Of a stretch of 64,000 nt of DNA, positions 1 to 64,000 are shown piece after piece. The position numbers and the translations under genes were made by a program. Position 1 is the first letter of the stretch. Every line of letters starts with the position of its first letter. Location of the stretch: NCBI RefSeq assembly GCF_029910235.1, contig NZ_CP112878.1:62001-126000 (forward strand), given 5' to 3'. The stretch comes from Pseudanabaena galeata CCNP1313. Its GTDB lineage: Bacteria; Cyanobacteriota; Cyanobacteriia; Pseudanabaenales; Pseudanabaenaceae. Below the pieces are notes generated by a model. The model did no database searches, had not been told where the DNA came from, and saw only the letters and a program-made list of their open reading frames with translations.

Positions 1-834
1 ATCATATTTATTTGGCTCTTGAATAGAATGTTCGGGAATTATGAGCTTGATTACGGCAAATCGAACAACGGAATTTTTCTCTGCGTATTTCAGCAAATCA
101 TCTTCAGCTTTTTGTTCAATCAAATCCAAACGATTGCTAATAACCCTTACAATTGCTGATTCACTACTGCCATTATCTTGATACTTTTGAATGTCTGACG
201 AAAGTTTGAGAGTATTAGCAAAGTACGAACAATTCTCTCTACGCTCATCCTTGAGAATGTCAAAAAGAGGTGTAAATACGCCACGATTATCTGCAAAAAG
301 CCTGTTTTTGGAAAATTCTTCGATAATATCTATTAAAGTCCAACTTTTGGCAATACATTTGTCGTGACTGGCTTTTGCTAGACTCAAGTAATTAGGAATT
401 ACTTCATGATCAATATTACGAGATCGCAGACTGCCTCTAATTTCATGCAAAATGTAAAGGAACCTTTCACGTTCTGATAATAACTCTTCTTGAATGCTTG
501 CGAAATACAAAGATCTTTCAGTCGAATCAACCATAACAGAATCTCCAAAAATGATAGAGATAGGTGGATTTTTTTGATTCTCATTCGGCAGAATGTGAAT
601 CTCAATTGCATAGCCAGCGACCCAAGCAATTTGAGCTAGGGTTGAAATTTTTGGAAGTGTATTACTCACTTCCATTCTCGCAAGTTGAGGCTGAGTCATT
701 GATTTATGATTTTCATCATTAATCTTAATCTTTAGGAGTTCCGCAAATTCTCTTTGCGTAAGCCCAGTAGCAGCCCTCAACTTAGCGACTATGCCAGTTG
801 CATCAACTTCAAAGTTAAGATTTTCAAATGTCAT
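1..834 (-). CDS. XRE-family helix-turn-helix regulator, partial at left edge
   Basis: An open minus-strand frame runs from the ATG at 834 to base 1 with no stop (278 codons), so the C-terminus lies outside the window. Residues about 18-70 read as a Cro/C1-type HTH: TGLTQREFAELL, then QPQLARMEVSNTLPKISTL. This is the usual two-helix recognition unit followed by the conserved hydrophobic end. The remaining 200 residues are charged and helical with no domain I recognise, and may be a ligand or partner domain. It is divergent from the small gene at 988, with a candidate operator between them. Role as a transcription regulator is inferred from the HTH; its target is unknown. Confidence is high for the gene and HTH, low for the rest. 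Confidence 0.75.
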   Translation of the reverse strand, partial: MTFENLNFEVDATGIVAKLRAATGLTQREFAELLKIKINDENHKSMTQPQLARMEVSNTLPKISTLAQIAWVAGYAIEIHILPNENQKNPPISIIFGDSVMVDSTERSLYFASIQEELLSERERFLYILHEIRGSLRSRNIDHEVIPNYLSLAKASHDKCIAKSWTLIDIIEEFSKNRLFADNRGVFTPLFDILKDERRENCSYFANTLKLSSDIQKYQDNGSSESAIVRVISNRLDLIEQKAEDDLLKYAEKNSVVRFAVIKLIIPEHSIQEPNKYD

Positions 835-869
835 GGTGAGTCAACCTCATACAAGTTGTAAGATTACTG

Positions 870-930
870 TATAGATTGACTAAACTACATTTCAACTTGA
901 TAACAGAAATGTTATATCGACTAATCTATA
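870..930. promoter_or_regulatory. Possible operator in divergent promoter region
   Basis: An 8-bp inverted repeat, TATAGATT (870-877) and AATCTATA (923-930), brackets an AT-rich stretch in the gap between the divergent XRE gene and the gene at 988. Self-regulation through such a site is common for XRE proteins, so it is a candidate operator. This is weak evidence from position and symmetry alone. Confidence 0.3.
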
Positions 931-987
931 TTTGTCAATACCCCTTGCAAAATATTTTTGTTTCACTTTTTATTCGTTAGAGAATAT

Positions 988-1263
988 ATGGCTATAACAA
1001 AAAAGTTATCGGATGTTTTAGCAATAAACCCAAAAATTGGAGCCGAGCATCCCTATGATTGGCTTGGAGCATTTGACGTAGACGAATTGAATGAATTTAT
1101 TAATGAAGTGATGTCAGCCTATCGCTCAGTTGCCTTACAAGAACCAAAAAATCACGAAAAAGCATGGAATGAATTAGAAGCAATTATCCATGAATGGTAT
1201 GAGAGCGCCTTAGCGATAGCTAATCCAGAATTAGAAGTAGCCTTTACTCAAATCAAGCAATGA
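988..1263 (+). CDS. Small hypothetical protein (91 aa)
   Basis: I chose the ATG at 988 (MAITKKLSDVL) over the in-frame ATG at 958, because the ten extra residues are hydrophobic and lie in the AT-rich promoter stretch. The product is acidic and helical, with the motifs HPYDWLG and HEKAWNELEAIIHEWYESA. I see no signal peptide, membrane segment or catalytic motif. It precedes another small unknown gene by 30 bp on the same strand, so the two may be co-transcribed. It resembles the small partner proteins often found beside XRE regulators, but I do not recognise the family. Confidence 0.55.
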   Translation: MAITKKLSDVLAINPKIGAEHPYDWLGAFDVDELNEFINEVMSAYRSVALQEPKNHEKAWNELEAIIHEWYESALAIANPELEVAFTQIKQ

Positions 1264-1293
1264 AACAATCTTTATTAAACTACAAGTATAAAA

Positions 1294-1731
1294 ATGACAT
1301 TCTCTTATAACATCGATTGGCAGCATGAGGAGCATAAAGTACAGTACAGTTTCACACAAGAACAACTTGCTCTCATTGCCACCTATGAAGCACCTTTAAA
1401 AATAAAACTAGCTGAAGAACAGGCTGCAAAATACAGAGAAGATCCTGATAGGTACTGTAATCTATCCTCAACAGCATCTATGGTAGCTCTAGGTAAGTAC
1501 GAACCTTATACAGGAGCGATCGGAGAAGTATCAACATTTCTTTTCTATCTTACAAGTGATGATGAATATATCGTGAAATATCAGTATGCTAATTATGAAC
1601 CTATCTGCTTGACAGCTTTAGATTCACCTACGACTTCTCGTTTATATAAGGTTATACCTACAAGTTTGGGTTATCTTGTCTCCTATTCACTAGATGGCGA
1701 GATAGTTTGTGAAATATTTGATGATCTATGA
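1294..1731 (+). CDS. Hypothetical protein (145 aa)
   Basis: The ATG start lies 30 bp after the previous gene, so it is probably the second gene of a two-gene unit. The protein is soluble, with a charged helical first third and a beta-rich, aromatic C-terminal half (FLFYLTSDDEYIVKYQYANYEP). I see no known catalytic motif. It ends about 75 bp before the end of the convergent topoisomerase gene. Function is unknown. Confidence 0.5.
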   Translation: MTFSYNIDWQHEEHKVQYSFTQEQLALIATYEAPLKIKLAEEQAAKYREDPDRYCNLSSTASMVALGKYEPYTGAIGEVSTFLFYLTSDDEYIVKYQYANYEPICLTALDSPTTSRLYKVIPTSLGYLVSYSLDGEIVCEIFDDL

Positions 1732-1805
1732 GAACTTGAAGGTTAATAGAGATCTCACTCACTATGGGAAATGATCGATCAGAAACTTGCAAATAAGCTT
1801 GCTTA

Positions 1806-4073
1806 TCAAGACAACTTTTTAGGACGAGACTTAGCCACTTTACCCGCCTGTTTCGGCTTCCCCTGAGAAACTTTCTTCTCCTTCGCAGTAGCAACCTTAC
1901 CCAAATTAGGCTTAGCCGCCTCATCCAAATCGCCAAACTTCTTCGACCACCACTTCTCCTGAGAAGACCAGAAAAAGACCACATCCGCATGATCCTTGCG
2001 TTGCCGCGCCTGCACATCCGCACACTTCAACATCACCTTATCCACACCATCCTTAGTATAGGGAAACTTAGCCAAAGGCTTGCCACAGACAGGACAAGCA
2101 AAACTAGTAACCTCCGCCGTCACTGCATTTTCACCCTTCGGTTGAGGAATCTCCCACTGATTACGGCGATCGCTCCAAAACATGACCAGATTCTCACAGC
2201 CATGCTCACACTTGAGAAAATGCCCACCACTCACCTTTTTAGAAGGAATCTTACTGAGAGGATGATTACAAGTAGGACAAGCCACATCCGAAAGCTCATT
2301 TTTGCGATTACTTGGTTGTAAATCCGCACCAAGATTCGTATAAGCCCGCGCCAACATTGGCTGAAAATAGGACTGATGCCAACCAATCAAATAGCTCTGC
2401 CACTCCAACTTACCCACCGAGACTTCATCCAAAGTAGTCTCCATCCCTGCGGTAAAATCGGCTCTGAGCAGATCGGGAAAAGTTTTATGCAACACATCAT
2501 CCGTAGACATTCCTAAAGCCGAAGGTTCGAGAACCTTACCCTTGAGTAACACATAGTTTCGATCCTTCAGCGTCTTGACGATCGCTGCAAACGTACTCGG
2601 TCTACCCACACCCTGACGTTCTAGTACCTGTACCAACTTCGCCTCGCTATACCTAGCAGGAGGTTGAGTTTGTTTCTGCGTAAAACCTGCATTCGCCAAA
2701 GCCAAAGTCTGACCGCTCGTTAACGCAGGAATATGTTTATCCTTACTCAAATCATTCCAATAGCGCGTATAACCCGCAAAGGTGAGAATACTGCCCCTAG
2801 TCTGCCAAAGCGTCGAACCAGCCTGAATAATCACCCGACTTTTTTGAATCAAAGCATTCGCACATTGAGAAGCAACGGCTCTGCGCCAGATTAACTCATA
2901 GAGTTGATGTTGTTTAGCACTGAGATGATCTCTCACCGTTTTTGGAGTAATACTCAAATAGGTAGGACGAATCGCTTCATGAGCGGATTGAGCTGTTGCC
3001 TGTTCGCGATGACGAGTAGTTTTCTTAGGCACATTATCAGGATCGTGTTTCGATAGCCAGTCCTTCACCTCAGCACAAAACTCAGGCGCGAGACTAGTGC
3101 TGTCAGTGCGGTGATAGGTAATCAAACCCTTACGTCCGTTCGGCAAATCGACACCCTCAAACAACTCTTGAGCCACCTTCATCGTCTCTTCAGGCGATAG
3201 CCCTAATCTCACAGAAGCAGCTTGTTGGAGCGAACTGGTAATAAAAGGCGGTAGAGGTGATTTTTGAGCCGTGACACCCGTAGCTTCGCGAACGATATGG
3301 GGATGATTACGGGCAACTTGAATAATTCTGGCAGCTTCCGCTTCCGACAATACCCGTTTTGACTCAACCGTAGATTCCGTATTCACCTCCGCCGCATCAT
3401 CGGTGACATCCTGATCGTCAAGTACAGGCTCTATCTCACTGCTACCCGCATAGAAAGCTGTGAATCCTTCAGCATATTCCGTCCACACCGACCAATAGTT
3501 AATCGGCACAAAAGCACTAATTTCCCGTTCACGCTGACAGACAATATGCAAAGCCACCGACTGCACCCGACCCGCCGAGCTACCGCCGCTAGTACGACGC
3601 ACCAAAGGCGAAACCTTAAACCCAATCAACCGATCTAAGCATTGTCTCGCTCTTTGAGCCGAAATCAGATTCAAATCTAACTGATGAGCATTAGCGATCG
3701 CCGCCTTAACTGCCGTGGGCGTAATCTGGTTATAGACAGCACGTTTGGGATTACGAAGATGCAGTTGCTGTTGTAAATGCCAAGCAATCCCCTCACCCTC
3801 GCGATCGCCATCGGTAGCCAGCACCACTTCTGAAGCATTCTTCACCGCCGCCCGAAGTTTAGCGACTACCTGTTGACCCTTGCCTTCCGTCAATTGGTAG
3901 CGGCATTCAATTTTGTTGGTATCTGAATGCATCGTAAAGCCCAAGCTATCTTCACCATCTTTAGCAAGTTCCGTAAAGTGACCAAAGGAAGCTTCCACTT
4001 GCCATTCACTACCAAGAATTGCTTGGATGGTTTTGCACTTGGATGGAGATTCAACGAGTAACAGCTTTTTCAT
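1806..4073 (-). CDS. topA: Type IA DNA topoisomerase I
   Basis: This enzyme relaxes negatively supercoiled DNA through a 5'-phosphotyrosine intermediate. The 755-aa product has the TOPRIM domain at the N-terminus (LLLVESPSKCKTI with the catalytic Glu, and ATDGDREGEG at 86-95). The active-site motif is GLITYHRTDS with Tyr320, and ERQGVGRPSTFA follows further on. Two C-terminal CxxC-type zinc ribbons (CPTC…CEHGC and CPVC…C) are followed by a Lys-rich tail. Length is slightly below a chromosomal TopA. It is the last gene of the conjugation operon; plasmid-borne topoisomerases of this kind commonly accompany transfer regions, where they may act on transferred strands. A separate chromosomal copy is presumed. 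Family assignment is very secure; a transfer-related role is inference. Confidence 0.95.
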   Translation of the reverse strand: MKKLLLVESPSKCKTIQAILGSEWQVEASFGHFTELAKDGEDSLGFTMHSDTNKIECRYQLTEGKGQQVVAKLRAAVKNASEVVLATDGDREGEGIAWHLQQQLHLRNPKRAVYNQITPTAVKAAIANAHQLDLNLISAQRARQCLDRLIGFKVSPLVRRTSGGSSAGRVQSVALHIVCQREREISAFVPINYWSVWTEYAEGFTAFYAGSSEIEPVLDDQDVTDDAAEVNTESTVESKRVLSEAEAARIIQVARNHPHIVREATGVTAQKSPLPPFITSSLQQAASVRLGLSPEETMKVAQELFEGVDLPNGRKGLITYHRTDSTSLAPEFCAEVKDWLSKHDPDNVPKKTTRHREQATAQSAHEAIRPTYLSITPKTVRDHLSAKQHQLYELIWRRAVASQCANALIQKSRVIIQAGSTLWQTRGSILTFAGYTRYWNDLSKDKHIPALTSGQTLALANAGFTQKQTQPPARYSEAKLVQVLERQGVGRPSTFAAIVKTLKDRNYVLLKGKVLEPSALGMSTDDVLHKTFPDLLRADFTAGMETTLDEVSVGKLEWQSYLIGWHQSYFQPMLARAYTNLGADLQPSNRKNELSDVACPTCNHPLSKIPSKKVSGGHFLKCEHGCENLVMFWSDRRNQWEIPQPKGENAVTAEVTSFACPVCGKPLAKFPYTKDGVDKVMLKCADVQARQRKDHADVVFFWSSQEKWWSKKFGDLDEAAKPNLGKVATAKEKKVSQGKPKQAGKVAKSRPKKLS

Positions 4074-4110
4074 GTTTTTGTACCTGTGTAAACTTTACCA
4101 CCAAACAGAC

Positions 4111-4818
4111 TTACTTATGATTTTCAATAGGTTTAGATTGTTGTACGTTTAACATCTCCACAGCCCTAGCAATATTTGCCGCATCAAGATCGGTAACATG
4201 GGACTCTAAGATTTTTCCCTGCGACTCCACAAGGATCGCATTAGCAGGACGATCCTTCGCATTCAATGTCATCGTATCCGATGCCTTTTCGAGATTGAAC
4301 TTGTAATTCCCCTTGCCATCAGGACGTTCAAAGATAAGATTATTACCATCATCTCTACCCTTTACCTGTAGTAATTCGCGACAATCACGCGCCAGTTTCA
4401 GATCGCGTTCTGCATCAGTAATTTGACTAGGAGAACTGGGCATAGCAGCAGTTGCAGTATCTTCAGACTTACCGTCTGATTGATCTTTACGCAGATTACT
4501 CAACCCATCAAACATTGACAGCGCCAAATTCTGAATCTGCGTTGCATAATCGCTCTGGTTTTGTTCTGGAATAACAGCATTCACCTGTTGAGCATCATTA
4601 CCACCCGAATTAGAATCGCTACCCTTGCCCCGTACCTGCGATGGTTGCCACTCTTCATCAAATACATCATCTTTATCGATCATCGTTAAATCCTTAATAT
4701 TAGTGGAAGATATTTCTCGTTCAGCGATCGCTAAAATATGGGTGCTATGCAGTTCCACAACTTGGTTAAACACAGTCATGAACTGAGCCATATCCCGATC
4801 TGGGTTCGCAGTAATCAT
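4111..4818 (-). CDS. Hypothetical protein in conjugation operon (235 aa)
   Basis: The protein is hydrophilic, with an acidic low-complexity middle (Ser/Asn/Gln-rich, residues about 60-120). A compact C-terminal half contains DGKGNYKFNLEKASDTM and LTARDRP-like charged segments. No signal peptide, membrane helix or enzymatic motif is visible. It lies 37 bp upstream of topA and 9 bp downstream of the calcium-repeat protein, inside the same transcription unit. Position suggests an accessory conjugation factor. I do not recognise the family. Confidence 0.5.
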   Translation of the reverse strand: MITANPDRDMAQFMTVFNQVVELHSTHILAIAEREISSTNIKDLTMIDKDDVFDEEWQPSQVRGKGSDSNSGGNDAQQVNAVIPEQNQSDYATQIQNLALSMFDGLSNLRKDQSDGKSEDTATAAMPSSPSQITDAERDLKLARDCRELLQVKGRDDGNNLIFERPDGKGNYKFNLEKASDTMTLNAKDRPANAILVESQGKILESHVTDLDAANIARAVEMLNVQQSKPIENHK

Positions 4819-4827
4819 CGCCTTTAC

Positions 4828-6063
4828 CTAACGCTCTAAATCGGGGCTGGATTGTTCTAGCAGAGGCTGAGGCGAATTCATCCGTTGAAACGCTTGTTGG
4901 AAGTTGTTTAAATCAGTTGGATTCATCGCATTAAGAGAGATTTGCCCTTGCGTAGTCCGCAAAATATCTTCGCCAGTATAGTTATTGACAATGGTGATAT
5001 CACCATCCTGATTTCTTTGGAAATTGTAATATTCACCCTTAAACGACTCCTGACCAGTCTCATTAAGGGCATTTTCAACAACCACTACACCCCTAGCCCC
5101 AGCAGGAGCCAGATCTCCCAGCTTATCTACTGCCGCGAGATAACCCTGATTCTGAGTCAAACTTGCCATATCCACAGTCGTCGTCCTAAAGGCAGTTTTA
5201 GTAAAGTCAATCTGTTGGTCAACCGTAGTCCTATCCTCAACAAACACAGCCCGATCGCTTTGCAATTCAAACTTAGCGATCGCCTCACCATCAAGGTTAG
5301 AAATCTCATAGAGATTGTCCTGAGATTGAATGCGATAATTTTCCGCTTCATACTTGCCATCGACACCCAATTTTGCTACTAGGGCAACCGACACCGCCGC
5401 CATCACCTGTTGTCTAAAGTCATCAAAAGATAGAGGATTAGAACGTCCTAACTCATCACGATCGCTGATACCATCGCCATCAGTATCAATGCTGCGAGGA
5501 TTGAGTCCCATCCGCAGTTCATCCACATCAGTAATCCCATCCCCATCTAAATCTCGCCGTAGTAACTCGGCTAACTCTATTTTTGGGAGTTCTCGCCATT
5601 CCACATCGATATAATTCTCTTCCGTAAAAATGGGCAATGGTGACTGCGATGACTTAGGCAGTGGCGGTAGATTACTACCAGATAGAGGTGATGGCTGAAT
5701 GGGTGCTTTGGGAAGCATCGCAAAATCTGGATCACCTTTATCCCGAGGATTATTCGAGATGACAGTCAAAGCCTGTGAAGTCTCAGGAGCAGTAGAGCGA
5801 TCTGGTGCAGCCTGATATCTGCGCCACCAATCATCCATGATGTCCTGATCCCATTGCTGAGATACCTGATCCCACTCCGCATCACTGAATCCCGATGATG
5901 GAGCATCAGGCTCTTGCCTGTTTCCATCTTTCTCTTGCAATAACTCTTCCTGCTTACCTAACAATTGCCTCAGCAGTTCTGCTAGAGCTTCAATCGTAGT
6001 TTGTGCGATCGCCAATTGTTGAGCATTAGCCTGAGACGCTTCCGATGTCTGCATAAAAACCAT
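4828..6063 (-). CDS. Acidic protein with thrombospondin type-3/EF-hand-like Ca2+ repeats
   Basis: Residues about 170-215 carry two DxDGDGxxDxxE loops (DLDGDGITDVDE and DTDGDGISDRDE), the calcium-binding signature of thrombospondin type-3 and dockerin-like repeats. Upstream is a Pro/Ser-rich linker; downstream a globular region of about 190 residues with no family I know. There is no signal peptide, so the protein is either cytoplasmic or exported by the system it sits in. It follows the coupling-protein gene by 9 bp in the conjugation operon. A structural or substrate role in transfer is a guess. Start is the first ATG (MVFMQT); the second ATG nine bases later is equally possible. Confidence 0.6.
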   Translation of the reverse strand: MVFMQTSEASQANAQQLAIAQTTIEALAELLRQLLGKQEELLQEKDGNRQEPDAPSSGFSDAEWDQVSQQWDQDIMDDWWRRYQAAPDRSTAPETSQALTVISNNPRDKGDPDFAMLPKAPIQPSPLSGSNLPPLPKSSQSPLPIFTEENYIDVEWRELPKIELAELLRRDLDGDGITDVDELRMGLNPRSIDTDGDGISDRDELGRSNPLSFDDFRQQVMAAVSVALVAKLGVDGKYEAENYRIQSQDNLYEISNLDGEAIAKFELQSDRAVFVEDRTTVDQQIDFTKTAFRTTTVDMASLTQNQGYLAAVDKLGDLAPAGARGVVVVENALNETGQESFKGEYYNFQRNQDGDITIVNNYTGEDILRTTQGQISLNAMNPTDLNNFQQAFQRMNSPQPLLEQSSPDLER

Positions 6064-6072
6064 AATTTACCT

Positions 6073-8004
6073 CTATAAACCTTCAGCCCAAGCAGGAACA
6101 GTGGACTTAGGAGCATTGGGAGCATCTTTCGCAGGTAAAGGAAAATGCTCTTGAAAGTAATCTTTACGGGAAGCGATCGCCCCATCCGTAATCGGTACTT
6201 GACTACCAGATTTAGCCAACCTAACTTTTAGAGACTCCCATTTAGACTTGCTCTTATCTGCCCTCTCCGCGTCAACTTTGGGGATTTTAATATGACAACG
6301 CCGTGGTACATTCGCTTCTTTCTTAGAGCTATAGCCTGGGGAAATGAGAATACAATTACCTTGCGGTAACTTGAGAAAATCCTCTGGAGCAAATAGTTTG
6401 CGCGTACGTTCCTGATCCGATGTACTGGTGCTAGTCCGACCACCACCCGTACTACGGGATTTAGATTTGTACTTCAAATGCTCATCACCAAGATAATCAG
6501 AGAAAATCTTCGCTGATTCAGGCTCAAGGGGATTAAAAATCGCTTTAGTTGCACAGCCGCCAAAGATTGCTCTTGACACCTCCTTACCATAAGTTTCTTC
6601 GAGCTGCACCAAATTCTGGAAACCCAACATACAGGACAAGCCATCCTCACGGTGAACGTTCAGCCATTGGACAAGGCTCGGCAAATAAAGCGTTGGCAAC
6701 TCATCGATCGCCACTAGCAGAGGATCTTCGCGTTTAGTGGACACGACATTACGGGTAACAATCATATGTAAAACTGTCGCCAACAATGGTGCAACCACAT
6801 CCTGCTTTTCGCGCTTCATGCCGATAATCAGCAATTGCTTGCCTTTCAACTGCAAAGGAATCGTCGTCTTGCCACAGAACACGCTGAGGATATCAGGAGA
6901 CATGAAACGACTAAAGAGAATACTCGCCGTCGAGATTACAGAAGCAACAGTTTTCTCAGAATCTGCCATCGAAATCAACTGTCCAAAACTGGTTTCTACC
7001 CAAGTTGGCAAATTGGCATTCTGGACTCTAGCAGGCAGGTTATTCGCACCCAATGCCTTGGCACAGAAAATAATATCAGGATAGGGAGTTGTCTTTGCTA
7101 GGAGCAGCACTGCTTGAATCAGTTGGTCGCCACTATTGGTAAAGAAGGGATCTTCACTACCTTTGCCGCCAGACTTGAAGTTGCGATTCAGGACGATCGC
7201 TACCTGTCGCGCCATATCCACATCCGCAGCATCACGAATAAAATCAAGGGGATTACAGATACCACTTTCAGGAAAACTAGGGGCAAAGATACTGACCTGA
7301 TAGCCTGCTGCCGCTGCTACTCCCGCAATGCGCGAGGATTGTTCAGCATATTTGTAATCGTAGAGAATAATCGGAAATCCTTGGTCGATCGCACTGCGAA
7401 TCGCAGGGTCAATTACGCCATAGGTTTTACCCGAACCCGTACCACCGAGTACGGCAATACCGCGATTAGCATCGGGAAGCCAGATCGTCCGATCCGCTTG
7501 CGATACCTGAATCACTTTGGGCTTCTGTCCCGCAACAGGTAGTTCGTGATTGGGTGTAGCCACTCCTGGACGAGAAATCAATTCGGGCGGAAAAATTAAT
7601 TTAGGCTTAACGATGAACAGAGACAGCTTATTACGTTCGCGGCGATTAATCTGTTCCTTTGCCTTTTTCCGCGCCGCCGCAATCTCCGCGCTATTTGCCC
7701 AGTGAGCGTTAGCCAACTTGTTTTTGCTATTGCCGCCACCATTCATGCTCAAGAAAACCATGCCGATGGCACAAGCCGCAATAATGCCACCTGTAGGCGT
7801 GAATAGCTGATGAGCAATAAAAGCAAGTTCAGGAGGTAAACCATTGGCTGAAGACTTCTTCTCTACTGAGGTTGGAGAACTGTCTATTTCCTGTGAATAC
7901 CCCATCTCTACTGGGACGAGACAAGCGATCGAAACCGCGATCGCCAGCAAAATTAGTTTCTTTGAGAAATTTTTATGGCTAAACCAAAACATCAAAAAAT
8001 TCAT
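6073..8004 (-). CDS. Type IV secretion coupling ATPase (VirD4/TraD-like)
   Basis: Coupling proteins bring the relaxase-DNA complex to the secretion channel and power DNA transfer. The 643-aa product has two N-terminal membrane segments (about 15-33 and 72-88). A Walker A motif GGTGSGKT lies at 187-194, followed by PIILYDYKY. The Walker B is LLVAIDELPT with Asp434-Glu435, and a downstream Gln-rich motif (CMLGFQNLVQLEETYG) is typical of VirD4/TraG proteins. Length and two-TM layout fit the family. It is preceded by the secreted 424-aa protein and followed by the calcium-repeat gene. Assignment is secure. No relaxase gene is visible in the window, so its partner must be encoded elsewhere. Confidence 0.9.
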   Translation of the reverse strand: MNFLMFWFSHKNFSKKLILLAIAVSIACLVPVEMGYSQEIDSSPTSVEKKSSANGLPPELAFIAHQLFTPTGGIIAACAIGMVFLSMNGGGNSKNKLANAHWANSAEIAAARKKAKEQINRRERNKLSLFIVKPKLIFPPELISRPGVATPNHELPVAGQKPKVIQVSQADRTIWLPDANRGIAVLGGTGSGKTYGVIDPAIRSAIDQGFPIILYDYKYAEQSSRIAGVAAAAGYQVSIFAPSFPESGICNPLDFIRDAADVDMARQVAIVLNRNFKSGGKGSEDPFFTNSGDQLIQAVLLLAKTTPYPDIIFCAKALGANNLPARVQNANLPTWVETSFGQLISMADSEKTVASVISTASILFSRFMSPDILSVFCGKTTIPLQLKGKQLLIIGMKREKQDVVAPLLATVLHMIVTRNVVSTKREDPLLVAIDELPTLYLPSLVQWLNVHREDGLSCMLGFQNLVQLEETYGKEVSRAIFGGCATKAIFNPLEPESAKIFSDYLGDEHLKYKSKSRSTGGGRTSTSTSDQERTRKLFAPEDFLKLPQGNCILISPGYSSKKEANVPRRCHIKIPKVDAERADKSKSKWESLKVRLAKSGSQVPITDGAIASRKDYFQEHFPLPAKDAPNAPKSTVPAWAEGL

Positions 8005-8010
8005 GGCAAT

Positions 8011-9285
8011 CTATTTGCTGAAAGGTTTGCTAATGGAAATTGGTGAATTGACCGTCGAGTTGCTAGGAACGGCATAGGGAATCGTGCTTTTTTCTTGGAG
8101 AACAACCAACGGTAAGGGAGGGGTAATGTAGGGAGTACAACCTAAATCCACAAACCACGATCGCTGACACCAACGAAACCGCAGACCGAGGGTAATTGTG
8201 CCTGTAGCCTCATCTAGAGATTCAATAGTGACGCGAAAAGCATCACCAAAGGGATGATTGCCTGCGGGACCGCGATTGCCAAATAGACCACCTAAAAAGC
8301 CGTAACCATCGGGTACTTGCTGCGATGCGGTCATCCATTGCTTGCCAGTATAGTAACCACCTGCAAAGTCTGTAACCTCAATATGCGGGCAATCATTATT
8401 ACCATCGCAACCCACCGCTTGAAATCCTGACTCAGTAACGCCACCACTAATCGGATTAATGCGATTCTTCTCCCTATTGCCAAGGGCAATATCCACCATA
8501 CCAAACCTGACATTGGGCAGTAACGCTGGAGCATTGGGAAATTGGGAAAGACTGAGTTTACCTAAACCCGTAGCATTCAAATCCGATAAAACCACGCTCG
8601 ATGCACCTTGAATATTACCTAAAGGCAACTGAGCAAAGCCTGCAATCGATTCGATGCTATAGCTATTCAACCGATCGCCAAGACTGCTCAAGGATAAATT
8701 ACCAAGATCGGGAAAAGCATTTACCAATTGCCCCACAGTCATACCAGACATTTCACCACTCAGACGGTTGAGATTGGCAGATCCAGATTTCTGGGTAACC
8801 AGATCGAAGATGGGTTGAACTTGGCTCAAAGACCGATCGCGCAGATCTGGCAGTGACTGCAACAAACTATTAATCGTCTGCTGCGAAGTAAGTTCGCCCA
8901 ATTGACCAAGACTGACATTGCTCAGGGAAACACCAGCACGACTAGCGATCGCCTGTAAGCTCATTTGCTCTAAACCCAGAGACTGAAGTGAACCCACCGT
9001 CAGATAGCGATCTGGGCTAACAAAACTACCGATTGCCAGATTGGTTAAGGCATTTGGAGAAAGTAGTTGCGATAGCTGTTGCTGCAATTGGGCGGTAACT
9101 TGGATTTTCGGTAAATTCTCGAAACTGATTCTCGTAAAATCAGGAATCATAACCGATTGAGCATTCCCAAATGGCTGTACTGTCATAGGCAAAGATTGAG
9201 CAGAAGCAAAATCGGCATTGAAAATAGCGATCGCCGCAGAGGAGATCGCTAACGCCGTTATTGGGATGATACGTTTATACAACAT
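8011..9285 (-). CDS. Secreted protein of the conjugation operon (424 aa)
   Basis: A clear signal peptide (residues 1-30, cleavage after FASA) is followed by about 220 residues built of short Leu/Ser-rich pseudo-repeats such as SLQSLGLEQMSLQ and LSLSSLGDRL. These are probably helical or leucine-repeat-like. The C-terminal third is different: Gly- and aromatic-rich with paired cysteines (CDGNNDCPH and CQRSWFVDLGC), compatible with disulfides in the periplasm. It sits between the VirB9-like and VirD4-like genes with 3 and 6 bp gaps. A periplasmic or surface component of the transfer apparatus is likely. I cannot place it in a named VirB or Tra family. Confidence 0.65.
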   Translation of the reverse strand: MLYKRIIPITALAISSAAIAIFNADFASAQSLPMTVQPFGNAQSVMIPDFTRISFENLPKIQVTAQLQQQLSQLLSPNALTNLAIGSFVSPDRYLTVGSLQSLGLEQMSLQAIASRAGVSLSNVSLGQLGELTSQQTINSLLQSLPDLRDRSLSQVQPIFDLVTQKSGSANLNRLSGEMSGMTVGQLVNAFPDLGNLSLSSLGDRLNSYSIESIAGFAQLPLGNIQGASSVVLSDLNATGLGKLSLSQFPNAPALLPNVRFGMVDIALGNREKNRINPISGGVTESGFQAVGCDGNNDCPHIEVTDFAGGYYTGKQWMTASQQVPDGYGFLGGLFGNRGPAGNHPFGDAFRVTIESLDEATGTITLGLRFRWCQRSWFVDLGCTPYITPPLPLVVLQEKSTIPYAVPSNSTVNSPISISKPFSK

Positions 9286-9287
9286 GA

Positions 9288-9869
9288 TTAGAAATCCAAC
9301 GATGTTTTATTGATTTGAGCAGGGGCTGTCGGTGTAAGCGGAGCAAGGCGAGGGATTTGAGCATCGGGAACAACTTCCAAAATGCTGTAGGCAGGAGTGG
9401 GGACATTCAGAACTAATTGAAACTGATAGAGATTTCTTAGCCCACCTGTTCCTGTGGTGATCACAGTTAAGGAGGTGCGATTTCCTCTTGCCGAGGCAGA
9501 TAGATTCATATCCAAGTCAATCGGTCTCGCAAGTTGCCGCAGATTAATTACCGTTGCCCCGCAATTGCTATCGTTCGTAACGTCCTTACAGAGGGGACTG
9601 TCATAGTCCATGACCACCTTAGAAGGATTACCCAACCACACCTTTTTGATAATCTCGCCCGTCTTGATGAAGCTAATATTTAAGGACTGCATTGGCGATA
9701 GGCTAACTACCGAGGTCACGCCGCTTACACCCATCGCCTGACTGACACCAATCTGCTGCTTGGCAGGAAAGATAGTCTCGGAATGAGCGATCGCAGGTAG
9801 TGACAAGACTAGAAAAGCGAATGTCCCTGAGATGGCATATTTTCGACATGGCAAAAAGTTCATAACCAT
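9288..9869 (-). CDS. VirB9/TraK-like periplasmic secretion component
   Basis: The protein has a signal peptide (residues about 8-30, ending AIAHS). Its beta-rich domain contains FIKTGEIIKKVWLGNPSKV, VINLRQLARPID, and a C-terminal TSLTVITTG…YQFQLVL strand set. That pattern, a translocated beta-sandwich whose strands end in YQFxLVL, is what VirB9/TrbG/TraK outer-complex proteins show. At 193 aa it is short for VirB9, nearer to TraK. It lies directly downstream of the VirB10-like gene, as expected for the outer-membrane core pair. The assignment rests on motif style and synteny, not on an alignment. Confidence 0.6.
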   Translation of the reverse strand: MVMNFLPCRKYAISGTFAFLVLSLPAIAHSETIFPAKQQIGVSQAMGVSGVTSVVSLSPMQSLNISFIKTGEIIKKVWLGNPSKVVMDYDSPLCKDVTNDSNCGATVINLRQLARPIDLDMNLSASARGNRTSLTVITTGTGGLRNLYQFQLVLNVPTPAYSILEVVPDAQIPRLAPLTPTAPAQINKTSLDF

Positions 9870-9902
9870 AGAACTGGATCGTTGATAGAAGATTGGTATT
9901 AG

Positions 9903-11402
9903 CTAGAAAATCACAGTTTGATTGACAAACACTTGCAGTTCTTTACCTGCGGGGATAAAGAAGACATTGGGACGGGTTTTAATCTCCTCGATCGCCTGTT
10001 GACTACGACGATTCAAAGTTTCTGAGAGAACGCCAAAGCCACCACTAATCGCCGCACCGAGATAGTTGGGGGGTGGTGCAGTACTGACCGTGGCACTCCC
10101 GCCAATGGACGAGATGCTGCTAGTAGTTGTGGGACTATTGGTAAGTTTGCCAACTTCCGCTAATGCCGAAGTAATGAAGCTCGCCACATCCATACCGCTA
10201 ATTTCCGCACCGCGATCGAAGTACTTGTCCGCGACTAAAGGCGCACCCTCCGCACCACGAATCGAGATGGCATTGGGTGGTGGAATCAACTCGCGACCAT
10301 TGATCGCAATACCAACCACATCCAATTCAGCTAGTCCTGATTTGGCATCAAGAGGACGAGCGGTAACGATTAACACCGCATCCGCAGGAATTATAGGCTT
10401 ACCATCCGCTGTCGTAATTGGTTCTTGGAGAGTGACGATAAATTTAGGAATGAGTCCAGGGGCGCTACCCATAGTCCGACTGCCATCGGTGGAGAACACA
10501 ACTGATGTTTTCAATGCGGCTTTAGCAGTTGTCCCGACCAGCAAAGTATTTGCAGGTGTAGTCTTTGGCAAGGATTTTTCCGCTTGAGCGAGATAGTTAG
10601 TGAGCGAATTTAAGGGTGGTTTCTCAATTGTAGGAATTGAAGAATTGGGATTGTTAACGCTATTTGCAGCAACTGGACTGACCGCGATCGCGCGAGGCAT
10701 TTCCGTAGGCGCAGCCAGATTGCCATAACTGCCGATGCTTGCCAAGCGCTGCCATTCATCGGCGGGGTTTTTAGCTTCAGGTGGACTCGCCGAAAAGTTA
10801 CGTGGCGGCAGCATCACAGGTGTTGGTTGCGACATCACCTGTCGCATCGGTATTGGCTCAAGGGGCGGAGCCGATAGATTCCTTACGGGTGAGACGGTTG
10901 GGAGATCGGCAGACTGTGCGGGATTGGCTTCTAACTTGTCTTTGGAATCAGCTTTAGAAGCCAATGCATCTGACTTTGGTAGATTTGCTGGACGCAGTGT
11001 TTTTGATTTACCCGCAGAAAGCTGACTACCTAAAGCTAAATCCGTCTTGAACTTGGCAATTTCCGCATCCTTAGGATCGGTGGTCGAGGTTAGGGCAAGC
11101 TTTTCATCATTGGATTTAGCCGTTAATTGCTTGGCATTAGATGGCGACATAATGCTATTCATGAATAGCCCCACCAGCAAAAATCCTAGAGAACCAACCC
11201 CACCAACCAAAGCCATCTTAGAAAAAGGACTGCCAACAATACCCCTAATTGTCCGATGCTGCTCTGGATCTGGGTCATCACTAAAATCATCGATCGCTAA
11301 GCTCGTATTATTTACATCGGGTTGAAACCCAGTTAACTGAGCAAAGTCAATTTCATCGGTTACGCTTACTGATTGTGGTTCTTGAACTTCGGTAATCATC
11401 AC
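9903..11402 (-). CDS. VirB10/TrbI-like conjugation scaffold protein
   Basis: VirB10 proteins span the envelope and link the inner-membrane ATPases to the outer pore. The 499-aa product has a cytoplasmic N-terminus, one membrane helix at about 73-90 (ALVGGVGSLGFLLVGLFM) and a long Pro/Ala/Ser-rich periplasmic linker. The C-terminal beta-barrel region contains IIPADAVLIVTARPLD, NGRELIPPPNAISIRG and a final FFIPAGKELQVFVNQTVIF. The last element is the characteristic VirB10/TrbI end. Neighbours are the VirB8-like gene upstream (28 bp) and the VirB9-like gene downstream (33 bp), matching the usual core-complex order. Confidence is high. Confidence 0.82.
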   Translation of the reverse strand: MMITEVQEPQSVSVTDEIDFAQLTGFQPDVNNTSLAIDDFSDDPDPEQHRTIRGIVGSPFSKMALVGGVGSLGFLLVGLFMNSIMSPSNAKQLTAKSNDEKLALTSTTDPKDAEIAKFKTDLALGSQLSAGKSKTLRPANLPKSDALASKADSKDKLEANPAQSADLPTVSPVRNLSAPPLEPIPMRQVMSQPTPVMLPPRNFSASPPEAKNPADEWQRLASIGSYGNLAAPTEMPRAIAVSPVAANSVNNPNSSIPTIEKPPLNSLTNYLAQAEKSLPKTTPANTLLVGTTAKAALKTSVVFSTDGSRTMGSAPGLIPKFIVTLQEPITTADGKPIIPADAVLIVTARPLDAKSGLAELDVVGIAINGRELIPPPNAISIRGAEGAPLVADKYFDRGAEISGMDVASFITSALAEVGKLTNSPTTTSSISSIGGSATVSTAPPPNYLGAAISGGFGVLSETLNRRSQQAIEEIKTRPNVFFIPAGKELQVFVNQTVIF

Positions 11403-11430
11403 AACTCCTTCAAGTATCGACAGAGAAAAG

Positions 11431-12264
11431 TTATTTCAAATCATTTCGGGTGAGATCTCGCATGGCATAGATTTCTAGTCCAGAGGATTTCACTTTGAAA
11501 ATGGCTTGCTCCAGAGGTGAAGCATCGGCTTTCAGATTCGGCACATCGATCGCCTGAATAAAGATTTCTTTATTAAAGGGAACCGATTCGCCAACTTGAT
11601 TGAGGGGACTGAAAGTAACCAGATTTGCCACCAGATTAACTTTCCATTTCCCTTTCTCAATCTCTTCAGGAACCGTAATCGTCTGCGGCACTAGAATTAC
11701 CTTGCTGCCCCCTGAGAAAACCTCTATCGGTGTGAGTTCCGCGATCGATGAGAGCAATCCTTTACGGAAGTCTTCAGAAAAAGCAAAGCTGGCTTGCCAT
11801 GCCGTGGTAGTGATTTTCTTTTTCAAGCCCTTGTCCGCCGTAACTTCCACGCCAGTATCTAAAAGCGGCTTCCCATTTTGACTTGCCTCAGAGGGCAGTT
11901 CCCCTGTCCATGTCATCAGTGCCATCACCTGCTGAGTGACAAACTGTTTTACCACTTCAGGAGATCTGGTTTTATTTTCACTGGCGATCGCCGTAATCGC
12001 TTTACCGCCCGACAACTGTACGAGCGTTGGTGGTTTCTGGGAAGCAAGGGAGGCATATGCACCAATCAGAGCGATCAGCCCTAAACTATTGAGTGCCGAT
12101 AAGCCAAGTATGCCGAACAAAATCGATACCACCAGTACGTCTTTAGGAGTTTTGGCTTTACTACGGTGGGATAGACCAGCAGGAATAAAGCGATGGAAAG
12201 CATTAGTTTCATCTGTTTCTGGTTTTGGTTCAGTATTCACTTCAGTATTTGGATATGAGTTCAT
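11431..12264 (-). CDS. VirB8/TraE-like inner-membrane assembly factor
   Basis: The 277-aa protein has one membrane helix at about 45-72 after a hydrophilic N-terminus. A periplasmic domain follows with alternating strands (KVILVPQTITVPEEI, KWKVNLVANLVTF) and a C-terminal conserved-looking IFIQAIDVPN. Bitopic topology, size and position directly before the VirB10-like gene fit VirB8/TraE, which nucleates channel assembly. The C-terminal region has features of both families and I cannot separate them by eye. Identity is inferred from topology and synteny. Confidence 0.6.
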   Translation of the reverse strand: MNSYPNTEVNTEPKPETDETNAFHRFIPAGLSHRSKAKTPKDVLVVSILFGILGLSALNSLGLIALIGAYASLASQKPPTLVQLSGGKAITAIASENKTRSPEVVKQFVTQQVMALMTWTGELPSEASQNGKPLLDTGVEVTADKGLKKKITTTAWQASFAFSEDFRKGLLSSIAELTPIEVFSGGSKVILVPQTITVPEEIEKGKWKVNLVANLVTFSPLNQVGESVPFNKEIFIQAIDVPNLKADASPLEQAIFKVKSSGLEIYAMRDLTRNDLK

Positions 12265-12269
12265 GGGAA

Positions 12270-13307
12270 TTACCTAGAAATGCGTAGACCGATATTTAAA
12301 CCTGCGGAAGCGGCGGCACTTGCTGCCGAGAGAATGGCGCTAAATATTGCCATGCCACCACCCGCTGATAGGGATAGGGCAAGAATTGGTGCAAGTAGTC
12401 CGAGGGTGATGGCAATGGAGAGTGTATCCAGTTGTGCGGATGCGGCGATCGCGGTGGCGGCAAGTCCTGTGACAATGTTCAAGCTTAGTTTTGCCATCCC
12501 TAATGACCAAAATCCCGTCATCCATGCATAGAGTGGCTTTGCCCCGATGGGTAGTAAGGAAGCACCAACCGCAAGGGGACCGAGTAAACCTGTCAGTAAA
12601 AATCCGACCTCAATCAAAGCCTGAAACGCCGACTGCATCGCCACCATAAAAGTCTCAATTGCCGCCAGCATAATTGACCTTGAAATCACCGTACCGGGGA
12701 AGAGATTAGTAACTGTTTCAAGAGGATTTTCACTTGCTTTCTCGATTTGTTTTTGTAACTTACCAACCAAAGCCGCAGCAACTGCACCGTAGTTGGATTG
12801 GTAATTACCGAGAAGGGCTTGAGCTTTGGTATTCACCTCTTGTAAGCAGACCTGCATCTCCTCATTTTTAGTGAGTCCATTGCATTGCTGACGGTAGGCA
12901 ATGATTTGCTCTTGGGCGACCGAAAAATCAGCTAGGGCTGATAGGGTTTTCTCCAATTGGGCGGTGGAGGTAATTGCGCCTAAGACCGAGTTATTGGCAT
13001 TGTTAATCACTGTCCGCATCCCATTGGTTAGTCCAATTAGATTTTGACCACCATTAGTGAGCAGCACAATGACAATTACTGGCCAGATTAATTCCCCAAA
13101 CTGCCGATAGCTCTGGTCATCAATCAAGTTTTTGGTGAATTGGATTGTCCATAGCAACAGCGAAGCCACGGCAACGATCAATCCCAGATTGGTGAGCGCT
13201 TGATAGAGCGTGCCATTAAAGGCAAGTTCCCAAGTGTTCTGCCATGCCCCTTGTACCGCTAGCGATACCTCTTCTGAATTGTTGACGATCGCTTGAGCAA
13301 TCAGCAT
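12270..13307 (-). CDS. VirB6/TrbL-like polytopic membrane protein
   Basis: The 345-aa product is strongly hydrophobic, with about six membrane segments. One is at about 38-58 (ALTNLGLIVAVASLLLW), one at 75-88, and a cluster from 200 to 340 ends in an Ala/Ser/Gly-rich helix (AIFSAILSAASAAASAG). The central soluble loop has three Cys (CNGLTKNEEMQVC). Polytopic VirB6/TrbL proteins form the inner-membrane channel entry. It sits between the VirB5-like and VirB8-like genes with gaps of 11 and 5 bp, the place where VirB6 is normally found. Confident as a membrane T4SS component, moderately as VirB6. Confidence 0.72.
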   Translation of the reverse strand: MLIAQAIVNNSEEVSLAVQGAWQNTWELAFNGTLYQALTNLGLIVAVASLLLWTIQFTKNLIDDQSYRQFGELIWPVIVIVLLTNGGQNLIGLTNGMRTVINNANNSVLGAITSTAQLEKTLSALADFSVAQEQIIAYRQQCNGLTKNEEMQVCLQEVNTKAQALLGNYQSNYGAVAAALVGKLQKQIEKASENPLETVTNLFPGTVISRSIMLAAIETFMVAMQSAFQALIEVGFLLTGLLGPLAVGASLLPIGAKPLYAWMTGFWSLGMAKLSLNIVTGLAATAIAASAQLDTLSIAITLGLLAPILALSLSAGGGMAIFSAILSAASAAASAGLNIGLRISR

Positions 13308-13318
13308 AGGTCATCTCG

Positions 13319-14284
13319 CTATCTTAGAAAGGTATAGGGCATCCGTTGTTGCACGGTGGAGTTGCGCTCGATCAACCGATCTTGGCGATCACCTTTGAGG
13401 GAGGCGTTAATCTGGTCAAGATTGAGCAGTGATGTGGCTCCCTGTTGGGTTTGTTGCACTTGCAGCGCTAATTGTTGAGCGTCAATCTGAGCGCGTTGGC
13501 TATTCTGTTCGGCTACCTGTGAGTTCTGTTCAGATAGCAACCCCAATTGATTAGCGACGTTACCAACCTGATTGGCATTGTTGCCAAACTGGGAAGCAAT
13601 ATTGGCAAGGATTGCCGAATTACCTGCATTTTGCTGCACCACAATCTTGAGGACATCCTGTGTCGATAGGGCGGCTTGTGCTTGCTGCGAAAGTCCATCC
13701 ACCTGTTGGGAACGGGCTAAGGAATTCTGAGCAAAGCTAACAGAATTCGCCGCGATCTGTTGGGAGACATCAGCGATCGCGGTGCTAGTTTCTGCACCTG
13801 TCGCTGTATTCAAAGATAGCTGTCCAACGTTCTGAGCATTGACGAGCATATCTTCAAGGGTTTTCTTCAACCTTGCTTGCCCCTCTTCTCCCAATACATT
13901 TTGGATCGAGGTATTCGTAATTGCCGAGGTGACCACACCTTGATTGATCAATGTGCCATTTAGCCCCGCACTGTTAAATGCTCCCTCGATCTGAGCGAGA
14001 ACGGTGGCTTCGGCTTTACTGGGATCTGGTAATCCCAGTTGCCCAATTGACTGAGTAATGGCGGCTTGTACCTGTGGTAAGTACTGCCCAAGTAGCTTGT
14101 CCATCTGTGCTTTTAAGAAATCGCCAGAATTGATCGAGGTAATCAGTTGATTGACCTGTTGAATTAATCCTGTGAGTTCGGGTGGTAATGGAACTTGAGC
14201 ATCCGCAGGGTGGGGACTAAATAGCAAAAGCGAACAGGTTGCGAGGCTGATGACTGCAATCTGACGGGGTTTTCGTTTGTTCAT
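13319..14284 (-). CDS. VirB5/TrbJ-like periplasmic coiled-coil protein
   Basis: A signal peptide (residues 1-29, ending ADA) is followed by an almost entirely helical, Gln/Asn/Ala-rich protein. It contains long heptad-like stretches, for example NQVGNVANQLGLLSEQNSQ and SQVAEQNSQRAQIDAQQ. VirB5/TrbJ proteins are secreted helical pilus-tip or adhesion subunits with this composition. The gene follows the VirB4-like ATPase by 31 bp and precedes the VirB6-like gene. Composition and synteny support the call; there is no diagnostic motif. Confidence 0.65.
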   Translation of the reverse strand: MNKRKPRQIAVISLATCSLLLFSPHPADAQVPLPPELTGLIQQVNQLITSINSGDFLKAQMDKLLGQYLPQVQAAITQSIGQLGLPDPSKAEATVLAQIEGAFNSAGLNGTLINQGVVTSAITNTSIQNVLGEEGQARLKKTLEDMLVNAQNVGQLSLNTATGAETSTAIADVSQQIAANSVSFAQNSLARSQQVDGLSQQAQAALSTQDVLKIVVQQNAGNSAILANIASQFGNNANQVGNVANQLGLLSEQNSQVAEQNSQRAQIDAQQLALQVQQTQQGATSLLNLDQINASLKGDRQDRLIERNSTVQQRMPYTFLR

Positions 14285-14315
14285 GGCAGTGTCAGGAGTT
14301 TTTAGAGGTGAAAAA

Positions 14316-16349
14316 TTAAGCAGCCAGTTCGGGTAATTTCAGCTTGCGCCCATCCCTCAAAGCACTTGCCATCTCGCGCGAAAAAGCAGCCAGCCCTTTA
14401 TAGGGATCTGCCATGGCAAGCATGTAAGCAGTACGTGCCTCTTGCTCATCGGGATTGTTTGCCACAACGCCTAGTTGGATATAGCTAGGGAAAAAACGCA
14501 CGAATGTATAAATGCCTGCATCATCTAGCAGCCATTGCGAATAGATCGCCTCGCGTTTGGGGAAGAACCGCTCCTCTGCATTCTGGGCAATCACCTCTCT
14601 GGGATATTTGAGAATGCTCACAAAGCTATCCACTGCCGATGGTTGGATGCGACCGATTAATCTGGTGGATAGATTTTGCAAGATTTTCGGTGCGGAGGGC
14701 GATCTGGCGATCGTGTCAGGATCTTGGGCGGAAATAATTACCTTAATACCCGCTTTGGCTCCATTGGCACAGAGCCTTGCCACCATTTCCGAGATCGTCG
14801 GATATTCAAATAGAATCGGGGCTTCATCGATGAACAGGATACTTGCAGGTGATGATAAAGCGCGTCGCAGGGCGGCGGAATATGCCGATAAAGCTAAAAT
14901 CGCCGCATCCTCTGCTTCCGATAGGTTTCGTAGGGCAAACACCAATAGTCTTGCATCACTACGAAAAGTCGATGGACGGGAAATGGCGCGACCGATTCTG
15001 GAGTTAAGCCAGAATCGCAGTTGAATCACTATTTGATTGGTGGCTTGATCGATCTGTTCGCTATCAGCAACATCGGAGGTAATTTCCGCTTTACCCTCCG
15101 TCAAAAAGTAATCCAGAAAGTCCGACAGAGTTGGCATATTGCTCCATGCTTCTGTACCGAATCCATCAGCGATCGCCCGATCGTATCTGGCTTTAATCTG
15201 CTGATCGTCAAAGAAGCTATTAACCACAGGCACTAACAAAGCCCTAATCAATTGCCGCAGTTGCCTTTCTGATGAAGAGAGGTCATGCTGACTTGCCCCG
15301 AACACCATTGTCATCAATGCTGATTCTACAAAGGATTTGAAATCCCGTAGCCGTTCTTCTGCTTGTTCAGGGTCAAAGGCTCGCAGATCTGGTAATTCGA
15401 GCAAGTTTGAGGACTCTTTGCTAATGTCAAAATAGGCTCCCAGTTCACCGATGAAATGGGTGTAGTCCGTGAACGTACTCGTGCCATCGGGCTTAGGGAA
15501 ATCGAGAGCCACAATTTGCTGTTCTTGGCATAGGGCTTGAGACAAAATCGCCGATACTAATACCGACTTACCCGCACGGGTAGTTGCAAAAATACCGATA
15601 TTGCGATGCTTGCGTACATCGATATATAAAGGCATTCCGCCTTCTTCCGTAATCAATTCAAAGCCATTCTCATCAACAGATCTGGGCATCACACAGCTTG
15701 TAAAGGCAACTGCTTCATCTGATAAATAAACATGGCGACGGGGGAATGGTTGAGCCAGCAGATTTCCCACTGTTACTGGTAAGGTTTGTTTCCACATCAG
15801 CCATGCATATTCCGTCTCGCGTTCTACCCAAGCAGGACGCTGGAAGCAACTGCAAAAATAGCGACAGGCATCATCAAGGGCAATCAAGTTGGGACGACGA
15901 ATCAACACCGCCACAGCCACATTAATTGGCATAGCTCCCTCATATAGTGCTTCCTGTGCCTTGACCGCTTTTTGCTGTTTCAGTGACGCATTAACATTGA
16001 TGTTATTCAAGGATGCCGATTGCTCTTGCGAGACAATGCTCTGCTTGGTCACCCGTTGCATATTTGCTTTGACAATGGTTTCATTGGCTCTTGTGAATTG
16101 ACAAAACACTTCTGTATTTGCCACAGAGTCGCGTGCGATCGCTTCCCAGAGATAGCGCATCTGCTTACCCTTAGATACCCAACCCCCTGGTTTATCCATG
16201 AAGGTTAGTACGCCGATATATTCACCCTTGAGATGCACAAACCCATTGTCAGCAAAGGGAATCGAATCGGGACGCTCTAACAATAGTGTTTTTAGATGCA
16301 CTTGGGTATTGATACGCTCTTCCACACCCCGCTCGGACATCACCAACAA
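14316..16349 (-). CDS. VirB4/TraC-like secretion ATPase, C-terminal fragment of a split gene
   Basis: This frame holds the ATPase core of VirB4, which energises pilus assembly and transfer. It has a variant Walker A ATTRAGKS (255-262), FSDxxxxS-like regions, a Walker B SILFIDEAP (Asp508-Glu509) and the VirB4-type ISAQDPDTIARS motif. The frame stays open upstream of its nominal TTG start and reads EHLWRQFNSSNPPTIPQLL, which fits the end of the preceding gene (LTEQEL) perfectly after a -1 shift at base 16400. The full-length protein would be 914 aa, a normal VirB4 size. Independent translation from TTG 16349 or ATG 16340 is possible but would lack the N-terminal domain. See the finding on the frameshift. 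Confidence 0.85.
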   Translation of the reverse strand: MLVMSERGVEERINTQVHLKTLLLERPDSIPFADNGFVHLKGEYIGVLTFMDKPGGWVSKGKQMRYLWEAIARDSVANTEVFCQFTRANETIVKANMQRVTKQSIVSQEQSASLNNINVNASLKQQKAVKAQEALYEGAMPINVAVAVLIRRPNLIALDDACRYFCSCFQRPAWVERETEYAWLMWKQTLPVTVGNLLAQPFPRRHVYLSDEAVAFTSCVMPRSVDENGFELITEEGGMPLYIDVRKHRNIGIFATTRAGKSVLVSAILSQALCQEQQIVALDFPKPDGTSTFTDYTHFIGELGAYFDISKESSNLLELPDLRAFDPEQAEERLRDFKSFVESALMTMVFGASQHDLSSSERQLRQLIRALLVPVVNSFFDDQQIKARYDRAIADGFGTEAWSNMPTLSDFLDYFLTEGKAEITSDVADSEQIDQATNQIVIQLRFWLNSRIGRAISRPSTFRSDARLLVFALRNLSEAEDAAILALSAYSAALRRALSSPASILFIDEAPILFEYPTISEMVARLCANGAKAGIKVIISAQDPDTIARSPSAPKILQNLSTRLIGRIQPSAVDSFVSILKYPREVIAQNAEERFFPKREAIYSQWLLDDAGIYTFVRFFPSYIQLGVVANNPDEQEARTAYMLAMADPYKGLAAFSREMASALRDGRKLKLPELAA

Positions 16350-17059
16350 CTGCGGAATCGTAGGAGGATTGCTGCTATTAAATTGCCGCCAGAGATGCTC
16401 AGTTCCTGCTCGGTCAAGGGTCGCAGGTCTAAACCCATGCGATTAACGAGAATCTGCTCCCAGTTCAAGAAGCCATCGGTAAAAGCCTTAGCAAAAGCAA
16501 TCTCATGACGCTCCTGCTCAATTTGCTTTTCCTGACCCATCAATTGCTGCGATAGCTTCTGTACCCACGCCAGTGCTTTTTCAAGACCATCATTGCCTTC
16601 AGCCGTGGAACCACGCACAGTATAGGTGGCATAGAGTCTCAGGAATTTTGGTTTGCGTAGTCCTGCCTTAGATAGCTCCTGTACTCTCTGCTTTTCACCC
16701 ATGACTAGAAACTTGAGCTGCGGCGTATCCGCTTGTTCGTAAAGTTCTTGGAGTTGCTGTTGGCGATCGCTGTCGGAACTAACCGAACCAAAATGCACCG
16801 TCAGCTTTTCACCATCAGGAATATCTTTCAACCCTGATTGAATCGCCTCAAATAGCGATTCTTCCTGATCCGTTGAGAGGGTGGTATGAATGCCCTTCGA
16901 CTCCCAGCCAAATACAAACTGTAACGATTCGAGAGACGATTGCCCCTGCTTGAGGACGAAACAACTGACGGCGCGACCGCGTAGCTCGAACTTGAGCAGA
17001 CATTCTACGGCTAGCTCTTTTTCAAAATGGCGATATCGCTTCTGCTTAACGCTCTGCAT
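16340..17059 (-). CDS. VirB4/TraC-like ATPase, N-terminal fragment of a split gene
   Basis: The first 220 residues look like a normal VirB4/TraC N-terminal domain (FVFGWESKGIHTTL, KLTVHFGSVSSDSD, TYTVRG, then a long helix with MGQEKQIEQERHEIAFAKAF). The last 19 residues (after LTEQEL, ending RFRSCW) are unlike the family and arise from reading past a missing base. The -1 frame from base 16400 continues the protein smoothly into the ATPase fragment. It overlaps the VirB3-like gene upstream by 14 bp, so translation is probably coupled. Either the gene is inactivated, or the deletion is a sequencing or assembly error; no canonical slippery heptamer is present. Confidence 0.75.
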   Translation of the reverse strand: MQSVKQKRYRHFEKELAVECLLKFELRGRAVSCFVLKQGQSSLESLQFVFGWESKGIHTTLSTDQEESLFEAIQSGLKDIPDGEKLTVHFGSVSSDSDRQQQLQELYEQADTPQLKFLVMGEKQRVQELSKAGLRKPKFLRLYATYTVRGSTAEGNDGLEKALAWVQKLSQQLMGQEKQIEQERHEIAFAKAFTDGFLNWEQILVNRMGLDLRPLTEQELSISGGNLIAAILLRFRSCW

Positions 17060-17381
17060 ACTTTCTTGCCTCCTGTTTACGCATCCCCTTGTACTGATAA
17101 ACGCCTCGCGTCCATCGTGGCACAGGGATAAATTTTGATAAAAAACGATAGGGCTTTGAACCAGTTAAAATCCACCATGTCGCATCACCCCATGCCACGA
17201 TTAGCAATACCCATAACCAAGGCAGATTCAGAACCACGTAGCAAATCATGAACAGAGTAAAACTGATAATCGCCCAAGGAATGATTAGCTCAGTGGGAAA
17301 CGGTCCAATCTTGGGACTTGCCCCCAAAATGGCATTGACCTTACGGAATTTGTATTCTTCTGCCATAGTGTTAGGCTGCAC
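17046..17381 (-). CDS. VirB3-like small membrane protein
   Basis: This 111-aa protein has two adjacent membrane segments (about 33-50 and 52-70) followed by a basic, aromatic tail (PVPRWTRGVYQYKGMRKQEARKY). VirB3/TraL proteins are short inner-membrane partners of VirB4 with this hairpin topology, and their genes lie directly before virB4. Here the gene overlaps the VirB4 N-terminal fragment by 14 bp and the VirB2-like gene by 11 bp. Synteny and topology carry the call. Confidence 0.65.
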   Translation of the reverse strand: MQPNTMAEEYKFRKVNAILGASPKIGPFPTELIIPWAIISFTLFMICYVVLNLPWLWVLLIVAWGDATWWILTGSKPYRFLSKFIPVPRWTRGVYQYKGMRKQEARKYAER

Positions 17382-17952
17382 CTGTGATGATGCCTGCCAA
17401 AATGTCGCCCATTGTCACCGTTACTACCAGAATTAGCGGAGTTCTAGCCATTTGCTGCCAGTCATCGTCGTTTCGAGCTGATTGAATCACTTTTACTAGT
17501 CCAATTCCCAGATAGATTACAAACAAGGCTCGCAACACATTGAAAATCAGGGCAACTAGTCCTGTATCAATCCCAGGAATTGCCCCTGTCATCCATGTCT
17601 GAGTCCTATTGAAAAACTGGGCTTGAGCTGGCTCCACTGTGAGAATTAGCAGTAAACCAATCACAAAACCAATGGCGATACCCAGTAATAAAACGGGACT
17701 GTACTTGGATTGCCGAATCAATTGCTCGAATTTACCATAGAGCATCAGCAATACCTTTGGGAAGGCTATCAGCAAACCAATCAAGGCGAGTAAAGCTGTG
17801 AGATACATTCCTTTAGAGCAAGCAAAGGTGATGACGATTCCCACAATTGAAGCCGTCAATGTGGCTATCTGAAGATTTTGGATTTGGCTGAGGAAGTTAC
17901 TGCGGTGGGGACTATAGGGAACTCTCAGGGAATTAATTGGATAGGTTTTCAT
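17371..17952 (-). CDS. VirB2-like prepilin / membrane protein
   Basis: The 193-aa product has an unusually long N-terminal part with three membrane segments (about 28-50, 52-72 and 86-106). An AQA↓QFF-type signal-peptidase site at about 110-113 follows. The mature-like tail has two hydrophobic helices (GLVALIFNVLRALFVIYLGIGL and LILVVTVTMGDILAGIITG). The tail alone resembles a VirB2/TraA pilin: a short, two-helix protein released after AxA. It is the first gene of the operon, where pilin usually sits. The extra helices before the cleavage site are odd for a pilin. Confidence 0.55.
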   Translation of the reverse strand: MKTYPINSLRVPYSPHRSNFLSQIQNLQIATLTASIVGIVITFACSKGMYLTALLALIGLLIAFPKVLLMLYGKFEQLIRQSKYSPVLLLGIAIGFVIGLLLILTVEPAQAQFFNRTQTWMTGAIPGIDTGLVALIFNVLRALFVIYLGIGLVKVIQSARNDDDWQQMARTPLILVVTVTMGDILAGIITGAA

Positions 17953-18117
17953 AGTTGCTATCTAGAAAAATGTGAGACATGGGAAATAGATGCACAAAAG
18001 CCATAGGCAACAAAGCGATCTGATTACCTTTGCACCTCTACTTTTGAAAAGCATTCTGATTGATAGTTCTTTTCCCGTCAATAACCGAACAGCATACGCA
18101 CTGTCGTTTTAGGCTGT

Positions 18118-18385
18118 ATTTGAAACATCACGATCGCCGCCGCCGATCTGCTAAGGCATCGTTTAAGCCACCTTGCAAATATTGCTTCCGCAACCTCCAG
18201 AGACGGGTTCTTTTAACCCGCAGCACTCGCATTACTTCGGAGATGTCCACACCGTCATGCAGAGCAAGTAATACCTGTGCACGATTGATGGTTGACGCAT
18301 GACCATTACCTTTTAAGCATAGAGACACGCATTGGCGATAATCGGTGTTGGTGAGGGTGATTTTTAGTCTTTCCATGTTTCAAAT
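18118..18385 (-). mobile_element. Small transposon remnant with 12-bp inverted ends and an IS630-type HTH fragment
   Basis: The identical 12-mers TATTTGAAACAT (18118-18129) and ATGTTTCAAATA (18374-18385) bracket a single 82-aa frame at 18128-18376. That frame reads as the N-terminal HTH of an IS630/Tc1-type transposase (AQVLLALHDGVDISEVMRVL, then KRTRLWRLRKQYLQGGL). It stops right after DRRRRS, where the family continues with GRP and the DDE domain. Only the DNA-binding domain is present, so the element is not autonomous. It is either a deletion derivative (MITE-like) or a captured HTH that could still bind transposon ends and repress. The inverted ends are exact but short. Confidence 0.5.
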
Positions 18386-18678
18386 AACGTTTTGTAAAGT
18401 TTGGCGTGGGGCTACTTTTTTTTGCTAATCATTACTTTTGTCGGACAATTATTTGTTAACTTTCCTGACTAGAATGTTTTATGTAAAACAAATTTTATAA
18501 GCATAATCTTCTCAACTAATCTCTGGAAATATTTCATAGGGAAGATTCAGCATATTTTATAGCTATTGTTGAAGATGAGAAGGGGGAAATTAAACAATAC
18601 AAAAGATTGGTTATGCCCGCCTATTCATATAGGTAAGCGATAATTGGAAAGTGGTTTGCAAAATGGAGATGGTTTATC

Positions 18679-19662
18679 ATGGCAGGAAATTTAAAAGGGA
18701 AAGTTGCCTTGGTAACAGGCGCTTCACGGGGAATTGGCAAAGGGATTGCTATTGGTTTGGGTGAAGCAGGTGCGTTGGTTTATATCACGGGGCGCAGTGT
18801 GCATCAGACAAATTCTATAGAAACTATCTCGGGAAGCTTACTAGATACCAAAGTCGCAGTAGAAAAGGCGGGTGGAATTTGTATAGCAGTTCCCGTTGAT
18901 CACAGTGATGATGAGCAAATTAAATCTCTATTTGAGCAAATTGATCGGGAACAAAATGGACAGTTGGATCTATTGGTGAATAATGCTTATGGTGGTGTGC
19001 GATCTCTAATTGAGGCAAAGGGTAAACCATTTTGGGAATCGGATCTTAGTCTTTGGGATGCTTGCAATCAAGTCGGTTTGCGAAGTCATTATGTAGCAAG
19101 TCATTTTGCTGCAAAGATGATGACTCAAAGCAAACAAGGCTTAATCGTGACGATTTCTTCTTGGGGTGGTTTAGCTCCTATCTTTGGTGTTGCCTATGGT
19201 ACTGGTAAATCTGCTTGCGATCGCCTTGCGGCTGATATGGGAGTGGAACTAAAGCCGTTTAATGTTGCTTCGATTTCACTTTGGCCAGGGATTGTTGGGA
19301 CTGAGCAGTTTCATCAGTTGGCGGATGCAAACCTTGAGGGTACTGATAACAATCTTGGTGTGGCGGCGATCGCTGATAAATTCAATTGGGAAACTCCTTT
19401 GTTTGTCGGTAGGGTAATTGCTGCTCTATATAATGATTCAGCCCTGATGAAGCGAACTGGGAAAGTTCAGATTGTGGCGGAATTAGCGGCACGTTATGGA
19501 ATAGTTGATGAGTATGAGCAGCATCCTGTTTCTTTGCGTTCTCTCAGATTTTTATTGGCGCAAGGTTTGCCGAATCTTAAAAGCAAAGCTAGGTTCATTC
19601 CCGATCTAAGTGTACCTTGGTGGATTTTGCTTTTAGCAATTCTCAAGTCTCCGAAAATTTGA
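18679..19662 (+). CDS. Short-chain dehydrogenase/reductase (DHRS1-like)
   Basis: The 327-aa protein has the classical Rossmann motif VTGASRGIGKG (TGxxxGIG at 13-20), the NNAYGG motif at 101-106 (variant of NNAG), Ser160/161, and the catalytic pair Tyr173-Lys177 in YGTGKSAC. The following SLWPGIVGTEQF matches the DHRS1-type subgroup of SDRs, as does the unusually long C-terminus. It would oxidise or reduce an alcohol/carbonyl using NAD(P)H; the substrate cannot be read from the sequence. A good start is the ATG at 18679, preceded by GGAGATGG. It stands alone between mobile-element debris and has no obvious link to conjugation or CRISPR. Confidence 0.85.
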   Translation: MAGNLKGKVALVTGASRGIGKGIAIGLGEAGALVYITGRSVHQTNSIETISGSLLDTKVAVEKAGGICIAVPVDHSDDEQIKSLFEQIDREQNGQLDLLVNNAYGGVRSLIEAKGKPFWESDLSLWDACNQVGLRSHYVASHFAAKMMTQSKQGLIVTISSWGGLAPIFGVAYGTGKSACDRLAADMGVELKPFNVASISLWPGIVGTEQFHQLADANLEGTDNNLGVAAIADKFNWETPLFVGRVIAALYNDSALMKRTGKVQIVAELAARYGIVDEYEQHPVSLRSLRFLLAQGLPNLKSKARFIPDLSVPWWILLLAILKSPKI

Positions 19663-19841
19663 ATATGATTCTAAATCGGGTATGGTAACGATTCGAGTAA
19701 AACTGTATCACGACAGGCTGAAGATGTAGATATAGAATTGTTTTCAGAGACTTGCTTTTTGCAGCCTTGATTGACAATCTTAGAATGGAAGATTGTAGGT
19801 TTGAGCCACACTAAAGCTAGAGAAAAAGCCTTCATGATCCT

Positions 19842-19940
19842 AAATTGCCCGAATCGTTGTCATACTTGATCGGCGATCGGACTACGATCAAGATGGCAAC
19901 CAGTGTCGCAGGTCGTAATATTATTGTGATTCGTGGCTAG
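19842..19940 (+). pseudogene. C-terminal remnant of an AAA/PD-(D/E)XK-type protein
   Basis: In the 300-bp gap between the dehydrogenase and the recombinase, one frame ends in DRTTIKMATSVAGRNIIVIRG and then a TAG at 19938. This closely matches the C-terminus of the complete AAA protein encoded at 58671-60215 (DRTTTENVISPAGREIIVIRG). Only about 33 codons remain, with no start and an upstream stop at 19818-19820. It is the decayed end of a second copy of that gene family. The rest of the gap shows no gene. Confidence 0.5.
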
Positions 19941-19963
19941 AGAACTAATCAATTCATACAGAT

Positions 19964-20905
19964 ATGTCGATTCCAGAGCCAACTTTAGTTATTTACGGTG
20001 AATTGCCCAAAGCGATCGCTACTACAGACTTACGCCAAGCAAGGGTTGATGAGTTTTTAGCATCAAGGTCTTTGCAGCCGAAGAGTCGTAAGGCTTATCA
20101 AGCAGACTTGCGGATATTTATGGACTGGTGCGATCTGGCTTGGGTGGATGTGAGTCGGCGCAAAGTGACGCAGTTTAAAACTTTTTTGCTGAAGGAACGT
20201 GAACTAGCACTAAGTTCGGTGAATCGGGTTCTGCGAACTCTGAAATCGTTTTATCGATGGATGTTGCTCTCGGAATATGTGGTTGCCGATCCGACGATTG
20301 GGATTCAGCAGGAGCGATTGCCCGATCCTGTGGCAAAGGATTTGGAAGATGAGGAGGTGTTGCTGATTTATGACACGATTGAGTTGAGTAAAATGATGTT
20401 GCGCGATCGCGCTTTATTTTCGATTTTGTTGCATGGGTTGAGAGCAGAGGAGGTTTGTCGGCTGAATGTTGAGGATTATGTGAATGGGGAATTGGTGATT
20501 AAGGAGGCGAAGTGGGATAGTAAGGGAGAAGTACCTTTGACGAAGTTGGGGATTCAGGATTTGGATGCTTATTTAGATTGGAGGAGGGAGCAAGAAGGGG
20601 AGTTATTGCCTGATAATGCTTTGTTTGTATCTTGTTCTAATCGTAGTCAGGGTAAGCGCTTGACCTATTGGGGAATTCGGCATGTGATGGATGATTTGGC
20701 GGAGAAGACGGGGATTGATTTGCATTCGCATCGGGGAAGACATACGTTTGCAACGAATTTGATTGTGAAGTATGAGTTAGATCCATCTTTGGCGATGGAG
20801 TTGACCAGACATCGGGATGTCAGGAGTTTTAGGCGTTATACCAATCGTAAGAATAAGATTGCGGCGAAACGTGCTTTTTTGAAGGCGGCTGAACGTTTGG
20901 ATTAG
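19964..20905 (+). CDS. Tyrosine recombinase (XerC/D-like integrase)
   Basis: The 313-aa protein has an N-terminal SAM-like core-binding domain (about 27-110: SRKAYQADLRIFMDWC, VNRVLRTLKSFYRWML). The catalytic domain follows with the signature residues Arg160 (LLHGLRAEEVC), His256-x-x-Arg259 (HSHRGRHTFATN), His283 (ELTRHRDVRSF) and the nucleophile Tyr292 (RRYTNRKN). The set is complete, so it should be active in site-specific recombination by 3'-phosphotyrosine chemistry. It could resolve plasmid dimers or move an integrated element. No att site is recognisable nearby. It ends 55 bp before the CARF-HEPN gene at the border of the CRISPR island. Confidence 0.9.
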   Translation: MSIPEPTLVIYGELPKAIATTDLRQARVDEFLASRSLQPKSRKAYQADLRIFMDWCDLAWVDVSRRKVTQFKTFLLKERELALSSVNRVLRTLKSFYRWMLLSEYVVADPTIGIQQERLPDPVAKDLEDEEVLLIYDTIELSKMMLRDRALFSILLHGLRAEEVCRLNVEDYVNGELVIKEAKWDSKGEVPLTKLGIQDLDAYLDWRREQEGELLPDNALFVSCSNRSQGKRLTYWGIRHVMDDLAEKTGIDLHSHRGRHTFATNLIVKYELDPSLAMELTRHRDVRSFRRYTNRKNKIAAKRAFLKAAERLD

Positions 20906-20959
20906 AGGGATGTGCGTTACTGCTTACAATTTATATGGCTACTTAGAAGTGGGTAATTC

Positions 20960-22213
20960 ATGACGACTATTGTTACTTTTTTGGGCGATCGCGGTTTATT
21001 AGAAACAAAATATGGTTTTGGCGATCGCGATCAATCTTATACGGGCGGCGTATTCGCGGAGGCACTTGTGCAGTTTTGTGAATTTGATCGCATGATTGTT
21101 TGTGTGACGGAGAAGGCAAAGCTAAATACATGGTCAAAATTAGTAAATCTTCAAAATGATCCAAGGGTTCAGGCTCTAGATATTCCTACAGGAATGGATA
21201 CGGGGGAGATGTGGCAAACCTTTGAGATTATTGCGGCGGAGATTCCTGAAGGGGAAAGTGTTATTTTTGATATTACTCACGGATTGCGATCGCTACCTTT
21301 TCTGGTGTTTTTATTTGCGGCTTATTTTAAGGCGGCGAAGAATGTGTCGATTGAGGGGATTTATTACGGGGCGTTGGAGTTGAAAAATGCGGAAGGGATT
21401 GCACCTGTGATTGATTTGTCGGAATTTATTTCGATGATTGATTGGATTACGGCGACTACAAGGTTTACGGAGATGGGGAATGGTCAGGCTTTGGCGGATT
21501 TGTTGAGGAATGAGATGCCGACTCGTGAAGAATTGGGCGATCGCCCTGATTGGTCGGGTTTGAGTGTGTCTTTAGAAAATACAGCTAGCGCCATTGAAAC
21601 AATTTCTCTGGCGTTGAGTATTACGAGACCAATTGAGGTGATGGCTTCGGCGGCGAAGTTGGAAGCAACGCTAAAACGTAGTGCGAATGCTTTTGGGCAG
21701 AGGGCAAAACCTTTTCAGTTGTTGAGCGATCGCGTTGTGGCTGAGTATGGGCAGTTTGCGTTAGAGCGTCCTATGCAAAGGGATGCAATTCGGCAAAATC
21801 TGGAAATCCAGAGGGAGACGATTGAGTGGTACATTGGGCGCAATTATATTGTGCAGGCTTTGACGTTGGCGAGGGAGTGGCTGGTGTCGGTGGTTGCCTA
21901 TTGGTTTGATTTGGATATTTTGGACTATAGGGGAAGTCGCGAACCAATTGAGGATGCACTGAATCGGCTTAGACATAAGTTTCATGGGCGGGGACGGAAG
22001 TTTGTGTCAAGGGAAAGTGGCTATTTTGATGAGTTGGCGGATCTTCCTAATGCTAGGGCGATCGCGACTTTGTGGAAGGAGTTGGCTAATCTGCGGAACG
22101 ATCTTGCTCATTGTGGGATGAATAAGCGGCCGATGTTGGCGACAAAGATGCGTGAGTGTGCGATGGGGATTGGGCGATCGCTGATTGATATCGAAAAGTC
22201 TTTATTAGATTAA
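20960..22213 (+). CDS. CRISPR-associated CARF-HEPN protein (DxTHG/TM1812 family, Csx1/Csx2-like)
   Basis: Type III CRISPR systems make cyclic oligoadenylates that activate CARF-domain ribonucleases. This 417-aa protein starts with a Rossmann-like CARF domain (TIVTFLGDRG) and carries the diagnostic DxTHG motif, FDITHGLRSLP, at 103-113. The C-terminal helical part contains a HEPN-type RNase motif Rx4H, RNDLAH at 379-384. Both parts needed for a ligand-activated RNase are therefore present. It opens the CRISPR island, upstream of array 1 and the first RT-Cas1. Family and motifs are clear; the cOA species it binds is unknown. Confidence 0.85.
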   Translation: MTTIVTFLGDRGLLETKYGFGDRDQSYTGGVFAEALVQFCEFDRMIVCVTEKAKLNTWSKLVNLQNDPRVQALDIPTGMDTGEMWQTFEIIAAEIPEGESVIFDITHGLRSLPFLVFLFAAYFKAAKNVSIEGIYYGALELKNAEGIAPVIDLSEFISMIDWITATTRFTEMGNGQALADLLRNEMPTREELGDRPDWSGLSVSLENTASAIETISLALSITRPIEVMASAAKLEATLKRSANAFGQRAKPFQLLSDRVVAEYGQFALERPMQRDAIRQNLEIQRETIEWYIGRNYIVQALTLAREWLVSVVAYWFDLDILDYRGSREPIEDALNRLRHKFHGRGRKFVSRESGYFDELADLPNARAIATLWKELANLRNDLAHCGMNKRPMLATKMRECAMGIGRSLIDIEKSLLD

Positions 22214-22510
22214 ACTAGCAGTAACCCAATTCTCGGTATTTGTATGGCTTCCAGTAATTTCAAAAGTATTGGACAGACGGTTAAAGATTTACAAATAATT
22301 TATGCTGGGGCGAATTTTTACGCATCATCCTGCAACTTATAGTATTTTTGAGTTGGATCGGTTGTTTGCTATGGTTAACTATATTTTCCAGCAATGTGAA
22401 ATTCAGTTGGGTAATTATTTAGGCATGGTGGCTTGATTGTTGTTAAGTTTTTACATAATTTAATGTTATTGAACTAGACAAAATCTTGATTTTGCAGTTA
22501 TAGTTTTGTC
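22214..22510. other. Gap before leader 1, no convincing gene
   Basis: This 297-bp stretch between the CARF-HEPN gene and leader 1 holds only a 32-codon frame (22244-22342, MASSNFKSIGQTVKDLQ), which could be the start of a decayed small gene. Nothing else is recognisable. Confidence 0.4.
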
Positions 22511-22707
22511 AGTCACCTCCATAGGTGGCAAGAACCTTGAAAACCGCATTATTACGTTGACCTATGGAGGTCGCGCTCTCCATAAGGGTTCTGGCTTTTA
22601 TATTTGTCGTTTTTTTGCAAATTTGGCAAGTTTTTTGACTATATAAATGACCTATGGAGATCGACCCTATTAAAAGCTTTACTGTGTAAGCCTCAAAAAT
22701 GAGAGGG
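22511..22707 (+). promoter_or_regulatory. CRISPR leader 1 (class A motif)
   Basis: The leader has three copies of a class-specific motif: inverted ACCTCCATAGGT (22515-22526), direct ACCTATGGAGGT (22560-22571) and direct ACCTATGGAGAT (22650-22661, ending 46 bp before the first repeat). The near-invariant box ACCTTGAAAACCGCATTA lies between copies 1 and 2. A TTGACT hexamer (22635-22640) precedes copy 3 by 9 bp and may be a -35 element for the array transcript. Confidence 0.75.
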
Positions 22708-22970
22708 GTTTCACGCCTAACACCCCGCAAGGGGACGGAAACGAAATTAAAGACGGACGAGTAGCTATTAGCTGGTGCAGTATTGTTTCACGCCTAACAC
22801 CCCGCAAGGGGACGGAAACATTGTTTGTAGGGTTGACCGTTAAACAATTGTTCGCTCCAGTTTCACGCCTAACACCCCGCAAGGGGACGGAAACTCCCTA
22901 ATTGGCTATAGACAAAATCACCAATCTCCTCAATAGTTTCACGCCTAACACCCCGCAAGGGGACGGAAAC
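22708..22970 (+). CRISPR. CRISPR array 1: 4 repeats, 3 spacers
   Basis: Four identical 35-bp repeats start at 22708, 22785, 22860 and 22936. Each begins GTTTCACGCCTAACA and ends with the shared core CCCCGCAAGGGGACGGAAAC. Spacers are 42, 40 and 41 bp. The CCCC-GCAA-GGGG hairpin and the last eight bases ACGGAAAC are as expected for Cas6 processing with an 8-nt 5' handle. Orientation (leader left, + strand) follows from the leader and from this handle. This is the shortest array and the only one with this repeat variant. Confidence 0.97.
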
Positions 22971-23263
22971 GTAAGGGAAAGAGAGAAGAATGAAGATCGA
23001 AGAATGAAGAAAAAAGAAATATGAAATTTCTGCAATAATATAAAATTGAATTCTTGATTTTCAATCTTCATTTTTCCGCCTTTATTCTTCCCTCTTCAAT
23101 CTTCATTTTTCCGCCTTTATTCTTCCCTTTTCAATCTTCATTTTTCCGCCTTTATTCTTCTCTCTTCAATCTTCCTTCTTCCGCCTTTATTCTTCCCTCT
23201 TCAATCTTCCTTCTTCCGCCTTTATTCTTCCCTCTTCAATCTTCCTTCTTCCGCCTTTCTTAT
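22971..23263. repeat. Array 1 trailer: purine/pyrimidine element with 35-bp tandem repeat
   Basis: The purine-rich arm (GAAGAATGAAGATCGAAGAA and similar) starts directly after the last repeat. It is followed by an AT-rich centre and a pyrimidine arm that has expanded into about 5.7 copies of a 35-bp unit, starting at 23061, 23096, 23131, 23166, 23201 and 23236 (TCAATCTTC…CCGCCTTTATTCTTC). Frames read through it are low-complexity and not genes. The same element follows every array in the window. Confidence 0.8.
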
Positions 23264-23264
23264 T

Positions 23265-23633
23265 ATGTTTGACCTACGTGATCGCACCAAAAGCTTTGCA
23301 TTGAGAATTGTGAAATTATATACATCACTGCCCAAAAGCACCGAAGCCCAAGTATTAGGAAAACAAGTACTGAGAAGTGGAACATCAGTTGGGGCGCATT
23401 ATCGAGAAGCAACCCGTGCGCGATCCAATGCGGAATACATCAGTAAAATTGAAGTTGGACTGCAAGAGCTAGAAGAAAGTATTTACTGGCTAGAGCTATT
23501 AGCTGAAGCTGAGATTATCAAAGCATCTAACTTAGCCAACCTCATTCAAGAAGCGGAAGAACTGATTGCGATTTTTGTGACTTTGGTGAAAAAAGCAAAA
23601 GATAAAGTTGGAAGAGCGAAGGCGGAAGAGTGA
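23265..23633 (+). CDS. Four-helix-bundle protein (S23/IVP, Avd-like)
   Basis: The 122-aa product matches the four-helix-bundle (23S rRNA intervening-sequence) protein pattern: FALRIVKLYTSLP, then VLGKQVLRSGTSVGAHYREATRA, then EYISKIEVGLQELEESIYWL. The same fold includes Avd, the nucleic-acid-binding partner of the reverse transcriptase in diversity-generating retroelements. It lies 156 bp upstream of the RT-Cas1 gene with a copy of the purine/pyrimidine element between them. Its family is widespread in cyanobacteria, so proximity alone does not prove a role. A similar gene beside the second RT-Cas1 makes the association more interesting. Confidence 0.85.
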   Translation: MFDLRDRTKSFALRIVKLYTSLPKSTEAQVLGKQVLRSGTSVGAHYREATRARSNAEYISKIEVGLQELEESIYWLELLAEAEIIKASNLANLIQEAEELIAIFVTLVKKAKDKVGRAKAEE

Positions 23634-23789
23634 AGAAAAGATGAAGAGCAAGAAAAATATATAAATGCTAAAATTGTCGCGATCGCCTAAAACTATATTC
23701 TTAAATTTCATTCTTCATTCTTCGATCTTCCGCCTTTATTTTTCCCTCTTCGACCTTCCGCCTTCCGCCTTTATCCTCCTCCTCCTCTG
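23600..23789. repeat. Purine/pyrimidine dispersed element between four-helix gene and RT-Cas1
   Basis: A purine arm (GGCGGAAGAGTGAAGAAAAG) overlaps the end of the four-helix gene. A centre with AAATGCTAAAATTGTCGCGA is nearly identical to the copy at 28330-28370, and a pyrimidine arm (CTTCGATCTTCCGCCTTTA) runs up to the RT-Cas1 start. It belongs to the same family as the array trailers. Confidence 0.7.
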
Positions 23790-25883
23790 ATGCAGAATTT
23801 TAGTGATAAATTCCTCAGTCCAGAAAACTTTCAGCTTGCATGGGAACGGGTTGCGGCAAAAAATGGATGTGCAGGTGTCGATCGCGAAACGGTGGCTCAT
23901 TTTGCTAAAAATGCTGAAGCATATTTAAGTCGATTGAGGCGATCGCTTGCTTCGGGACATTATCACCCAATGCCATTGCGGCAGTTATTCATTCCTAAAA
24001 AAGCTGGTGGATGGCGAGAGTTAGGCGTACCGACAGTTCGCGATCGCATTGTCCAAAATGCGTTGTTAAATATTCTGCATCCATTGCTAGAGCCGCAGTT
24101 TGAGGCTTGTAGTTTTGCCTATCGTCCTGGGCGATCGCATTTGATGGCAGTTAGGCAGATCGCCCATTGGCGCGATCGCGGCTATGAATGGGTACTTGAT
24201 GCTGATGTTGTGCGCTATTTTGAGAATATTTTATGGCAGAGGTTACTTGACGAGTTGGCAGAAAGGCTTAACGCGCCTGAAGTTCAATCTCTAATTTCTG
24301 ATTGGCTATCGGTGGGAGTTCTATCCAAAGAGGGACTAATATTTCCTCAAAAGGGAATTGCTCAAGGTTCGGCTATCTCACCGATATTGGCGAATGTTTA
24401 TCTGGATGACTTTGATGAAATTGTTTCGGCAACTGGGTTAAAGCTGGTGCGTTATGCTGATGATTTTGTGGTGATGTCGCGCAGTCAGAAGCGGATTGTT
24501 GAGGCGAAGGATGAAGTTGCAGAATTAATGAATGGAATGGGGCTGCAATTACATCCTGATAAAACCCGAATTGTGGATTTTGATCATGGGTTTCGATTTT
24601 TGGGTCATGCCTTTGCGGGGAAGGTGATTGTTAAGATGGAAGGCGGAAGAGAGAAGAGGGAAGAGGATATGCGGGGGGCGGTTGATCCTTTTCCAGATGG
24701 GCAATTGGTTTATAGCGATCCGCAGGTAAGACCAACGCAGATGCAGAAGGCAATGTTGGAGGCTCTCAAAAGTTCGGCTGAGCCAATTCCGCCGCCGCTA
24801 TTTGTTGTTTTGGGATACAGTCTGCGTGAGACGAAACCTGTCAAGATAGAGTCCGATGAAGCGATCTGGACTACTGGTATGTCAACACTTTATCTGGTGC
24901 AGCAGGGTGCAACGCTACGAAAGGAGCAGGGACGTTTTTTGGTGCAGCCGCTCAAAGAGTCGGCATTGGAGATCCCGATCGCTGAAGTCGAGTTAGTCTT
25001 GGTATTTGGCAATATTCAGCTAACCACCTCAGCGATCGCGGCTTGTTTAGATGCGAAGATTCCTGTGATCTTTTTGACGCAGATGGGGGAATATAAGGGG
25101 CAACTCTGGAATTCGGAGTTTTACGATCTAGTTTCGGAAGAGGCACAGTGGCAAAGGCGTTTGGATGTTGCTTTTCAGCTAGAAACGGCTAGGGCGATCG
25201 TTTGGGGTAAGTTGATGAACTCGAAACAGTTGTTGTTGCGGCTAAATCGCAAGCGGCAATTGGAGGAGGTGACGACAGCGATCGCGGGAATTACGTCTGA
25301 TATTGAGTCAGTGGAGATGGCTGAAACTTTGGAAAGCTTGCGAGGTTATGAGGGAATTGCGGCAAGTCGATATTTTGCGGCGTTGGGGCTGTTGATTACG
25401 AATGAGGGTTTTAGTTTGACAGGACGCAATCGCCGCCCGCCGAAAGATCCTGTTAATTCGTTACTGAGCTTTGGTTATACGTTGCTTTATAACAATGTGT
25501 TGAGTTTGATTTTGGCGGAGGGGTTAAATCCTTATTTGGGAAATTTGCATCGTAGCGATCGTAAGGAGACGCATTTGGCTTTTGACCTGATGGAGGAGTT
25601 TAGATCGCCTGTGGTTGATACGTTGGTAATGACTTTGGTAAATAAGCAAACCCTTAAGCCTACTGACTTTACTTGGTTTGATAAGGATGGGGGGGTATAT
25701 CTGACCGATATGCCAAGACGAATTTTTCTAAAGGCTTTTGAGGATCGGATTAATGAGTTGGTTTCTCACCCAGATGTACAAGCAAAGGTGTCCTATCGGA
25801 GGGCGATCCAGTTACAAATTCGGCGGTATAAAAAATGTTTGCTTGGCGAAATATCCTATGAGGCTTTTTTACGAGCTGTGTGA
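23790..25883 (+). CDS. cas1: RT-Cas1 fusion, module A (type III spacer acquisition)
   Basis: Cas1 with Cas2 integrates new spacers; RT fusions of this kind are known to allow acquisition from RNA. The 697-aa protein has a group II intron-like reverse transcriptase in residues about 5-280 (GWRELGVPTVRDRIVQ, DADVVRYFENI at 137-147, QGSAISPILANVYL, YADD at 222-225, FRFLGHAF). A Cas1 domain runs from about 355 to the end (MSTLYLVQQGATL, Glu521 in GYEGIAAS, His587 in GNLHRSD, FDLMEEFRSPVVD). The usual RT motif FFDN is YFEN here, but both catalytic Asp pairs remain. No Cas6 domain is fused. cas2 follows after 27 bp. A low-complexity linker (GGREKREEDMR) joins the two domains. Well supported. Confidence 0.95.
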   Translation: MQNFSDKFLSPENFQLAWERVAAKNGCAGVDRETVAHFAKNAEAYLSRLRRSLASGHYHPMPLRQLFIPKKAGGWRELGVPTVRDRIVQNALLNILHPLLEPQFEACSFAYRPGRSHLMAVRQIAHWRDRGYEWVLDADVVRYFENILWQRLLDELAERLNAPEVQSLISDWLSVGVLSKEGLIFPQKGIAQGSAISPILANVYLDDFDEIVSATGLKLVRYADDFVVMSRSQKRIVEAKDEVAELMNGMGLQLHPDKTRIVDFDHGFRFLGHAFAGKVIVKMEGGREKREEDMRGAVDPFPDGQLVYSDPQVRPTQMQKAMLEALKSSAEPIPPPLFVVLGYSLRETKPVKIESDEAIWTTGMSTLYLVQQGATLRKEQGRFLVQPLKESALEIPIAEVELVLVFGNIQLTTSAIAACLDAKIPVIFLTQMGEYKGQLWNSEFYDLVSEEAQWQRRLDVAFQLETARAIVWGKLMNSKQLLLRLNRKRQLEEVTTAIAGITSDIESVEMAETLESLRGYEGIAASRYFAALGLLITNEGFSLTGRNRRPPKDPVNSLLSFGYTLLYNNVLSLILAEGLNPYLGNLHRSDRKETHLAFDLMEEFRSPVVDTLVMTLVNKQTLKPTDFTWFDKDGGVYLTDMPRRIFLKAFEDRINELVSHPDVQAKVSYRRAIQLQIRRYKKCLLGEISYEAFLRAV

Positions 25884-25910
25884 TTACAAAACCTTATTTA
25901 GATTATTTTT

Positions 25911-26186
25911 ATGCTTGTACTAGTGGTTTACGATATTGCTGATGATAAGCGTCGCCTCAAGTTGTCAAATTTTCTCGAAGGTCATGGGCGTAGGGTTCAG
26001 GAAAGTGTGTTTGAGTGTTTTGTAAGTTTGGAGCAGATGAAGAAGCTCCATGATCAGGTCAAAAAACGAGTTAAACCTGATGTTGATAATGTGCGTTTTT
26101 ATTGGATACCGTCTGATGCTTTGCCAAAGGCTTTAGCGATCGGTAGTGCGTTGCCAAAACCGCCACCAAATGTTTACATTATTTAG
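25911..26186 (+). CDS. cas2: Cas2, module A
   Basis: The 91-aa protein has the Cas2 ferredoxin-like fold signature: LVLVVYDIADDKRRLKLSNFLEGHGRRVQ at the start, with YDI Asp at the catalytic position, and ESVFECFV. It forms the central dimer of the Cas1-Cas2 integrase. It follows RT-Cas1 module A by 27 bp and precedes leader 2, so it completes an adaptation cassette. A fragment of a very similar gene is found at 30152. Confidence 0.95.
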   Translation: MLVLVVYDIADDKRRLKLSNFLEGHGRRVQESVFECFVSLEQMKKLHDQVKKRVKPDVDNVRFYWIPSDALPKALAIGSALPKPPPNVYII

Positions 26187-26228
26187 GTTGACTTTTTTGT
26201 TTTTAGCCTTTAGTCTGGTTTGTATCGT

Positions 26229-26424
26229 CAAATCGACGCACCCCCCTCGAACCTTGAAAACCGCATAATTACGTTGAGGTGTGTCGATGGCATACCTAGC
26301 AAGGGTTCCAAGATGTCCGTTTTCTTGAAAACCTGTCAATAAGGCTTTCTTATTGAGACTAAAAAGAGGTGCGTCGATTGACCCTTTTGAAAGGTTTGCT
26401 GGGTATGGCTTAAAAATTGCAAGG
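26229..26424 (+). promoter_or_regulatory. CRISPR leader 2 (class B motif)
   Basis: The architecture is the same as in leader 1 with an unrelated motif: inverted ATCGACGCACC (26232-26242), direct GGTGTGTCGAT (26278-26288) and direct GGTGCGTCGAT (26368-26378, ending 46 bp before the array). The invariant box ACCTTGAAAACCGCATAA starts at 26251. TTGAGA (26353-26358) precedes copy 3 by 9 bp. Confidence 0.75.
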
Positions 26425-27961
26425 GTTTCATATAAATTTCCCCGCAAGGGGACGGAAACCTGTTCGTCGTGCACTTTCCTGTGCTTACGCCACTGGTAGT
26501 TTCATATAAATTTCCCCGCAAGGGGACGGAAACACTTAGATAACGTTCGTTATCTAAGTCCGTAATCCAGCTTGTTTCATATAAATTTCCCCGCAAGGGG
26601 ACGGAAACGTTAAGGTAAAAAATGGCTTGATTACCTGATTTTGTAGGACTGTTTCATATAAATTTCCCCGCAAGGGGACGGAAACTTTTAAAAATAAAGT
26701 AGGTTACATTTGTCAAGGCTCCTCCGAGTTTCATATAAATTTCCCCGCAAGGGGACGGAAACAGCGTTTGACCTGCGCGTGCCTTTTCCATGACGGAAGA
26801 GTTTCATATAAATTTCCCCGCAAGGGGACGGAAACAATCATCGGCATCATATTGGAGAAATCTCCTTAAGCGAGACAAGTTTCATATAAATTTCCCCGCA
26901 AGGGGACGGAAACAGTATTCTTTGATACCCCCCAAGAGACCACCAGAATGCAACCGTTTCATATAAATTTCCCCGCAAGGGGACGGAAACTTTTCGCCAG
27001 TCACATTTCCGTTGGTTGCGCGATTGGTGTGTTTCATATAAATTTCCCCGCAAGGGGACGGAAACTAAAAATCTACGAACTTTTGAGTAAGCGAAAACTG
27101 GTCAGTTTCATATAAATTTCCCCGCAAGGGGACGGAAACCTGATTCCGTATAGTTTTCAGTTCGAGTCCCAGATTGGTACCGTTCGTTTCATATAAATTT
27201 CCCCGCAAGGGGACGGAAACTAAAAACAGTTTCGATAGCAGGTTTTTTATCTGCTTGATTTGGTTTCATATAAATTTCCCCGCAAGGGGACGGAAACCCT
27301 GCATTAGTAGCTCAAGATTGATTGAGATGCCAAATGTGTTTCATATAAATTTCCCCGCAAGGGGACGGAAACGTAACAACGATATCTCCTACTCCTTGCC
27401 AATTGGCAGAAGTTTCATATAAATTTCCCCGCAAGGGGACGGAAACAAATCAGTCTTTATATTAGCCCTGTATTCACAGAGCTTGTTGTTTCATATAAAT
27501 TTCCCCGCAAGGGGACGGAAACAGTTAATCTGCCTATTATCGCACGTAGTTTCCGTTGTCCTGTTTCATATAAATTTCCCCGCAAGGGGACGGAAACTTC
27601 TTCGTCAGATTCACCTAGTATAATCAATGCTTGGTTTCATATAAATTTCCCCGCAAGGGGACGGAAACTCAGAAGCAAATACTGTAAGATTAGTTAAAAC
27701 TAACTGTTTCATATAAATTTCCCCGCAAGGGGACGGAAACCCTCATTCTTGATCGACGTAACCGATTGGTCACGTTGTTTCATATAAATTTCCCCGCAAG
27801 GGGACGGAAACAAATATTGCACAACGATCAAAGTTACGATGCATATTAGTGTGGTTTCATATAAATTTCCCCGCAAGGGGACGGAAACTGTGTAAAGAAA
27901 CATAAAAAAGACCATGCTCAGAAATCGTTTCATATAAATTTCCCCGCAAGGGGACGGAAAC
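26425..27961 (+). CRISPR. CRISPR array 2: 21 repeats, 20 spacers
   Basis: Twenty-one 35-bp repeats start at 26425, 26499, 26574, 26651, 26728, 26801, 26879, 26956, 27031, 27105, 27186, 27263, 27338, 27412, 27488, 27563, 27634, 27706, 27777, 27854 and 27927. Each begins GTTTCATATAAATTT and ends in the shared core CCCCGCAAGGGGACGGAAAC. All copies look identical, which suggests recent growth or homogenisation. Spacers are 36-46 bp. The spacer at 26534-26573 is itself a near-perfect palindrome (see findings). This is the largest array and lies directly after adaptation module A. Confidence 0.97.
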
Positions 27962-28451
27962 GATGATCAAGGAAAAAGGCAAAAGTAGAAAGTAAAAAGT
28001 GATAGCAGAGATCGCTAAAACCAAAGGAACAATTTAAAAATCTTACTTTTCCCATTATCTTGCTGTTTCAGCATAACCGTCAATATTCTTACCGCCACAA
28101 GCCTTATTCCAGCGTTGTATATTGTCATTAAGTAATACTTATTGCAAATACACTTAGCCATGAAACTCTTGCCTAGAGAGCATTTCAGAGATAACGTGAA
28201 AAGTAAGGGTAAAAATTTGTCCTGTATTTTTCCTTTTTCCTTTTTCCTTTTAAATTTTTCCTTGAAAACTGGGGACGGAAACTTAAGAGAAAGAGAGAAG
28301 AATGAAGATCGAAGAGTGAAGAAAAGATGAAGAGCAAGAAAAGTATAGAAATGCTAAAATTGTCGCGATCTCAAAAAAATTCATTTTTCATTCTTCGATC
28401 TTCCGCCTTTAAATTTCCCTCTTCGATCTTCATTCTTCCGTCTTTAAAAAG
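27962..28451. repeat. Array 2 trailer region with repeat remnant and purine/pyrimidine element
   Basis: No gene is supported in this 490-bp gap. A 12-nt remnant of the repeat 3' end, GGGGACGGAAAC, stands alone at 28271-28282. It is followed by a full purine/pyrimidine element to about 28445 (purine arm GAAGAATGAAGATCGAAGAG; pyrimidine arm CTTCGATCTTCATTCTTCCG). The stretch 27962-28270 is AT-rich and unassigned; the weak frame at 28142 is not convincing. Confidence 0.7.
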
Positions 28452-28691
28452 ATGAACCTAAACACCATTCAGCAAGAAATTGCAATGCTACCACCTGAAG
28501 CGCAACAAGTGATCTTTGAGCTAGTAAGCGTTCTCAAAAATCGCTATCATGCTAACCAACCAACCTCCGTAAAAAATAAAAGCCAAAATTGGTCGGACTT
28601 TATCGGTTGCATGGAAGCCGAACCAGACCTATCAAAAAATTACAAAACCTACTTAAGCAAAGAACTCGATTTAAAATATGGTGATCGTTGA
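28452..28691 (+). CDS. Antitoxin of a PIN toxin-antitoxin pair
   Basis: This 79-aa protein begins with a helix typical of DUF2281-like antitoxins (IQQEIAMLPPEAQQVIFELVSVLKNR) and has a charged C-terminal tail (KTYLSKELDLKYGD) suited to wrap around the toxin. Its end overlaps the start of the PIN toxin gene by 14 bp, which is usual for such pairs and couples translation. The protein would neutralise the toxin and probably repress the operon. Confidence 0.7.
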   Translation: MNLNTIQQEIAMLPPEAQQVIFELVSVLKNRYHANQPTSVKNKSQNWSDFIGCMEAEPDLSKNYKTYLSKELDLKYGDR

Positions 28692-29097
28692 TACGGGCTT
28701 CTGGCTTGCTCTTGCTAACAGCAAAGATTCCGCTCACCAAGCAGCGACAAAATTATTTCAGAGCTTAGAGAACGAAGAATTTATTACCGCTTGGTGCGTA
28801 GTTACTGAAACCTGCTATTTGATGCAAAAACGAGTCGGTGTAGATGCACCCAAATTATTTATTCGTAAAATTGCATTAGGATATCTACGAATATTTGACC
28901 TTAATCCATCTCACTGTCTGCGTATCGAAGAACTGATGCAGAAATATAGAGACTTACCAATGGATTTAGCCGATGCATCCCTAGTCATTCTTGCCGAAGA
29001 ACTAGGGCATGGTCGTATCCTTTCAGTTGACTATCGAGACTTTAATACCTACCGTTGGAAAAATACCGAACCATTTCAAAATCTATTTCAGGAGTAG
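28678..29097 (+). CDS. PIN-domain ribonuclease toxin (VapC-like)
   Basis: The 139-aa product has the PIN-domain acidic residues in order: VIVDTGFW (Asp4), TAWCVVTETCYLM (Glu near 43), DLPMDLADASLV (Asp) and ILSVDYRDFNTY (Asp). These chelate Mg2+ for RNA cleavage. The length and the overlap with the antitoxin gene are typical of VapBC-type systems. It may stabilise the CRISPR island or plasmid by addiction. Confidence 0.82.
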   Translation: MVIVDTGFWLALANSKDSAHQAATKLFQSLENEEFITAWCVVTETCYLMQKRVGVDAPKLFIRKIALGYLRIFDLNPSHCLRIEELMQKYRDLPMDLADASLVILAEELGHGRILSVDYRDFNTYRWKNTEPFQNLFQE

Positions 29098-29216
29098 AAA
29101 GAGAAAGTTGGAAAATCGAAGAAGGAAGGTCGAAGAATGAAGAAAGAGAAAGATGAAAATGATGTATCTGTATTTGCTGTAAATATTTTCAATCTTCATT
29201 CTTCCCCCTTCCGCCT
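29098..29216. repeat. Purine/pyrimidine dispersed element copy
   Basis: The short purine arm (GAAGAAGGAAGGTCGAAGAA) and pyrimidine arm (CTTCATTCTTCCCCCTTCCG) match the array-trailer family. It lies between the convergent PIN and two-TM CARF genes, with no array attached. Confidence 0.6.
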
Positions 29217-30062
29217 TCATCTTCCCTTTACTGGGCGCATATTATAAGAAATATCCACCTCCATAATTGGACGCAAATCTGACTGAATAATATATTCCAA
29301 ATGCCGATTTGGACTAGCACAAGCAATCACCATTCCTGCCGTCATCGACTTTGTGCCACCCGTATAGTCAGCAATAATTTTTGACTCACTAATCCCTTTA
29401 CTTTCAGCATCAAAGTAAATACCTTGTACCAACCTCTGGATATAGTTAGGATCATCCACAAACTCCTCAGGTACAAGCAAACTCATATCAGGAGTATTTT
29501 CATTTTTAATGGCATAATCACCAAAGAAAATACTTGTCGTCATCAAACACCCCTCCTGCGCTAACTTCGCCACCAGCTTCTCAGCCTCATTCATAGACTT
29601 TTCTGTACAGATCAACCAACAACATTGATAGATTGGATTTTTGCCTTGGTTCCAATGGAAGCGAATCGCCCATTCAGCAGGAGAATCAGATTTTGCACTC
29701 ATGAACGCGATTAAGCCAGCATAATCCCTTGTGACAGAACGAACACTCGCGATCGCATTGCCTTGAGGACTAAAAAACCTACTAAGATACCTTCCAACAT
29801 TGGAAACAAAATCAGTACCATAAATTATCAAAAGCATAATTGCGATGATTATTGCTAGCCCAGCTATTTGAACCGTGCTTTTGTCCCTAATCTTTAGAGA
29901 GTCCTTGAGCAAATCAGCACCAGTATTCCATGCCAAATCAAATATTCCACTGGCAATAAAGGGTAAACCGATCAGACCGATCACAATAAAAAGGAACAAA
30001 TTACGACTAGGATCGAAAACAGCACGCTTAAAAGGATTCATCTTCAAAAATCTCCCTAGCAA
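29217..30062 (-). CDS. Two-TM CARF-domain protein, copy 1 (candidate cOA-gated membrane effector)
   Basis: Residues about 21-45 and 64-90 are membrane helices. After residue 100 comes a soluble domain with the CARF hallmark ADYTGGTKSMTAGMVIACASP (Asp232 to Met240 form DYTGGTKSM), the DxTGGTKxM ligand-loop of TIGR02710-type CRISPR-associated proteins. No HEPN, nuclease or protease motif is present. The simplest reading is a membrane effector, like the known CARF-TM proteins that depolarise or permeabilise the membrane on cOA binding. It is a paralogue of the protein at 56670. It lies convergent to the PIN toxin, not in a cas operon. CARF call is good; effector mechanism is inference. Confidence 0.78.
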   Translation of the reverse strand: MLGRFLKMNPFKRAVFDPSRNLFLFIVIGLIGLPFIASGIFDLAWNTGADLLKDSLKIRDKSTVQIAGLAIIIAIMLLIIYGTDFVSNVGRYLSRFFSPQGNAIASVRSVTRDYAGLIAFMSAKSDSPAEWAIRFHWNQGKNPIYQCCWLICTEKSMNEAEKLVAKLAQEGCLMTTSIFFGDYAIKNENTPDMSLLVPEEFVDDPNYIQRLVQGIYFDAESKGISESKIIADYTGGTKSMTAGMVIACASPNRHLEYIIQSDLRPIMEVDISYNMRPVKGR

Positions 30063-30151
30063 ATAATATTGTTAGTTTATCCTTCCATGGAATCCCCTTT
30101 TACCATAGTCCAAAAAAATCTTGTAAGCCTGAACCTTACAGCGCTTTGCTA

Positions 30152-30196
30152 ATTCCTGATGCTCTGCCAAATGCTTTAGCGATCGGTAGGTTACTC
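30152..30196 (+). pseudogene. cas2 fragment
   Basis: The frame from 30152 reads IPDALPNALAIGR, and the DNA from CTGATGCT to GATCGGTAG matches the 3' part of cas2 module A (26113-26148) at about 33 of 35 positions. No start or other part of the gene survives. It is flanked by a hairpin. This marks an earlier adaptation module or a duplicated segment that has been deleted. Confidence 0.6.
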
Positions 30197-30197
30197 C

Positions 30198-30248
30198 ACA
30201 ACAATAAACGAGTAGCGGCGCGATGCGCCGCCACTCGTTTATTGTTGT
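30198..30248. terminator. Strong hairpin, probable terminator of the GspE-like operon
   Basis: Near-perfect arms (ACAACAATAAACGAGT and ACTCGTTTATTGTTGT) close over GCGGCGC-GAT-GCGCCGC. It lies 30 bp after the stop of the minus-strand ATPase gene and before the CARF gene, so it probably ends transcription of the former. Confidence 0.65.
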
Positions 30249-30278
30249 TTATATTCTTCCGCCTTCCCTCTTTCCCCA

Positions 30279-32000
30279 TCACCCCACATTAAGCAAAGTA
30301 ACATTACTTGGAAGCTCTTTAGGTTCCTTCCGCTTAGCCAGAGCCGATCGCGGTAGCACCCGTAAAACCTCCGCGATCGTAGTAATCCCAGACAGCACCT
30401 TAGCGATCACCGCTTGGCGAAAAGACTGAAAATCATTGCTATGGAGATAGCGCGTCAATTGCGTCATCGAACCCTCATAGATAATTTGCCGAATAGAATC
30501 ATCAACCTCCAGTAATTCGATAATTGCCTCCCGACCTAAATAGCCCGTATCAAAACATTTAGGACAGCCCTTACCCTTACGAAAGTTTTGATGACTCACC
30601 TCACTACGCACCAAACCGATCGCCTCAAGCTCATGGTCAGATGGCACATAGGCACTAGAGCAATGGGGACAAACCCGACGGACAAGGCGTTGAGCCACCA
30701 CACCCAGCAAAGCATCACTTACCAAACTAGGATCGAGTCCCATATCCTTAATGCGAGGAATCGCACTAGGAGCATCATTAGTGTGCATAGTTGTTAACAC
30801 CAAATGTCCCGTCAGCGCCGCCCGAATAGCCGTCTCCGCCGTTTCAGCATCACGAATTTCACCAACCATAATGATGTCAGGATCTTGACGTAGAATTGCC
30901 CGTAAGCCAGAGGCAAAAGTCATGCCCGCTAACTCATTAACTTGAGTCTGGGTAATATTGGAGAGGACATACTCTACAGGATCTTCCACCGTTGTGACAT
31001 TGACATTTTCCGTAGCGATCGCCTGTAGGCTCGTATAGAGAGTACTAGTTTTACCCGAACCTGTAGGCCCTGTAAAAATAATCATTCCTTGAGGTTGACT
31101 GAGCCAGTTTTCGTAAGTATGGCGAGACTTTTCGGTAAAGCCCAAATCCGCGATATTAGTAAAGGGATTTTCTTGAGGCAGTAGCCGAATGACGATCTTC
31201 TCACCGTTGACGCAGGGCAGAGTACTCACCCGCAGATCTAAGTCTTTGGCAATGTTATCCTCAGCCGTGTATTGCTCACCAATGCGACCATCTTGGGGGC
31301 GGCGACTATCAGCAATATCCATTTCCGCCATGACCTTTAGCGCCACGATTACTTTGCGGCTAATGTCTAATGGTAAAGTTTTGATATCACGGAGAATGCC
31401 ATCAATACGGAATCGAATCCGTAACCCTTTATCGGTAGGCTCTAAGTGAATGTCACTAGCCCGACATTGCAAAGCACTAGCGAGAATCGCTTTAATCCGC
31501 CCAATTTGGTCAGTAGCTTTAGCTAACTTTAACTCTGCGGTTTCCGCGATCGCCATTGGCTCAAGATCGTCACCAAAGGGTAAATTCCCCTCACCAATAG
31601 AAATATCGGAAGCACTCCCAATACGGATATTTTGTCTGCGAAACCAATCACGATAGCTCTTTTTGCTAATCGCAATTATTTCCACAGTCATTCCTAGTCG
31701 CGAACTAAGACTCTTAATATCTTGAACAGATAATTCCTCTGGGGAACCCAGAAAAAAGCGTCCTTGCCATAGCAGTAGAGGAATAATCGCTGGTAGTCCC
31801 GCTTGATTACCAATCTTTTGAAAAAAGCGATCGCTGACTTCAGGATCGAGGAGATTAACCGCTACCGTGCCATCAGAAAATACCAGTTGGGCAAGAGCCT
31901 CTTCACAGGAGATTTTGCCAGATTTCAACAATTGCCAAGGACTAGTGGGAGTGGCAAAAGGAATTGCCGAATTAGATGAATTAATAGTTGGAGAATTCAT
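30279..32000 (-). CDS. GspE/PilB-family secretion ATPase
   Basis: The 573-aa protein has the full type II/IV pilus extension ATPase layout. It has an N-terminal N1/N2-like domain, RASDIHLEPTDKGLRIRFRIDG, Walker A GPTGSGKT (311-318), the Asp box DPVEYVL, Walker B DPDIIMVGEIRDAETAE, and the His box LVLTTMHTNDAPSA. A zinc site follows (CPHC…CPKC) and then DTGYLGREAIIELL. Such ATPases drive pilin polymerisation at the inner membrane. No pilC or pilin genes sit nearby. Instead it is followed upstream by a secreted Cys-rich protein and a CHAP peptidase, so it may serve the conjugation machine in place of VirB11, which is missing. Family certain, role inferred. Confidence 0.9.
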   Translation of the reverse strand: MNSPTINSSNSAIPFATPTSPWQLLKSGKISCEEALAQLVFSDGTVAVNLLDPEVSDRFFQKIGNQAGLPAIIPLLLWQGRFFLGSPEELSVQDIKSLSSRLGMTVEIIAISKKSYRDWFRRQNIRIGSASDISIGEGNLPFGDDLEPMAIAETAELKLAKATDQIGRIKAILASALQCRASDIHLEPTDKGLRIRFRIDGILRDIKTLPLDISRKVIVALKVMAEMDIADSRRPQDGRIGEQYTAEDNIAKDLDLRVSTLPCVNGEKIVIRLLPQENPFTNIADLGFTEKSRHTYENWLSQPQGMIIFTGPTGSGKTSTLYTSLQAIATENVNVTTVEDPVEYVLSNITQTQVNELAGMTFASGLRAILRQDPDIIMVGEIRDAETAETAIRAALTGHLVLTTMHTNDAPSAIPRIKDMGLDPSLVSDALLGVVAQRLVRRVCPHCSSAYVPSDHELEAIGLVRSEVSHQNFRKGKGCPKCFDTGYLGREAIIELLEVDDSIRQIIYEGSMTQLTRYLHSNDFQSFRQAVIAKVLSGITTIAEVLRVLPRSALAKRKEPKELPSNVTLLNVG

Positions 32001-32014
32001 ATTAACCTTGAAAT

Positions 32015-32368
32015 TTAACCTTGAAAGTCGGAATTAGCATCGGGCAAACCTGCGGGTTGTTGATTGCAAGTACCCGTTTGTTCGCATCGTTGATTTTTTT
32101 TGCAGAAGTCAGAGAGCAATCGTGTCTTTTCGGCTGTTTCGCCTAATTCGACATTACAAATATTTGGACTGCGGAAACCACAGATAGATGAGAGATCTAG
32201 CGCCTGATTAGTAGAGATTTGGGCAAAACAAATCGGCGGATTGTTATGGAGTGAAGCAGGCTCAATATTTGGGAACCTAGTTAATAGTGGTTCAGCCAAG
32301 CTAGGACTAGCGAATAGAAGCGAGACAAATGAGGCGATCGCCGCTTTAGGAGAAAGTTGGATAAACAT
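32015..32368 (-). CDS. Small secreted Cys-containing protein (117 aa)
   Basis: A signal peptide (about 1-25, ending SLA) is followed by a short mature domain with about six cysteines (ICFAQ, SICGFRSPNIC, DFCKKNQRCEQTGTC). This suggests a disulfide-bonded periplasmic or extracellular fold. It starts 14 bp upstream of the GspE-like gene and is presumably co-transcribed with it. Family unknown. Confidence 0.6.
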   Translation of the reverse strand: MFIQLSPKAAIASFVSLLFASPSLAEPLLTRFPNIEPASLHNNPPICFAQISTNQALDLSSICGFRSPNICNVELGETAEKTRLLSDFCKKNQRCEQTGTCNQQPAGLPDANSDFQG

Positions 32369-32392
32369 GAGAACCTACAAATAAAAAACTTT

Positions 32393-32429
32393 AGATATAA
32401 GTGCGGCGCAAAGCGCCGCACTTATATCT
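32393..32429. terminator. Perfect 17-bp hairpin after the CHAP gene
   Basis: Arms 32393-32409 and 32413-32429 (AGATATAAGTGCGGCGC and its complement) enclose an AAA loop. It lies directly after the stop of the minus-strand CHAP gene. No strong U-tract follows, so it may be an mRNA-stabilising or partial terminator hairpin. Confidence 0.55.
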
Positions 32430-32434
32430 GTTAG

Positions 32435-33205
32435 CTATGGCATTGGGCGAGAGTTAGGTGCATTGCCAAAGACAACAGCACTAGCAACCCACTGATTAGT
32501 GCCTGAGATGCGATACCAACGAGCATCGGGTGTCCTCATCCACAAATCTCTCTCAGTAGTGCCATACTGCCAAGCATCAAAGTTAATTCTTTGATTGCCG
32601 CCGATGCGTCGGACAACTCCGAAGTTTGTACCAGGACCAGAGCGAACATTGATGCCGCCAGAAGCACTGGTTCCAGAAAATCTGACAGAACGGATAGGAT
32701 TACTTGGAGGTCTGGAAACATTGCCTCTTACCCAGTAAGAGACATCAGAACGTCCATTTACAGGAGTTGCAAAATCGACGATGGCAACATTGGTGCAGTT
32801 AAATTCTGAGAACCATCTACCACCTTGGTTTGAGCCTCGTACAGTCAGAAAAGTACTGCCATTGCGAACTGAAGTTCTCTCAACAATGCCCACATGACCA
32901 TATCTAGCATGAGCGCCGCGAAAGGTGGGTTGCATGATCACAACTGCACCAGGTTGAGGACTGTTGACACGGGTAAATCCATGTCGAGGTAAGCTATGAA
33001 TCATATCTTTAGCATTACCCACAGCAGCCGTAATCCCAAAGCGGTTTTTGACATATCCGACACATTGGCAGGTGCTGGCAGCTTCGCTAGGACTTGCAAA
33101 TAGTTGAGAGAGAACTACACTACTAGGGACGATTGCCGCTAAGCTAAGGAGGCTAGAAACTGCGGTCTTTTTGAAGGAAGGCTTGATCTTTGTAAGTATT
33201 GTCAT
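32435..33205 (-). CDS. Secreted CHAP-domain peptidoglycan hydrolase with SH3 domain
   Basis: I start at the ATG at 33205 (MTILTKIKPSFKKTAV), because it gives a clean signal peptide ending PSEAAS; the longer frame from 33361 adds 52 residues that do not look secreted. The mature protein has a CHAP domain with the catalytic Cys in CQCVGYVKNRFG, the His in YGHVGIVERT and a downstream polar residue in TVRGSNQGGRWF. A bacterial SH3 domain follows (GINVRSGPGTNFGVVRRI…DARWYRISG). It would cut cell-wall peptides. In a conjugative context it could play the VirB1 role of opening the wall for the channel. Domains are clear; the role is inferred. Confidence 0.85.
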   Translation of the reverse strand: MTILTKIKPSFKKTAVSSLLSLAAIVPSSVVLSQLFASPSEAASTCQCVGYVKNRFGITAAVGNAKDMIHSLPRHGFTRVNSPQPGAVVIMQPTFRGAHARYGHVGIVERTSVRNGSTFLTVRGSNQGGRWFSEFNCTNVAIVDFATPVNGRSDVSYWVRGNVSRPPSNPIRSVRFSGTSASGGINVRSGPGTNFGVVRRIGGNQRINFDAWQYGTTERDLWMRTPDARWYRISGTNQWVASAVVFGNAPNSRPMP

Positions 33206-33294
33206 CGCTTTATGCGCTTGTGTTTGAAGTTGTTTAATCTTTTGAACACTGCGATTCTGCACTAGAGGTGGGAAGGGGGCTTTCCATTTATTCC

Positions 33295-33335
33295 CAAAGA
33301 AAAAAGGCGATGCAATGCATCGCCTTTTTTCTTTG
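33295..33335. terminator. Intrinsic terminator after the WYL-type regulator gene
   Basis: Arms CAAAGAAAAAAGGCGATGCA (33295-33314) and its complement (33316-33335) end in a run of T on either strand. It is placed immediately after the stop codon at 33340 and works for the minus-strand regulator. The A-rich and T-rich arms make it potentially bidirectional. Confidence 0.8.
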
Positions 33336-33339
33336 CTTT

Positions 33340-34797
33340 TTAGATTTCGTACATCTTCCAAAGTTCATTGATATCTTCTCGCATCTCTTGCCGCAAATCC
33401 CAAGGCGATAGTACCTCCACCTGTTGTCCCCAAGCCCGTAAACGCATAATCACAGCCCGATCGCCAACGTGATATTCCACCCGACAATAGACATCTCGAT
33501 GGGGACGCGATCGCATTATTTGTAAAAGCTGTTCATTCTGTTCAGGAGTATTCGCACTCGCATTCTTGAGCAAGCGTTCAGCATCATCGTAGGAGATAGT
33601 CTTAAATAGAGCAGTGCGCTCAGTCCGCTCAATATAATTGCCATGAAAATACTGATTAAACCTAAGCAGCATCGTTTGTTTGGGACGGAAAAAGTCAAAC
33701 CCCAGCGCTCTGCCCATTTCCGCATTCACGTCATCAATGGTTGGCAAGGTTCCCCGATCGCGTTTTTGTTTGAGGGCAATCGGGATCTGGCGATCGCTCC
33801 ATGAGAGAGTTGTAATTGACTCAATCCGATCTAACCGATAGTCATACCAGTCTAGGGGCGTAATATCTGAAGGGGAGAGATCTGTATGGGGCGCTTGACC
33901 ATAGGCATAGAGATAGGGAGCGCGTTGGTGATAACGAATGCAGACAGGATAAACAATTAAATCCAGTTGAGCATCAAACAAACGAGCGCTAGTGTAGTTA
34001 ATTTGAATCGGGGGAATATCGGCTTCTTCCCAACAAGCTTTGAGTTGTTGTTGCAACTCTTCAAGGCGATCGCTAAGTTGTCTCGGTACGATATATTCCA
34101 CATCAAGGAAAAAGCGCTGTACACCATTAATTTCCTGTCCCAAGGTTTCTGCTAGAGAAACAATCTCCTCAATGGGAATAAAATTGCTAGGAGCGATCGC
34201 ATCTGGTTCTTCTATACTCAGCAATTCAGGAAAAGTAGTCACCTTTTGGTATTCCTTGCCTTTTTTGCCAGTTTGACTGGGTACTTCCACTAGCCAGCCA
34301 CTCTTTACTAACGACTCAAAATCATTCTGGAGAGTTTTGCCTGTGACTACAAACAGACGACCTTCGATTAAAGGAGTTGTTTTAGAAGAAGAACCATAGA
34401 GTAATATTTGCTCGACTTCCTGTGGATTGGCGATCGCACATTCCTTAGCAAATTCCTTCTTCCATTGTTTCGCATCGATGTCATAGTAAGGATCAAATAA
34501 CCAATCAGCAACTGTTTTCGCACAGGGACAATCAGGATCATTATGGATGGGAGTCGCCTTATCGCGATCGCAATGATAGTCTTGGGTATTGGTAAAAAAC
34601 TGTTGGCTCCAGACCCTCACGGAAAAGCTGTGATCGAGGCTAACCGTCTGCTCTGAAGCTACATCCCCATACAGCGATCGCAGGATTACCCAAAGGCGCA
34701 CCGCCTTCTGAAAGCTATTATGTAAATAAGACCCGTTGCCTAATAATTCTTGCAAAAGCTTGACTGTGGGCGCGTAATCAAACAGGGTTTCATTCAT
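33340..34797 (-). CDS. CRISPR-associated WYL-type regulator (TIGR03985-like)
   Basis: The 485-aa protein matches the style of the cyanobacterial CRISPR-associated TIGR03985/WYL family. It has an N-terminal region with a short Cys cluster (DCPCAKT) and a winged-helix-like middle (LVKSGWLVEVPSQTGKKGKEYQKV). Its C-terminal WYL-like ending is YCRVEYHVGDRAVIMRLRAWGQQVEVLSPWDLRQEMREDI. Proteins of this kind are repressors of CRISPR loci in cyanobacteria. It is divergent from the Csx3 fusion gene across a 131-bp gap with a hairpin. It could act on the array leaders or the csm operon; no site can be assigned. Family call is from memory of motifs. Confidence 0.75.
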   Translation of the reverse strand: MNETLFDYAPTVKLLQELLGNGSYLHNSFQKAVRLWVILRSLYGDVASEQTVSLDHSFSVRVWSQQFFTNTQDYHCDRDKATPIHNDPDCPCAKTVADWLFDPYYDIDAKQWKKEFAKECAIANPQEVEQILLYGSSSKTTPLIEGRLFVVTGKTLQNDFESLVKSGWLVEVPSQTGKKGKEYQKVTTFPELLSIEEPDAIAPSNFIPIEEIVSLAETLGQEINGVQRFFLDVEYIVPRQLSDRLEELQQQLKACWEEADIPPIQINYTSARLFDAQLDLIVYPVCIRYHQRAPYLYAYGQAPHTDLSPSDITPLDWYDYRLDRIESITTLSWSDRQIPIALKQKRDRGTLPTIDDVNAEMGRALGFDFFRPKQTMLLRFNQYFHGNYIERTERTALFKTISYDDAERLLKNASANTPEQNEQLLQIMRSRPHRDVYCRVEYHVGDRAVIMRLRAWGQQVEVLSPWDLRQEMREDINELWKMYEI

Positions 34798-34848
34798 AAT
34801 CTCGATCTGTGTTTATAATTGACGGTGCTTTGCGCTGATTTAAAGCCC

Positions 34849-34897
34849 AGAGAAGTTTTTGAAAGCGCCGCGAAGCGACGCTTTCAAAAACTTCTCT
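34849..34897. repeat. Hairpin in divergent region between regulator and Csx3 fusion
   Basis: The 19-bp arms AGAGAAGTTTTTGAAAGCG and complement close over CGCGAAGCG. It lies between two divergent starts, so it is not a terminator for either; it may be in the 5' leader of the Csx3 gene or be a dispersed cyanobacterial hairpin. Confidence 0.6.
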
Positions 34898-34928
34898 GTA
34901 CTCCTCAAAATATCAATAGGCTGTAACT

Positions 34929-36254
34929 ATGAGTACTTACTTAACCAAATTAGATGGCAAAATCCTTCAGGTTGGCTTTGGTCAATCTGCGGATAATGAT
35001 CGCATTGTTCGTGATGCAACGGATCAGATCGATCGCTTGATTGCTAATGGAGAAATGACGGGTGGGGAGATTCTCTGTATTAATGGACGTGCTTCAATGC
35101 CCGTAGGCTTTGCGATCGCCGCAAAGGTCGGGCATATCTTTGGGGCGATCGCTGTTTCTGATCCTAAACTGGGCAAAGATACCTTTGTGGTGGCGATTAC
35201 TCATAGTGCAACCTATAAACTAGGCGAGGTATTACGCCTTGATGCTGAGAATGAACAAAATATCCAATCTTTAATTAAGGTTAGCTTAGAAGATTCAGAA
35301 AGTTTAGGGAATAGCTCTAGTTTCTTTGTCAAGCTAGAAGGCAATGTTTTGTTGGTGGATTTTAATCGGTTACAGGAAGTTAGTAATGCTCGCTTGGTTA
35401 AAGATGCTAGTGCTGAACTCGATCGCCTTGTGGCTGCGGGGGAATTGTGCGGCGGCGAGTTGCTGAAAGTCAATGGACCAATCTCCTTGCCTGTGAGTTT
35501 TGTGGTTTCGCATCGGGTATCGCATCTTTATAAGGCGATCGCGATGTTTGATCCGAAGATGTCGCGCTATGTGGTGACGAGTAGCCATGATTTGCAATAT
35601 CGTTTGGGGGATACGATTTTATTTGATGAGTTGACTAATCCTGTGCGGGTACGGGTGGTGTTATGTGGGGCAGCCAATTCGGGTAAGTCCTGTTTGCGTG
35701 AAGGCTTAAAACAAGCGCTATGGAATCTAAAATCGAACATTTATCCCTATGTGATCACAGCTCAACCCGATGGTGATGGATGTTTTACCTTTGAAACCTA
35801 TCGTTATGACGAAACTTTTGCCTCTGAACTGAAGCAAACTCTCAAATCTCAGTCTCAGGGCTTTAAGCCAGAGTTTGTACATCTAGTGGCAGGGTGGGTA
35901 CGCAATGCCTCTTTGCCGCTAACTTTGGTGGATGTGGGCGGACAGATATCGCCTGAGAATAAGTTAATTATGGGTGAAGCTACCCATGCGGTTATTTTGT
36001 CTAAAACCCAAGCAGAAATTGATGAATGGCGAGCCTTTTGTCAGTCTTTCAAGCCACGCAATTTAGAAATTATTGCCGAGCTTCACAGCATTTTAGGTGG
36101 GGAGGGCGATCGCTTTGAGGAGACAGATAATTTATTAACGGGTGAAATCTACGGCATTAATCGTGGTGTTGATCTGTCTGATCGCGCCATTGTCAAGGCT
36201 CTTGCTTTGCGGTTGGTGATGCTGGTGCGATCGATGGAAGGGGGGATTTCTTGA
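34929..36254 (+). CDS. csx3: Tandem Csx3-P-loop NTPase fusion (cOA-degrading ring nuclease candidate)
   Basis: Csx3 (Crn3) degrades cyclic tetra-adenylate and so switches off type III effectors. This 441-aa protein has two Csx3 domains in tandem: residues about 3-105 (LDGKILQVGF … DPKLGKDTFVVAITHSATYKLGEV) and 131-232 (LEGNVLLVDF … DPKMSRYVVTSSHDLQYRLGDT). Both retain the SH/HS His (92 and 220). Residues 240-441 are a P-loop domain with GAANSGKS (247-254) and a Walker-B-like LTLVDVGGQ. Csx3 fused to an ATPase is known in cyanobacteria; two Csx3 units in one chain are less usual to me. It lies divergent from the WYL regulator. Strong family call. Confidence 0.85.
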   Translation: MSTYLTKLDGKILQVGFGQSADNDRIVRDATDQIDRLIANGEMTGGEILCINGRASMPVGFAIAAKVGHIFGAIAVSDPKLGKDTFVVAITHSATYKLGEVLRLDAENEQNIQSLIKVSLEDSESLGNSSSFFVKLEGNVLLVDFNRLQEVSNARLVKDASAELDRLVAAGELCGGELLKVNGPISLPVSFVVSHRVSHLYKAIAMFDPKMSRYVVTSSHDLQYRLGDTILFDELTNPVRVRVVLCGAANSGKSCLREGLKQALWNLKSNIYPYVITAQPDGDGCFTFETYRYDETFASELKQTLKSQSQGFKPEFVHLVAGWVRNASLPLTLVDVGGQISPENKLIMGEATHAVILSKTQAEIDEWRAFCQSFKPRNLEIIAELHSILGGEGDRFEETDNLLTGEIYGINRGVDLSDRAIVKALALRLVMLVRSMEGGIS

Positions 36255-36306
36255 TCTGTTTATGCTATTGGCGATCCATAGATATTTCAATATCGAAATT
36301 TAGGTT

Positions 36307-36537
36307 ATGTTTCCTGCTAATCGCTACGGCTATTTTTTCCGCTTTACTTGCAAATTCATGGCTTTTGCTTTCTTTTTTGCGGTGGGTTTGCTGTTTGCCT
36401 ATATGTTTTCGGTTAGCTTAGGCGGAGCAAATATTGCTGTCTTCATCGGTGCGATCGTGCAGCAGTCAATTTTGCCGATTTCGTTGATTTTATTAGCTTG
36501 GTTGTTTGTGGCGGTTTCGGTCGAGGCTTTGCGTTAA
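36307..36537 (+). CDS. Small membrane protein (76 aa)
   Basis: Two hydrophobic segments (about 14-35, FMAFAFFFAVGLLFAYMF; and 43-72, VFIGAIVQQSILPISLILLAWLFVAV) occupy most of the protein. It follows the Csx3 fusion by 52 bp on the same strand and ends just before a strong terminator, so the two probably form an operon. A small CRISPR-linked membrane protein is suggested by position only. Family unknown. Confidence 0.55.
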   Translation: MFPANRYGYFFRFTCKFMAFAFFFAVGLLFAYMFSVSLGGANIAVFIGAIVQQSILPISLILLAWLFVAVSVEALR

Positions 36538-36542
36538 GACAT

Positions 36543-36595
36543 AAAACCCAAAAGAGAGTTGGGGTGCGAAGCACCCCAACTCTCTTTTGGGTTTT
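36543..36595. terminator. Perfect 25-bp stem terminator after Csx3 operon
   Basis: Arms 36543-36567 and 36571-36595 are fully complementary (AAAACCCAAAAGAGAG…TTGGGGTGC) with a GAA loop closed by GC, and end in a T-rich tract on both strands. It lies 5 bp after the stop of the small membrane gene. It separates the Csx3 operon from leader 3. Confidence 0.85.
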
Positions 36596-36639
36596 GATTT
36601 GTTCTAATACTGTTAGCTGTAGCTATATCAGCCTATTGA

Positions 36640-36875
36640 CGGATGGTTTCAGATAATTTACACTAGCGTCAGCGCTGATCAGTTCTAGGGGTCAGCCAGT
36701 ACCTTGAAAACCGCATAACTTCGTTGACCCCAAGAACTCGCTCTCCCAGTAAGGGTTTGAGCTTGTTTTGAAAGAGCCTTATTGATAGCTATTATCAATA
36801 ATTTGACAATTTTCTTACCCCCAAGAATTTTCGTGTTGTCAAATGCACTCTAGGCAAGCCCTCCAGAAGCCGAGG
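36640..36875 (+). promoter_or_regulatory. CRISPR leader 3 (class C motif)
   Basis: The motif copies are inverted AGTTCTAGGGGTCA (36681-36694), direct TGACCCCAAGAACT (36725-36738) and direct ACCCCCAAGAATTT (36817-36830, ending 45 bp before the array). The box ACCTTGAAAACCGCATAA starts at 36701. TTGACA (36803-36808) lies 8 bp before copy 3. The sequence is nearly the same as leaders 4 and 5. Confidence 0.75.
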
Positions 36876-37813
36876 GTTTCAAAATATTTACCCCGCAAGG
36901 GGACGGAAACAAATAGCAGTATAGACACCGCCATTTAAAGTATTGTTTCAAAATATTTACCCCGCAAGGGGACGGAAACGTGACTATGTCACCCCAGGCT
37001 TCCCACTTTTTTACGAGTTTCAAAATATTTACCCCGCAAGGGGACGGAAACAAGCCCAAGTGCCTCCATAAAAGTTGGACGTTCTCGTGTTTCAAAATAT
37101 TTACCCCGCAAGGGGACGGAAACAGTTAGCATTTCCACAAAGAGATTACCAGTTAGATGTTTCAAAATATTTACCCCGCAAGGGGACGGAAACTCAAACC
37201 CACGTTGAACATAGGCACAGGCTTTTGTTTCAAAATATTTACCCCGCAAGGGGACGGAAACCCTCCATTCACCACCATTAGCATTTGCTAATGGCCAGTT
37301 TCAAAATATTTACCCCGCAAGGGGACGGAAACAATTGGAATACACCATAAAGAAATTGTAGCAGGTTTCAAAATATTTACCCCGCAAGGGGACGGAAACA
37401 CACAGCTACTAGTGCTGTGAAAACGGTAAGAAGTTTCAAAATATTTACCCCGCAAGGGGACGGAAACATTACTCCTGCTTCGACAACCCCTTTTGCTTCT
37501 TGTTTCAAAATATTTACCCCGCAAGGGGACGAAAACTTTCCACCGTTATTACCGCTACCAGAGATTTGGTAGTTTCAAAATATTTACCCCGCAAGGGGAC
37601 GGAAACAGTTTAAACTTAGCATTTGGGTACCCCTTCAAATCGTTTCAAAATATTTACCCCGCAAGGGGACGGAAACCCACGAAGTTGATTCGTGGTTTAG
37701 TCATCCTAGGTTTCAAAATATTTACCCCGCAAGGGGACGGAAACTGTACCCGCGGTTGAGCCATTTACAACTAGTTTGGTTTCAAAATATTTACCCCGCA
37801 AGGGGACGGAAAC
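36876..37813 (+). CRISPR. CRISPR array 3: 14 repeats, 13 spacers
   Basis: Fourteen 35-bp repeats start at 36876, 36945, 37017, 37089, 37159, 37227, 37298, 37365, 37433, 37502, 37572, 37642, 37710 and 37779. Each begins GTTTCAAAATATTTA and ends with the shared core. The tenth (37502) has one substitution near the 3' end (ACGAAAAC in place of ACGGAAAC), inside the predicted crRNA handle. Spacers are 32-38 bp, clearly shorter than in arrays 1 and 2. Two spacers are hairpin-like (37262-37297 and 37677-37709). Confidence 0.97.
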
Positions 37814-38310
37814 GAGGGAGAAAGGTCGAAGAATGAAGATCGAAGAGGGAAGAAAATGCGAAGAAATAAGAAATATTAATGGCAACAAACAAAAACAAAA
37901 GATGATAATTTATTGAAAACTTTGAGCCAAGTTCTCTCTTCATTTTTCCCTCTTCAGTCTTTAGAGATCGGGGACGGAAACGGGAGGGAAAGACGGAAGA
38001 AAGAAGATTGAAGAGAAAAAATGCGAAGAAATAAAAAATTACTGTAATCGAATACAATTGATTGCTTAAATTTCATTCTTCGTTCTTCATTTTTCCGTCT
38101 TTAGGTCGCGGGGACGGAAACGAGGGAGAAAGGTCGAAGAATGAAGATCGAAGAGGGAAGAAAAGGCGAAGAAACAAGAAAAATATTAGTGACAATAAAA
38201 GAAAACAAAAGATGATAATTTACCGAGAACTTAGAGCCAAATTCGATCTTCAGTCTTCCCTCTTCCACCTTTAAATCTCCCTCTTCCGCCTTCATTTTTC
38301 AGCCTTGGAA
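37814..38310. repeat. Array 3 trailer, element present three times with repeat remnants
   Basis: Three purine/pyrimidine units follow one another, each preceded by the last 12 nt of the CRISPR repeat (GGGGACGGAAAC at 37802-37813, 37970-37981 and 38110-38121). The first and third units are almost identical over their first 50 bases. No gene is supported here. The csm operon promoter must lie in the last 90 bases before 38402. Confidence 0.75.
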
Positions 38311-38401
38311 TACCCCCTTTCCACATATCCTGCTATACTACCCGAAATTCACATAAAACCACCGATTATGCAACCTTGCTAGAGACATCGGGGAGAATAA
38401 A

Positions 38402-40714
38402 ATGACTAACTGCTTAGATCCTCATCAAGTTACATTACAAGTGCTGCAACAAGTGATCGCCGATCTGCTTGGCAGTAGATTACCTAGCGAATGCAAACTC
38501 AGCGAAGATGCAGAAATCGTCAAACTTGTTAATCGTGTTAAGGAATTACTTACGTTAACTAACGAAAAAATTGATACACTGTCTTTGCTTTTTGATCGCA
38601 TTAAATTACCAGAAGGCAAAGGACAAAAAAGCAATCATTACGTTGCCTTACAAGAAATTACCTGTAAGTCTAGTGAATATCCCGATTTACCCTACCCAAT
38701 TACCGAAAAACCTAGCCAATCTCAATTAGAAAACTATCAATCTAGAATTGCTGAAGAAATTAAACCTCAACTTAACAGCGATCGCTGGAACAATCTTAAC
38801 TTCCTGAGTTTCATCTTGGAAAAGTATGGATCATCAATTAGCTATGGTGATAACCACGTCGCCTTAGTTGACGCAACCAAAATGACCGCCGCCGTTGCAG
38901 CCTCCATAGCTCAAAATAGTGAAGCTAATTTACAAACAGTACATTTAATCGCAGGTAGCCTATCAGGAATTCAAAACTTTATCTATACAATCTCCTCAGA
39001 TGGAGCCTTAAAGTCCTTACGAGCAAGGAGCTTTTATTTAGAACTTGTTGCCGAAGAAATCGTTCAACAAATTCTAGAGCAGTTACAACTACCTCGGACT
39101 AACATCATTTATGCAGGTGGGGGTAACTTATTTATTCTCACTGGAGAGAATGAATCCATACTCAAATCAAAGTTAAAAGCTCTACAAAATAAGATAAACG
39201 AATGGCTAGAGAAAAATTTTCAAGGTAAAATTTTCTTTTCACTAGATTACGGTTCCTGTGATCTGAATGATCTAAAACCTGCCCTATTTCGGGACTGTTG
39301 GAATCAAGCGATCGCCAAAGTTTCACAGCATAAAAACCAGAAATTTCGGCATCAAATCGAGAACGGCAAATTACTAGCAGTTCGTGATAGCTATCAACCC
39401 TGTAAAGTTTGCCATCGCGATGATACTGAAGATTTAAAACCTTTAAATCGGCATGAATCTGATTCGACTCTTGCCTGTAAAACTTGTCGTGATATGTTTC
39501 AGCTAGGTGACGAGATTCCCGATACGTTGGCGATATTGCGAACTAAGCGATCGCCAGCAGATGGTAGGTTAGGCGCTAAATATTGGATGGAAATCAATGG
39601 CTCATATTACTATCTGTTCGAGAATAGTCGAGAGGTTAATTTCAGCGTCAATCCAGAAACTGATACTGTCTATTGCATTAATAACTGGGAGATTGAGAAT
39701 TACACTACAGGGCTAACAGTACCGATGTTAATGGGCAGATACTATCAAAGTACTGACGACGGCAAGTTCATAACTGCTGAAGAATTAGCGGAAACCTCTC
39801 AAGGTATTAATCGTGTCGGTTATTTGCGAATGGATGTGGATCGCTTAGGTCAAATCTTTGCGAAAGGGCTAGAAGGTCATAATTATTCGTTGCCACGAGT
39901 TGCTAGCCTGTCAAGACAGATGAGCTATTTCTTTAAGGTCTATCTGAATAGTTTAGCAAGCGATCGCTCAAATAATTTGACTAGCCAAGCTGTGAAGTTA
40001 ACCGAAAGCGATCGCCCAAATCTAATGTTTATCTATGCTGGCGGTGATGATCTATTTATTAGCGGCGCATGGGATGAAGTTGTCGAATTTGCCTTTGATG
40101 TCTATCAATCCTTTCGATCCTATACAGGCAACCATCCTGATATCACTCTCTCAGGTGGTATTAGCATTGATGATGCAAAGTTTCCCCTTTATCAATCCGC
40201 AAGAACATCTGGTGAAGCTGAGGATAAAGCTAAAGGTAATGGTCGAGATAGTTTGGGATTATTCGGTACTGCCTTAAAATGGGACGAGTGGCTAGGGAAC
40301 GAACCTGAGATGATTATTCAAGCTATTAAAGAACGTGATGGCAAAGATAGGTATTGGCAGCAGGAAAAAAATATTCCAGTTTTAGCAGGAGTCTTGCCAT
40401 TCGTAAGTACCTTAATCGATCAAGGATTTGCTTCAGGATATTCTCGCGCTTTTGTGCGGAACTTGCTCAAAGCTGCTCAATTGCAGGAGCAGAAACTAGA
40501 AGAGTTGCGACATAAGCAGAAAAGTCTAGATTCTGATGAAGCAAGGGATTTGCGATATTACTTACATCTACCGCAAATTGCTTACACCATTTCTCGCTTA
40601 CCCAAGGAGGTGAAATTAAGTGATGAGTTTCGGAGATCGCTCATGAGTCCCTACAATGCTCCATATTTTCGAGCGATCGCTACATGGATCGAATTATTAA
40701 ATCGAGGGTACTAA
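38402..40714 (+). CDS. cas10: Cas10/Csm1, large subunit of the type III-A complex
   Basis: Cas10 binds target RNA through the complex and makes cyclic oligoadenylates from ATP. The 770-aa protein has a Palm domain with YAGGDDLFIS (GGDD 547-550), the synthetase motif. A four-Cys zinc site (CKVC 334-337 and CKTC 359-362) and a first Palm-like region near 170-300 (LIAGSLSGIQNFIYTI, GGGNLFILTG) are also present. The C-terminal helical domain is present (LPKEVKLSDEFRRSL). I find no HD-nuclease motif at the N-terminus, so DNase activity is probably absent while cOA signalling is intact. It is the first gene of the csm operon. Confidence 0.95.
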   Translation: MTNCLDPHQVTLQVLQQVIADLLGSRLPSECKLSEDAEIVKLVNRVKELLTLTNEKIDTLSLLFDRIKLPEGKGQKSNHYVALQEITCKSSEYPDLPYPITEKPSQSQLENYQSRIAEEIKPQLNSDRWNNLNFLSFILEKYGSSISYGDNHVALVDATKMTAAVAASIAQNSEANLQTVHLIAGSLSGIQNFIYTISSDGALKSLRARSFYLELVAEEIVQQILEQLQLPRTNIIYAGGGNLFILTGENESILKSKLKALQNKINEWLEKNFQGKIFFSLDYGSCDLNDLKPALFRDCWNQAIAKVSQHKNQKFRHQIENGKLLAVRDSYQPCKVCHRDDTEDLKPLNRHESDSTLACKTCRDMFQLGDEIPDTLAILRTKRSPADGRLGAKYWMEINGSYYYLFENSREVNFSVNPETDTVYCINNWEIENYTTGLTVPMLMGRYYQSTDDGKFITAEELAETSQGINRVGYLRMDVDRLGQIFAKGLEGHNYSLPRVASLSRQMSYFFKVYLNSLASDRSNNLTSQAVKLTESDRPNLMFIYAGGDDLFISGAWDEVVEFAFDVYQSFRSYTGNHPDITLSGGISIDDAKFPLYQSARTSGEAEDKAKGNGRDSLGLFGTALKWDEWLGNEPEMIIQAIKERDGKDRYWQQEKNIPVLAGVLPFVSTLIDQGFASGYSRAFVRNLLKAAQLQEQKLEELRHKQKSLDSDEARDLRYYLHLPQIAYTISRLPKEVKLSDEFRRSLMSPYNAPYFRAIATWIELLNRGY

Positions 40715-40846
40715 ATATACGAAATATTACGATGATTCAGAGATACTGTGATCTCCTTACGATTGTAAAAACTAACATTTATCGTGAATTTAGATTTTAC
40801 AAGTTTAATTTCCATACAACGAAATGCATATTAACTTTTAACCACT

Positions 40847-41323
40847 ATGAATTCTCCAAGTAGACCAAACAAAAATCCAGAAAACTCAGGAAATCCAGAA
40901 GAAGATATAGTTGCTTCTATGGTGAAGAAAATCAATGGGTTTGCTAATGGATTGAAAGATTACAAGATTCGCGAATTAGTTGCAGACACCGAAAAACTGG
41001 GTCTAAAACTAGCTCAAGACAAGCTAAAGACGACTCAAATCCGCAAGTTTTTAGATGCTATAAATCGATTGAAAGTAAAAAATTCTGGGATGACTCAGTT
41101 GCCAGAAGATGTCAAGGCTGAATTGCATTTATTAAGACCGAAGCTTGCTTATGCAGCAGCAAGGCAAGCAACTAATAACAATTCAGGACCAGTTGAACCA
41201 TTGAAAAGAGTTTTGGAGTCGGCTCTCAAGAAGGACATGGACATGGAAGATTTTTCTCGTCTTGTTCAGTTGATTGAAGCTATCATTGCATACCACAAAG
41301 CCGCAGGAGGCAAAGACCAATAA
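40847..41323 (+). CDS. csm2: Csm2, small subunit (Cas11)
   Basis: The 158-aa helical protein matches Csm2: KIRELVADTEKLGLKLAQDKLKTTQIRKFLDAI followed by ELHLLRPKLAYAAARQ and a C-terminal SRLVQLIEAIIAYHKAAG. Csm2 forms the inner filament of the type III-A complex against the crRNA-target duplex. Its stop overlaps the csm3 start by one base (TAATG), which couples translation. A 132-bp gap separates it from cas10. Confidence 0.9.
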   Translation: MNSPSRPNKNPENSGNPEEDIVASMVKKINGFANGLKDYKIRELVADTEKLGLKLAQDKLKTTQIRKFLDAINRLKVKNSGMTQLPEDVKAELHLLRPKLAYAAARQATNNNSGPVEPLKRVLESALKKDMDMEDFSRLVQLIEAIIAYHKAAGGKDQ

Positions 41324-42282
41324 TGAAAACTCAAAATCCTTTACTTGGCAAATTGAAACTCACCAGTCATCTAGTTGTCAAAACTGGTTTACATATTGGC
41401 GGAGGCAGTATGAGCCTTGATATCGGCGGTATTGATAAATCCGTTGTCCGCGATCCAATAACAAGACATCCTTATCTCCCTGGTTCTTCAATCAAGGGGA
41501 AAATGCGTTCTATTTTAGAGCGCTTTCTGAACAAGCCCGTAAATCGCTCAGGTGGTAGCGGGACATTTCGCTATGAAAGTGACGATCTAGTATCAGGCTT
41601 TTCGGAAATCAAGGAACACAAGGGACAATTGATCGAGTTTGAAGGTGCTGAAACCTGTGAAGTGAGCCGTTTGTTTGGTTCAACTGCAAATAGTTGTTGG
41701 ATACCAGAGTCAAAATCTGAGGGTGTTGATAGAGAGCAAAATGTTAAGCCTAGAGATATTAACGGAGTTAGTTACGTTAAAGTAAAGGGTCGCAACTCTC
41801 CTGCGCGGCTAATCGTGCGCGATAGTCACTTAACTGCTGATTCAGCCGTGCTTCTCAAATCTATTGATACAGGGCTGTACATGACTGAATGGAAGTTTGA
41901 GAATGGCATCGATCGCATCACCGCCGCCGCTAACCCACGTCAACTAGAGCGTGTACCTGCGGGAGCAGTATTTGATTTTGAGATAGTCTATACCGTTGAG
42001 AATCCCGAACAAGCGGTTAAGGACTTACAAAATTTAGCGATCGCCCTTGCAATTCTTGAAGATGACGCGCTTGGTGGACATGGTTCTCGTGGCTATGGCA
42101 AAGTTGCCTTTGAAAATTTCCAACTCTACTATCGTGATTTGGAATACTACAAAACAATTGGTACTGCCAATCACATTTCTCAAGTCCCACTCAACAGCGC
42201 CGATAATACCGAGCAATTGCTAAACAACTTTGATCAGGTGACTAGTGCTGTGGAGAGACAATTGCCATCAGGGAAAAATTAG
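41323..42282 (+). CDS. csm3: Csm3, backbone RAMP subunit and target RNase
   Basis: Csm3 subunits line the crRNA and cut target RNA at 6-nt intervals. This 319-aa protein begins with KLTSHLVVKTGLHIGGGS, then GGIDKSVVRDPITRHPYLPGSSIKGKMRS. Asp38 in GGID corresponds to the catalytic Asp of known Csm3 proteins. A second Gly-rich loop, LGGHGSRGYGKVAF, follows near 245-258. It is longer than typical Csm3 (about 220 aa) because of inserts around 85-140 and at the C-terminus. It overlaps csm2 by one base and ends 2 bp before csm4. Confidence 0.93.
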   Translation: MKTQNPLLGKLKLTSHLVVKTGLHIGGGSMSLDIGGIDKSVVRDPITRHPYLPGSSIKGKMRSILERFLNKPVNRSGGSGTFRYESDDLVSGFSEIKEHKGQLIEFEGAETCEVSRLFGSTANSCWIPESKSEGVDREQNVKPRDINGVSYVKVKGRNSPARLIVRDSHLTADSAVLLKSIDTGLYMTEWKFENGIDRITAAANPRQLERVPAGAVFDFEIVYTVENPEQAVKDLQNLAIALAILEDDALGGHGSRGYGKVAFENFQLYYRDLEYYKTIGTANHISQVPLNSADNTEQLLNNFDQVTSAVERQLPSGKN

Positions 42283-42284
42283 CC

Positions 42285-43271
42285 ATGAGCAAATGGAAAT
42301 TAGTCAAACTAGATTTCAAGAATAATCCTGCTCATTTTGGCGAATTGGGCATTGGTATGGAAGAAACTAGCGAACGAGTGCGGTCAGACACCCTCTTTAG
42401 CGCGATCGCGATCTCCTATGCCCGATTGGGCAAAAATCTAGATACACTGCTAGATCGCTTTCAAAAAGAATCTCCCCCATTTCGCCTAAGTTCTAGCTTT
42501 ATCTATCGTCAAACAAGTAGTGGAGTCACCTATTACTTGCCTCGTCCCAAGCAACCGCCAACAAATTATCCAATTGGTAACGACCTCAAAATTGCCAAGG
42601 ATTATAAAAAGTTAAACTTCTTGGATCTCAAGACATGGAAAAGCTGGTATCAGGATGGGGGGTTTGATAATGCTGGTTTACCTAAAAGCTTGTATAGTCA
42701 ATGTTTCGAGATTGAGAAACACCCTAAGGTTGCCATAGACCGAATTACTCGATCCACTAATCTTTACCACACCGCCTTTGTCCGCTATCGTTCAGAAGCT
42801 AACGACAAATCTGGCTTGTATTTCTTAGTTAAATTCACTGACCAGAGCCTCGAAAATGATCTGAAGTCTGTGTTAGAGCTTTTAGGAGAAGAAGGACTAG
42901 GCGGTGAGCGATCAAGTGGTGCAGGTAGATTTGAACCTTCATGGCATGACTTAGATGAGCAGTGGGAACAGATTCTATCTTTCGATGGTGGCAATTCTCA
43001 AAGTCTAATAAGTCTTTATTGGGATAACAAACCAATCTCGTTAGATGATTCTAGCTATGAACTACAGGAACGTGGAGGTTGGATTACTTCGGCAGCTAAA
43101 AACCAAAGACGCAAAAAAGTCACGATGTTTGCTGAAGGCTCTGTATTTCGAGAAGTTCCGATAGGCAAGCTCGCCGATGTTACGCCCCATCAATTTGCTC
43201 CGCATAAAATATATCGCAGTGGGATTGCCCTCAGTCTGCCGATTGAAATCAGCTTAAAGGAATCTTTATGA
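42285..43271 (+). CDS. csm4: Csm4, crRNA 5'-end-capping RAMP subunit
   Basis: The 328-aa protein starts with KLVKLDFKNNPAHFGELGIG, has the RSDTLFSAIAISYARLG helix of Csm4, and carries a Gly-rich loop GLGGERSSGAGRFEPSW. Csm4 binds the 8-nt crRNA handle and contacts Cas10. Its end overlaps the csm5 start by 4 bp (ATGA). Fully consistent with its place between csm3 and csm5. Confidence 0.92.
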   Translation: MSKWKLVKLDFKNNPAHFGELGIGMEETSERVRSDTLFSAIAISYARLGKNLDTLLDRFQKESPPFRLSSSFIYRQTSSGVTYYLPRPKQPPTNYPIGNDLKIAKDYKKLNFLDLKTWKSWYQDGGFDNAGLPKSLYSQCFEIEKHPKVAIDRITRSTNLYHTAFVRYRSEANDKSGLYFLVKFTDQSLENDLKSVLELLGEEGLGGERSSGAGRFEPSWHDLDEQWEQILSFDGGNSQSLISLYWDNKPISLDDSSYELQERGGWITSAAKNQRRKKVTMFAEGSVFREVPIGKLADVTPHQFAPHKIYRSGIALSLPIEISLKESL

Positions 43272-44578
43272 ATCAAATTAATACATTGCCCGATCGCTTT
43301 GAAATCAGGGAACAACGCAAACTAGAAGTGAAGAAATTTCAACTTTATAGCCAAATGTTCCATATTGGCTCAGAGGTTTCTAAACTTAATCCCTTTGAAT
43401 ATGTGGCAACAGGTAATCGCGTTTATTTACCCGATTGTGATGCTCTAGCCCAAGCATTGCGCGAAGAAGGCAAGTTACAGGAATATATCAATCGCATTGA
43501 AGATAGACAAGAGATCACATCTCTCTTAAAAAATGCCTTTGGCGATCGCTGGTATGACATCGAAACCGATGACGGTAAACCAATTTTCCCTGATTACAGA
43601 TCTAGCAAACGCTTAACTGAGCAGAAAATCACCGATCTGCGTCCGATGATTCGGAATGGTATGGGTAAGCTTTATGTGCCTGGAAGTTCGATTAAGGGTG
43701 CAATTAGAACCGCGATCGCCTATTACTTGCTAAATAACGTCGAGAAATTTAATGTCCCAAAGCAAAATCATGTTAGTGCTATTGAAGGTCAGCTAAAAAA
43801 GAGTTTAGGTGAACTCAAACACAGAGCTAAATTTGTTGACGATCGCTTATTCATGGATGAGTTGTTTGCAAACTATGGTTTAACCTATCAAGATCGCAAT
43901 GCACCCGTTCAAGATCGTCCTAATCCGAATACTGACATTATGAGGGCTATTCACGTTTCTGATACAGAACCGATTGAAGAATTTAAAAAGCCCAATAAGC
44001 AAGGACAAACTGTAATTTACAATCAGTCATTAGTTACTGAAGTATTGGTCACAAGTCATTTTAATGATGGTAAGGCAAAATATTGCGCTTCTCTTTATGC
44101 GGAAATGGTTTCTAATCTGCAAGTTCCCTTTGAGATTACTCTGGATTTAGAAATGCTGTCGTGGTTTCGCCATCGTAATAATATGATTCTTCCTTTTCAG
44201 TCTATTGACGATATTATCAAAATCTGCAAAGAATTTGCTCAAGAGCAATGGGACTTTGAACATGACTATTGGCAGGGTGTTAAAAATAACCTCAATGCTA
44301 AAGATACCAATGGACAAACCATTAATCTCGACTACGATCGCATTCATAAACTGTATGAAAAAGAGACCTGTCCCTATGCTCTCCGAATTGGATGGGGAAG
44401 TGGTATGACAGGAACAACCATCGGAACTTTGCTAGAAGATGGGCTACGCTCTCAAATCCGTGATGCTTGTGGTATTAGAGCGCCCGATTTTGAAGCGCCT
44501 AAGTCACGGCGCACAGTAGCAAACACTAAAAGAGAAATTCAATTTGTCCTCGGTTGGGCTATGTTTAAATCCATATAA
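43268..44578 (+). CDS. csm5: Csm5, terminal RAMP subunit
   Basis: The 436-aa product has the Csm5 pattern: QLYSQMFHIGSEVSKLNPFEYV at the start, LYVPGSSIKGAIRTAIAYYLL near residue 138, and a C-terminal GWGSGMTGTTIGTLL. Csm5 caps the backbone at the crRNA 3' end and takes part in crRNA maturation. It overlaps csm4 by 4 bp and precedes cas6 by 3 bp. Confidence 0.92.
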   Translation: MNQINTLPDRFEIREQRKLEVKKFQLYSQMFHIGSEVSKLNPFEYVATGNRVYLPDCDALAQALREEGKLQEYINRIEDRQEITSLLKNAFGDRWYDIETDDGKPIFPDYRSSKRLTEQKITDLRPMIRNGMGKLYVPGSSIKGAIRTAIAYYLLNNVEKFNVPKQNHVSAIEGQLKKSLGELKHRAKFVDDRLFMDELFANYGLTYQDRNAPVQDRPNPNTDIMRAIHVSDTEPIEEFKKPNKQGQTVIYNQSLVTEVLVTSHFNDGKAKYCASLYAEMVSNLQVPFEITLDLEMLSWFRHRNNMILPFQSIDDIIKICKEFAQEQWDFEHDYWQGVKNNLNAKDTNGQTINLDYDRIHKLYEKETCPYALRIGWGSGMTGTTIGTLLEDGLRSQIRDACGIRAPDFEAPKSRRTVANTKREIQFVLGWAMFKSI

Positions 44579-44581
44579 TTT

Positions 44582-45337
44582 ATGCTAATTCGTTCTACAT
44601 GGCAGCTTAGTGTTCCTGAACCTGTGACATTGCCACGCTCTCACCATCTGAGTTTAACCAAAGACTTACACAATCGGCTTGATATTCGTATGGGTGAAGA
44701 GCAAGTTCCTAGTACTACCTTTTCTGGCATTCTGGGAGTTTGCGATCGCTCTGCTGACTTTATAACTTTTCTACCAGATCAGGTTTATACACTTACTCTA
44801 AGCGGTTTACAAGAGTCATCTTCTAAAGCGATCGCTGATTTAGATCTGGGTGAAGCGCTTGAGTTTTTGGGAGCGCAGTTTGAGATTAGCGATCGTCAAG
44901 ATGAAGTCACTACTTACGAAAATCTTTATACAGAAATAGTTGCGAATGAACCTGAAGCAATTAGAAAATTTGAACTCAATTTTCTCACGCCTACTGCTTT
45001 TGCTCAAAGTCGTACCCATTTACCTCTGCCGATTCCGCAACTAATGTTTCGTAGTTGGCTAGAACGATGGAATCATTTTGCATCTGTATATTTAGGTAGT
45101 GACGATCTGATCGCTTATCTGACCAGTTATTTTACGATCACTCGTCATCACATTAGGACTGGGACTGTGCAGATTCATCAAAGTCAATGTACTGGGTTTA
45201 CGGGTCAGGTGACAATGCAGGCGATCGGTAGGGTCGATCCTTTACTAATCAATGTGGCTAACTTGTTGGTTAATTATGCCGCCTTTTCGGGGACGGGTAT
45301 CAAAACTAGACTTAGCATGGGATATACCAAGTATTGA
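44582..45337 (+). CDS. cas6: Cas6 crRNA endoribonuclease (csm operon copy)
   Basis: The 251-aa protein has the two Cas6 signatures: LNFLTPTAFAQSRTHLPLPIPQ in the middle and the C-terminal glycine-rich loop GFTGQVTMQAIG…FSGTGIKTRLSMGYTKY. Cas6 cleaves the repeat hairpin to leave the ACGGAAAC handle. Candidate general-acid histidines are in the N-terminal RSHHLSL. It is the last gene of the operon and its end abuts leader 4. A second, longer Cas6 is at 57496. Confidence 0.92.
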   Translation: MLIRSTWQLSVPEPVTLPRSHHLSLTKDLHNRLDIRMGEEQVPSTTFSGILGVCDRSADFITFLPDQVYTLTLSGLQESSSKAIADLDLGEALEFLGAQFEISDRQDEVTTYENLYTEIVANEPEAIRKFELNFLTPTAFAQSRTHLPLPIPQLMFRSWLERWNHFASVYLGSDDLIAYLTSYFTITRHHIRTGTVQIHQSQCTGFTGQVTMQAIGRVDPLLINVANLLVNYAAFSGTGIKTRLSMGYTKY

Positions 45338-45573
45338 CGGATGGTTTCAGATAATTTACACTAGCGTTATCGCTGATCAGTTCTAGGGGTCAGCCAGTAC
45401 CTTGAAAACCGCATAACTTCGTCAACCCCAAGAACTCGCTCTCCCAGTAAGGGTTTGAGCCTATTTTGAAAGAGCCTTATTGAAAACTATTCTCAATAAT
45501 TTGACAATTTTCTTACCCCCAAGAATTTTCGTGTTGTCAAATGCGCTCTAGGCTAGCTATCCAGAAGCCGAGG
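45338..45573 (+). promoter_or_regulatory. CRISPR leader 4 (class C motif)
   Basis: Motif copies are at 45379-45392 (inverted AGTTCTAGGGGTCA), 45423-45436 (direct CAACCCCAAGAACT) and 45515-45528 (direct ACCCCCAAGAATTT, 45 bp before the array). It differs from leader 3 at only a few positions, including upstream GATGGTTTCAGATAATTT, so the two arose by duplication. Confidence 0.75.
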
Positions 45574-46227
45574 GTTTCAATTTTTTTACCCCGCAAGGGG
45601 ACGGAAACAGAAACCAATTTCTGGAGTGCCATTAACATAAAGTTTCAATTTTTTTACCCCGCAAGGGGACGGAAACGTTTGTTTTAGTTATTTCTTCCAG
45701 TCAAACAAAAGTTTCAATTTTTTTACCCCGCAAGGGGACGGAAACGTAACGCTGTAGATGGCAAATAGTGAATATTTTACCGTTTCAATTTTTTTACCCC
45801 GCAAGGGGACGGAAACGGAGTGGTACCACTTCCCATTGTGTTGCCAATGGTTTCAATTTTTTTACCCCGCAAGGGGACGGAAACCCGTAAAGATTTTCAA
45901 TAAAGCCAGTTGGAACGGTTTCAATTTTTTTACCCCGCAAGGGGACGGAAACAGGCATAAACACGTATTGACCAACATTTTCTAAAGTTTCAATTTTTTT
46001 ACCCCGCAAGGGGACGGAAACATTTTGAAGTTCAAGTGGCAGATTTACCACAGGTTTCAATTTTTTTACCCCGCAAGGGGACGGAAACACTCATCGAGGT
46101 TTGTAGTCAATGCCATCGAAGGAGTTTCAATTTTTTTACCCCGCAAGGGGACGGAAACTTGAGCTATTAATATACAGATTATGAATGCACTTGTTTCAAT
46201 TTTTTTACCCCGCAAGGGGACGGAAAC
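45574..46227 (+). CRISPR. CRISPR array 4: 10 repeats, 9 spacers
   Basis: Ten 35-bp repeats start at 45574, 45642, 45711, 45782, 45850, 45918, 45987, 46054, 46124 and 46193. Each begins GTTTCAATTTTTTTA and ends in the shared core. Spacers are 33-36 bp. The array directly follows the csm operon, and the repeat type is identical to array 5. Confidence 0.97.
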
Positions 46228-46507
46228 GCAGGAGAAAGAGGGAAGAAAGAAGATTGAAGAGAGAAGAAAAGATAAAAAACAAGAAAACTGTAATGATGAG
46301 AAATAAGTAGGACTTACGCAAAAATGCCCTGAAAGCCTCATTTTGCCGTAGGGGCAATTCATGAATTGCCCCTACGGCTCGTTCTTTTGCGTAAGTCCTA
46401 ATAAGAAATAATGATTTACCAAAAAATTCAATCCAAATTCGATCTTCAGTCTTCCCTCTTCCGTCTTTAATTTCAGTCTTCCCTCTTCGATCTTCCGTTT
46501 TCCCTGC
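46228..46507. repeat. Array 4 trailer (purine/pyrimidine element interrupted by a MITE)
   Basis: The purine arm starts right after the last repeat (GGAGAAAGAGGGAAGAAAG), and the pyrimidine arm (CGATCTTCAGTCTTCCCTCTT) ends near 46500. The element is split at 46308-46400 by an insertion. No gene is supported in this 280-bp gap. Confidence 0.7.
46308..46400. mobile_element. 93-bp palindromic MITE with 5-bp target duplication
   Basis: The terminal inverted repeats TAGGACTTACGCAAAA and complement enclose a second palindrome built on GGGGCAATTCATGAATTGCC. The target duplication ATAAG is at 46303-46307 and 46401-46405. Both the palindrome and these ends are of a kind common in cyanobacterial genomes. 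It carries no gene and would need a transposase in trans. Confidence 0.85.
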
Positions 46508-46786
46508 TTATACCCCCCTAACCTCCAACACCACATTTTCCACCTCTTGACTACACCAATCACTCAAAACGATCGCATCCAAAAGCGGCGATGACACACC
46601 CTCAACACGGCGAATAGTTTTAATCACCGCAAAAATTGACCGCCACCATTGACGGTCGGCAAGGATGGGACAATCTTGAGCTACGATTTCACCAAGCAAT
46701 GCAGGATAGAGCCTTTGGACAGCACTGAGTAGATCGATCGACTCAGACTCACTATGAGAGATTTTGATCAGATTAATCGACTTCAA
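46508..46786 (-). CDS. Hypothetical protein downstream of STAND NTPase (92 aa)
   Basis: The small helical protein (LLSAVQRLYPALLGEIVAQDC, WWRSIFAVIKTIRRVEG) overlaps the end of the STAND gene by 14 bp, so it is translated with it. No known motif. It may be a partner or effector part of the NTPase system, or a modified continuation of its helical repeats. Confidence 0.5.
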   Translation of the reverse strand: MKSINLIKISHSESESIDLLSAVQRLYPALLGEIVAQDCPILADRQWWRSIFAVIKTIRRVEGVSSPLLDAIVLSDWCSQEVENVVLEVRGV

Positions 46787-49700
46787 AAAAAAAACGAGTC
46801 TGTATGGCTATTTTCTCCCGATGGATTTTAGGAGATTCAGTTTGAGCGATCGCCTTCAGTGCAGAAATATAAACCCGCGCCAAACCACCATCAAAATTTT
46901 GATCAACCCTTCGCGGCAAATCACCGATCGCCTCAAATGCCGCATCAGGTAACTGGCGATAGCGCTGCACCCACGCCGCCACAATCTCGCATAAAGCACA
47001 AGCAACTACCTGATTGTCTTCTCGCAAAAGCATCCCACAAATAGTAGCCAGATCCGACTCAGTGAGATTACGCCCCTTATCATAGTGAGCAAAGAGAGCC
47101 TTCAGCACATTCACCCTTACACCGATAAACCGACTCTTGAGCAAAGGAATCAGGCGATCGCTGGTGAGCATTGGCAAATTAACAAAATCCTGACTAGCAG
47201 AAACTGCAATATCTTTGAATTTAGAAAGACAGGCTTCCAGTAACTTGGCGATCGCATCTTGGTTAATTGATGCTTGTTGCCGATAGTAAGCTACTAAAAC
47301 TGACTGAGTTGATTTATCGAGAGCCAAGAAATGGGGATGATTAGCAATTGGCTCAAAGCGAAGTAACCGCACCTGCTCATTTTGGCGATCGCGCTCTGGT
47401 AATTGGGAAATAAGCTGACGCAGTAGCGATCGTGCAGTGAAAGAAGCATCAGCCAATTTATCCACTGCAAAAAGCAAATCTCGCATCGGGATCTCATCTT
47501 GAGGCAGTTGACTTAACCAACCTGCTAATAGTTCTTGACTAGCAGATGGAAATTTATCGCCCAATTTATTGATAAAGGCAGCTAAGGGCTTCAGACAAGC
47601 GGGAGCAAGCGTTAAGGGATCTTTTTGTGCAACCCATAGCGCAATTTGTTCACCTGCACCTTGCTCAAGTGCGGCAGCGATCGCAATGTAATTTCGTCGT
47701 AAGCGATCGATATTGTGAGCAATAATATCTTCTAAAATACCTGACAGTACCTGCTGATTTTCCGATGCATAGCAGCCGATGGCTGAAGCTTGAATGGCAT
47801 CCCAACCCTTCGCATATTCTGAGTAGAGAGCATCTTGCCAAGTTTGCCATAGAGAAAAGTTTTTAACCGATAGAGACTCATGGATCACCTTGGCAACAAA
47901 CTTGACTGTGGCAACTTCCAAAGCTTGAAAATTGCCAATAGGGAATTTCAGTAAATCGATTAGCCATTGCCTACGGATTTCTGCTGATATTGTCGGTCGT
48001 GAATGTAAGTCAAGTATGGCAATGCGCGTATCATGACCAAAAAATTGATAATGTTCGCGAATTGATTGGAGCAATTTGGGTTTAGGATTCTCAGCTAATA
48101 ATGGTAAACAATGTTGGAGCAACCAACCATAGACAATAGCTCGATCTTCTTTGCCAGCGTAAATTTGATGATTAGTACTGCCATCACGCCTTGCTACAGA
48201 CAAGATCGCTTCTGGCAGGCGATCGCTGAGGGTATACCACCATTGGGCAATCAGGAGACTGATCGTCTTTGCTGTGTTGATCGTAGGCGTATGACCACTA
48301 CGCTCTAGCAAACTTAACAACAGATCCCACACATATTCAATCAATTGGCGCGGAGCGATTTCTAAAGCTTGCCTTAAGCGCTTTTGGTAGACTTCACCAA
48401 GTTCTAGCGCCGTTGGCAACAAATCCTGTAATGCATCGGGGCGATCGCGTGAAGCGGCGGCAAAGGCGATCGCGCTAAAGACAGCTAAGTTCCGACGGTC
48501 AAGCCGTTCTAGAGCCTCGTGCCATTCGGTCTCTTCTACTAAAATGGTGAGGTGTTGACGTAAAACAGGATACCAATAGGTACTGGTGGCATCAGCATTA
48601 TGTAATTGATTGAACCATGCTATCCGTTGAGGCTTAACGGTTTGACGGGTTAACCAATAGGCGATCGCATATTCCAAAAGGGTCTGGTGAAAGAAATGTA
48701 CCCGCATTGATGGTAAATGTTCGATCACTCCTTCACTCAACAGATCGTCATAGGCTGCGGTCAAATTCGCATCAAAGCCAATATCAATTTCATCGCGATA
48801 GAGCGATTCCTGTAGCTTGCTTTGAGACAATCCAAATAGAGAACGGGCGATCGCTAAACATAGTCTTTCTTTATCCATTGCTAAGAGAGAAGTCCGACTG
48901 CGATCGCCTCGACTATAGGTAACTTTCTCTTGCCAATAACGTTGATACAGCTTACTTACCGTCAAATCGGACGGAACATTACCATCTCTGGCAAACAAAT
49001 CGCAAAGCAAGGCTAATAGTAAGGGATTTTCGATAATTTCTCTTAACGAACGGCTATCTGCTGATAGAGCAAGAATTTGGTTAGCAAAGGCTGAACCCTG
49101 TTGCTTTAAGTTGGTTTCTTGTCTAGCAAAAAAAGTAGCAGCAGCTTGGCTGATTTCAGCTTGGTTAAAGACTGGAACCGTATGCCGATCGAGCAATTGG
49201 AAAACGCCAGACATCCGTTCGCGAATTGGTTCGAGAACTTCGTTATAGTCTTGTTCGCGGCAAGTAAAAACAACCGTTGTCCCTGTCTCAAGGATTTGCC
49301 GCAATAAACGGTCAAAAACTAGGACAAAGGCATTACTCGCCACTAAGTCCACGGTATCAATCAGCAGAACCCCTCGGCTACAACTTTGGTGCATTTCTTC
49401 ACACACAGACACAATGGAAAGGGATTGTCCTGTGAGACTTTCACCAAAGGAGATCGCTAAATCCTGTAACGATGGACGGGTCTCTAATGAGAGAGACGCA
49501 CATAAAACCAAGCCAACCCAACCTGATTTCTCGCGGCTAAGTTCATCGTATAGATTGCCAAGAATCGTACTTTTGCCATAGCCTGCACCACCCACAATCG
49601 TTACGATACGCTGAAAGCCTTCTTTTGTGCCTCGATGAATGGCAGGTAAATATTTTTTCTCCACAACTTCACGGGGAATGCGTTCGAGAATGCGTGGAGT

Positions 49701-50012
49701 TAGGGATTGCCTCGCGATCGCTGATTGTTGACGGACTAATTGACTAGTTTTGCTTGGCTCAGGTTCTGGCTTTTGCTGATCTTCTAGATCCTGTAAACCA
49801 TCAACCATGCTTTCCCATTGCAGATCGAGAAAATGGCAAATTTCGATAAATGGAAACCGATCAATGGGTTTGCTATTAAAAAACTTATTTACGGTTGACC
49901 ATGAGGCAATTCCTGTATTTGCGATCGCTTTTTGAGTAATCCCCTTACGCTTCAAAGCTTGTCTTGCCCTGATCAATCCCTCCGCAGAGACACACAGCGA
50001 TCGCCCCGTCAT
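46773..50012 (-). CDS. STAND NTPase with N-terminal HTH and C-terminal helical repeats
   Basis: The 1079-aa protein has an N-terminal XRE-like HTH (LIRARQALKRKGITQKAIANTGIASWSTVNKFF, about 12-46). A NACHT/AP-ATPase core follows with Walker A GGAGYGKST (141-149) and Walker B GVLLIDTVDL (Asp219), plus a Leu-rich winged-helix region (PLLLALLCDLFARDG). More than 500 residues of HEAT-like helical repeats complete it. STAND proteins act as sensors that oligomerise on recognising a ligand. Bacterial members include antiphage sensors and regulators. With an HTH in place of a killing domain, it may be a regulator. It is divergent from RT-Cas1 module B across three regularly spaced repeats. Function is inferred. 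Confidence 0.8.
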   Translation of the reverse strand: MTGRSLCVSAEGLIRARQALKRKGITQKAIANTGIASWSTVNKFFNSKPIDRFPFIEICHFLDLQWESMVDGLQDLEDQQKPEPEPSKTSQLVRQQSAIARQSLTPRILERIPREVVEKKYLPAIHRGTKEGFQRIVTIVGGAGYGKSTILGNLYDELSREKSGWVGLVLCASLSLETRPSLQDLAISFGESLTGQSLSIVSVCEEMHQSCSRGVLLIDTVDLVASNAFVLVFDRLLRQILETGTTVVFTCREQDYNEVLEPIRERMSGVFQLLDRHTVPVFNQAEISQAAATFFARQETNLKQQGSAFANQILALSADSRSLREIIENPLLLALLCDLFARDGNVPSDLTVSKLYQRYWQEKVTYSRGDRSRTSLLAMDKERLCLAIARSLFGLSQSKLQESLYRDEIDIGFDANLTAAYDDLLSEGVIEHLPSMRVHFFHQTLLEYAIAYWLTRQTVKPQRIAWFNQLHNADATSTYWYPVLRQHLTILVEETEWHEALERLDRRNLAVFSAIAFAAASRDRPDALQDLLPTALELGEVYQKRLRQALEIAPRQLIEYVWDLLLSLLERSGHTPTINTAKTISLLIAQWWYTLSDRLPEAILSVARRDGSTNHQIYAGKEDRAIVYGWLLQHCLPLLAENPKPKLLQSIREHYQFFGHDTRIAILDLHSRPTISAEIRRQWLIDLLKFPIGNFQALEVATVKFVAKVIHESLSVKNFSLWQTWQDALYSEYAKGWDAIQASAIGCYASENQQVLSGILEDIIAHNIDRLRRNYIAIAAALEQGAGEQIALWVAQKDPLTLAPACLKPLAAFINKLGDKFPSASQELLAGWLSQLPQDEIPMRDLLFAVDKLADASFTARSLLRQLISQLPERDRQNEQVRLLRFEPIANHPHFLALDKSTQSVLVAYYRQQASINQDAIAKLLEACLSKFKDIAVSASQDFVNLPMLTSDRLIPLLKSRFIGVRVNVLKALFAHYDKGRNLTESDLATICGMLLREDNQVVACALCEIVAAWVQRYRQLPDAAFEAIGDLPRRVDQNFDGGLARVYISALKAIAQTESPKIHREKIAIQTRFFFEVD

Positions 50013-50032
50013 GCCAATTACTCCGCTTTTAG

Positions 50033-50087
50033 TAACTCATATACCGAAGTCATATAACTCATATACACCATATCGGTAACTCATATA
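50033..50087. promoter_or_regulatory. Three 11-bp direct repeats at exact 22-bp spacing (candidate operator)
   Basis: TAACTCATATA occurs at 50033-50043, 50055-50065 and 50077-50087. The 22-bp period places all copies on one face of the helix. The array fills the gap between the divergent STAND-HTH gene (start 50012) and RT-Cas1 module B (start 50141). Binding by the HTH of the STAND protein would be a natural explanation. Confidence 0.7.
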
Positions 50088-50140
50088 GCCATTCTCGACA
50101 ATAAAAGTCATGACGAAACCCAACACCCAAATCAAACGAT

Positions 50141-52111
50141 ATGAAAATTGCCATCGAAGAATTGGCGATCGCTTGGAATCTTGTCCAAAAGGGCAGCCGT
50201 TCCGCAGGGATTGATGGGATCACCGTTGATTTATTTGCGGGAATTGCTGCTGAGCAACTTCAAACGATCCAACAACATATCTACCAAGAGCGGTATGTGT
50301 TTAGTCCTGCTAAGGGTTTTTATTTACCTAAAAAAGACGGTGGTCAAAGGCTAGTCGGCATTCCTACAGTGCGCGATCGCGTAGTCCAACGCTTTATGTT
50401 GCAAAGGGCTTATCCCAAGCTCGATCGCGCCATTAGCAAAGCTGCCTTTGCCTATCGTCCTAGTTACGGAACTCTAGATGCGATCGAACGAGTGGCGGAA
50501 GCCTATCACCATCAACCTGCATGGGTAGTCAAAGCTGATATCCAAAGCTTTTTCGATAACCTTTCTTGGACGTTACTTTGCGATCGCATTGAGAAGCTCA
50601 AACTTGCTGCGATGTTGCATCACCTAATGATCCAGCAACTCAAGGCAGGAATTGTGATTAATGGCTACTTTACCCGTCCTAATAAAGGGATTTTACAAGG
50701 TGGCATTCTCTCTGGCGCACTAGCAAATCTCTACCTCAGTCAGTTTGATCGCCAATGTTTGAATGCTGGCATCAATCTCGTGCGCTATGGCGATGACTGT
50801 CTAGCGGTCTGCCACAGTCCCATACAGGCAAATCGCACGATTTCACTGATGGCGGAATGGTTAGAAGCCATTTACTTACGCCTTCATCCAGAGAAAACCC
50901 ATATTTTTGCGCCCGATCAGGAGTTTACGTTTTTGGGCTATCGCTTTTGTGGCGGTGAAATCTATCCCCCCGAACGCAAGACCTCCACCGAGGCTAAGCC
51001 CAAACCATCACCGCAGCCAAGTGCTGTCCGTCCGCTCATCTGTGGCATCGTCAAGGGCGATCGCCAATCTAGCAGTAAATCTCATCAAGAATATTGGAAA
51101 GAAGGTATGTCTACACTCTATGTCAGCGATCAAGGTGCTTATCTCAAAGTGCAACAGCAACAGTTTCAAGTCTTTCACCAGCAGCAATTGCGCTGTAATG
51201 TGCCGATTAATCGGGTCAGTCATGTGGTTTTGTTTGGTAGCTGCACGATGTCTCATGGTGCTGTGAGTTTGGCTTTGCAACATCGGATTCCTGTGATGTA
51301 TTTGTCTAGCAATGGGCGCTATTTTGGAAGATTGCAAACCGCAAATCAGGCAAAAGTTGAGTATCTATCCCAACAGGTTTTGCATTCCCATGATCCTGTT
51401 TTTGTACTCACTCAGGCAAAAAGTATTGTGGCAGGCAAAATCCATAATTCACGGATTGTCTTACAGCGTCTCAATCGCAAACGCAAGACAGAGATGGCAA
51501 CCCATGCCATTAGTGAATTGGCGGAGTCAATCCAAAGTATCCCGACTATTGAATCCGTGGAATCTTTGCTTGGGGTTGAAGGTCATGCGGCAAATTTGTA
51601 CTTTCAAGCTTTTGCTTCTCTGCTCAATGGCAAGTTTGAATTTGAAAAGCGAACTCGCCGCCCACCCACCGATCCAATTAACAGTCTCTTGAGTTTGGGC
51701 TATACCCTGCTTTCCCAAAATGTACACTCGATGATTGAAGCGATCGGTTTGCATACGCACTTTGGTAATTTGCATACGCCACGCCCCAACTTACCTGCCT
51801 TGGTTTGTGACTTGATGGAGGAGTTTCGCGCTCCTGTAGTTGATTCATTTGTGGCTTATTTGATCAATTCCAATATCTTCTCCCCAGAAGATTTTACGCC
51901 TCCCGATGCGCGAGGTGGTGTGTATCTCCATCCCGATGGACTGAAGCGTTTCTTGAAGCATTGGGAAGAGAAACTGGCGACAGAGGTTGTGCATTTGCAT
52001 ACGGGCTATAAGGTCAGTTATCGCCGTTGTATGGAGTTACAGGTTTGGGAATATGTTGCTTGCCTGATTGGTGAGCAAGCAGTATACCGTCCGATGAAGT
52101 GGGATAAATAG
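50141..52111 (+). CDS. cas1: RT-Cas1 fusion, module B
   Basis: The 656-aa protein is laid out like module A. The RT domain is in about 1-275 (LVGIPTVRDRVVQ, KADIQSFFDNLSW at 131-143, QGGILSGALANLYLSQF, YGDD at 216-219, FTFLGYRF). A Pro-rich linker follows, then Cas1 from about 320 (MSTLYVSDQGAYL, Glu480 in LGVEGHAAN, His545 in GNLHTPR, VCDLMEEFRAPVVD). The RT active site is YGDD, not YADD as in module A, and the two proteins diverge throughout, so this is not a recent duplicate. No Cas6 fusion. cas2 follows after one base. Identity is certain; spacer acquisition from RNA is plausible from the family. Confidence 0.95.
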   Translation: MKIAIEELAIAWNLVQKGSRSAGIDGITVDLFAGIAAEQLQTIQQHIYQERYVFSPAKGFYLPKKDGGQRLVGIPTVRDRVVQRFMLQRAYPKLDRAISKAAFAYRPSYGTLDAIERVAEAYHHQPAWVVKADIQSFFDNLSWTLLCDRIEKLKLAAMLHHLMIQQLKAGIVINGYFTRPNKGILQGGILSGALANLYLSQFDRQCLNAGINLVRYGDDCLAVCHSPIQANRTISLMAEWLEAIYLRLHPEKTHIFAPDQEFTFLGYRFCGGEIYPPERKTSTEAKPKPSPQPSAVRPLICGIVKGDRQSSSKSHQEYWKEGMSTLYVSDQGAYLKVQQQQFQVFHQQQLRCNVPINRVSHVVLFGSCTMSHGAVSLALQHRIPVMYLSSNGRYFGRLQTANQAKVEYLSQQVLHSHDPVFVLTQAKSIVAGKIHNSRIVLQRLNRKRKTEMATHAISELAESIQSIPTIESVESLLGVEGHAANLYFQAFASLLNGKFEFEKRTRRPPTDPINSLLSLGYTLLSQNVHSMIEAIGLHTHFGNLHTPRPNLPALVCDLMEEFRAPVVDSFVAYLINSNIFSPEDFTPPDARGGVYLHPDGLKRFLKHWEEKLATEVVHLHTGYKVSYRRCMELQVWEYVACLIGEQAVYRPMKWDK

Positions 52112-52112
52112 G

Positions 52113-52391
52113 ATGTTTTATCTAGTTTGCTACGACATCGTTAACGATCGCCGTCGTACTAAAGTCTCAAACTTTTTGCAGGGGTATGGACTGAGGGTAC
52201 AGAAGTCGGTATTTGAGTGTGTGCTGTCTCCCGATCAGTACAAAACGGTACAGAAACGTGTTCAGAAGCTGATTAAGGCGCAAGAAGACCAGATTCGGTT
52301 TTATCCCATGTCCCCACGACATCGACAGTTAGTAAAGATTGTGGGGATGCAACCTGATTTTCAGGTTGATGATGTGGCTTTTATTGTCTGA
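52113..52391 (+). CDS. cas2: Cas2, module B
   Basis: The 92-aa Cas2 has LVCYDIVNDRRRTKVSNFLQ at the start and KSVFECVLSPDQY. It starts one base after the RT-Cas1 stop, so the pair is translationally coupled. It forms the integrase core with Cas1. It differs clearly from module A Cas2, supporting an independent origin. Confidence 0.95.
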   Translation: MFYLVCYDIVNDRRRTKVSNFLQGYGLRVQKSVFECVLSPDQYKTVQKRVQKLIKAQEDQIRFYPMSPRHRQLVKIVGMQPDFQVDDVAFIV

Positions 52392-52397
52392 AAAAGA

Positions 52398-52483
52398 GAT
52401 CCCCCCAGCCCCCCCCCAGCCCCCCTTAGAAAGGGGGGGAAATCTTCTTCTTCCCCCTTTTTAAGGGGGATTGAGGGGGATCT
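52398..52483. repeat. G/C-run palindromic dispersed element
   Basis: AGATCCCCCC at the left and GGGGGATCT at the right bracket runs of C and G around CTTAGAAAG and CCCCCTTTTTAAGGGGG. This kind of imperfect palindrome is a common dispersed element in cyanobacteria. Here it separates cas2 from the four-helix gene and could act as a terminator. Confidence 0.65.
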
Positions 52484-52539
52484 AAAACAATTCTTAATCG
52501 TTTCTAATCGAAAACTAAATTTAACAATATGAGGTGGTT

Positions 52540-52929
52540 ATGTCACGGGACTTTATTACTAAGTATCAGGAATTGCGGGTATATCAATTGGCGTTTGAGG
52601 CGGCGATGTCTCTGCGTGAATTGGAATATGAGTTACCTGAACGTGAGAAAACTTTGCTGGCTGAACCGATGTTGCTTGCCGCAAGGTTAGTTTTTATTCA
52701 TGTGGCGGCGGCTTGGCACAAACGCTATGCTTATCGCGCTTTTATTACTGGTATCAGTGATGCGGCATCTCATGCGGCTAAAGCTCAGTCATGGATTGAG
52801 TTTGCTGTGACCTGTGGCTATTTCGATGCGGAAAAAGGGCAGGAGATCTATCGTCAATATGATGAGATTATTACGGCTCTAGGGCGGATGTCTGAGAATG
52901 CCAGTGCGTGGCTGGTGCGAGGTAAATAG
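52540..52929 (+). CDS. Four-helix-bundle protein (S23/Avd-like) beside adaptation module B
   Basis: I chose the ATG at 52540, which has GAGGTGG just before it, over the GTG at 52534. The 129-aa product begins FITKYQELRVYQLAFEAAMSL, the typical first helix of four-helix-bundle proteins. LAARLVFIHVAAAWHKRYAYRAFITGISDAASHAAKAQSWIEF follows. It differs from the copy near module A but has the same fold signature. It is 148 bp after cas2 and directly before the DUF2325 gene (2 bp). Family is likely; a role in adaptation is inferred. Confidence 0.75.
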   Translation: MSRDFITKYQELRVYQLAFEAAMSLRELEYELPEREKTLLAEPMLLAARLVFIHVAAAWHKRYAYRAFITGISDAASHAAKAQSWIEFAVTCGYFDAEKGQEIYRQYDEIITALGRMSENASAWLVRGK

Positions 52930-52931
52930 TG

Positions 52932-53279
52932 ATGTTGCAGCGCTCTCAGTTAAAAATAGCGATCGTGGGTGGGCATCCCAGTATTTATCGCGAGGTCAGC
53001 CATGCTTTGCGGAAAGGTTACGGTTTATGTGATTGGGTTGAGTTGCCTTCGTTTAGTAAGCTCGGCATTGGAGGCAGCAAAATCAAGGCAAAGATCCTCT
53101 ACTGCGATCTCATTTTTATCCTGACGGGCTATATGCGTCATGGTCAAACTGATGCAGTTGCGGCGTTAAAGCGATCAGGGGCGATTTCAGGTAAGGTGAT
53201 TTTGCTTTGCTGTCGGGGCAAAACTGGTGTGATGCGGGCTATTTTGCATCATGTTGACGTTTTGTGTGAGGTGGCATAG
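52932..53279 (+). CDS. DUF2325-type protein beside adaptation module B
   Basis: The 115-aa protein has the pattern of DUF2325: IAIVGGHPSIYREVSHAL at the N-terminus, AKILYCDLIFILTGYMRHGQTDAV in the middle and GKVILLCCRGKTGV near the end. That suggests a small Rossmann-like fold. It starts 2 bp after the four-helix gene stop (an alternative GTG at 52929 overlaps it), so they form one operon. It ends 10 bp before leader 5. Function of the family is unknown to me. Confidence 0.7.
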   Translation: MLQRSQLKIAIVGGHPSIYREVSHALRKGYGLCDWVELPSFSKLGIGGSKIKAKILYCDLIFILTGYMRHGQTDAVAALKRSGAISGKVILLCCRGKTGVMRAILHHVDVLCEVA

Positions 53280-53289
53280 ACTATATCTC

Positions 53290-53492
53290 ATAGACCCAGT
53301 TCTAGGGGTCAGCCAGTACCTTGAAAACCGCATAACTTCGTCAACCCCAAGAACTCGCTCTCCCAGTAAGGGTTTGAGCCTGTTTTGAAAGATCCTTATT
53401 GATAGCTATTCTCAATAACTTGACAATTTTCTTACCCCCAAGAATTTTCGTGTTGTCAAATGCGCTCTAGGTAAGCCCTCCAGAAGCCGAGG
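53290..53492 (+). promoter_or_regulatory. CRISPR leader 5 (class C motif)
   Basis: Motif copies are at 53298-53311 (inverted AGTTCTAGGGGTCA), 53342-53355 (direct) and 53434-53447 (direct, 45 bp before the array). Identity with leader 4 begins abruptly at AGTTCTAGGGG, so the upstream limit of the functional leader is close to the first motif copy. Confidence 0.75.
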
Positions 53493-54632
53493 GTTTCAAT
53501 TTTTTTACCCCGCAAGGGGACGGAAACTATCATCGACGACTACTGTATCAGCTTTTACAGGCGTTTCAATTTTTTTACCCCGCAAGGGGACGGAAACTGC
53601 TGTGCTTGTCCGTTAAGGCTACTGTGTTTCAATTTTTTTACCCCGCAAGGGGACGGAAACCAACACAAGATTGCGAAGATTTTTCCATATTTATTATGGT
53701 TTCAATTTTTTTACCCCGCAAGGGGACGGAAACGGATGAGTATGGGAACGCAGACACAGACACAGGTTTCAATTTTTTTACCCCGCAAGGGGACGGAAAC
53801 ATTGAACGTAAAGAAAATTGACTACCATGCTAAAGTTTCAATTTTTTTACCCCGCAAGGGGACGGAAACTTTGTGAGATTTTGAAAACAGAATAAGAAAA
53901 AAGTTTCAATTTTTTTACCCCGCAAGGGGACGGAAACCATTGCCTTGAAGATCAACAGTCACGGTCATGTGTTTCAATTTTTTTACCCCGCAAGGGGACG
54001 GAAACGTAATTGAAAAAAGTTAAACCTTTCTCATCGAGTTTCAATTTTTTTACCCCGCAAGGGGACGGAAACCATAGGATGATACAGAAGCAATCAAGAT
54101 TAACAAGTTTCAATTTTTTTACCCCGCAAGGGGACGGAAACTGAAGATAGCAACTAAATTTAAGTGTTTTAAGAAAAAAGTTTCAATTTTTTTACCCCGC
54201 AAGGGGACGGAAACTTTGATGAAGTTCCAATTCCAGGTTGCAAACGGTTTCAATTTTTTTACCCCGCAAGGGGACGGAAACTTACCAGTTACGGTGTAGA
54301 TACATCCTGCCTTTCGTTTCAATTTTTTTACCCCGCAAGGGGACGGAAACTCTCGCCACTTAGTATTTAAATCATTAAGATCAACAGTTTCAATTTTTTT
54401 ACCCCGCAAGGGGACGGAAACATTGGTTACCCTCATAAGGTAAGGTCAATACACGATAGTTTCAATTTTTTTACCCCGCAAGGGGACGGAAACAATACGA
54501 TCATTGCTGATTTATCGTATAAAGAAGTTTCAATTTTTTTACCCCGCAAGGGGACGGAAACAATCACTGTCTTTGACAGGGGAGTACGGAAAAGCTAGTT
54601 TCAATTTTTTTACCCCGCAAGGGGACGGAAAC
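53493..54632 (+). CRISPR. CRISPR array 5: 17 repeats, 16 spacers
   Basis: Seventeen 35-bp repeats start at 53493, 53563, 53626, 53699, 53766, 53835, 53903, 53971, 54038, 54107, 54180, 54247, 54316, 54387, 54459, 54527 and 54598. The repeat is the same as in array 4 (GTTTCAATTTTTTTA plus shared core). Spacers are 28-38 bp. It directly follows adaptation module B and the DUF2325 gene. Confidence 0.97.
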
Positions 54633-54661
54633 GTAAGGGAAAGACGGAAGAAAGAAGATTG

Positions 54662-55729
54662 GGCACTGGTCAGTTAAGGCGTGAGGGAAGTAAAGCCGCG
54701 TAATGACAGCAACTCCAGCATAGAAATCGGTCGATGATATAGCCCGATCGCCATAACTGGAGTCTTGTTCTTGCCTAAGCCCCCGTGAGGTCTTACCCAG
54801 TTGTGTACCAATCTTTGCACAGTGACTGCGCGTTGTAATCCTTCAGTATTCTTTGCATATAGGTTTTGTCTGCGGCGATAAGCGCTACATCTCCTTCTCA
54901 ATGCACTGTTGTTTGCTTCATTGTGATTAGCATGAACGTCACTCCTGTCGCTAATCGCGGTATAAGGATGCTCAGGTTTTACCCATTCGACTCGACGATT
55001 GCCCTGTGAGCCTTTGATTTTGATCGCCACTTCTAATCCATATCGCCATACTTTCCGATGTCCATACTCACGGCTTACTTCGGTGGATTTGAGGTACACA
55101 CTTGCCATTTGCCAAAGTTGTTGGGCATATCTCCTTTCACCATCGCTAAACCATCGGATGTATTGAATTGCCTTTGACCATTGCCATGCTGTTTTTGTTG
55201 CTTTCTCAAATAGTTCGGTGGTTTTCTTGCCTGCCTTTGCTTCAATCCAATAGCGACTGTTGCGTTCGATAAATACTACTGTCCACCCTTTTGATTCACT
55301 GGGGGGGAAGGTTCTCGCTTACGCGAGTATAAATTTCATCTCCTTCAATAGTCACTTCTCCTCCTGCTGGGGCTTCTGGACTCCATTGCTGTGCTTGATT
55401 TGCCAGTTTTTGCTCCCATCTCATGATGCTGGTGTGCGATTTCTCTAGCACTCTCCCACTTGCTCTGATTCCCATCCCCTCTGTCCTCATTTTCAGCGCA
55501 TAGGACACGATACTTGCTGGGGTTCTTAGCCTTGACATCGCTGTTCCTGTCCGTTCGTTGAATCTTTTGCCACATCCTTTGCATAAATAATTCTGGATCG
55601 CTTTGCCGTCTTGGTGGTAATCCTTGCCATTCTTGACTACCTTTTCGCTTTGGCAGTGGGGACATTTCATGATTTACTCCTTGGCTCTACATCTTTATTT
55701 TAACCCTCACTCCTTCACTGACCAGTGCC
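54662..55729 (-). mobile_element. IS1-family insertion sequence with 8-bp target duplication
   Basis: Imperfect terminal inverted repeats (GGCACTGGTCAGT…GTGAGGG at both ends, about 26 bp) bracket a 1068-bp element. The target duplication GAAGATTG is at 54654-54661 and 55730-55737, which fits the 8-9 bp typical for IS1. It lies inside the purine arm of the trailer element of array 5. It encodes one transposase gene read on the minus strand, which is frame-shifted. Confidence 0.9.
54674..55670 (-). pseudogene. IS1-family transposase, frame-shifted at a C7 run
   Basis: The first frame (55670 down to 55296) has the zinc ribbon and HTH (MKCPHCQSEKVVKNGKDY, YLCKGCGKRF, KSHTSIMRWEQKL) and the first catalytic acid (EGDEIYTRV). 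It then stops after ENLPPQ. The second frame continues the protein from the same spot as SESKGWTVVFIERNSRYW, on to IQYIRWFSDGERRY and VHNWVRPHGGL. The junction is a run of seven C on the coding strand (plus-strand G7 at 55301-55307); six C would restore a single open frame. So one C has been gained, or the run permits slippage. Cyanobacterial members I know of are usually one uninterrupted frame. Confidence 0.8.
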
Positions 55730-55838
55730 GAAGATTGAAGAGGGAAAGAAGACCAAGAGATGAAAATACTAGTAACAAAGAACGAAATGAGAAATAATAA
55801 TTTACCAAAAACTTTAATCTAAATTCGATCTTCAGTCT

Positions 55839-56258
55839 TCAATCTTCTGCCTGTAATTCAACCATCTCCAAAAACATTGATGCAGAAACTACCTGTGTAT
55901 TTTGCAAATCAGAAATATCATCAAAATCGCGATCGCCAGTAATTAAATAGGCGGCATTAGCCGCGATCGCGCATTCCAAAAACTTAGCATCCTTAGGATC
56001 TCTAGGAAAATCAACAGAAATACTCACATCAATAGTCGTTGTAAATGCATCAATAATTTTTAGCCATCTTTGTTGCTGCTCTGTGGACAGCTTTAATTTT
56101 TTACGCATTAAAACTGCTTTATACTCAGCCAGAATTCCTTAAGACACAACCCACATAAAATTTGGATTAGATACCAAAGTTAAAATGACAGACTCAGGAT
56201 AACGTCCTGTCAGTGAAGCTGAAATCAGAATATTAGTGTCAACAATAACTTTAATCAT
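55839..56258 (-). pseudogene. PIN-domain toxin gene with an in-frame stop
   Basis: From the ATG at 56258 the frame reads MIKVIVDTNILISASLTGRYP, then NFMWVVS, a TAA, then GILAEYKAVLMRKKLKL and on to ITGDRDFDDISDL at the end. Family members read WxVSEEILxEY here, so the TAA replaces a Glu codon by one substitution. The C-terminal 89 aa could restart at ATG 56108 but lack the first catalytic Asp. The toxin is therefore probably dead while its antitoxin is intact. It overlaps the antitoxin gene by 4 bp. Confidence 0.75.
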
Positions 56259-56530
56259 TCGCCCCTACGATAAGCAGCAATTTCTTCGGCAATTTCTTCT
56301 TCGGTTATTGGATTATCTGCATGAATAGCCTGAGTCTCTTTAAGTAACTGCTTGAGATCTTCAACTAAAATCTTTCTGTCTTGTATTATTTTAGGCTTTG
56401 ACTGATTCTGATTAACTTGTTGCTGATAAAGTAGAAAGTTTACAAAATCAATTACAGAATTTAATTTGTCTGCTTCAAGATCATCTAACTTTTTGACAAG
56501 GCGATCGCGTAACGTACTATTGGCAGTCAT
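56255..56530 (-). CDS. Antitoxin of a broken PIN toxin-antitoxin pair
   Basis: The 91-aa protein has an N-terminal helix (RDRLVKKLDDLEADKLNSVIDFVNFLLYQQ) and an acidic C-terminal segment (TEEEIAEEIAAYRRGE), typical of small antitoxins paired with COG1569-type PIN toxins. Its stop overlaps the toxin start (ATGA). Upstream is a 139-bp gap divergent from the second CARF gene. Confidence 0.7.
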   Translation of the reverse strand: MTANSTLRDRLVKKLDDLEADKLNSVIDFVNFLLYQQQVNQNQSKPKIIQDRKILVEDLKQLLKETQAIHADNPITEEEIAEEIAAYRRGE

Positions 56531-56669
56531 AGCTCATGTTCCTTATAAACATATAACAACTATACAAAAAATTTCTTGATCGGTAAATGATGACGGAACA
56601 CTCCCTTTACCTGAAACTTGTATAATTTGAACCTAAAGCTGGTTTTGTCTAATTATTCCCTGTAAAGCA

Positions 56670-57488
56670 ATGCGTAAAACTATAGACTCCCTCGCCAAGC
56701 CCAATAAATATCCCATCATCTTCTTTGTCTTTACCCTAACCCTCAGCATTGCCGCCAACGGATTATCGACACTGCTTCTTGACACCCTCGGCACATGGTT
56801 AGAGACAAAATATGGCTTGAGCAAAATCTTTTGGCAAATTGTTGTAGTAAGCATCCTCTCGATCATTCTATTTCTATCAATTTCCAACATCAAACGCATC
56901 ATCTCAAATATCTTTAGCGATCGCAGCCTTATCAGTGAAGCCCCCGAAGAACTAAACGCCACATTTAGAGGATTAATTATCTTTGCCAGTCTCACAGTAG
57001 ACTCATCTGCAAAAATTGCCATTCAACATCACTGGAAAGAAAGTAAAGGCGATCTTCAGCATTGTTGGATTATTTGCGGAGGAGACAAAGCACTAGCAGC
57101 CACTAAGGAAATAATTAAGGATCTAATTATACCTGACAATATTTTTCACTTTGATCGCGATTACCCATTAAGCGATCCAGAAAACCCTAAAAAACAACTT
57201 TCCCTAGTCATCAACCCTGAAGATGCTAACGATCCTAATCAGATTCGTAAAATTGTCGAAGCCATATATCAAGATGCGAAGGAAAATTATGATCTGGATA
57301 ACTCAGACATCATTGCCGACTATACAGGCGGTACAAAATCTATGACCGCAGGACTAGTCCTAGCCTGTGCAAGTCCAGATCGTCGATTACAATATGTACT
57401 GAGCGATTATATTGATAATAAACCAGTCAATCCCAAGGTAATGGAGATCAAACTCTCCTATAGCCTTAAACCAGTCAAGACTTACTAA
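56670..57488 (+). CDS. Two-TM CARF-domain protein, copy 2
   Basis: The 272-aa protein has two membrane helices (about 14-38 and 52-72). A soluble CARF domain follows with ADYTGGTKSMTAGLVLACASPDRRLQY (DYTGGTKSM at 217-225) and a final SYSLKPVKTY that matches copy 1 (SYNMRPVKGR). Copies 1 and 2 differ greatly elsewhere but share topology, so both are probably functional and specialised. This copy starts an operon with the Cas6-HTH gene, 7 bp away. Candidate cOA-responsive membrane effector; no enzymatic domain. Confidence 0.8.
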   Translation: MRKTIDSLAKPNKYPIIFFVFTLTLSIAANGLSTLLLDTLGTWLETKYGLSKIFWQIVVVSILSIILFLSISNIKRIISNIFSDRSLISEAPEELNATFRGLIIFASLTVDSSAKIAIQHHWKESKGDLQHCWIICGGDKALAATKEIIKDLIIPDNIFHFDRDYPLSDPENPKKQLSLVINPEDANDPNQIRKIVEAIYQDAKENYDLDNSDIIADYTGGTKSMTAGLVLACASPDRRLQYVLSDYIDNKPVNPKVMEIKLSYSLKPVKTY

Positions 57489-57495
57489 GCATTCC

Positions 57496-58629
57496 ATGCC
57501 AAGCCCCCAGAAACCAACGATCGCCCCATGGACAGACGACACCGAAATCGTCAGTATCACCCTGACCTTAAAAGCGATCGCCGACATTGAATTATCCCCT
57601 AACTACACCACTGCCTTACATGCGTGGTTTCTGCATCAAGTCCGTGCTAGCGATCCACAACTCTCAGCATATCTCCATGATGGACAATCCGAAAAAGCCT
57701 TTGCCATATCTCCCCTCAATGGCAAACTTGAACTCATAGCCAATACATTCCTCGCTAGAGCCGATAGCACCTATACATGGACAATCTCCGCCCTATCAAA
57801 TGATCTATGTGAATGGTTGAGAACTTGGTACAACGACCATCCAGAAACGATTAATCTTTACAGTGGCAACTTTGCGATCGCGCAGATAGCCATTAATCAA
57901 CCTGCCACCACCTACAATAATCTCTGGTCAGCTTCAGCAAATCCAGAATCCAGATTTACACTTGCTTTCCTAACGCCGACTTGCTTTCGTAGCAAAAATC
58001 ATCATTTACCCTTACCGATTCCCGCCAACATCTTCCATAGCTACCTCCGCCGATGGAACGACTTTGCGCCTGAAGCTTTTCCTCAAGAGGAGTTTTTAGC
58101 ATGGATTGAACAGGTAGTTTATATAACTAACTACGATCTTGTCTGTACTAAGGTTGCTGTTGCAAAACAGGGCTATGTGACTGGATTTACTGGTACAGTC
58201 GAATTTGCTGTCGATTTCAAAGCTTCTCATAATTCTGATTTTGAAAGGTTGCTCTCGGCATTAATTAAACTCGCTAATTATTGCGGAACGGGGCATAAAA
58301 CAACGTTTGGGCTAGGACAAACGAGACTAATTGGGAAGAATGAAGTCGGAAACTGGAAGAATGAAAAAGAATCAATAGTAACAACTCCCATTCAAGAGCA
58401 TTTAATTAAGAGAATCGCTGAGCTAACAGAGCTATTTCTACAAACCAAAAAAAGACAAGGAGGCGATCGCGCTCAGAACACCGCTACTATCTGGGCAACC
58501 ATCTTAGCAAGGTATGAACTAGGCGAAAGTCTCAAAGCGATCGCGATCGATCTCGATATGCCCTATGAAACAGTGAGAAAATATGCCCAAGCTGCGCGTA
58601 AGGCGATCGCTCTAAGCAATTCACTGTAA
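57496..58629 (+). CDS. Cas6-like protein with C-terminal helix-turn-helix
   Basis: Residues about 1-275 are Cas6: FTLAFLTPTCFRSKNHHLPLPIPANIF in the middle, then GYVTGFTGTVEF and NYCGTGHKTTFGLGQTRL as the glycine-rich loops. The last 70 residues are extra: IWATILARYELGESLKAIAIDLDMPYETVRKYAQAARKAI reads as a helix-turn-helix of the resolvase/sigma-like type. A short variable linker (GKNEVGNWKNEKES) joins them and looks like a purine-element insertion. Two His (HH in KNHHLP) could be catalytic. It may process the class of repeats not handled by the other Cas6, and bind DNA or RNA through the HTH. The fusion is unusual. Confidence 0.8.
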   Translation: MPSPQKPTIAPWTDDTEIVSITLTLKAIADIELSPNYTTALHAWFLHQVRASDPQLSAYLHDGQSEKAFAISPLNGKLELIANTFLARADSTYTWTISALSNDLCEWLRTWYNDHPETINLYSGNFAIAQIAINQPATTYNNLWSASANPESRFTLAFLTPTCFRSKNHHLPLPIPANIFHSYLRRWNDFAPEAFPQEEFLAWIEQVVYITNYDLVCTKVAVAKQGYVTGFTGTVEFAVDFKASHNSDFERLLSALIKLANYCGTGHKTTFGLGQTRLIGKNEVGNWKNEKESIVTTPIQEHLIKRIAELTELFLQTKKRQGGDRAQNTATIWATILARYELGESLKAIAIDLDMPYETVRKYAQAARKAIALSNSL

Positions 58630-58670
58630 ACAACTAAAGTCAGCTCTGGTATTGACATAGCAAGCAGTCT

Positions 58671-60215
58671 CTAGCCTCGAATTACAATAATTTCTCGCCC
58701 TGCGGGACTGATGACATTTTCAGTAGTAGTGCGATCGCTTAGCGGCGGCAAGCCAGAACGGCGATCGAATATCACTAACCAACCCGTATCCAAACTCAAC
58801 CCCGATAAATACTTATCCAACTGCTTTAATCCTTCCTTGATTGGATCTGGCTTCTTGTCTCGCCATACTTTCAACTCCATCGCCAAAGTTGTCTTACCAT
58901 AGCGCAAACAAATATCCATTCTTCCCGAACCAATGGCATATTCTCTCTCCAAAGTGCCCCCACCATTAACAACACGGTGCAGAAAAGCCATCAATACAAT
59001 ATGAGGTGCAATCTCTGGATAGGGTGTACTGTCAAATAAAGGCTCTCCATGCTGCCGCCAGAATAATAAGAACGCTTCCAACAAGCGATCGGGCAAAAAT
59101 TCACCTTGCTCACTAAGCCAGATTGGTTGAAGATACCCAATAGAAGCAGTAGTTACATAGGCAAGCACTCTAGGAAGCACTTCCTGATAAATAGGATTAG
59201 CGATCGCCAAACCATTTTCGTTAGTACAAAGCCCTAAATCTAAAACGTAGCGAATATCATCCTGTGGTACATCTGGCAGTTCCTGCCCAGCGAGAATAGG
59301 CTGAATCACTGCTCTGACTCTATCTTCCCGTAATCTTTCGGCAAGGCTATCCAGATGCGTATCCTGTCTCTTTATCAGTACTTCCTTAGCTTGATTTACT
59401 AGCTCAGCAGTAATAGGAATAGATGGATCTTTAGCAATATATTCAACAATTTCCTTAGCGATCGCATTAACTAACCAAGGCTGACCCTGCGTCAAATGAA
59501 AAGCTAAATCGACAGCTTCAGTCGTAAATATCTGTCCTGTCGCTTCTGTATGTTGCTGATAGAGATTCCTCACATCCTCAAGAGTGAAATTACTTAGAGT
59601 AAAAGAACGCACTTTAATATTAAAAGGGCTGGAGGTATTTAGCCGATCGCTTCCCCCTGATGCATATTTATAATCCCGCACATCACGCATCCCCACCAAT
59701 GAAACTGACTGCGGAAATCCCTGCGGACGACGGGGAAATCCAGATCGGATTTGTCGTAGTACAGAAACCAAGGTCTCATCACTCAAAGCATCAATTTCAT
59801 CAAGAAATACTGCTAAAGGGCGCGATGATTCTTGTGACCATGCTGCCAAAAAAGCACCGATTTGACGACCTGATTCTCCTAAAATTCCATTACTTGGCTG
59901 TAACTCTGGTGGCAAATAAAATCTAATCGCATCTTGCCACTCATCTAATATGGCTCTCTCTGCTAACTCAGGATCGTGAGAAAATACTGCTCCCACTTCC
60001 AAGGACAACATCACTGACGTATACTGCCCGCTAGCTGTTAACTCCTTTGCCAGCGAAATCATTGCTGTAGTTTTACCCACTTGTCTTGGCGCATGGAGGA
60101 CAAAATAATTCCGCTGCGAGATTAGATTGACTAACTCAGGCAAGCGCCCTGTGGACGGCAGCATGTAATGAATATCAACTTGACAAGGACCAGCAGTATT
60201 AAACCATTTTGGCAT
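58671..60215 (-). CDS. AAA ATPase with C-terminal PD-(D/E)XK-like nuclease
   Basis: The 514-aa protein has a P-loop HAPRQVGKTT (41-50), Walker B LAVFLDEIDALSD, and a sensor/winged-helix region (LTLEDVRNLYQQHTEATG, LTQGQPWLVNAIAKEIVEYI). The C-terminal region has GSGRMDICLRYGKTTLAMELKVW, with Asp434 and Glu447-x-Lys449 forming a PD-(D/E)XK pattern, followed by LKQLDKYL. The family is widespread in cyanobacteria and archaea, often of unknown role, possibly a defence NTPase. A decayed C-terminal copy lies at 19842. Active-site residues appear complete. Confidence 0.8.
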   Translation of the reverse strand: MPKWFNTAGPCQVDIHYMLPSTGRLPELVNLISQRNYFVLHAPRQVGKTTAMISLAKELTASGQYTSVMLSLEVGAVFSHDPELAERAILDEWQDAIRFYLPPELQPSNGILGESGRQIGAFLAAWSQESSRPLAVFLDEIDALSDETLVSVLRQIRSGFPRRPQGFPQSVSLVGMRDVRDYKYASGGSDRLNTSSPFNIKVRSFTLSNFTLEDVRNLYQQHTEATGQIFTTEAVDLAFHLTQGQPWLVNAIAKEIVEYIAKDPSIPITAELVNQAKEVLIKRQDTHLDSLAERLREDRVRAVIQPILAGQELPDVPQDDIRYVLDLGLCTNENGLAIANPIYQEVLPRVLAYVTTASIGYLQPIWLSEQGEFLPDRLLEAFLLFWRQHGEPLFDSTPYPEIAPHIVLMAFLHRVVNGGGTLEREYAIGSGRMDICLRYGKTTLAMELKVWRDKKPDPIKEGLKQLDKYLSGLSLDTGWLVIFDRRSGLPPLSDRTTTENVISPAGREIIVIRG

Positions 60216-60726
60216 GACGACAACTAACTAACGGGCAGATACCTCAACAATATAACGCAACGCGCCAAGCAAACCCCTCAAACCTCGAAAAAGTGTTAAC
60301 TACAATAAGTATAAATACTTATTCGTATAAATTTAATGGCAAATAATTGATGATTATTTGCTCTAAGATAAATCTGAGACAAGTTAGGGCTTAGATCTTG
60401 ATTTTACGATTTGTGATTGTGACCATAAGTTTGCCGCAGCAGCAAATTTATGGTGCCAACTTCTAGGATAAGGGACTCTAATACATAGCCAGTATACATT
60501 TCGGGGAAATGGGTCATGTTCTCAAAATCCCGTCTCCTAAAGTTATTTAGCCTAGCTCTAGCAAAAACAATCACTGCCGTTCTTTGCGTTAATCACTTTA
60601 GTAATGTCGCCAACAACTTACAACTTACCAGCTAAGTCCGAGATCGTTATTCAAATTACTAATACGCCTTTTTCACATTTCTGCTCTTTCCGTACCCCCT
60701 TCTCTGTGAATGGAGCAATACCTTAG
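60216..60726. other. 510-bp gap, no convincing gene
   Basis: A 39-codon frame (60516-60635, MFSKSRLLKLFSLALAKTI) resembles the start of a secreted protein but stops early; it may be a decayed gene. The rest is AT-rich and unassigned. Nothing else is recognisable. Confidence 0.4.
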
Positions 60727-61212
60727 TTATAGACTTTGCTCCCAATCTAGCAAGACATTAGGAGCAATCCATTTTCCTCTATCTTCTATAAGAATTCTTT
60801 TCATCTCTAATACTTGATCAATAGTTCTATATCCTGTATCAGACATTTCTTTTAGCAGTTGCAAAGTCCGAATGTAATTAATTTGATAGTTGTTACATAT
60901 TTTGAGCATTTTCCCATCATCTGTGCCACAAATAAGTTTTGATTGCTTGGCGATCGCTAGTGTTGAACAATCAGCAGTGGAAATAGGAGAGAATTCTTGT
61001 CTAAACTTTCTGTAAAGGCTATATATCTCTTCAGTATTGAGAGGCAATGGCTGAAGATATTTAACAGCAGATTCTTTAGTTCTCTCGTCTAACTTACCAA
61101 TACCAAGAATATCTTCAGATACAAAAAGAGGATTATAGTTATCTTGGAGCCATGTCCATTCATTCAGCCAGTGGAAATCAATTAGGGCATTAGCATCCAA
61201 GATCATAGTCAT
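60727..61212 (-). CDS. PIN-like protein paired with an ImmA/IrrE-type regulator
   Basis: The 161-aa product reads MTMILDANALIDFHWLNEWTWL at the start (acidic DANALID) and STADCSTLAIAKQSKLICGTDDGKML in the middle, matching the acidic layout of PIN-like nucleases. The C-terminal part is helical. It starts 4 bp after the stop of the ImmA/IrrE-type gene and is clearly in one operon with it. XRE-ImmA plus PIN-like pairs are found next to defence loci. It could be the effector kept in check by the upstream gene; this is inference. Confidence 0.65.
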   Translation of the reverse strand: MTMILDANALIDFHWLNEWTWLQDNYNPLFVSEDILGIGKLDERTKESAVKYLQPLPLNTEEIYSLYRKFRQEFSPISTADCSTLAIAKQSKLICGTDDGKMLKICNNYQINYIRTLQLLKEMSDTGYRTIDQVLEMKRILIEDRGKWIAPNVLLDWEQSL

Positions 61213-61216
61213 AGTC

Positions 61217-62329
61217 TTATTTAATTACATAGAAATCAGAATCTTGGCTATGACGTTTGATTCGTTCTTTACCCAAATCCTGAAGTTTTATGTCTAAAAG
61301 CTCAGCCGCTGTAGTTTCAGTAATTTCTTCTGCTTCTAGTGCTTGCCATACCAAGTTATTAAATCGCACGTTCTCAGGAAACTCTTTTAGATTTAAGCTT
61401 GGTTCTAGTTCCTCGGAATTTTTTAAAGAAACTCCATTACGGTTTTTGTAGATACCCTTAATCTTGATTATCTCTTTCTGATAGTCAATTTGTTTCATGT
61501 CAGCGAGACGACGCAAGATAGTTTGATAACTTACCCTAAAGTGAACTTTAAGTTTTAAGATGTCTTTTGTAAATCGATATACGCGCTCAAATTCAGGCTG
61601 ACACACTAGTAAATGACCAGCAAAATAATTTGCTACTCCTTCACGAAATTTCTCTTCATCCTTTGTACCCTCCTCTTTCAACGTATCTTGATACTCACCA
61701 CGATGAAAGATTAAATGTCCAATTTCATGTGCCAGAGTAAAGATTTGACGTTCAATAGTGACATTGGAATTTATTAAAACAAATGCGCCTGAATCATAAC
61801 TACAAGCACCTAATCCAAAAAAACTTTCTGATTGGATAGGGCGGCGCAAAACTTTGAGTCCTACACCTTCTACTGCTTCAAATAGATTCGCAATTGGTGC
61901 ATCTCCTAGCCCAATGCGATGACGAAACTGGGAGGCGATTTCTTGAATATATGCCTCATTACCCTGTACTTTATCGCAGGGAGTACTTTCTGGAGCATAA
62001 GGGTGAAGTCCAACAGCCTTTTCAAGTTGAGTATAGGTAGATAAGAGTTGGCGAACTTGAGCAGCAAACTGTGGTGATTTCCCAAAAGACTCGCGAGCAC
62101 GAAAACGAAACTGGAGTTGATCATCATCTTTCGTGCGTAATAAATCATCTATACCAACTCCCAAAACATAAGCTAAATCTGAGAGAGTTTTACTATCAGG
62201 TAAAGTTTTACCCTTTTCGTAATTGTTAATGCTCTGGCGAGTGACCCCTGCCATTTCTGCTAGTCGCTCTTGAGACAGCCGTAATGCTTTACGGTAAAGA
62301 ATCATATTGCCAGCGATAACATCTTTCAT
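61217..62329 (-). CDS. XRE HTH plus ImmA/IrrE-type metallopeptidase
   Basis: Residues 5-65 form an XRE HTH (LYRKALRLSQERLAEMAGVTRQSINNYEKG…LGVGIDDLL). Residues about 180-240 are a zinc metallopeptidase with HEIGHLIFHRGEY (HExxH 201-205). A C-terminal helical region follows. ImmA/IrrE-type proteins cut repressors or regulators in response to stress or phage. Here both repressor-like and protease domains sit in one chain. It is divergent from the ubiquitin-like operon, across a region with repeated TTGACTAT, so it may control that operon. Domain assignments are secure. Confidence 0.88.
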   Translation of the reverse strand: MKDVIAGNMILYRKALRLSQERLAEMAGVTRQSINNYEKGKTLPDSKTLSDLAYVLGVGIDDLLRTKDDDQLQFRFRARESFGKSPQFAAQVRQLLSTYTQLEKAVGLHPYAPESTPCDKVQGNEAYIQEIASQFRHRIGLGDAPIANLFEAVEGVGLKVLRRPIQSESFFGLGACSYDSGAFVLINSNVTIERQIFTLAHEIGHLIFHRGEYQDTLKEEGTKDEEKFREGVANYFAGHLLVCQPEFERVYRFTKDILKLKVHFRVSYQTILRRLADMKQIDYQKEIIKIKGIYKNRNGVSLKNSEELEPSLNLKEFPENVRFNNLVWQALEAEEITETTAAELLDIKLQDLGKERIKRHSQDSDFYVIK

Positions 62330-62370
62330 GGATGCCTCCTATTCGCTGATTTATTTTTAAATTAGTTTTT

Positions 62371-62484
62371 TTGACTATTATGCCAAAAGCGATCAGCTTT
62401 TGTCAAATTGATTTGACTATTTATGATCTAAAAAAAGATTTTTAGTCGAATACAGTTGACTTTTTAGGATGAGATATGTAATCT
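62371..62484 (+). promoter_or_regulatory. Promoter of the ubiquitin-like operon with repeated TTGACTAT
   Basis: TTGACTAT occurs at 62371-62378 and 62413-62420, and the related TTGACTTT at 62456-62463, spaced 42-43 bp. The last contains a -35 TTGACT (62456-62461), followed after 17 bp by a -10 TAATCT (62479-62484). This is a credible sigma-70 promoter and fixes the downstream start at 62519, not the GTG at 62486. The repeats may be binding sites for the adjacent XRE protein. Confidence 0.6.
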
Positions 62485-62518
62485 AGTGTCAAAGCACTTT
62501 TACATAGAGGTTAATCCT

Positions 62519-62968
62519 ATGACTGCTAATTACAAGGTTCGCATTGATGATATTGTCCACTCCATAAACGATTCTGTAGTAACAGGACAGCAGCTACTCG
62601 ATCTTGCAAACAAGCTTCCTACAAGAGAGTTCTTGATTTTTGAGATGCTTAGTAATGGTCAACTTGAAGAGATTCGACTTGACGAGACGACAAATCTACA
62701 GAAACAGGGAATTGAAAAATTCATCACCTTTCGTAGCGATCGCTCATTCTTCTTTACAATTGACGGTCGCCGTTTCCAATGGGGGGCAAGTTTTATTACT
62801 GGTTTTCAGCTTAAAAAGCTTGCGAATGTCGATCCCAATACTTATGGTGTTTGGCAAGAAACCAAAAGCACAGAAGATCGCAAAATTGAGAATTGTGAAC
62901 TTGTAGACTTGACTGAAGCAGGTGTTGAAAGCTTTTTCACTGGTAAGCAGACAACTACAGAGGGTTAA
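62519..62968 (+). CDS. Double ubiquitin-like (Multi_ubiq) protein
   Basis: The ATG at 62519 is preceded by AGAGG and lies 35 bp after the -10, so I prefer it to the upstream GTG. The 149-aa product contains two beta-grasp-like units: residues about 4-70 (YKVRIDDIVHSINDSVVTGQQLLDLANK) and 76-145 (FFFTIDGRRFQWGASFITGFQLKKLANV). Each has the beta-hairpin-plus-helix order of ubiquitin, as in the Multi_ubiq family. Such proteins are conjugation substrates or modifiers in bacterial ubiquitin-like defence operons. It ends TTTEG without a diglycine. The E2-like gene follows after 3 bp. Confidence 0.8.
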   Translation: MTANYKVRIDDIVHSINDSVVTGQQLLDLANKLPTREFLIFEMLSNGQLEEIRLDETTNLQKQGIEKFITFRSDRSFFFTIDGRRFQWGASFITGFQLKKLANVDPNTYGVWQETKSTEDRKIENCELVDLTEAGVESFFTGKQTTTEG

Positions 62969-62971
62969 GCT

Positions 62972-63352
62972 ATGAGTTTTTTACCCGAACGAGATCGTCT
63001 ATATCTCAATCAACATGCTGTGAACTATAGAGAATCAACGAATGGAAAGTATAAGGGTATTGTTTTGTCTGACTTTACCCTGCCAATTGGCTTATACAAC
63101 ATACCCAATGCTGACATTTTGATTTTGTTGCCTCCAGGTTATCCTGACGTTCCCACTGATATGTTCTATTTGTTCCCTTGGGTCACTTTAACACAAGCAG
63201 CAAAGTACCCCAAGGCAGCCGATCAACCTTTCCAGTTTGATGGCAAAAGTTGGCAAAGGTGGTCTCGGCACAATAACGAGTGGAGGGTTGGAATTGATGG
63301 CATCCATACCACATTAATTAGGATGACAACAGCTTTAAAGGAGGCAAAATGA
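62972..63352 (+). CDS. E2-like protein of the prokaryotic E2 family E type
   Basis: The 126-aa product has an E2/UBC-like core (ILILLPPGYPDVPTDMFYLFPWV) and the ending WQRWSRHNNEWRVGIDGIHTTL, which I associate with the Prok-E2_E family. It contains no cysteine at all, so it cannot form the usual thioester with a modifier. Either the E1 partner or a non-classical mechanism must do so. It overlaps the next gene by 4 bp (ATGA), with a strong AAAGGAGG ahead of it. Family call is moderate, operon context strong. Confidence 0.72.
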   Translation: MSFLPERDRLYLNQHAVNYRESTNGKYKGIVLSDFTLPIGLYNIPNADILILLPPGYPDVPTDMFYLFPWVTLTQAAKYPKAADQPFQFDGKSWQRWSRHNNEWRVGIDGIHTTLIRMTTALKEAK

Positions 63353-64000
63353 TGAAGGCTAGTTTGACATTACAGGAACATCACTATGAGCTTCTAAAAG
63401 AGCTTTTACAGCATGATGACGGAACCGAGGGAGCAGCTTATTTACTATGTGGTAATTCGTTTATCATATCTGATCCTTGGGATAGACAAGAACATCACAA
63501 ATTTATTTCCTACGCAGTTGAAAAAGTTCCAGATGAAGATGTAGTCTCGCAATCTCAATTACACATTACTTGGAAGACAGACTCTTTTGTCAAAACATTA
63601 AAACAAGCAAAGATAAGAGGTCTAACAGTAGCAATTATCCATAGTCATAGTGATCTTTTAGCGTTTTCAGAGCAAGATGATCTCAATGAACCTGATTTAG
63701 TAGATCTTGCCAAGAATAGAAATGGTTTAGATACTAATTTATTAAGCCTGATTTTAATGCCTTCAGGTGAGATGATTGGCAGACTGTGGGTATCCCGAAA
63801 CAAGAATATTCCACTTATCCTGATTCGTATTGTTGGTAATGCTATTCGACTCCATTATCCAGATAGGGGCAAAGGAATACCTTCATCTATCCTACAACGT
63901 CAGGCCTTAGCTTTTGGTGAATCACTTAATCAAGACCTGTCCTTATTGCGGGTTGGTATAGTAGGATGTGGTGGCACTGGTAGTGCTGTGGCTATGCTTT
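63349..64000 (+). CDS. JAB metalloprotease-ThiF/E1-like fusion, partial at right edge
   Basis: The frame is open to the window end (217 codons). The N-terminal 150 residues have a JAB/JAMM isopeptidase site: Glu in DGTEGAAYLLCG and HSHSDLLAFSEQDD (HxH then S-x-x-D). The chain then leads into an E1-like nucleotide-binding segment, LLRVGIVGCGGTGSAVAML, cut at its start. Fused JAB-E1 proteins occur with Multi_ubiq and E2-like genes, where they process, activate and attach the modifier. The start ATG is chosen by the Shine-Dalgarno AAAGGAGG at 63337-63344. The strength of the operon context supports the call. Confidence 0.85.
   Translation, partial: MMKASLTLQEHHYELLKELLQHDDGTEGAAYLLCGNSFIISDPWDRQEHHKFISYAVEKVPDEDVVSQSQLHITWKTDSFVKTLKQAKIRGLTVAIIHSHSDLLAFSEQDDLNEPDLVDLAKNRNGLDTNLLSLILMPSGEMIGRLWVSRNKNIPLILIRIVGNAIRLHYPDRGKGIPSSILQRQALAFGESLNQDLSLLRVGIVGCGGTGSAVAML

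Follow-up and report, generated by a model that had tools for sequence, protein, structure and literature searches.

Five CRISPR arrays, all on the plus strand, and two families of RT-Cas1 fusion lie within the 64-kb stretch of Pseudanabaena galeata DNA analysed here (the window; positions are counted from its first base). What are the words repeated in the leaders of these arrays for, and which protein might read them? A preliminary description of the DNA had claimed that one motif occurs three times in each leader and had offered three readings of it, namely a recognition code read by a Cas1-Cas2 or accessory protein, an operator near the array promoter, and an RNA hairpin in the leader transcript.

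Layout of the five leaders

In each of the five leaders, an inverted copy of a word (I) is followed by a conserved box and then by two direct copies of the word (D1 and D2) (Table 1). Counted from the first repeat in a 13-base register, I starts at -193, -193 and -195 in leader 1, leader 2 and leaders 3-5, respectively, D1 at -149, -149 and -150, and D2 at -59 throughout; the start positions in the preliminary description are correct to within 2 bp. The best combined scores of I, D1 and D2 in leaders 1-5 are 31, 31, 29, 29 and 29 of 33. None of these was matched by any of 150 dinucleotide shuffles of the same leader, the top shuffles scoring 27, 29, 27, 27 and 26, and the claim of a motif occurring three times is thus borne out in all five. 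Over 300 bp, leaders 3 and 4 share 91% of their sequence, and leader 5 closely resembles them; these near copies count as nearly one observation, so that the window alone supplies about three independent cases.

The words of the five leaders had been sorted into classes A and B, both of which flank RT-Cas1 family 1, and class C (leaders 3, 4 and 5). They had been called entirely different between classes, which is wrong, since the direct copies over many leaders share a skeleton, often with GA at the start and GAT at the end. The pairing between inverted and direct copies, said to be kept each time, is near-perfect, but D1 of leader 2 has one mismatch to I (G-U if in RNA) and in all three class C leaders I and D1 are mismatched at the centre. 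A blastn search with leader 1 against plasmids returned no record covering more than 80% of the query, most of the listed matches being short, and Rfam gave no match at the gathering score in the 64-kb window.

Table 1. Leader elements, first repeats and adaptation genes in the window
Feature	Position	Strand	Basis
Leader 1 inverted copy I (plus-strand sequence ACCTCCATAGGT)	22515..22526	-	
Leader 1 boxA-like box ACCTTGAAAACCGCATTA	22534..22551	+	box pattern
Leader 1 direct copy D1 GACCTATGGAGGT	22559..22571	+	
Leader 1 direct copy D2 GACCTATGGAGAT	22649..22661	+	
Array 1 first repeat	22708..22742	+	
RT-Cas1 family 1 (candidate reader of the class A and class B words), lying between arrays 1 and 2	23790..25883	+	Pfam RVT_1, Cas_Cas1
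Cas2 adjoining RT-Cas1 family 1	25911..26186	+	Pfam CRISPR_Cas2
Leader 2 promoter-like TTGACT-17-TAGTCT, 5' of I (prediction)	26188..26216	+	read from sequence
Leader 2 inverted copy I	26232..26244	-	
Leader 2 boxA-like box	26251..26268	+	box pattern
Leader 2 D1 GAGGTGTGTCGAT	26276..26288	+	
Leader 2 D2 GAGGTGCGTCGAT	26366..26378	+	
Array 2 first repeat	26425..26459	+	
Leader 3 promoter-like TTGACG-17-TACACT (prediction)	36636..36664	+	read from sequence
Leader 3 inverted copy I	36681..36692	-	
Leader 3 boxA-like box	36701..36718	+	box pattern
Leader 3 D1 GACCCCAAGAACT	36726..36738	+	
Leader 3 D2 ACCCCCAAGAATT	36817..36829	+	
Array 3 first repeat	36876..36910	+	
Leader 4 inverted copy I	45379..45390	-	
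Leader 4 boxA-like box	45399..45416	+	box pattern
Leader 4 D1 AACCCCAAGAACT	45424..45436	+	
Leader 4 D2 ACCCCCAAGAATT	45515..45527	+	
Array 4 first repeat	45574..45608	+	
RT-Cas1 family 2 (candidate reader of the class C word), 5' of array 5	50141..52111	+	Pfam RVT_1, Cas_Cas1
Cas2 adjoining RT-Cas1 family 2	52113..52391	+	Pfam CRISPR_Cas2
Leader 5 inverted copy I	53298..53309	-	
Leader 5 boxA-like box	53318..53335	+	box pattern
Leader 5 D1 AACCCCAAGAACT	53343..53355	+	
Leader 5 D2 ACCCCCAAGAATT	53434..53446	+	
Array 5 first repeat	53493..53527	+	

Other features accompany the arrays. The interval from Cas2 to array 5 encodes a protein of the 23S_rRNA_IVP family and one with weak likeness to DUF2325 that falls below the Pfam cut-off (52534-52929 and 52929-53279), and relatives of these proteins recur in 4 of 19 family-2 loci (L317-L320). 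A further IVP-family protein (23265-23633) precedes RT-Cas1 family 1. Low-complexity blocks of the GAAGA/TTCTTC type lie near array ends (23025-23260, 23679-23813, 28352-28486, 37814-38300 and 46215-46500; our families D3, D5, D8 and D9). Lone GGGGACGGAAAC repeat ends within these blocks, at about 28270, 37970 and 38110 (family D12), look like array remnants.

The box between the inverted and direct copies

The box ACCTTGAAAACCGCAT is followed by TA in leader 1 and by AA in leaders 2-5. Its 17-base pattern, with up to three mismatches, has five matches in the window, all of them in leaders, against 0.49 expected. With one base changed (ACCTTGAAAACTGCATAA), the leader box precedes 23S rRNA in other cyanobacteria. 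Among 30 fetched loci of the box (up to one mismatch), 12 have a match to the 23S start downstream; the 23S pattern was not found in the window's own genome, where a box before its own rRNA is unconfirmed. We take the 23S-preceding box to be boxA, given its matches before 23S. Since the leader box is one base off it, we read the leader box as boxA as well, an element known in CRISPR leaders, and it is best read as a boxA antiterminator, which would be transcribed and bound by NusB-S10.

An element named Box A is described in cyanobacterial 16S-23S spacers (PMC12967839), and, according to Stringer et al. (as cited in PMC7862264), boxA elements in CRISPR leaders favour transcription of the array; a boxA passage was not found in the available part of PMC3161822. 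The work of Stringer et al. would account for the box between I and D1, with its single-base difference from the 23S box, but not for the I and D copies. In arrays beside other RT-Cas1s the box has diverged (CTGAAACCC...TCGTT) and the triple is kept, so that box and triple are separable. The box that the preliminary description called invariant probably has a function separate from that of the copies. We rejected the idea that the box belongs to the code: besides its likeness to the rRNA boxA, it is found about 35-40 bp before arrays of the short-leader type. A promoter-like sequence, TTGACA-17-TAnnnT, lies upstream of I, its mean score over the leaders being 9.0 versus 7.7 for shuffled sequences, and the best -10 falls mostly at box-48 to box-40. 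TTGAC before D1 is probably not a -35 element, no -10 being seen by eye in the leader sequences.

Spread, covariation and spacing of the copies in cyanobacteria

Box contexts were collected from an exact-box scan of genome contigs, from three whole-genome searches and from fetched loci. The whole-genome searches gave matches in 47 of 386, 50 of 217 and 37 of 388 genomes, in overlapping sets, the first of them allowing one mismatch and thereby including rRNA spacers. We obtained at least 236 distinct box contexts (up to two mismatches), 142 of which have a detectable array. Among the 236 listed, 94 without a detected array and 8 at another array distance were set aside, leaving, among the matches listed, 134 distinct cyanobacterial leaders with the box at a window-like distance from the array. 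These leaders reduce to 98 unique I/D1/D2 sets, 85 of which match in both I-D1 and D1-D2 (at least 9 of 13 positions). At least seven unique sets have a D2-like D1 but no matching I (L036, L268, L295, L026, L116, L205 and L209). The D words are diverse, including GACTGGTGTCGAT, GAGGTGTGTCGAT, GAGATGCGTCGAT, GACCTATGGAGAT, GACCCCCTCAGAT, ACCCCAAGAACT and others.

Among 40 fetched cas1 neighbourhoods, 30 contain at least one array with the layout, and no such leader was found in the other ten (L322, L324, L325, L330, L333, L335, L336, L337, L338 and L343). We listed 34 leaders by hand from these neighbourhoods and the window, omitting D matches that looked like chance, arrays 3 and 4 of the window, and layout-bearing leaders without a close cas1 (L323, two in L328, and L329). 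In 32 of the 34, the position of I relative to D1 is -43 to -45. The repeats of the 34 are of several unrelated kinds. The layout of inverted and direct copies is thus confirmed as real and general among cyanobacterial leaders.

Arrays with short leaders are found beside stand-alone Cas1 genes whose products are 37-39% identical to the Synechocystis I-D Cas1 (L357, L358, L363, L364, L367, L368 and L371). Here a GCGCAA-like word occurs twice, 100-101 or 78 bp apart, with no I and with a box-like sequence near -37. Single pairs of this type, at 9-10 of 12, are marginal by our estimate, so the evidence is the sharing of the word across loci. The Synechocystis I-D leader (CRISPR1) has two 8-base TTGCCAAA copies 103 bp apart, plus GAACCTTGAAAA. 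In Synechocystis 6803, a tractable laboratory strain, CRISPR3 (III-B, stand-alone Cas1) has an I/D1/D2-like leader on pSYSA (L316:34838-35102), in which I is accompanied by two 8-base D copies with a spacing of 79 bp. Since no more than 9 of 12 positions agree between these D copies, this case leans on I and the shared context. CRISPR2 of the same strain has only a box near -37.

The copies vary together. A mutual-information scan took in 119 leaders out of the 134, with an effective number of 80.6 (252 columns, pairs at least 4 apart), and its top eleven corrected pairs all lie within I, D1 and D2. Nine of them involve word positions 3 and 4; the remaining two, at positions 8 and 6, connect D1 with D2. 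We also exchanged copies between leaders inside the same genome, using 33 multi-leader genomes with 94 leaders. Agreement between D1 and D2 is 9.29 of 10 within the genomes' own leaders versus 7.94 after swapping, with corresponding values of 8.15 versus 7.28 for I-D1 and 8.21 versus 7.34 for I-D2; for each of the three pairs, the own-leader agreement was reached by 0 of 2000 swaps. Copy matching is therefore specific to each leader even inside one genome, and the covariation that had been claimed from the window holds beyond it.

The distance between D1 and D2, counted in 124 of the 134 leaders, is 69 (1 leader), 80 (45), 81 (1), 89 (3), 90 (49), 91 (23) or 93 bp (2). That is, 122 of the 124 fall at 69, 80-81 or 89-91 bp and none at 82-88 bp. 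Other Cas1 lineages have spacings of 81, 90-92, 79, 100-103 and 78 bp. A period of 10-11 bp fits 11 hand-picked lineage spacings (R 0.84, p 0.001), a fit that is exploratory because few of the length changes are independent. Much of the DNA separating D1 and D2 is poorly conserved. From the start of D2 to the end of repeat 1, the distance is 92-96 bp in 114 of 124 leaders (those with a recognised repeat end). A second shared element (approximately GTAAGG) lies 23 bp after the start of D1 and 37 bp after that of D2; the 14-bp difference is not a helical step and counts against D1 and D2 being docking sites. On balance, the D1-D2 steps of about 10-11 bp point to DNA, not RNA.

Cas1 lineages and the possible role of the D words

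The distance between D words correlates with that between the Cas1 proteins (Mantel r 0.693, p 0.0002) in 28 of the 34 hand-listed leaders, two without a close linked Cas1 and four near-duplicates having been dropped. The correlation is 0.615 with repeat distance held constant (partial Mantel, p 0.0002), while repeat distance itself gives 0.45 alone and 0.218 (p 0.003) given Cas1. Within the two families, the correlation between Cas1 and motif is 0.54 and 0.27, and it is 0.20 in both with the repeat held constant. Linked inheritance explains part of the association. At position 4 of the D word, all 30 family-2 copies carry C, and 24 of the 26 family-1 copies carry T or G. Both exceptions come from L321 (G718), where the word is of the family-2 type and the nearest Cas1 of family 1; the same contig also has a family-2-like Cas1. 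The D words track the Cas1 family also for RT-Cas1 arrays with unrelated repeats. Where Cas2 was found (16 of 17 family-1 and 11 of 19 family-2 loci), it splits in the same way as Cas1, so that the link does not single out the reading subunit.

RT-Cas1 was rejected as the partner of every boxA leader, as many genomes of family f7 have such leaders but no close RT-Cas1 among the matches listed. Among these same matches, G030, G421 and G460 have single Cas1 matches at 34-37% identity, and G386, G473 and G729 have none at E<=1e-20. Since G421 carries three D words with one listed Cas1 match, assigning a single word to each Cas1 would be an oversimplification. We also rejected a linked accessory gene shared by the leaders: translated array repeats aside, every ORF cluster is limited to 7 or fewer of 43 leader loci. 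Neither RT-Cas1 nor a WYL regulator is a proven reader everywhere.

Of the three readings in the preliminary description, the recognition code read by Cas1-Cas2 has the most support, as the word follows the Cas1 family, with the repeat held constant too, and the D1-D2 spacing is stepped. D1 and D2 are probably DNA docking sites that address each Cas1-Cas2 integrase to its own arrays. Lying about 150 and 59 bp before the first repeat and stepped on the helix, they would be recognised by Cas1-Cas2 (here RT-Cas1-Cas2), either directly or via a close partner. The leader would bend, and an integrase held at D2 and D1 would thereby be positioned on the leader-repeat junction. The inverted copy, which lies 44 bp from D1 in most of the lineages where it is present, may be a third site in many leaders, though not in all. 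The boxA between I and D1 would be a separate antiterminator that prevents RNA polymerase from stopping within the array. That the word tracks the integrase type suggests that each integrase finds its own array by reading it; as the word differs by Cas1 lineage, we propose that it could serve as an address per enzyme in a cell with several integrases.

Alternatively, the copies might be three repressor or activator sites 3' of the array promoter, phased for looping and bound by a class-specific regulator, WYL or other. We consider such an operator unlikely. The promoter-like sequence upstream of I would put the copies at or after the start site, as suits it, and looping between sites is also compatible with the stepped spacing. 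WYL homologues occur more often in genomes with the box (54 of 80) than in those without an exact match to it (31 of 78), a contrast blurred by diverged-box triple leaders in some of the 78 (for example G419 and G420; loci L339 and L340). On the other hand, 26 of the 80 box-bearing genomes have no WYL match, and the WYL regulator was rejected as a universal reader of the D words on this ground. With up to one mismatch, the D words of the window occur in leaders only, save for two class C near-matches (16743 and 56941), each within an ORF, and none lies at a cas or WYL promoter of the 64-kb window. These observations weaken the operator. The near-constant distance from D2 to the repeat, the tracking of the Cas1 family by the D word and the ceiling of 7 of 43 loci for any ORF cluster also speak against it.

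A hairpin in the leader transcript, with I paired to D1 (boxA in the loop) or to D2 and controlling antitermination or processing, seems improbable to us. Stems between I and D1 fold in leaders 2-5, in keeping with the near-perfect complementarity of the copies, and the fold z-scores of leaders 1-5 are -1.8, -1.2, -4.1, -2.7 and -2.1; yet the I-D1 stem is not in the best structure of leader 1, and some leaders have no matching I. In the small RT-Cas1-linked set, transitions between I and D1 are wobble-compatible in six cases versus two, and mismatches are about equal for I-D1, I-D2 and D1-D2 (21, 19 and 23). In the boxA set, by contrast, the wobble excess is unclear, with 20.7 compatible changes from I to D1 versus 15.6 that are not (weighted), or 21 versus 26 unweighted (85 of 98 triples). 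D1 and D2 differ there by 45 weighted mismatches, against 110 for I-D1 and 112 for I-D2 (positions 3-12). RNA pairing is disfavoured as the main driver because, in this set, there is no clear wobble excess and the direct copies agree better with each other than I does with either. The stepped D1-D2 spacing also argues against the hairpin, which is thus weakened as a reading, while the stems in leaders 2-5 and the RT-Cas1-linked set, where D1-D2 agreement shows no such difference, still favour it. Finally, duplication or conversion of linked copies with no selected function is very improbable: closely related leaders do share words (leaders 3 and 4 being an example), but matches of about 13 bp persist in both orientations, at near-fixed distances, in distant cyanobacteria and beside different repeats.

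Docking of Cas1-Cas2 on leader motifs has precedents. Leader motifs guiding Cas1-Cas2 are known in outline, and are said to correlate with the adaptation strategy (PMC12259127). In types I-E and I-F, upstream motifs or an integrase anchoring site 5' of the first repeat likewise help Cas1-Cas2 on a bent leader, and in type I-F the leader is folded and Cas2 has two leader-binding sites (PMC12259127). The leaders described here differ in having two direct copies and often an inverted copy of one word, a word that varies between arrays of one cell, and RT-Cas1 partners. Synechocystis has no IHF homologue, and motifs in cyanobacterial I-D leaders enhance spacer uptake, one of them resembling the integrase anchoring site (PMC10212523). 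Those I-D leaders share with ours a length of about 200 bp, and three motifs (I-III) raise uptake (Kieper 2019, via PMC10212523); the available part of that source describes no matched covarying copies. In the I-A system of Sulfolobus islandicus, acquisition is affected by a distal as well as a proximal leader site, the distal motif (-143 to -94) belonging to Csa3a and the proximal one (-25 to +7) to Cas1 (PMC9456107). Those are two unlike motifs for two proteins, whereas here the sites are copies of one word. An RT-Cas1 fusion acquires spacers from RNA (PMC5513706), and in the available text of Silas 2017 on RT-Cas1, the word 'leader' occurs once, as general background. Matched, array-specific I/D1/D2 words or RT-Cas1 leaders are not described in the literature searched, which does not take in the main surveys (Santiago-Frangos 2021; Buyukyoruk 2025) or Kieper 2019.

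If integrases dock at D1 and D2, the word becomes readable, its partner family is predicted and the spacing follows a rule, which swaps of the 13-bp word can test. The analysis also separates the boxA element from the recognition sites within one compact leader. Knowledge of what RT-Cas1 needs in a leader would help the study and re-targeting of such systems. The finding bears on two questions that we judge to be open, namely how leaders are recognised without IHF and by what means an integrase distinguishes its own array in multi-CRISPR cells. As a more tentative extension, the words might form a heritable address that can be re-coded, each Cas1 or RT-Cas1 lineage reading its own D word at two phased sites and a concerted change of all copies switching the word. 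Several integrases, RNA-sampling RT-Cas1s included, might in this way each build up a memory bank of their own inside a single cell, free of cross-talk.
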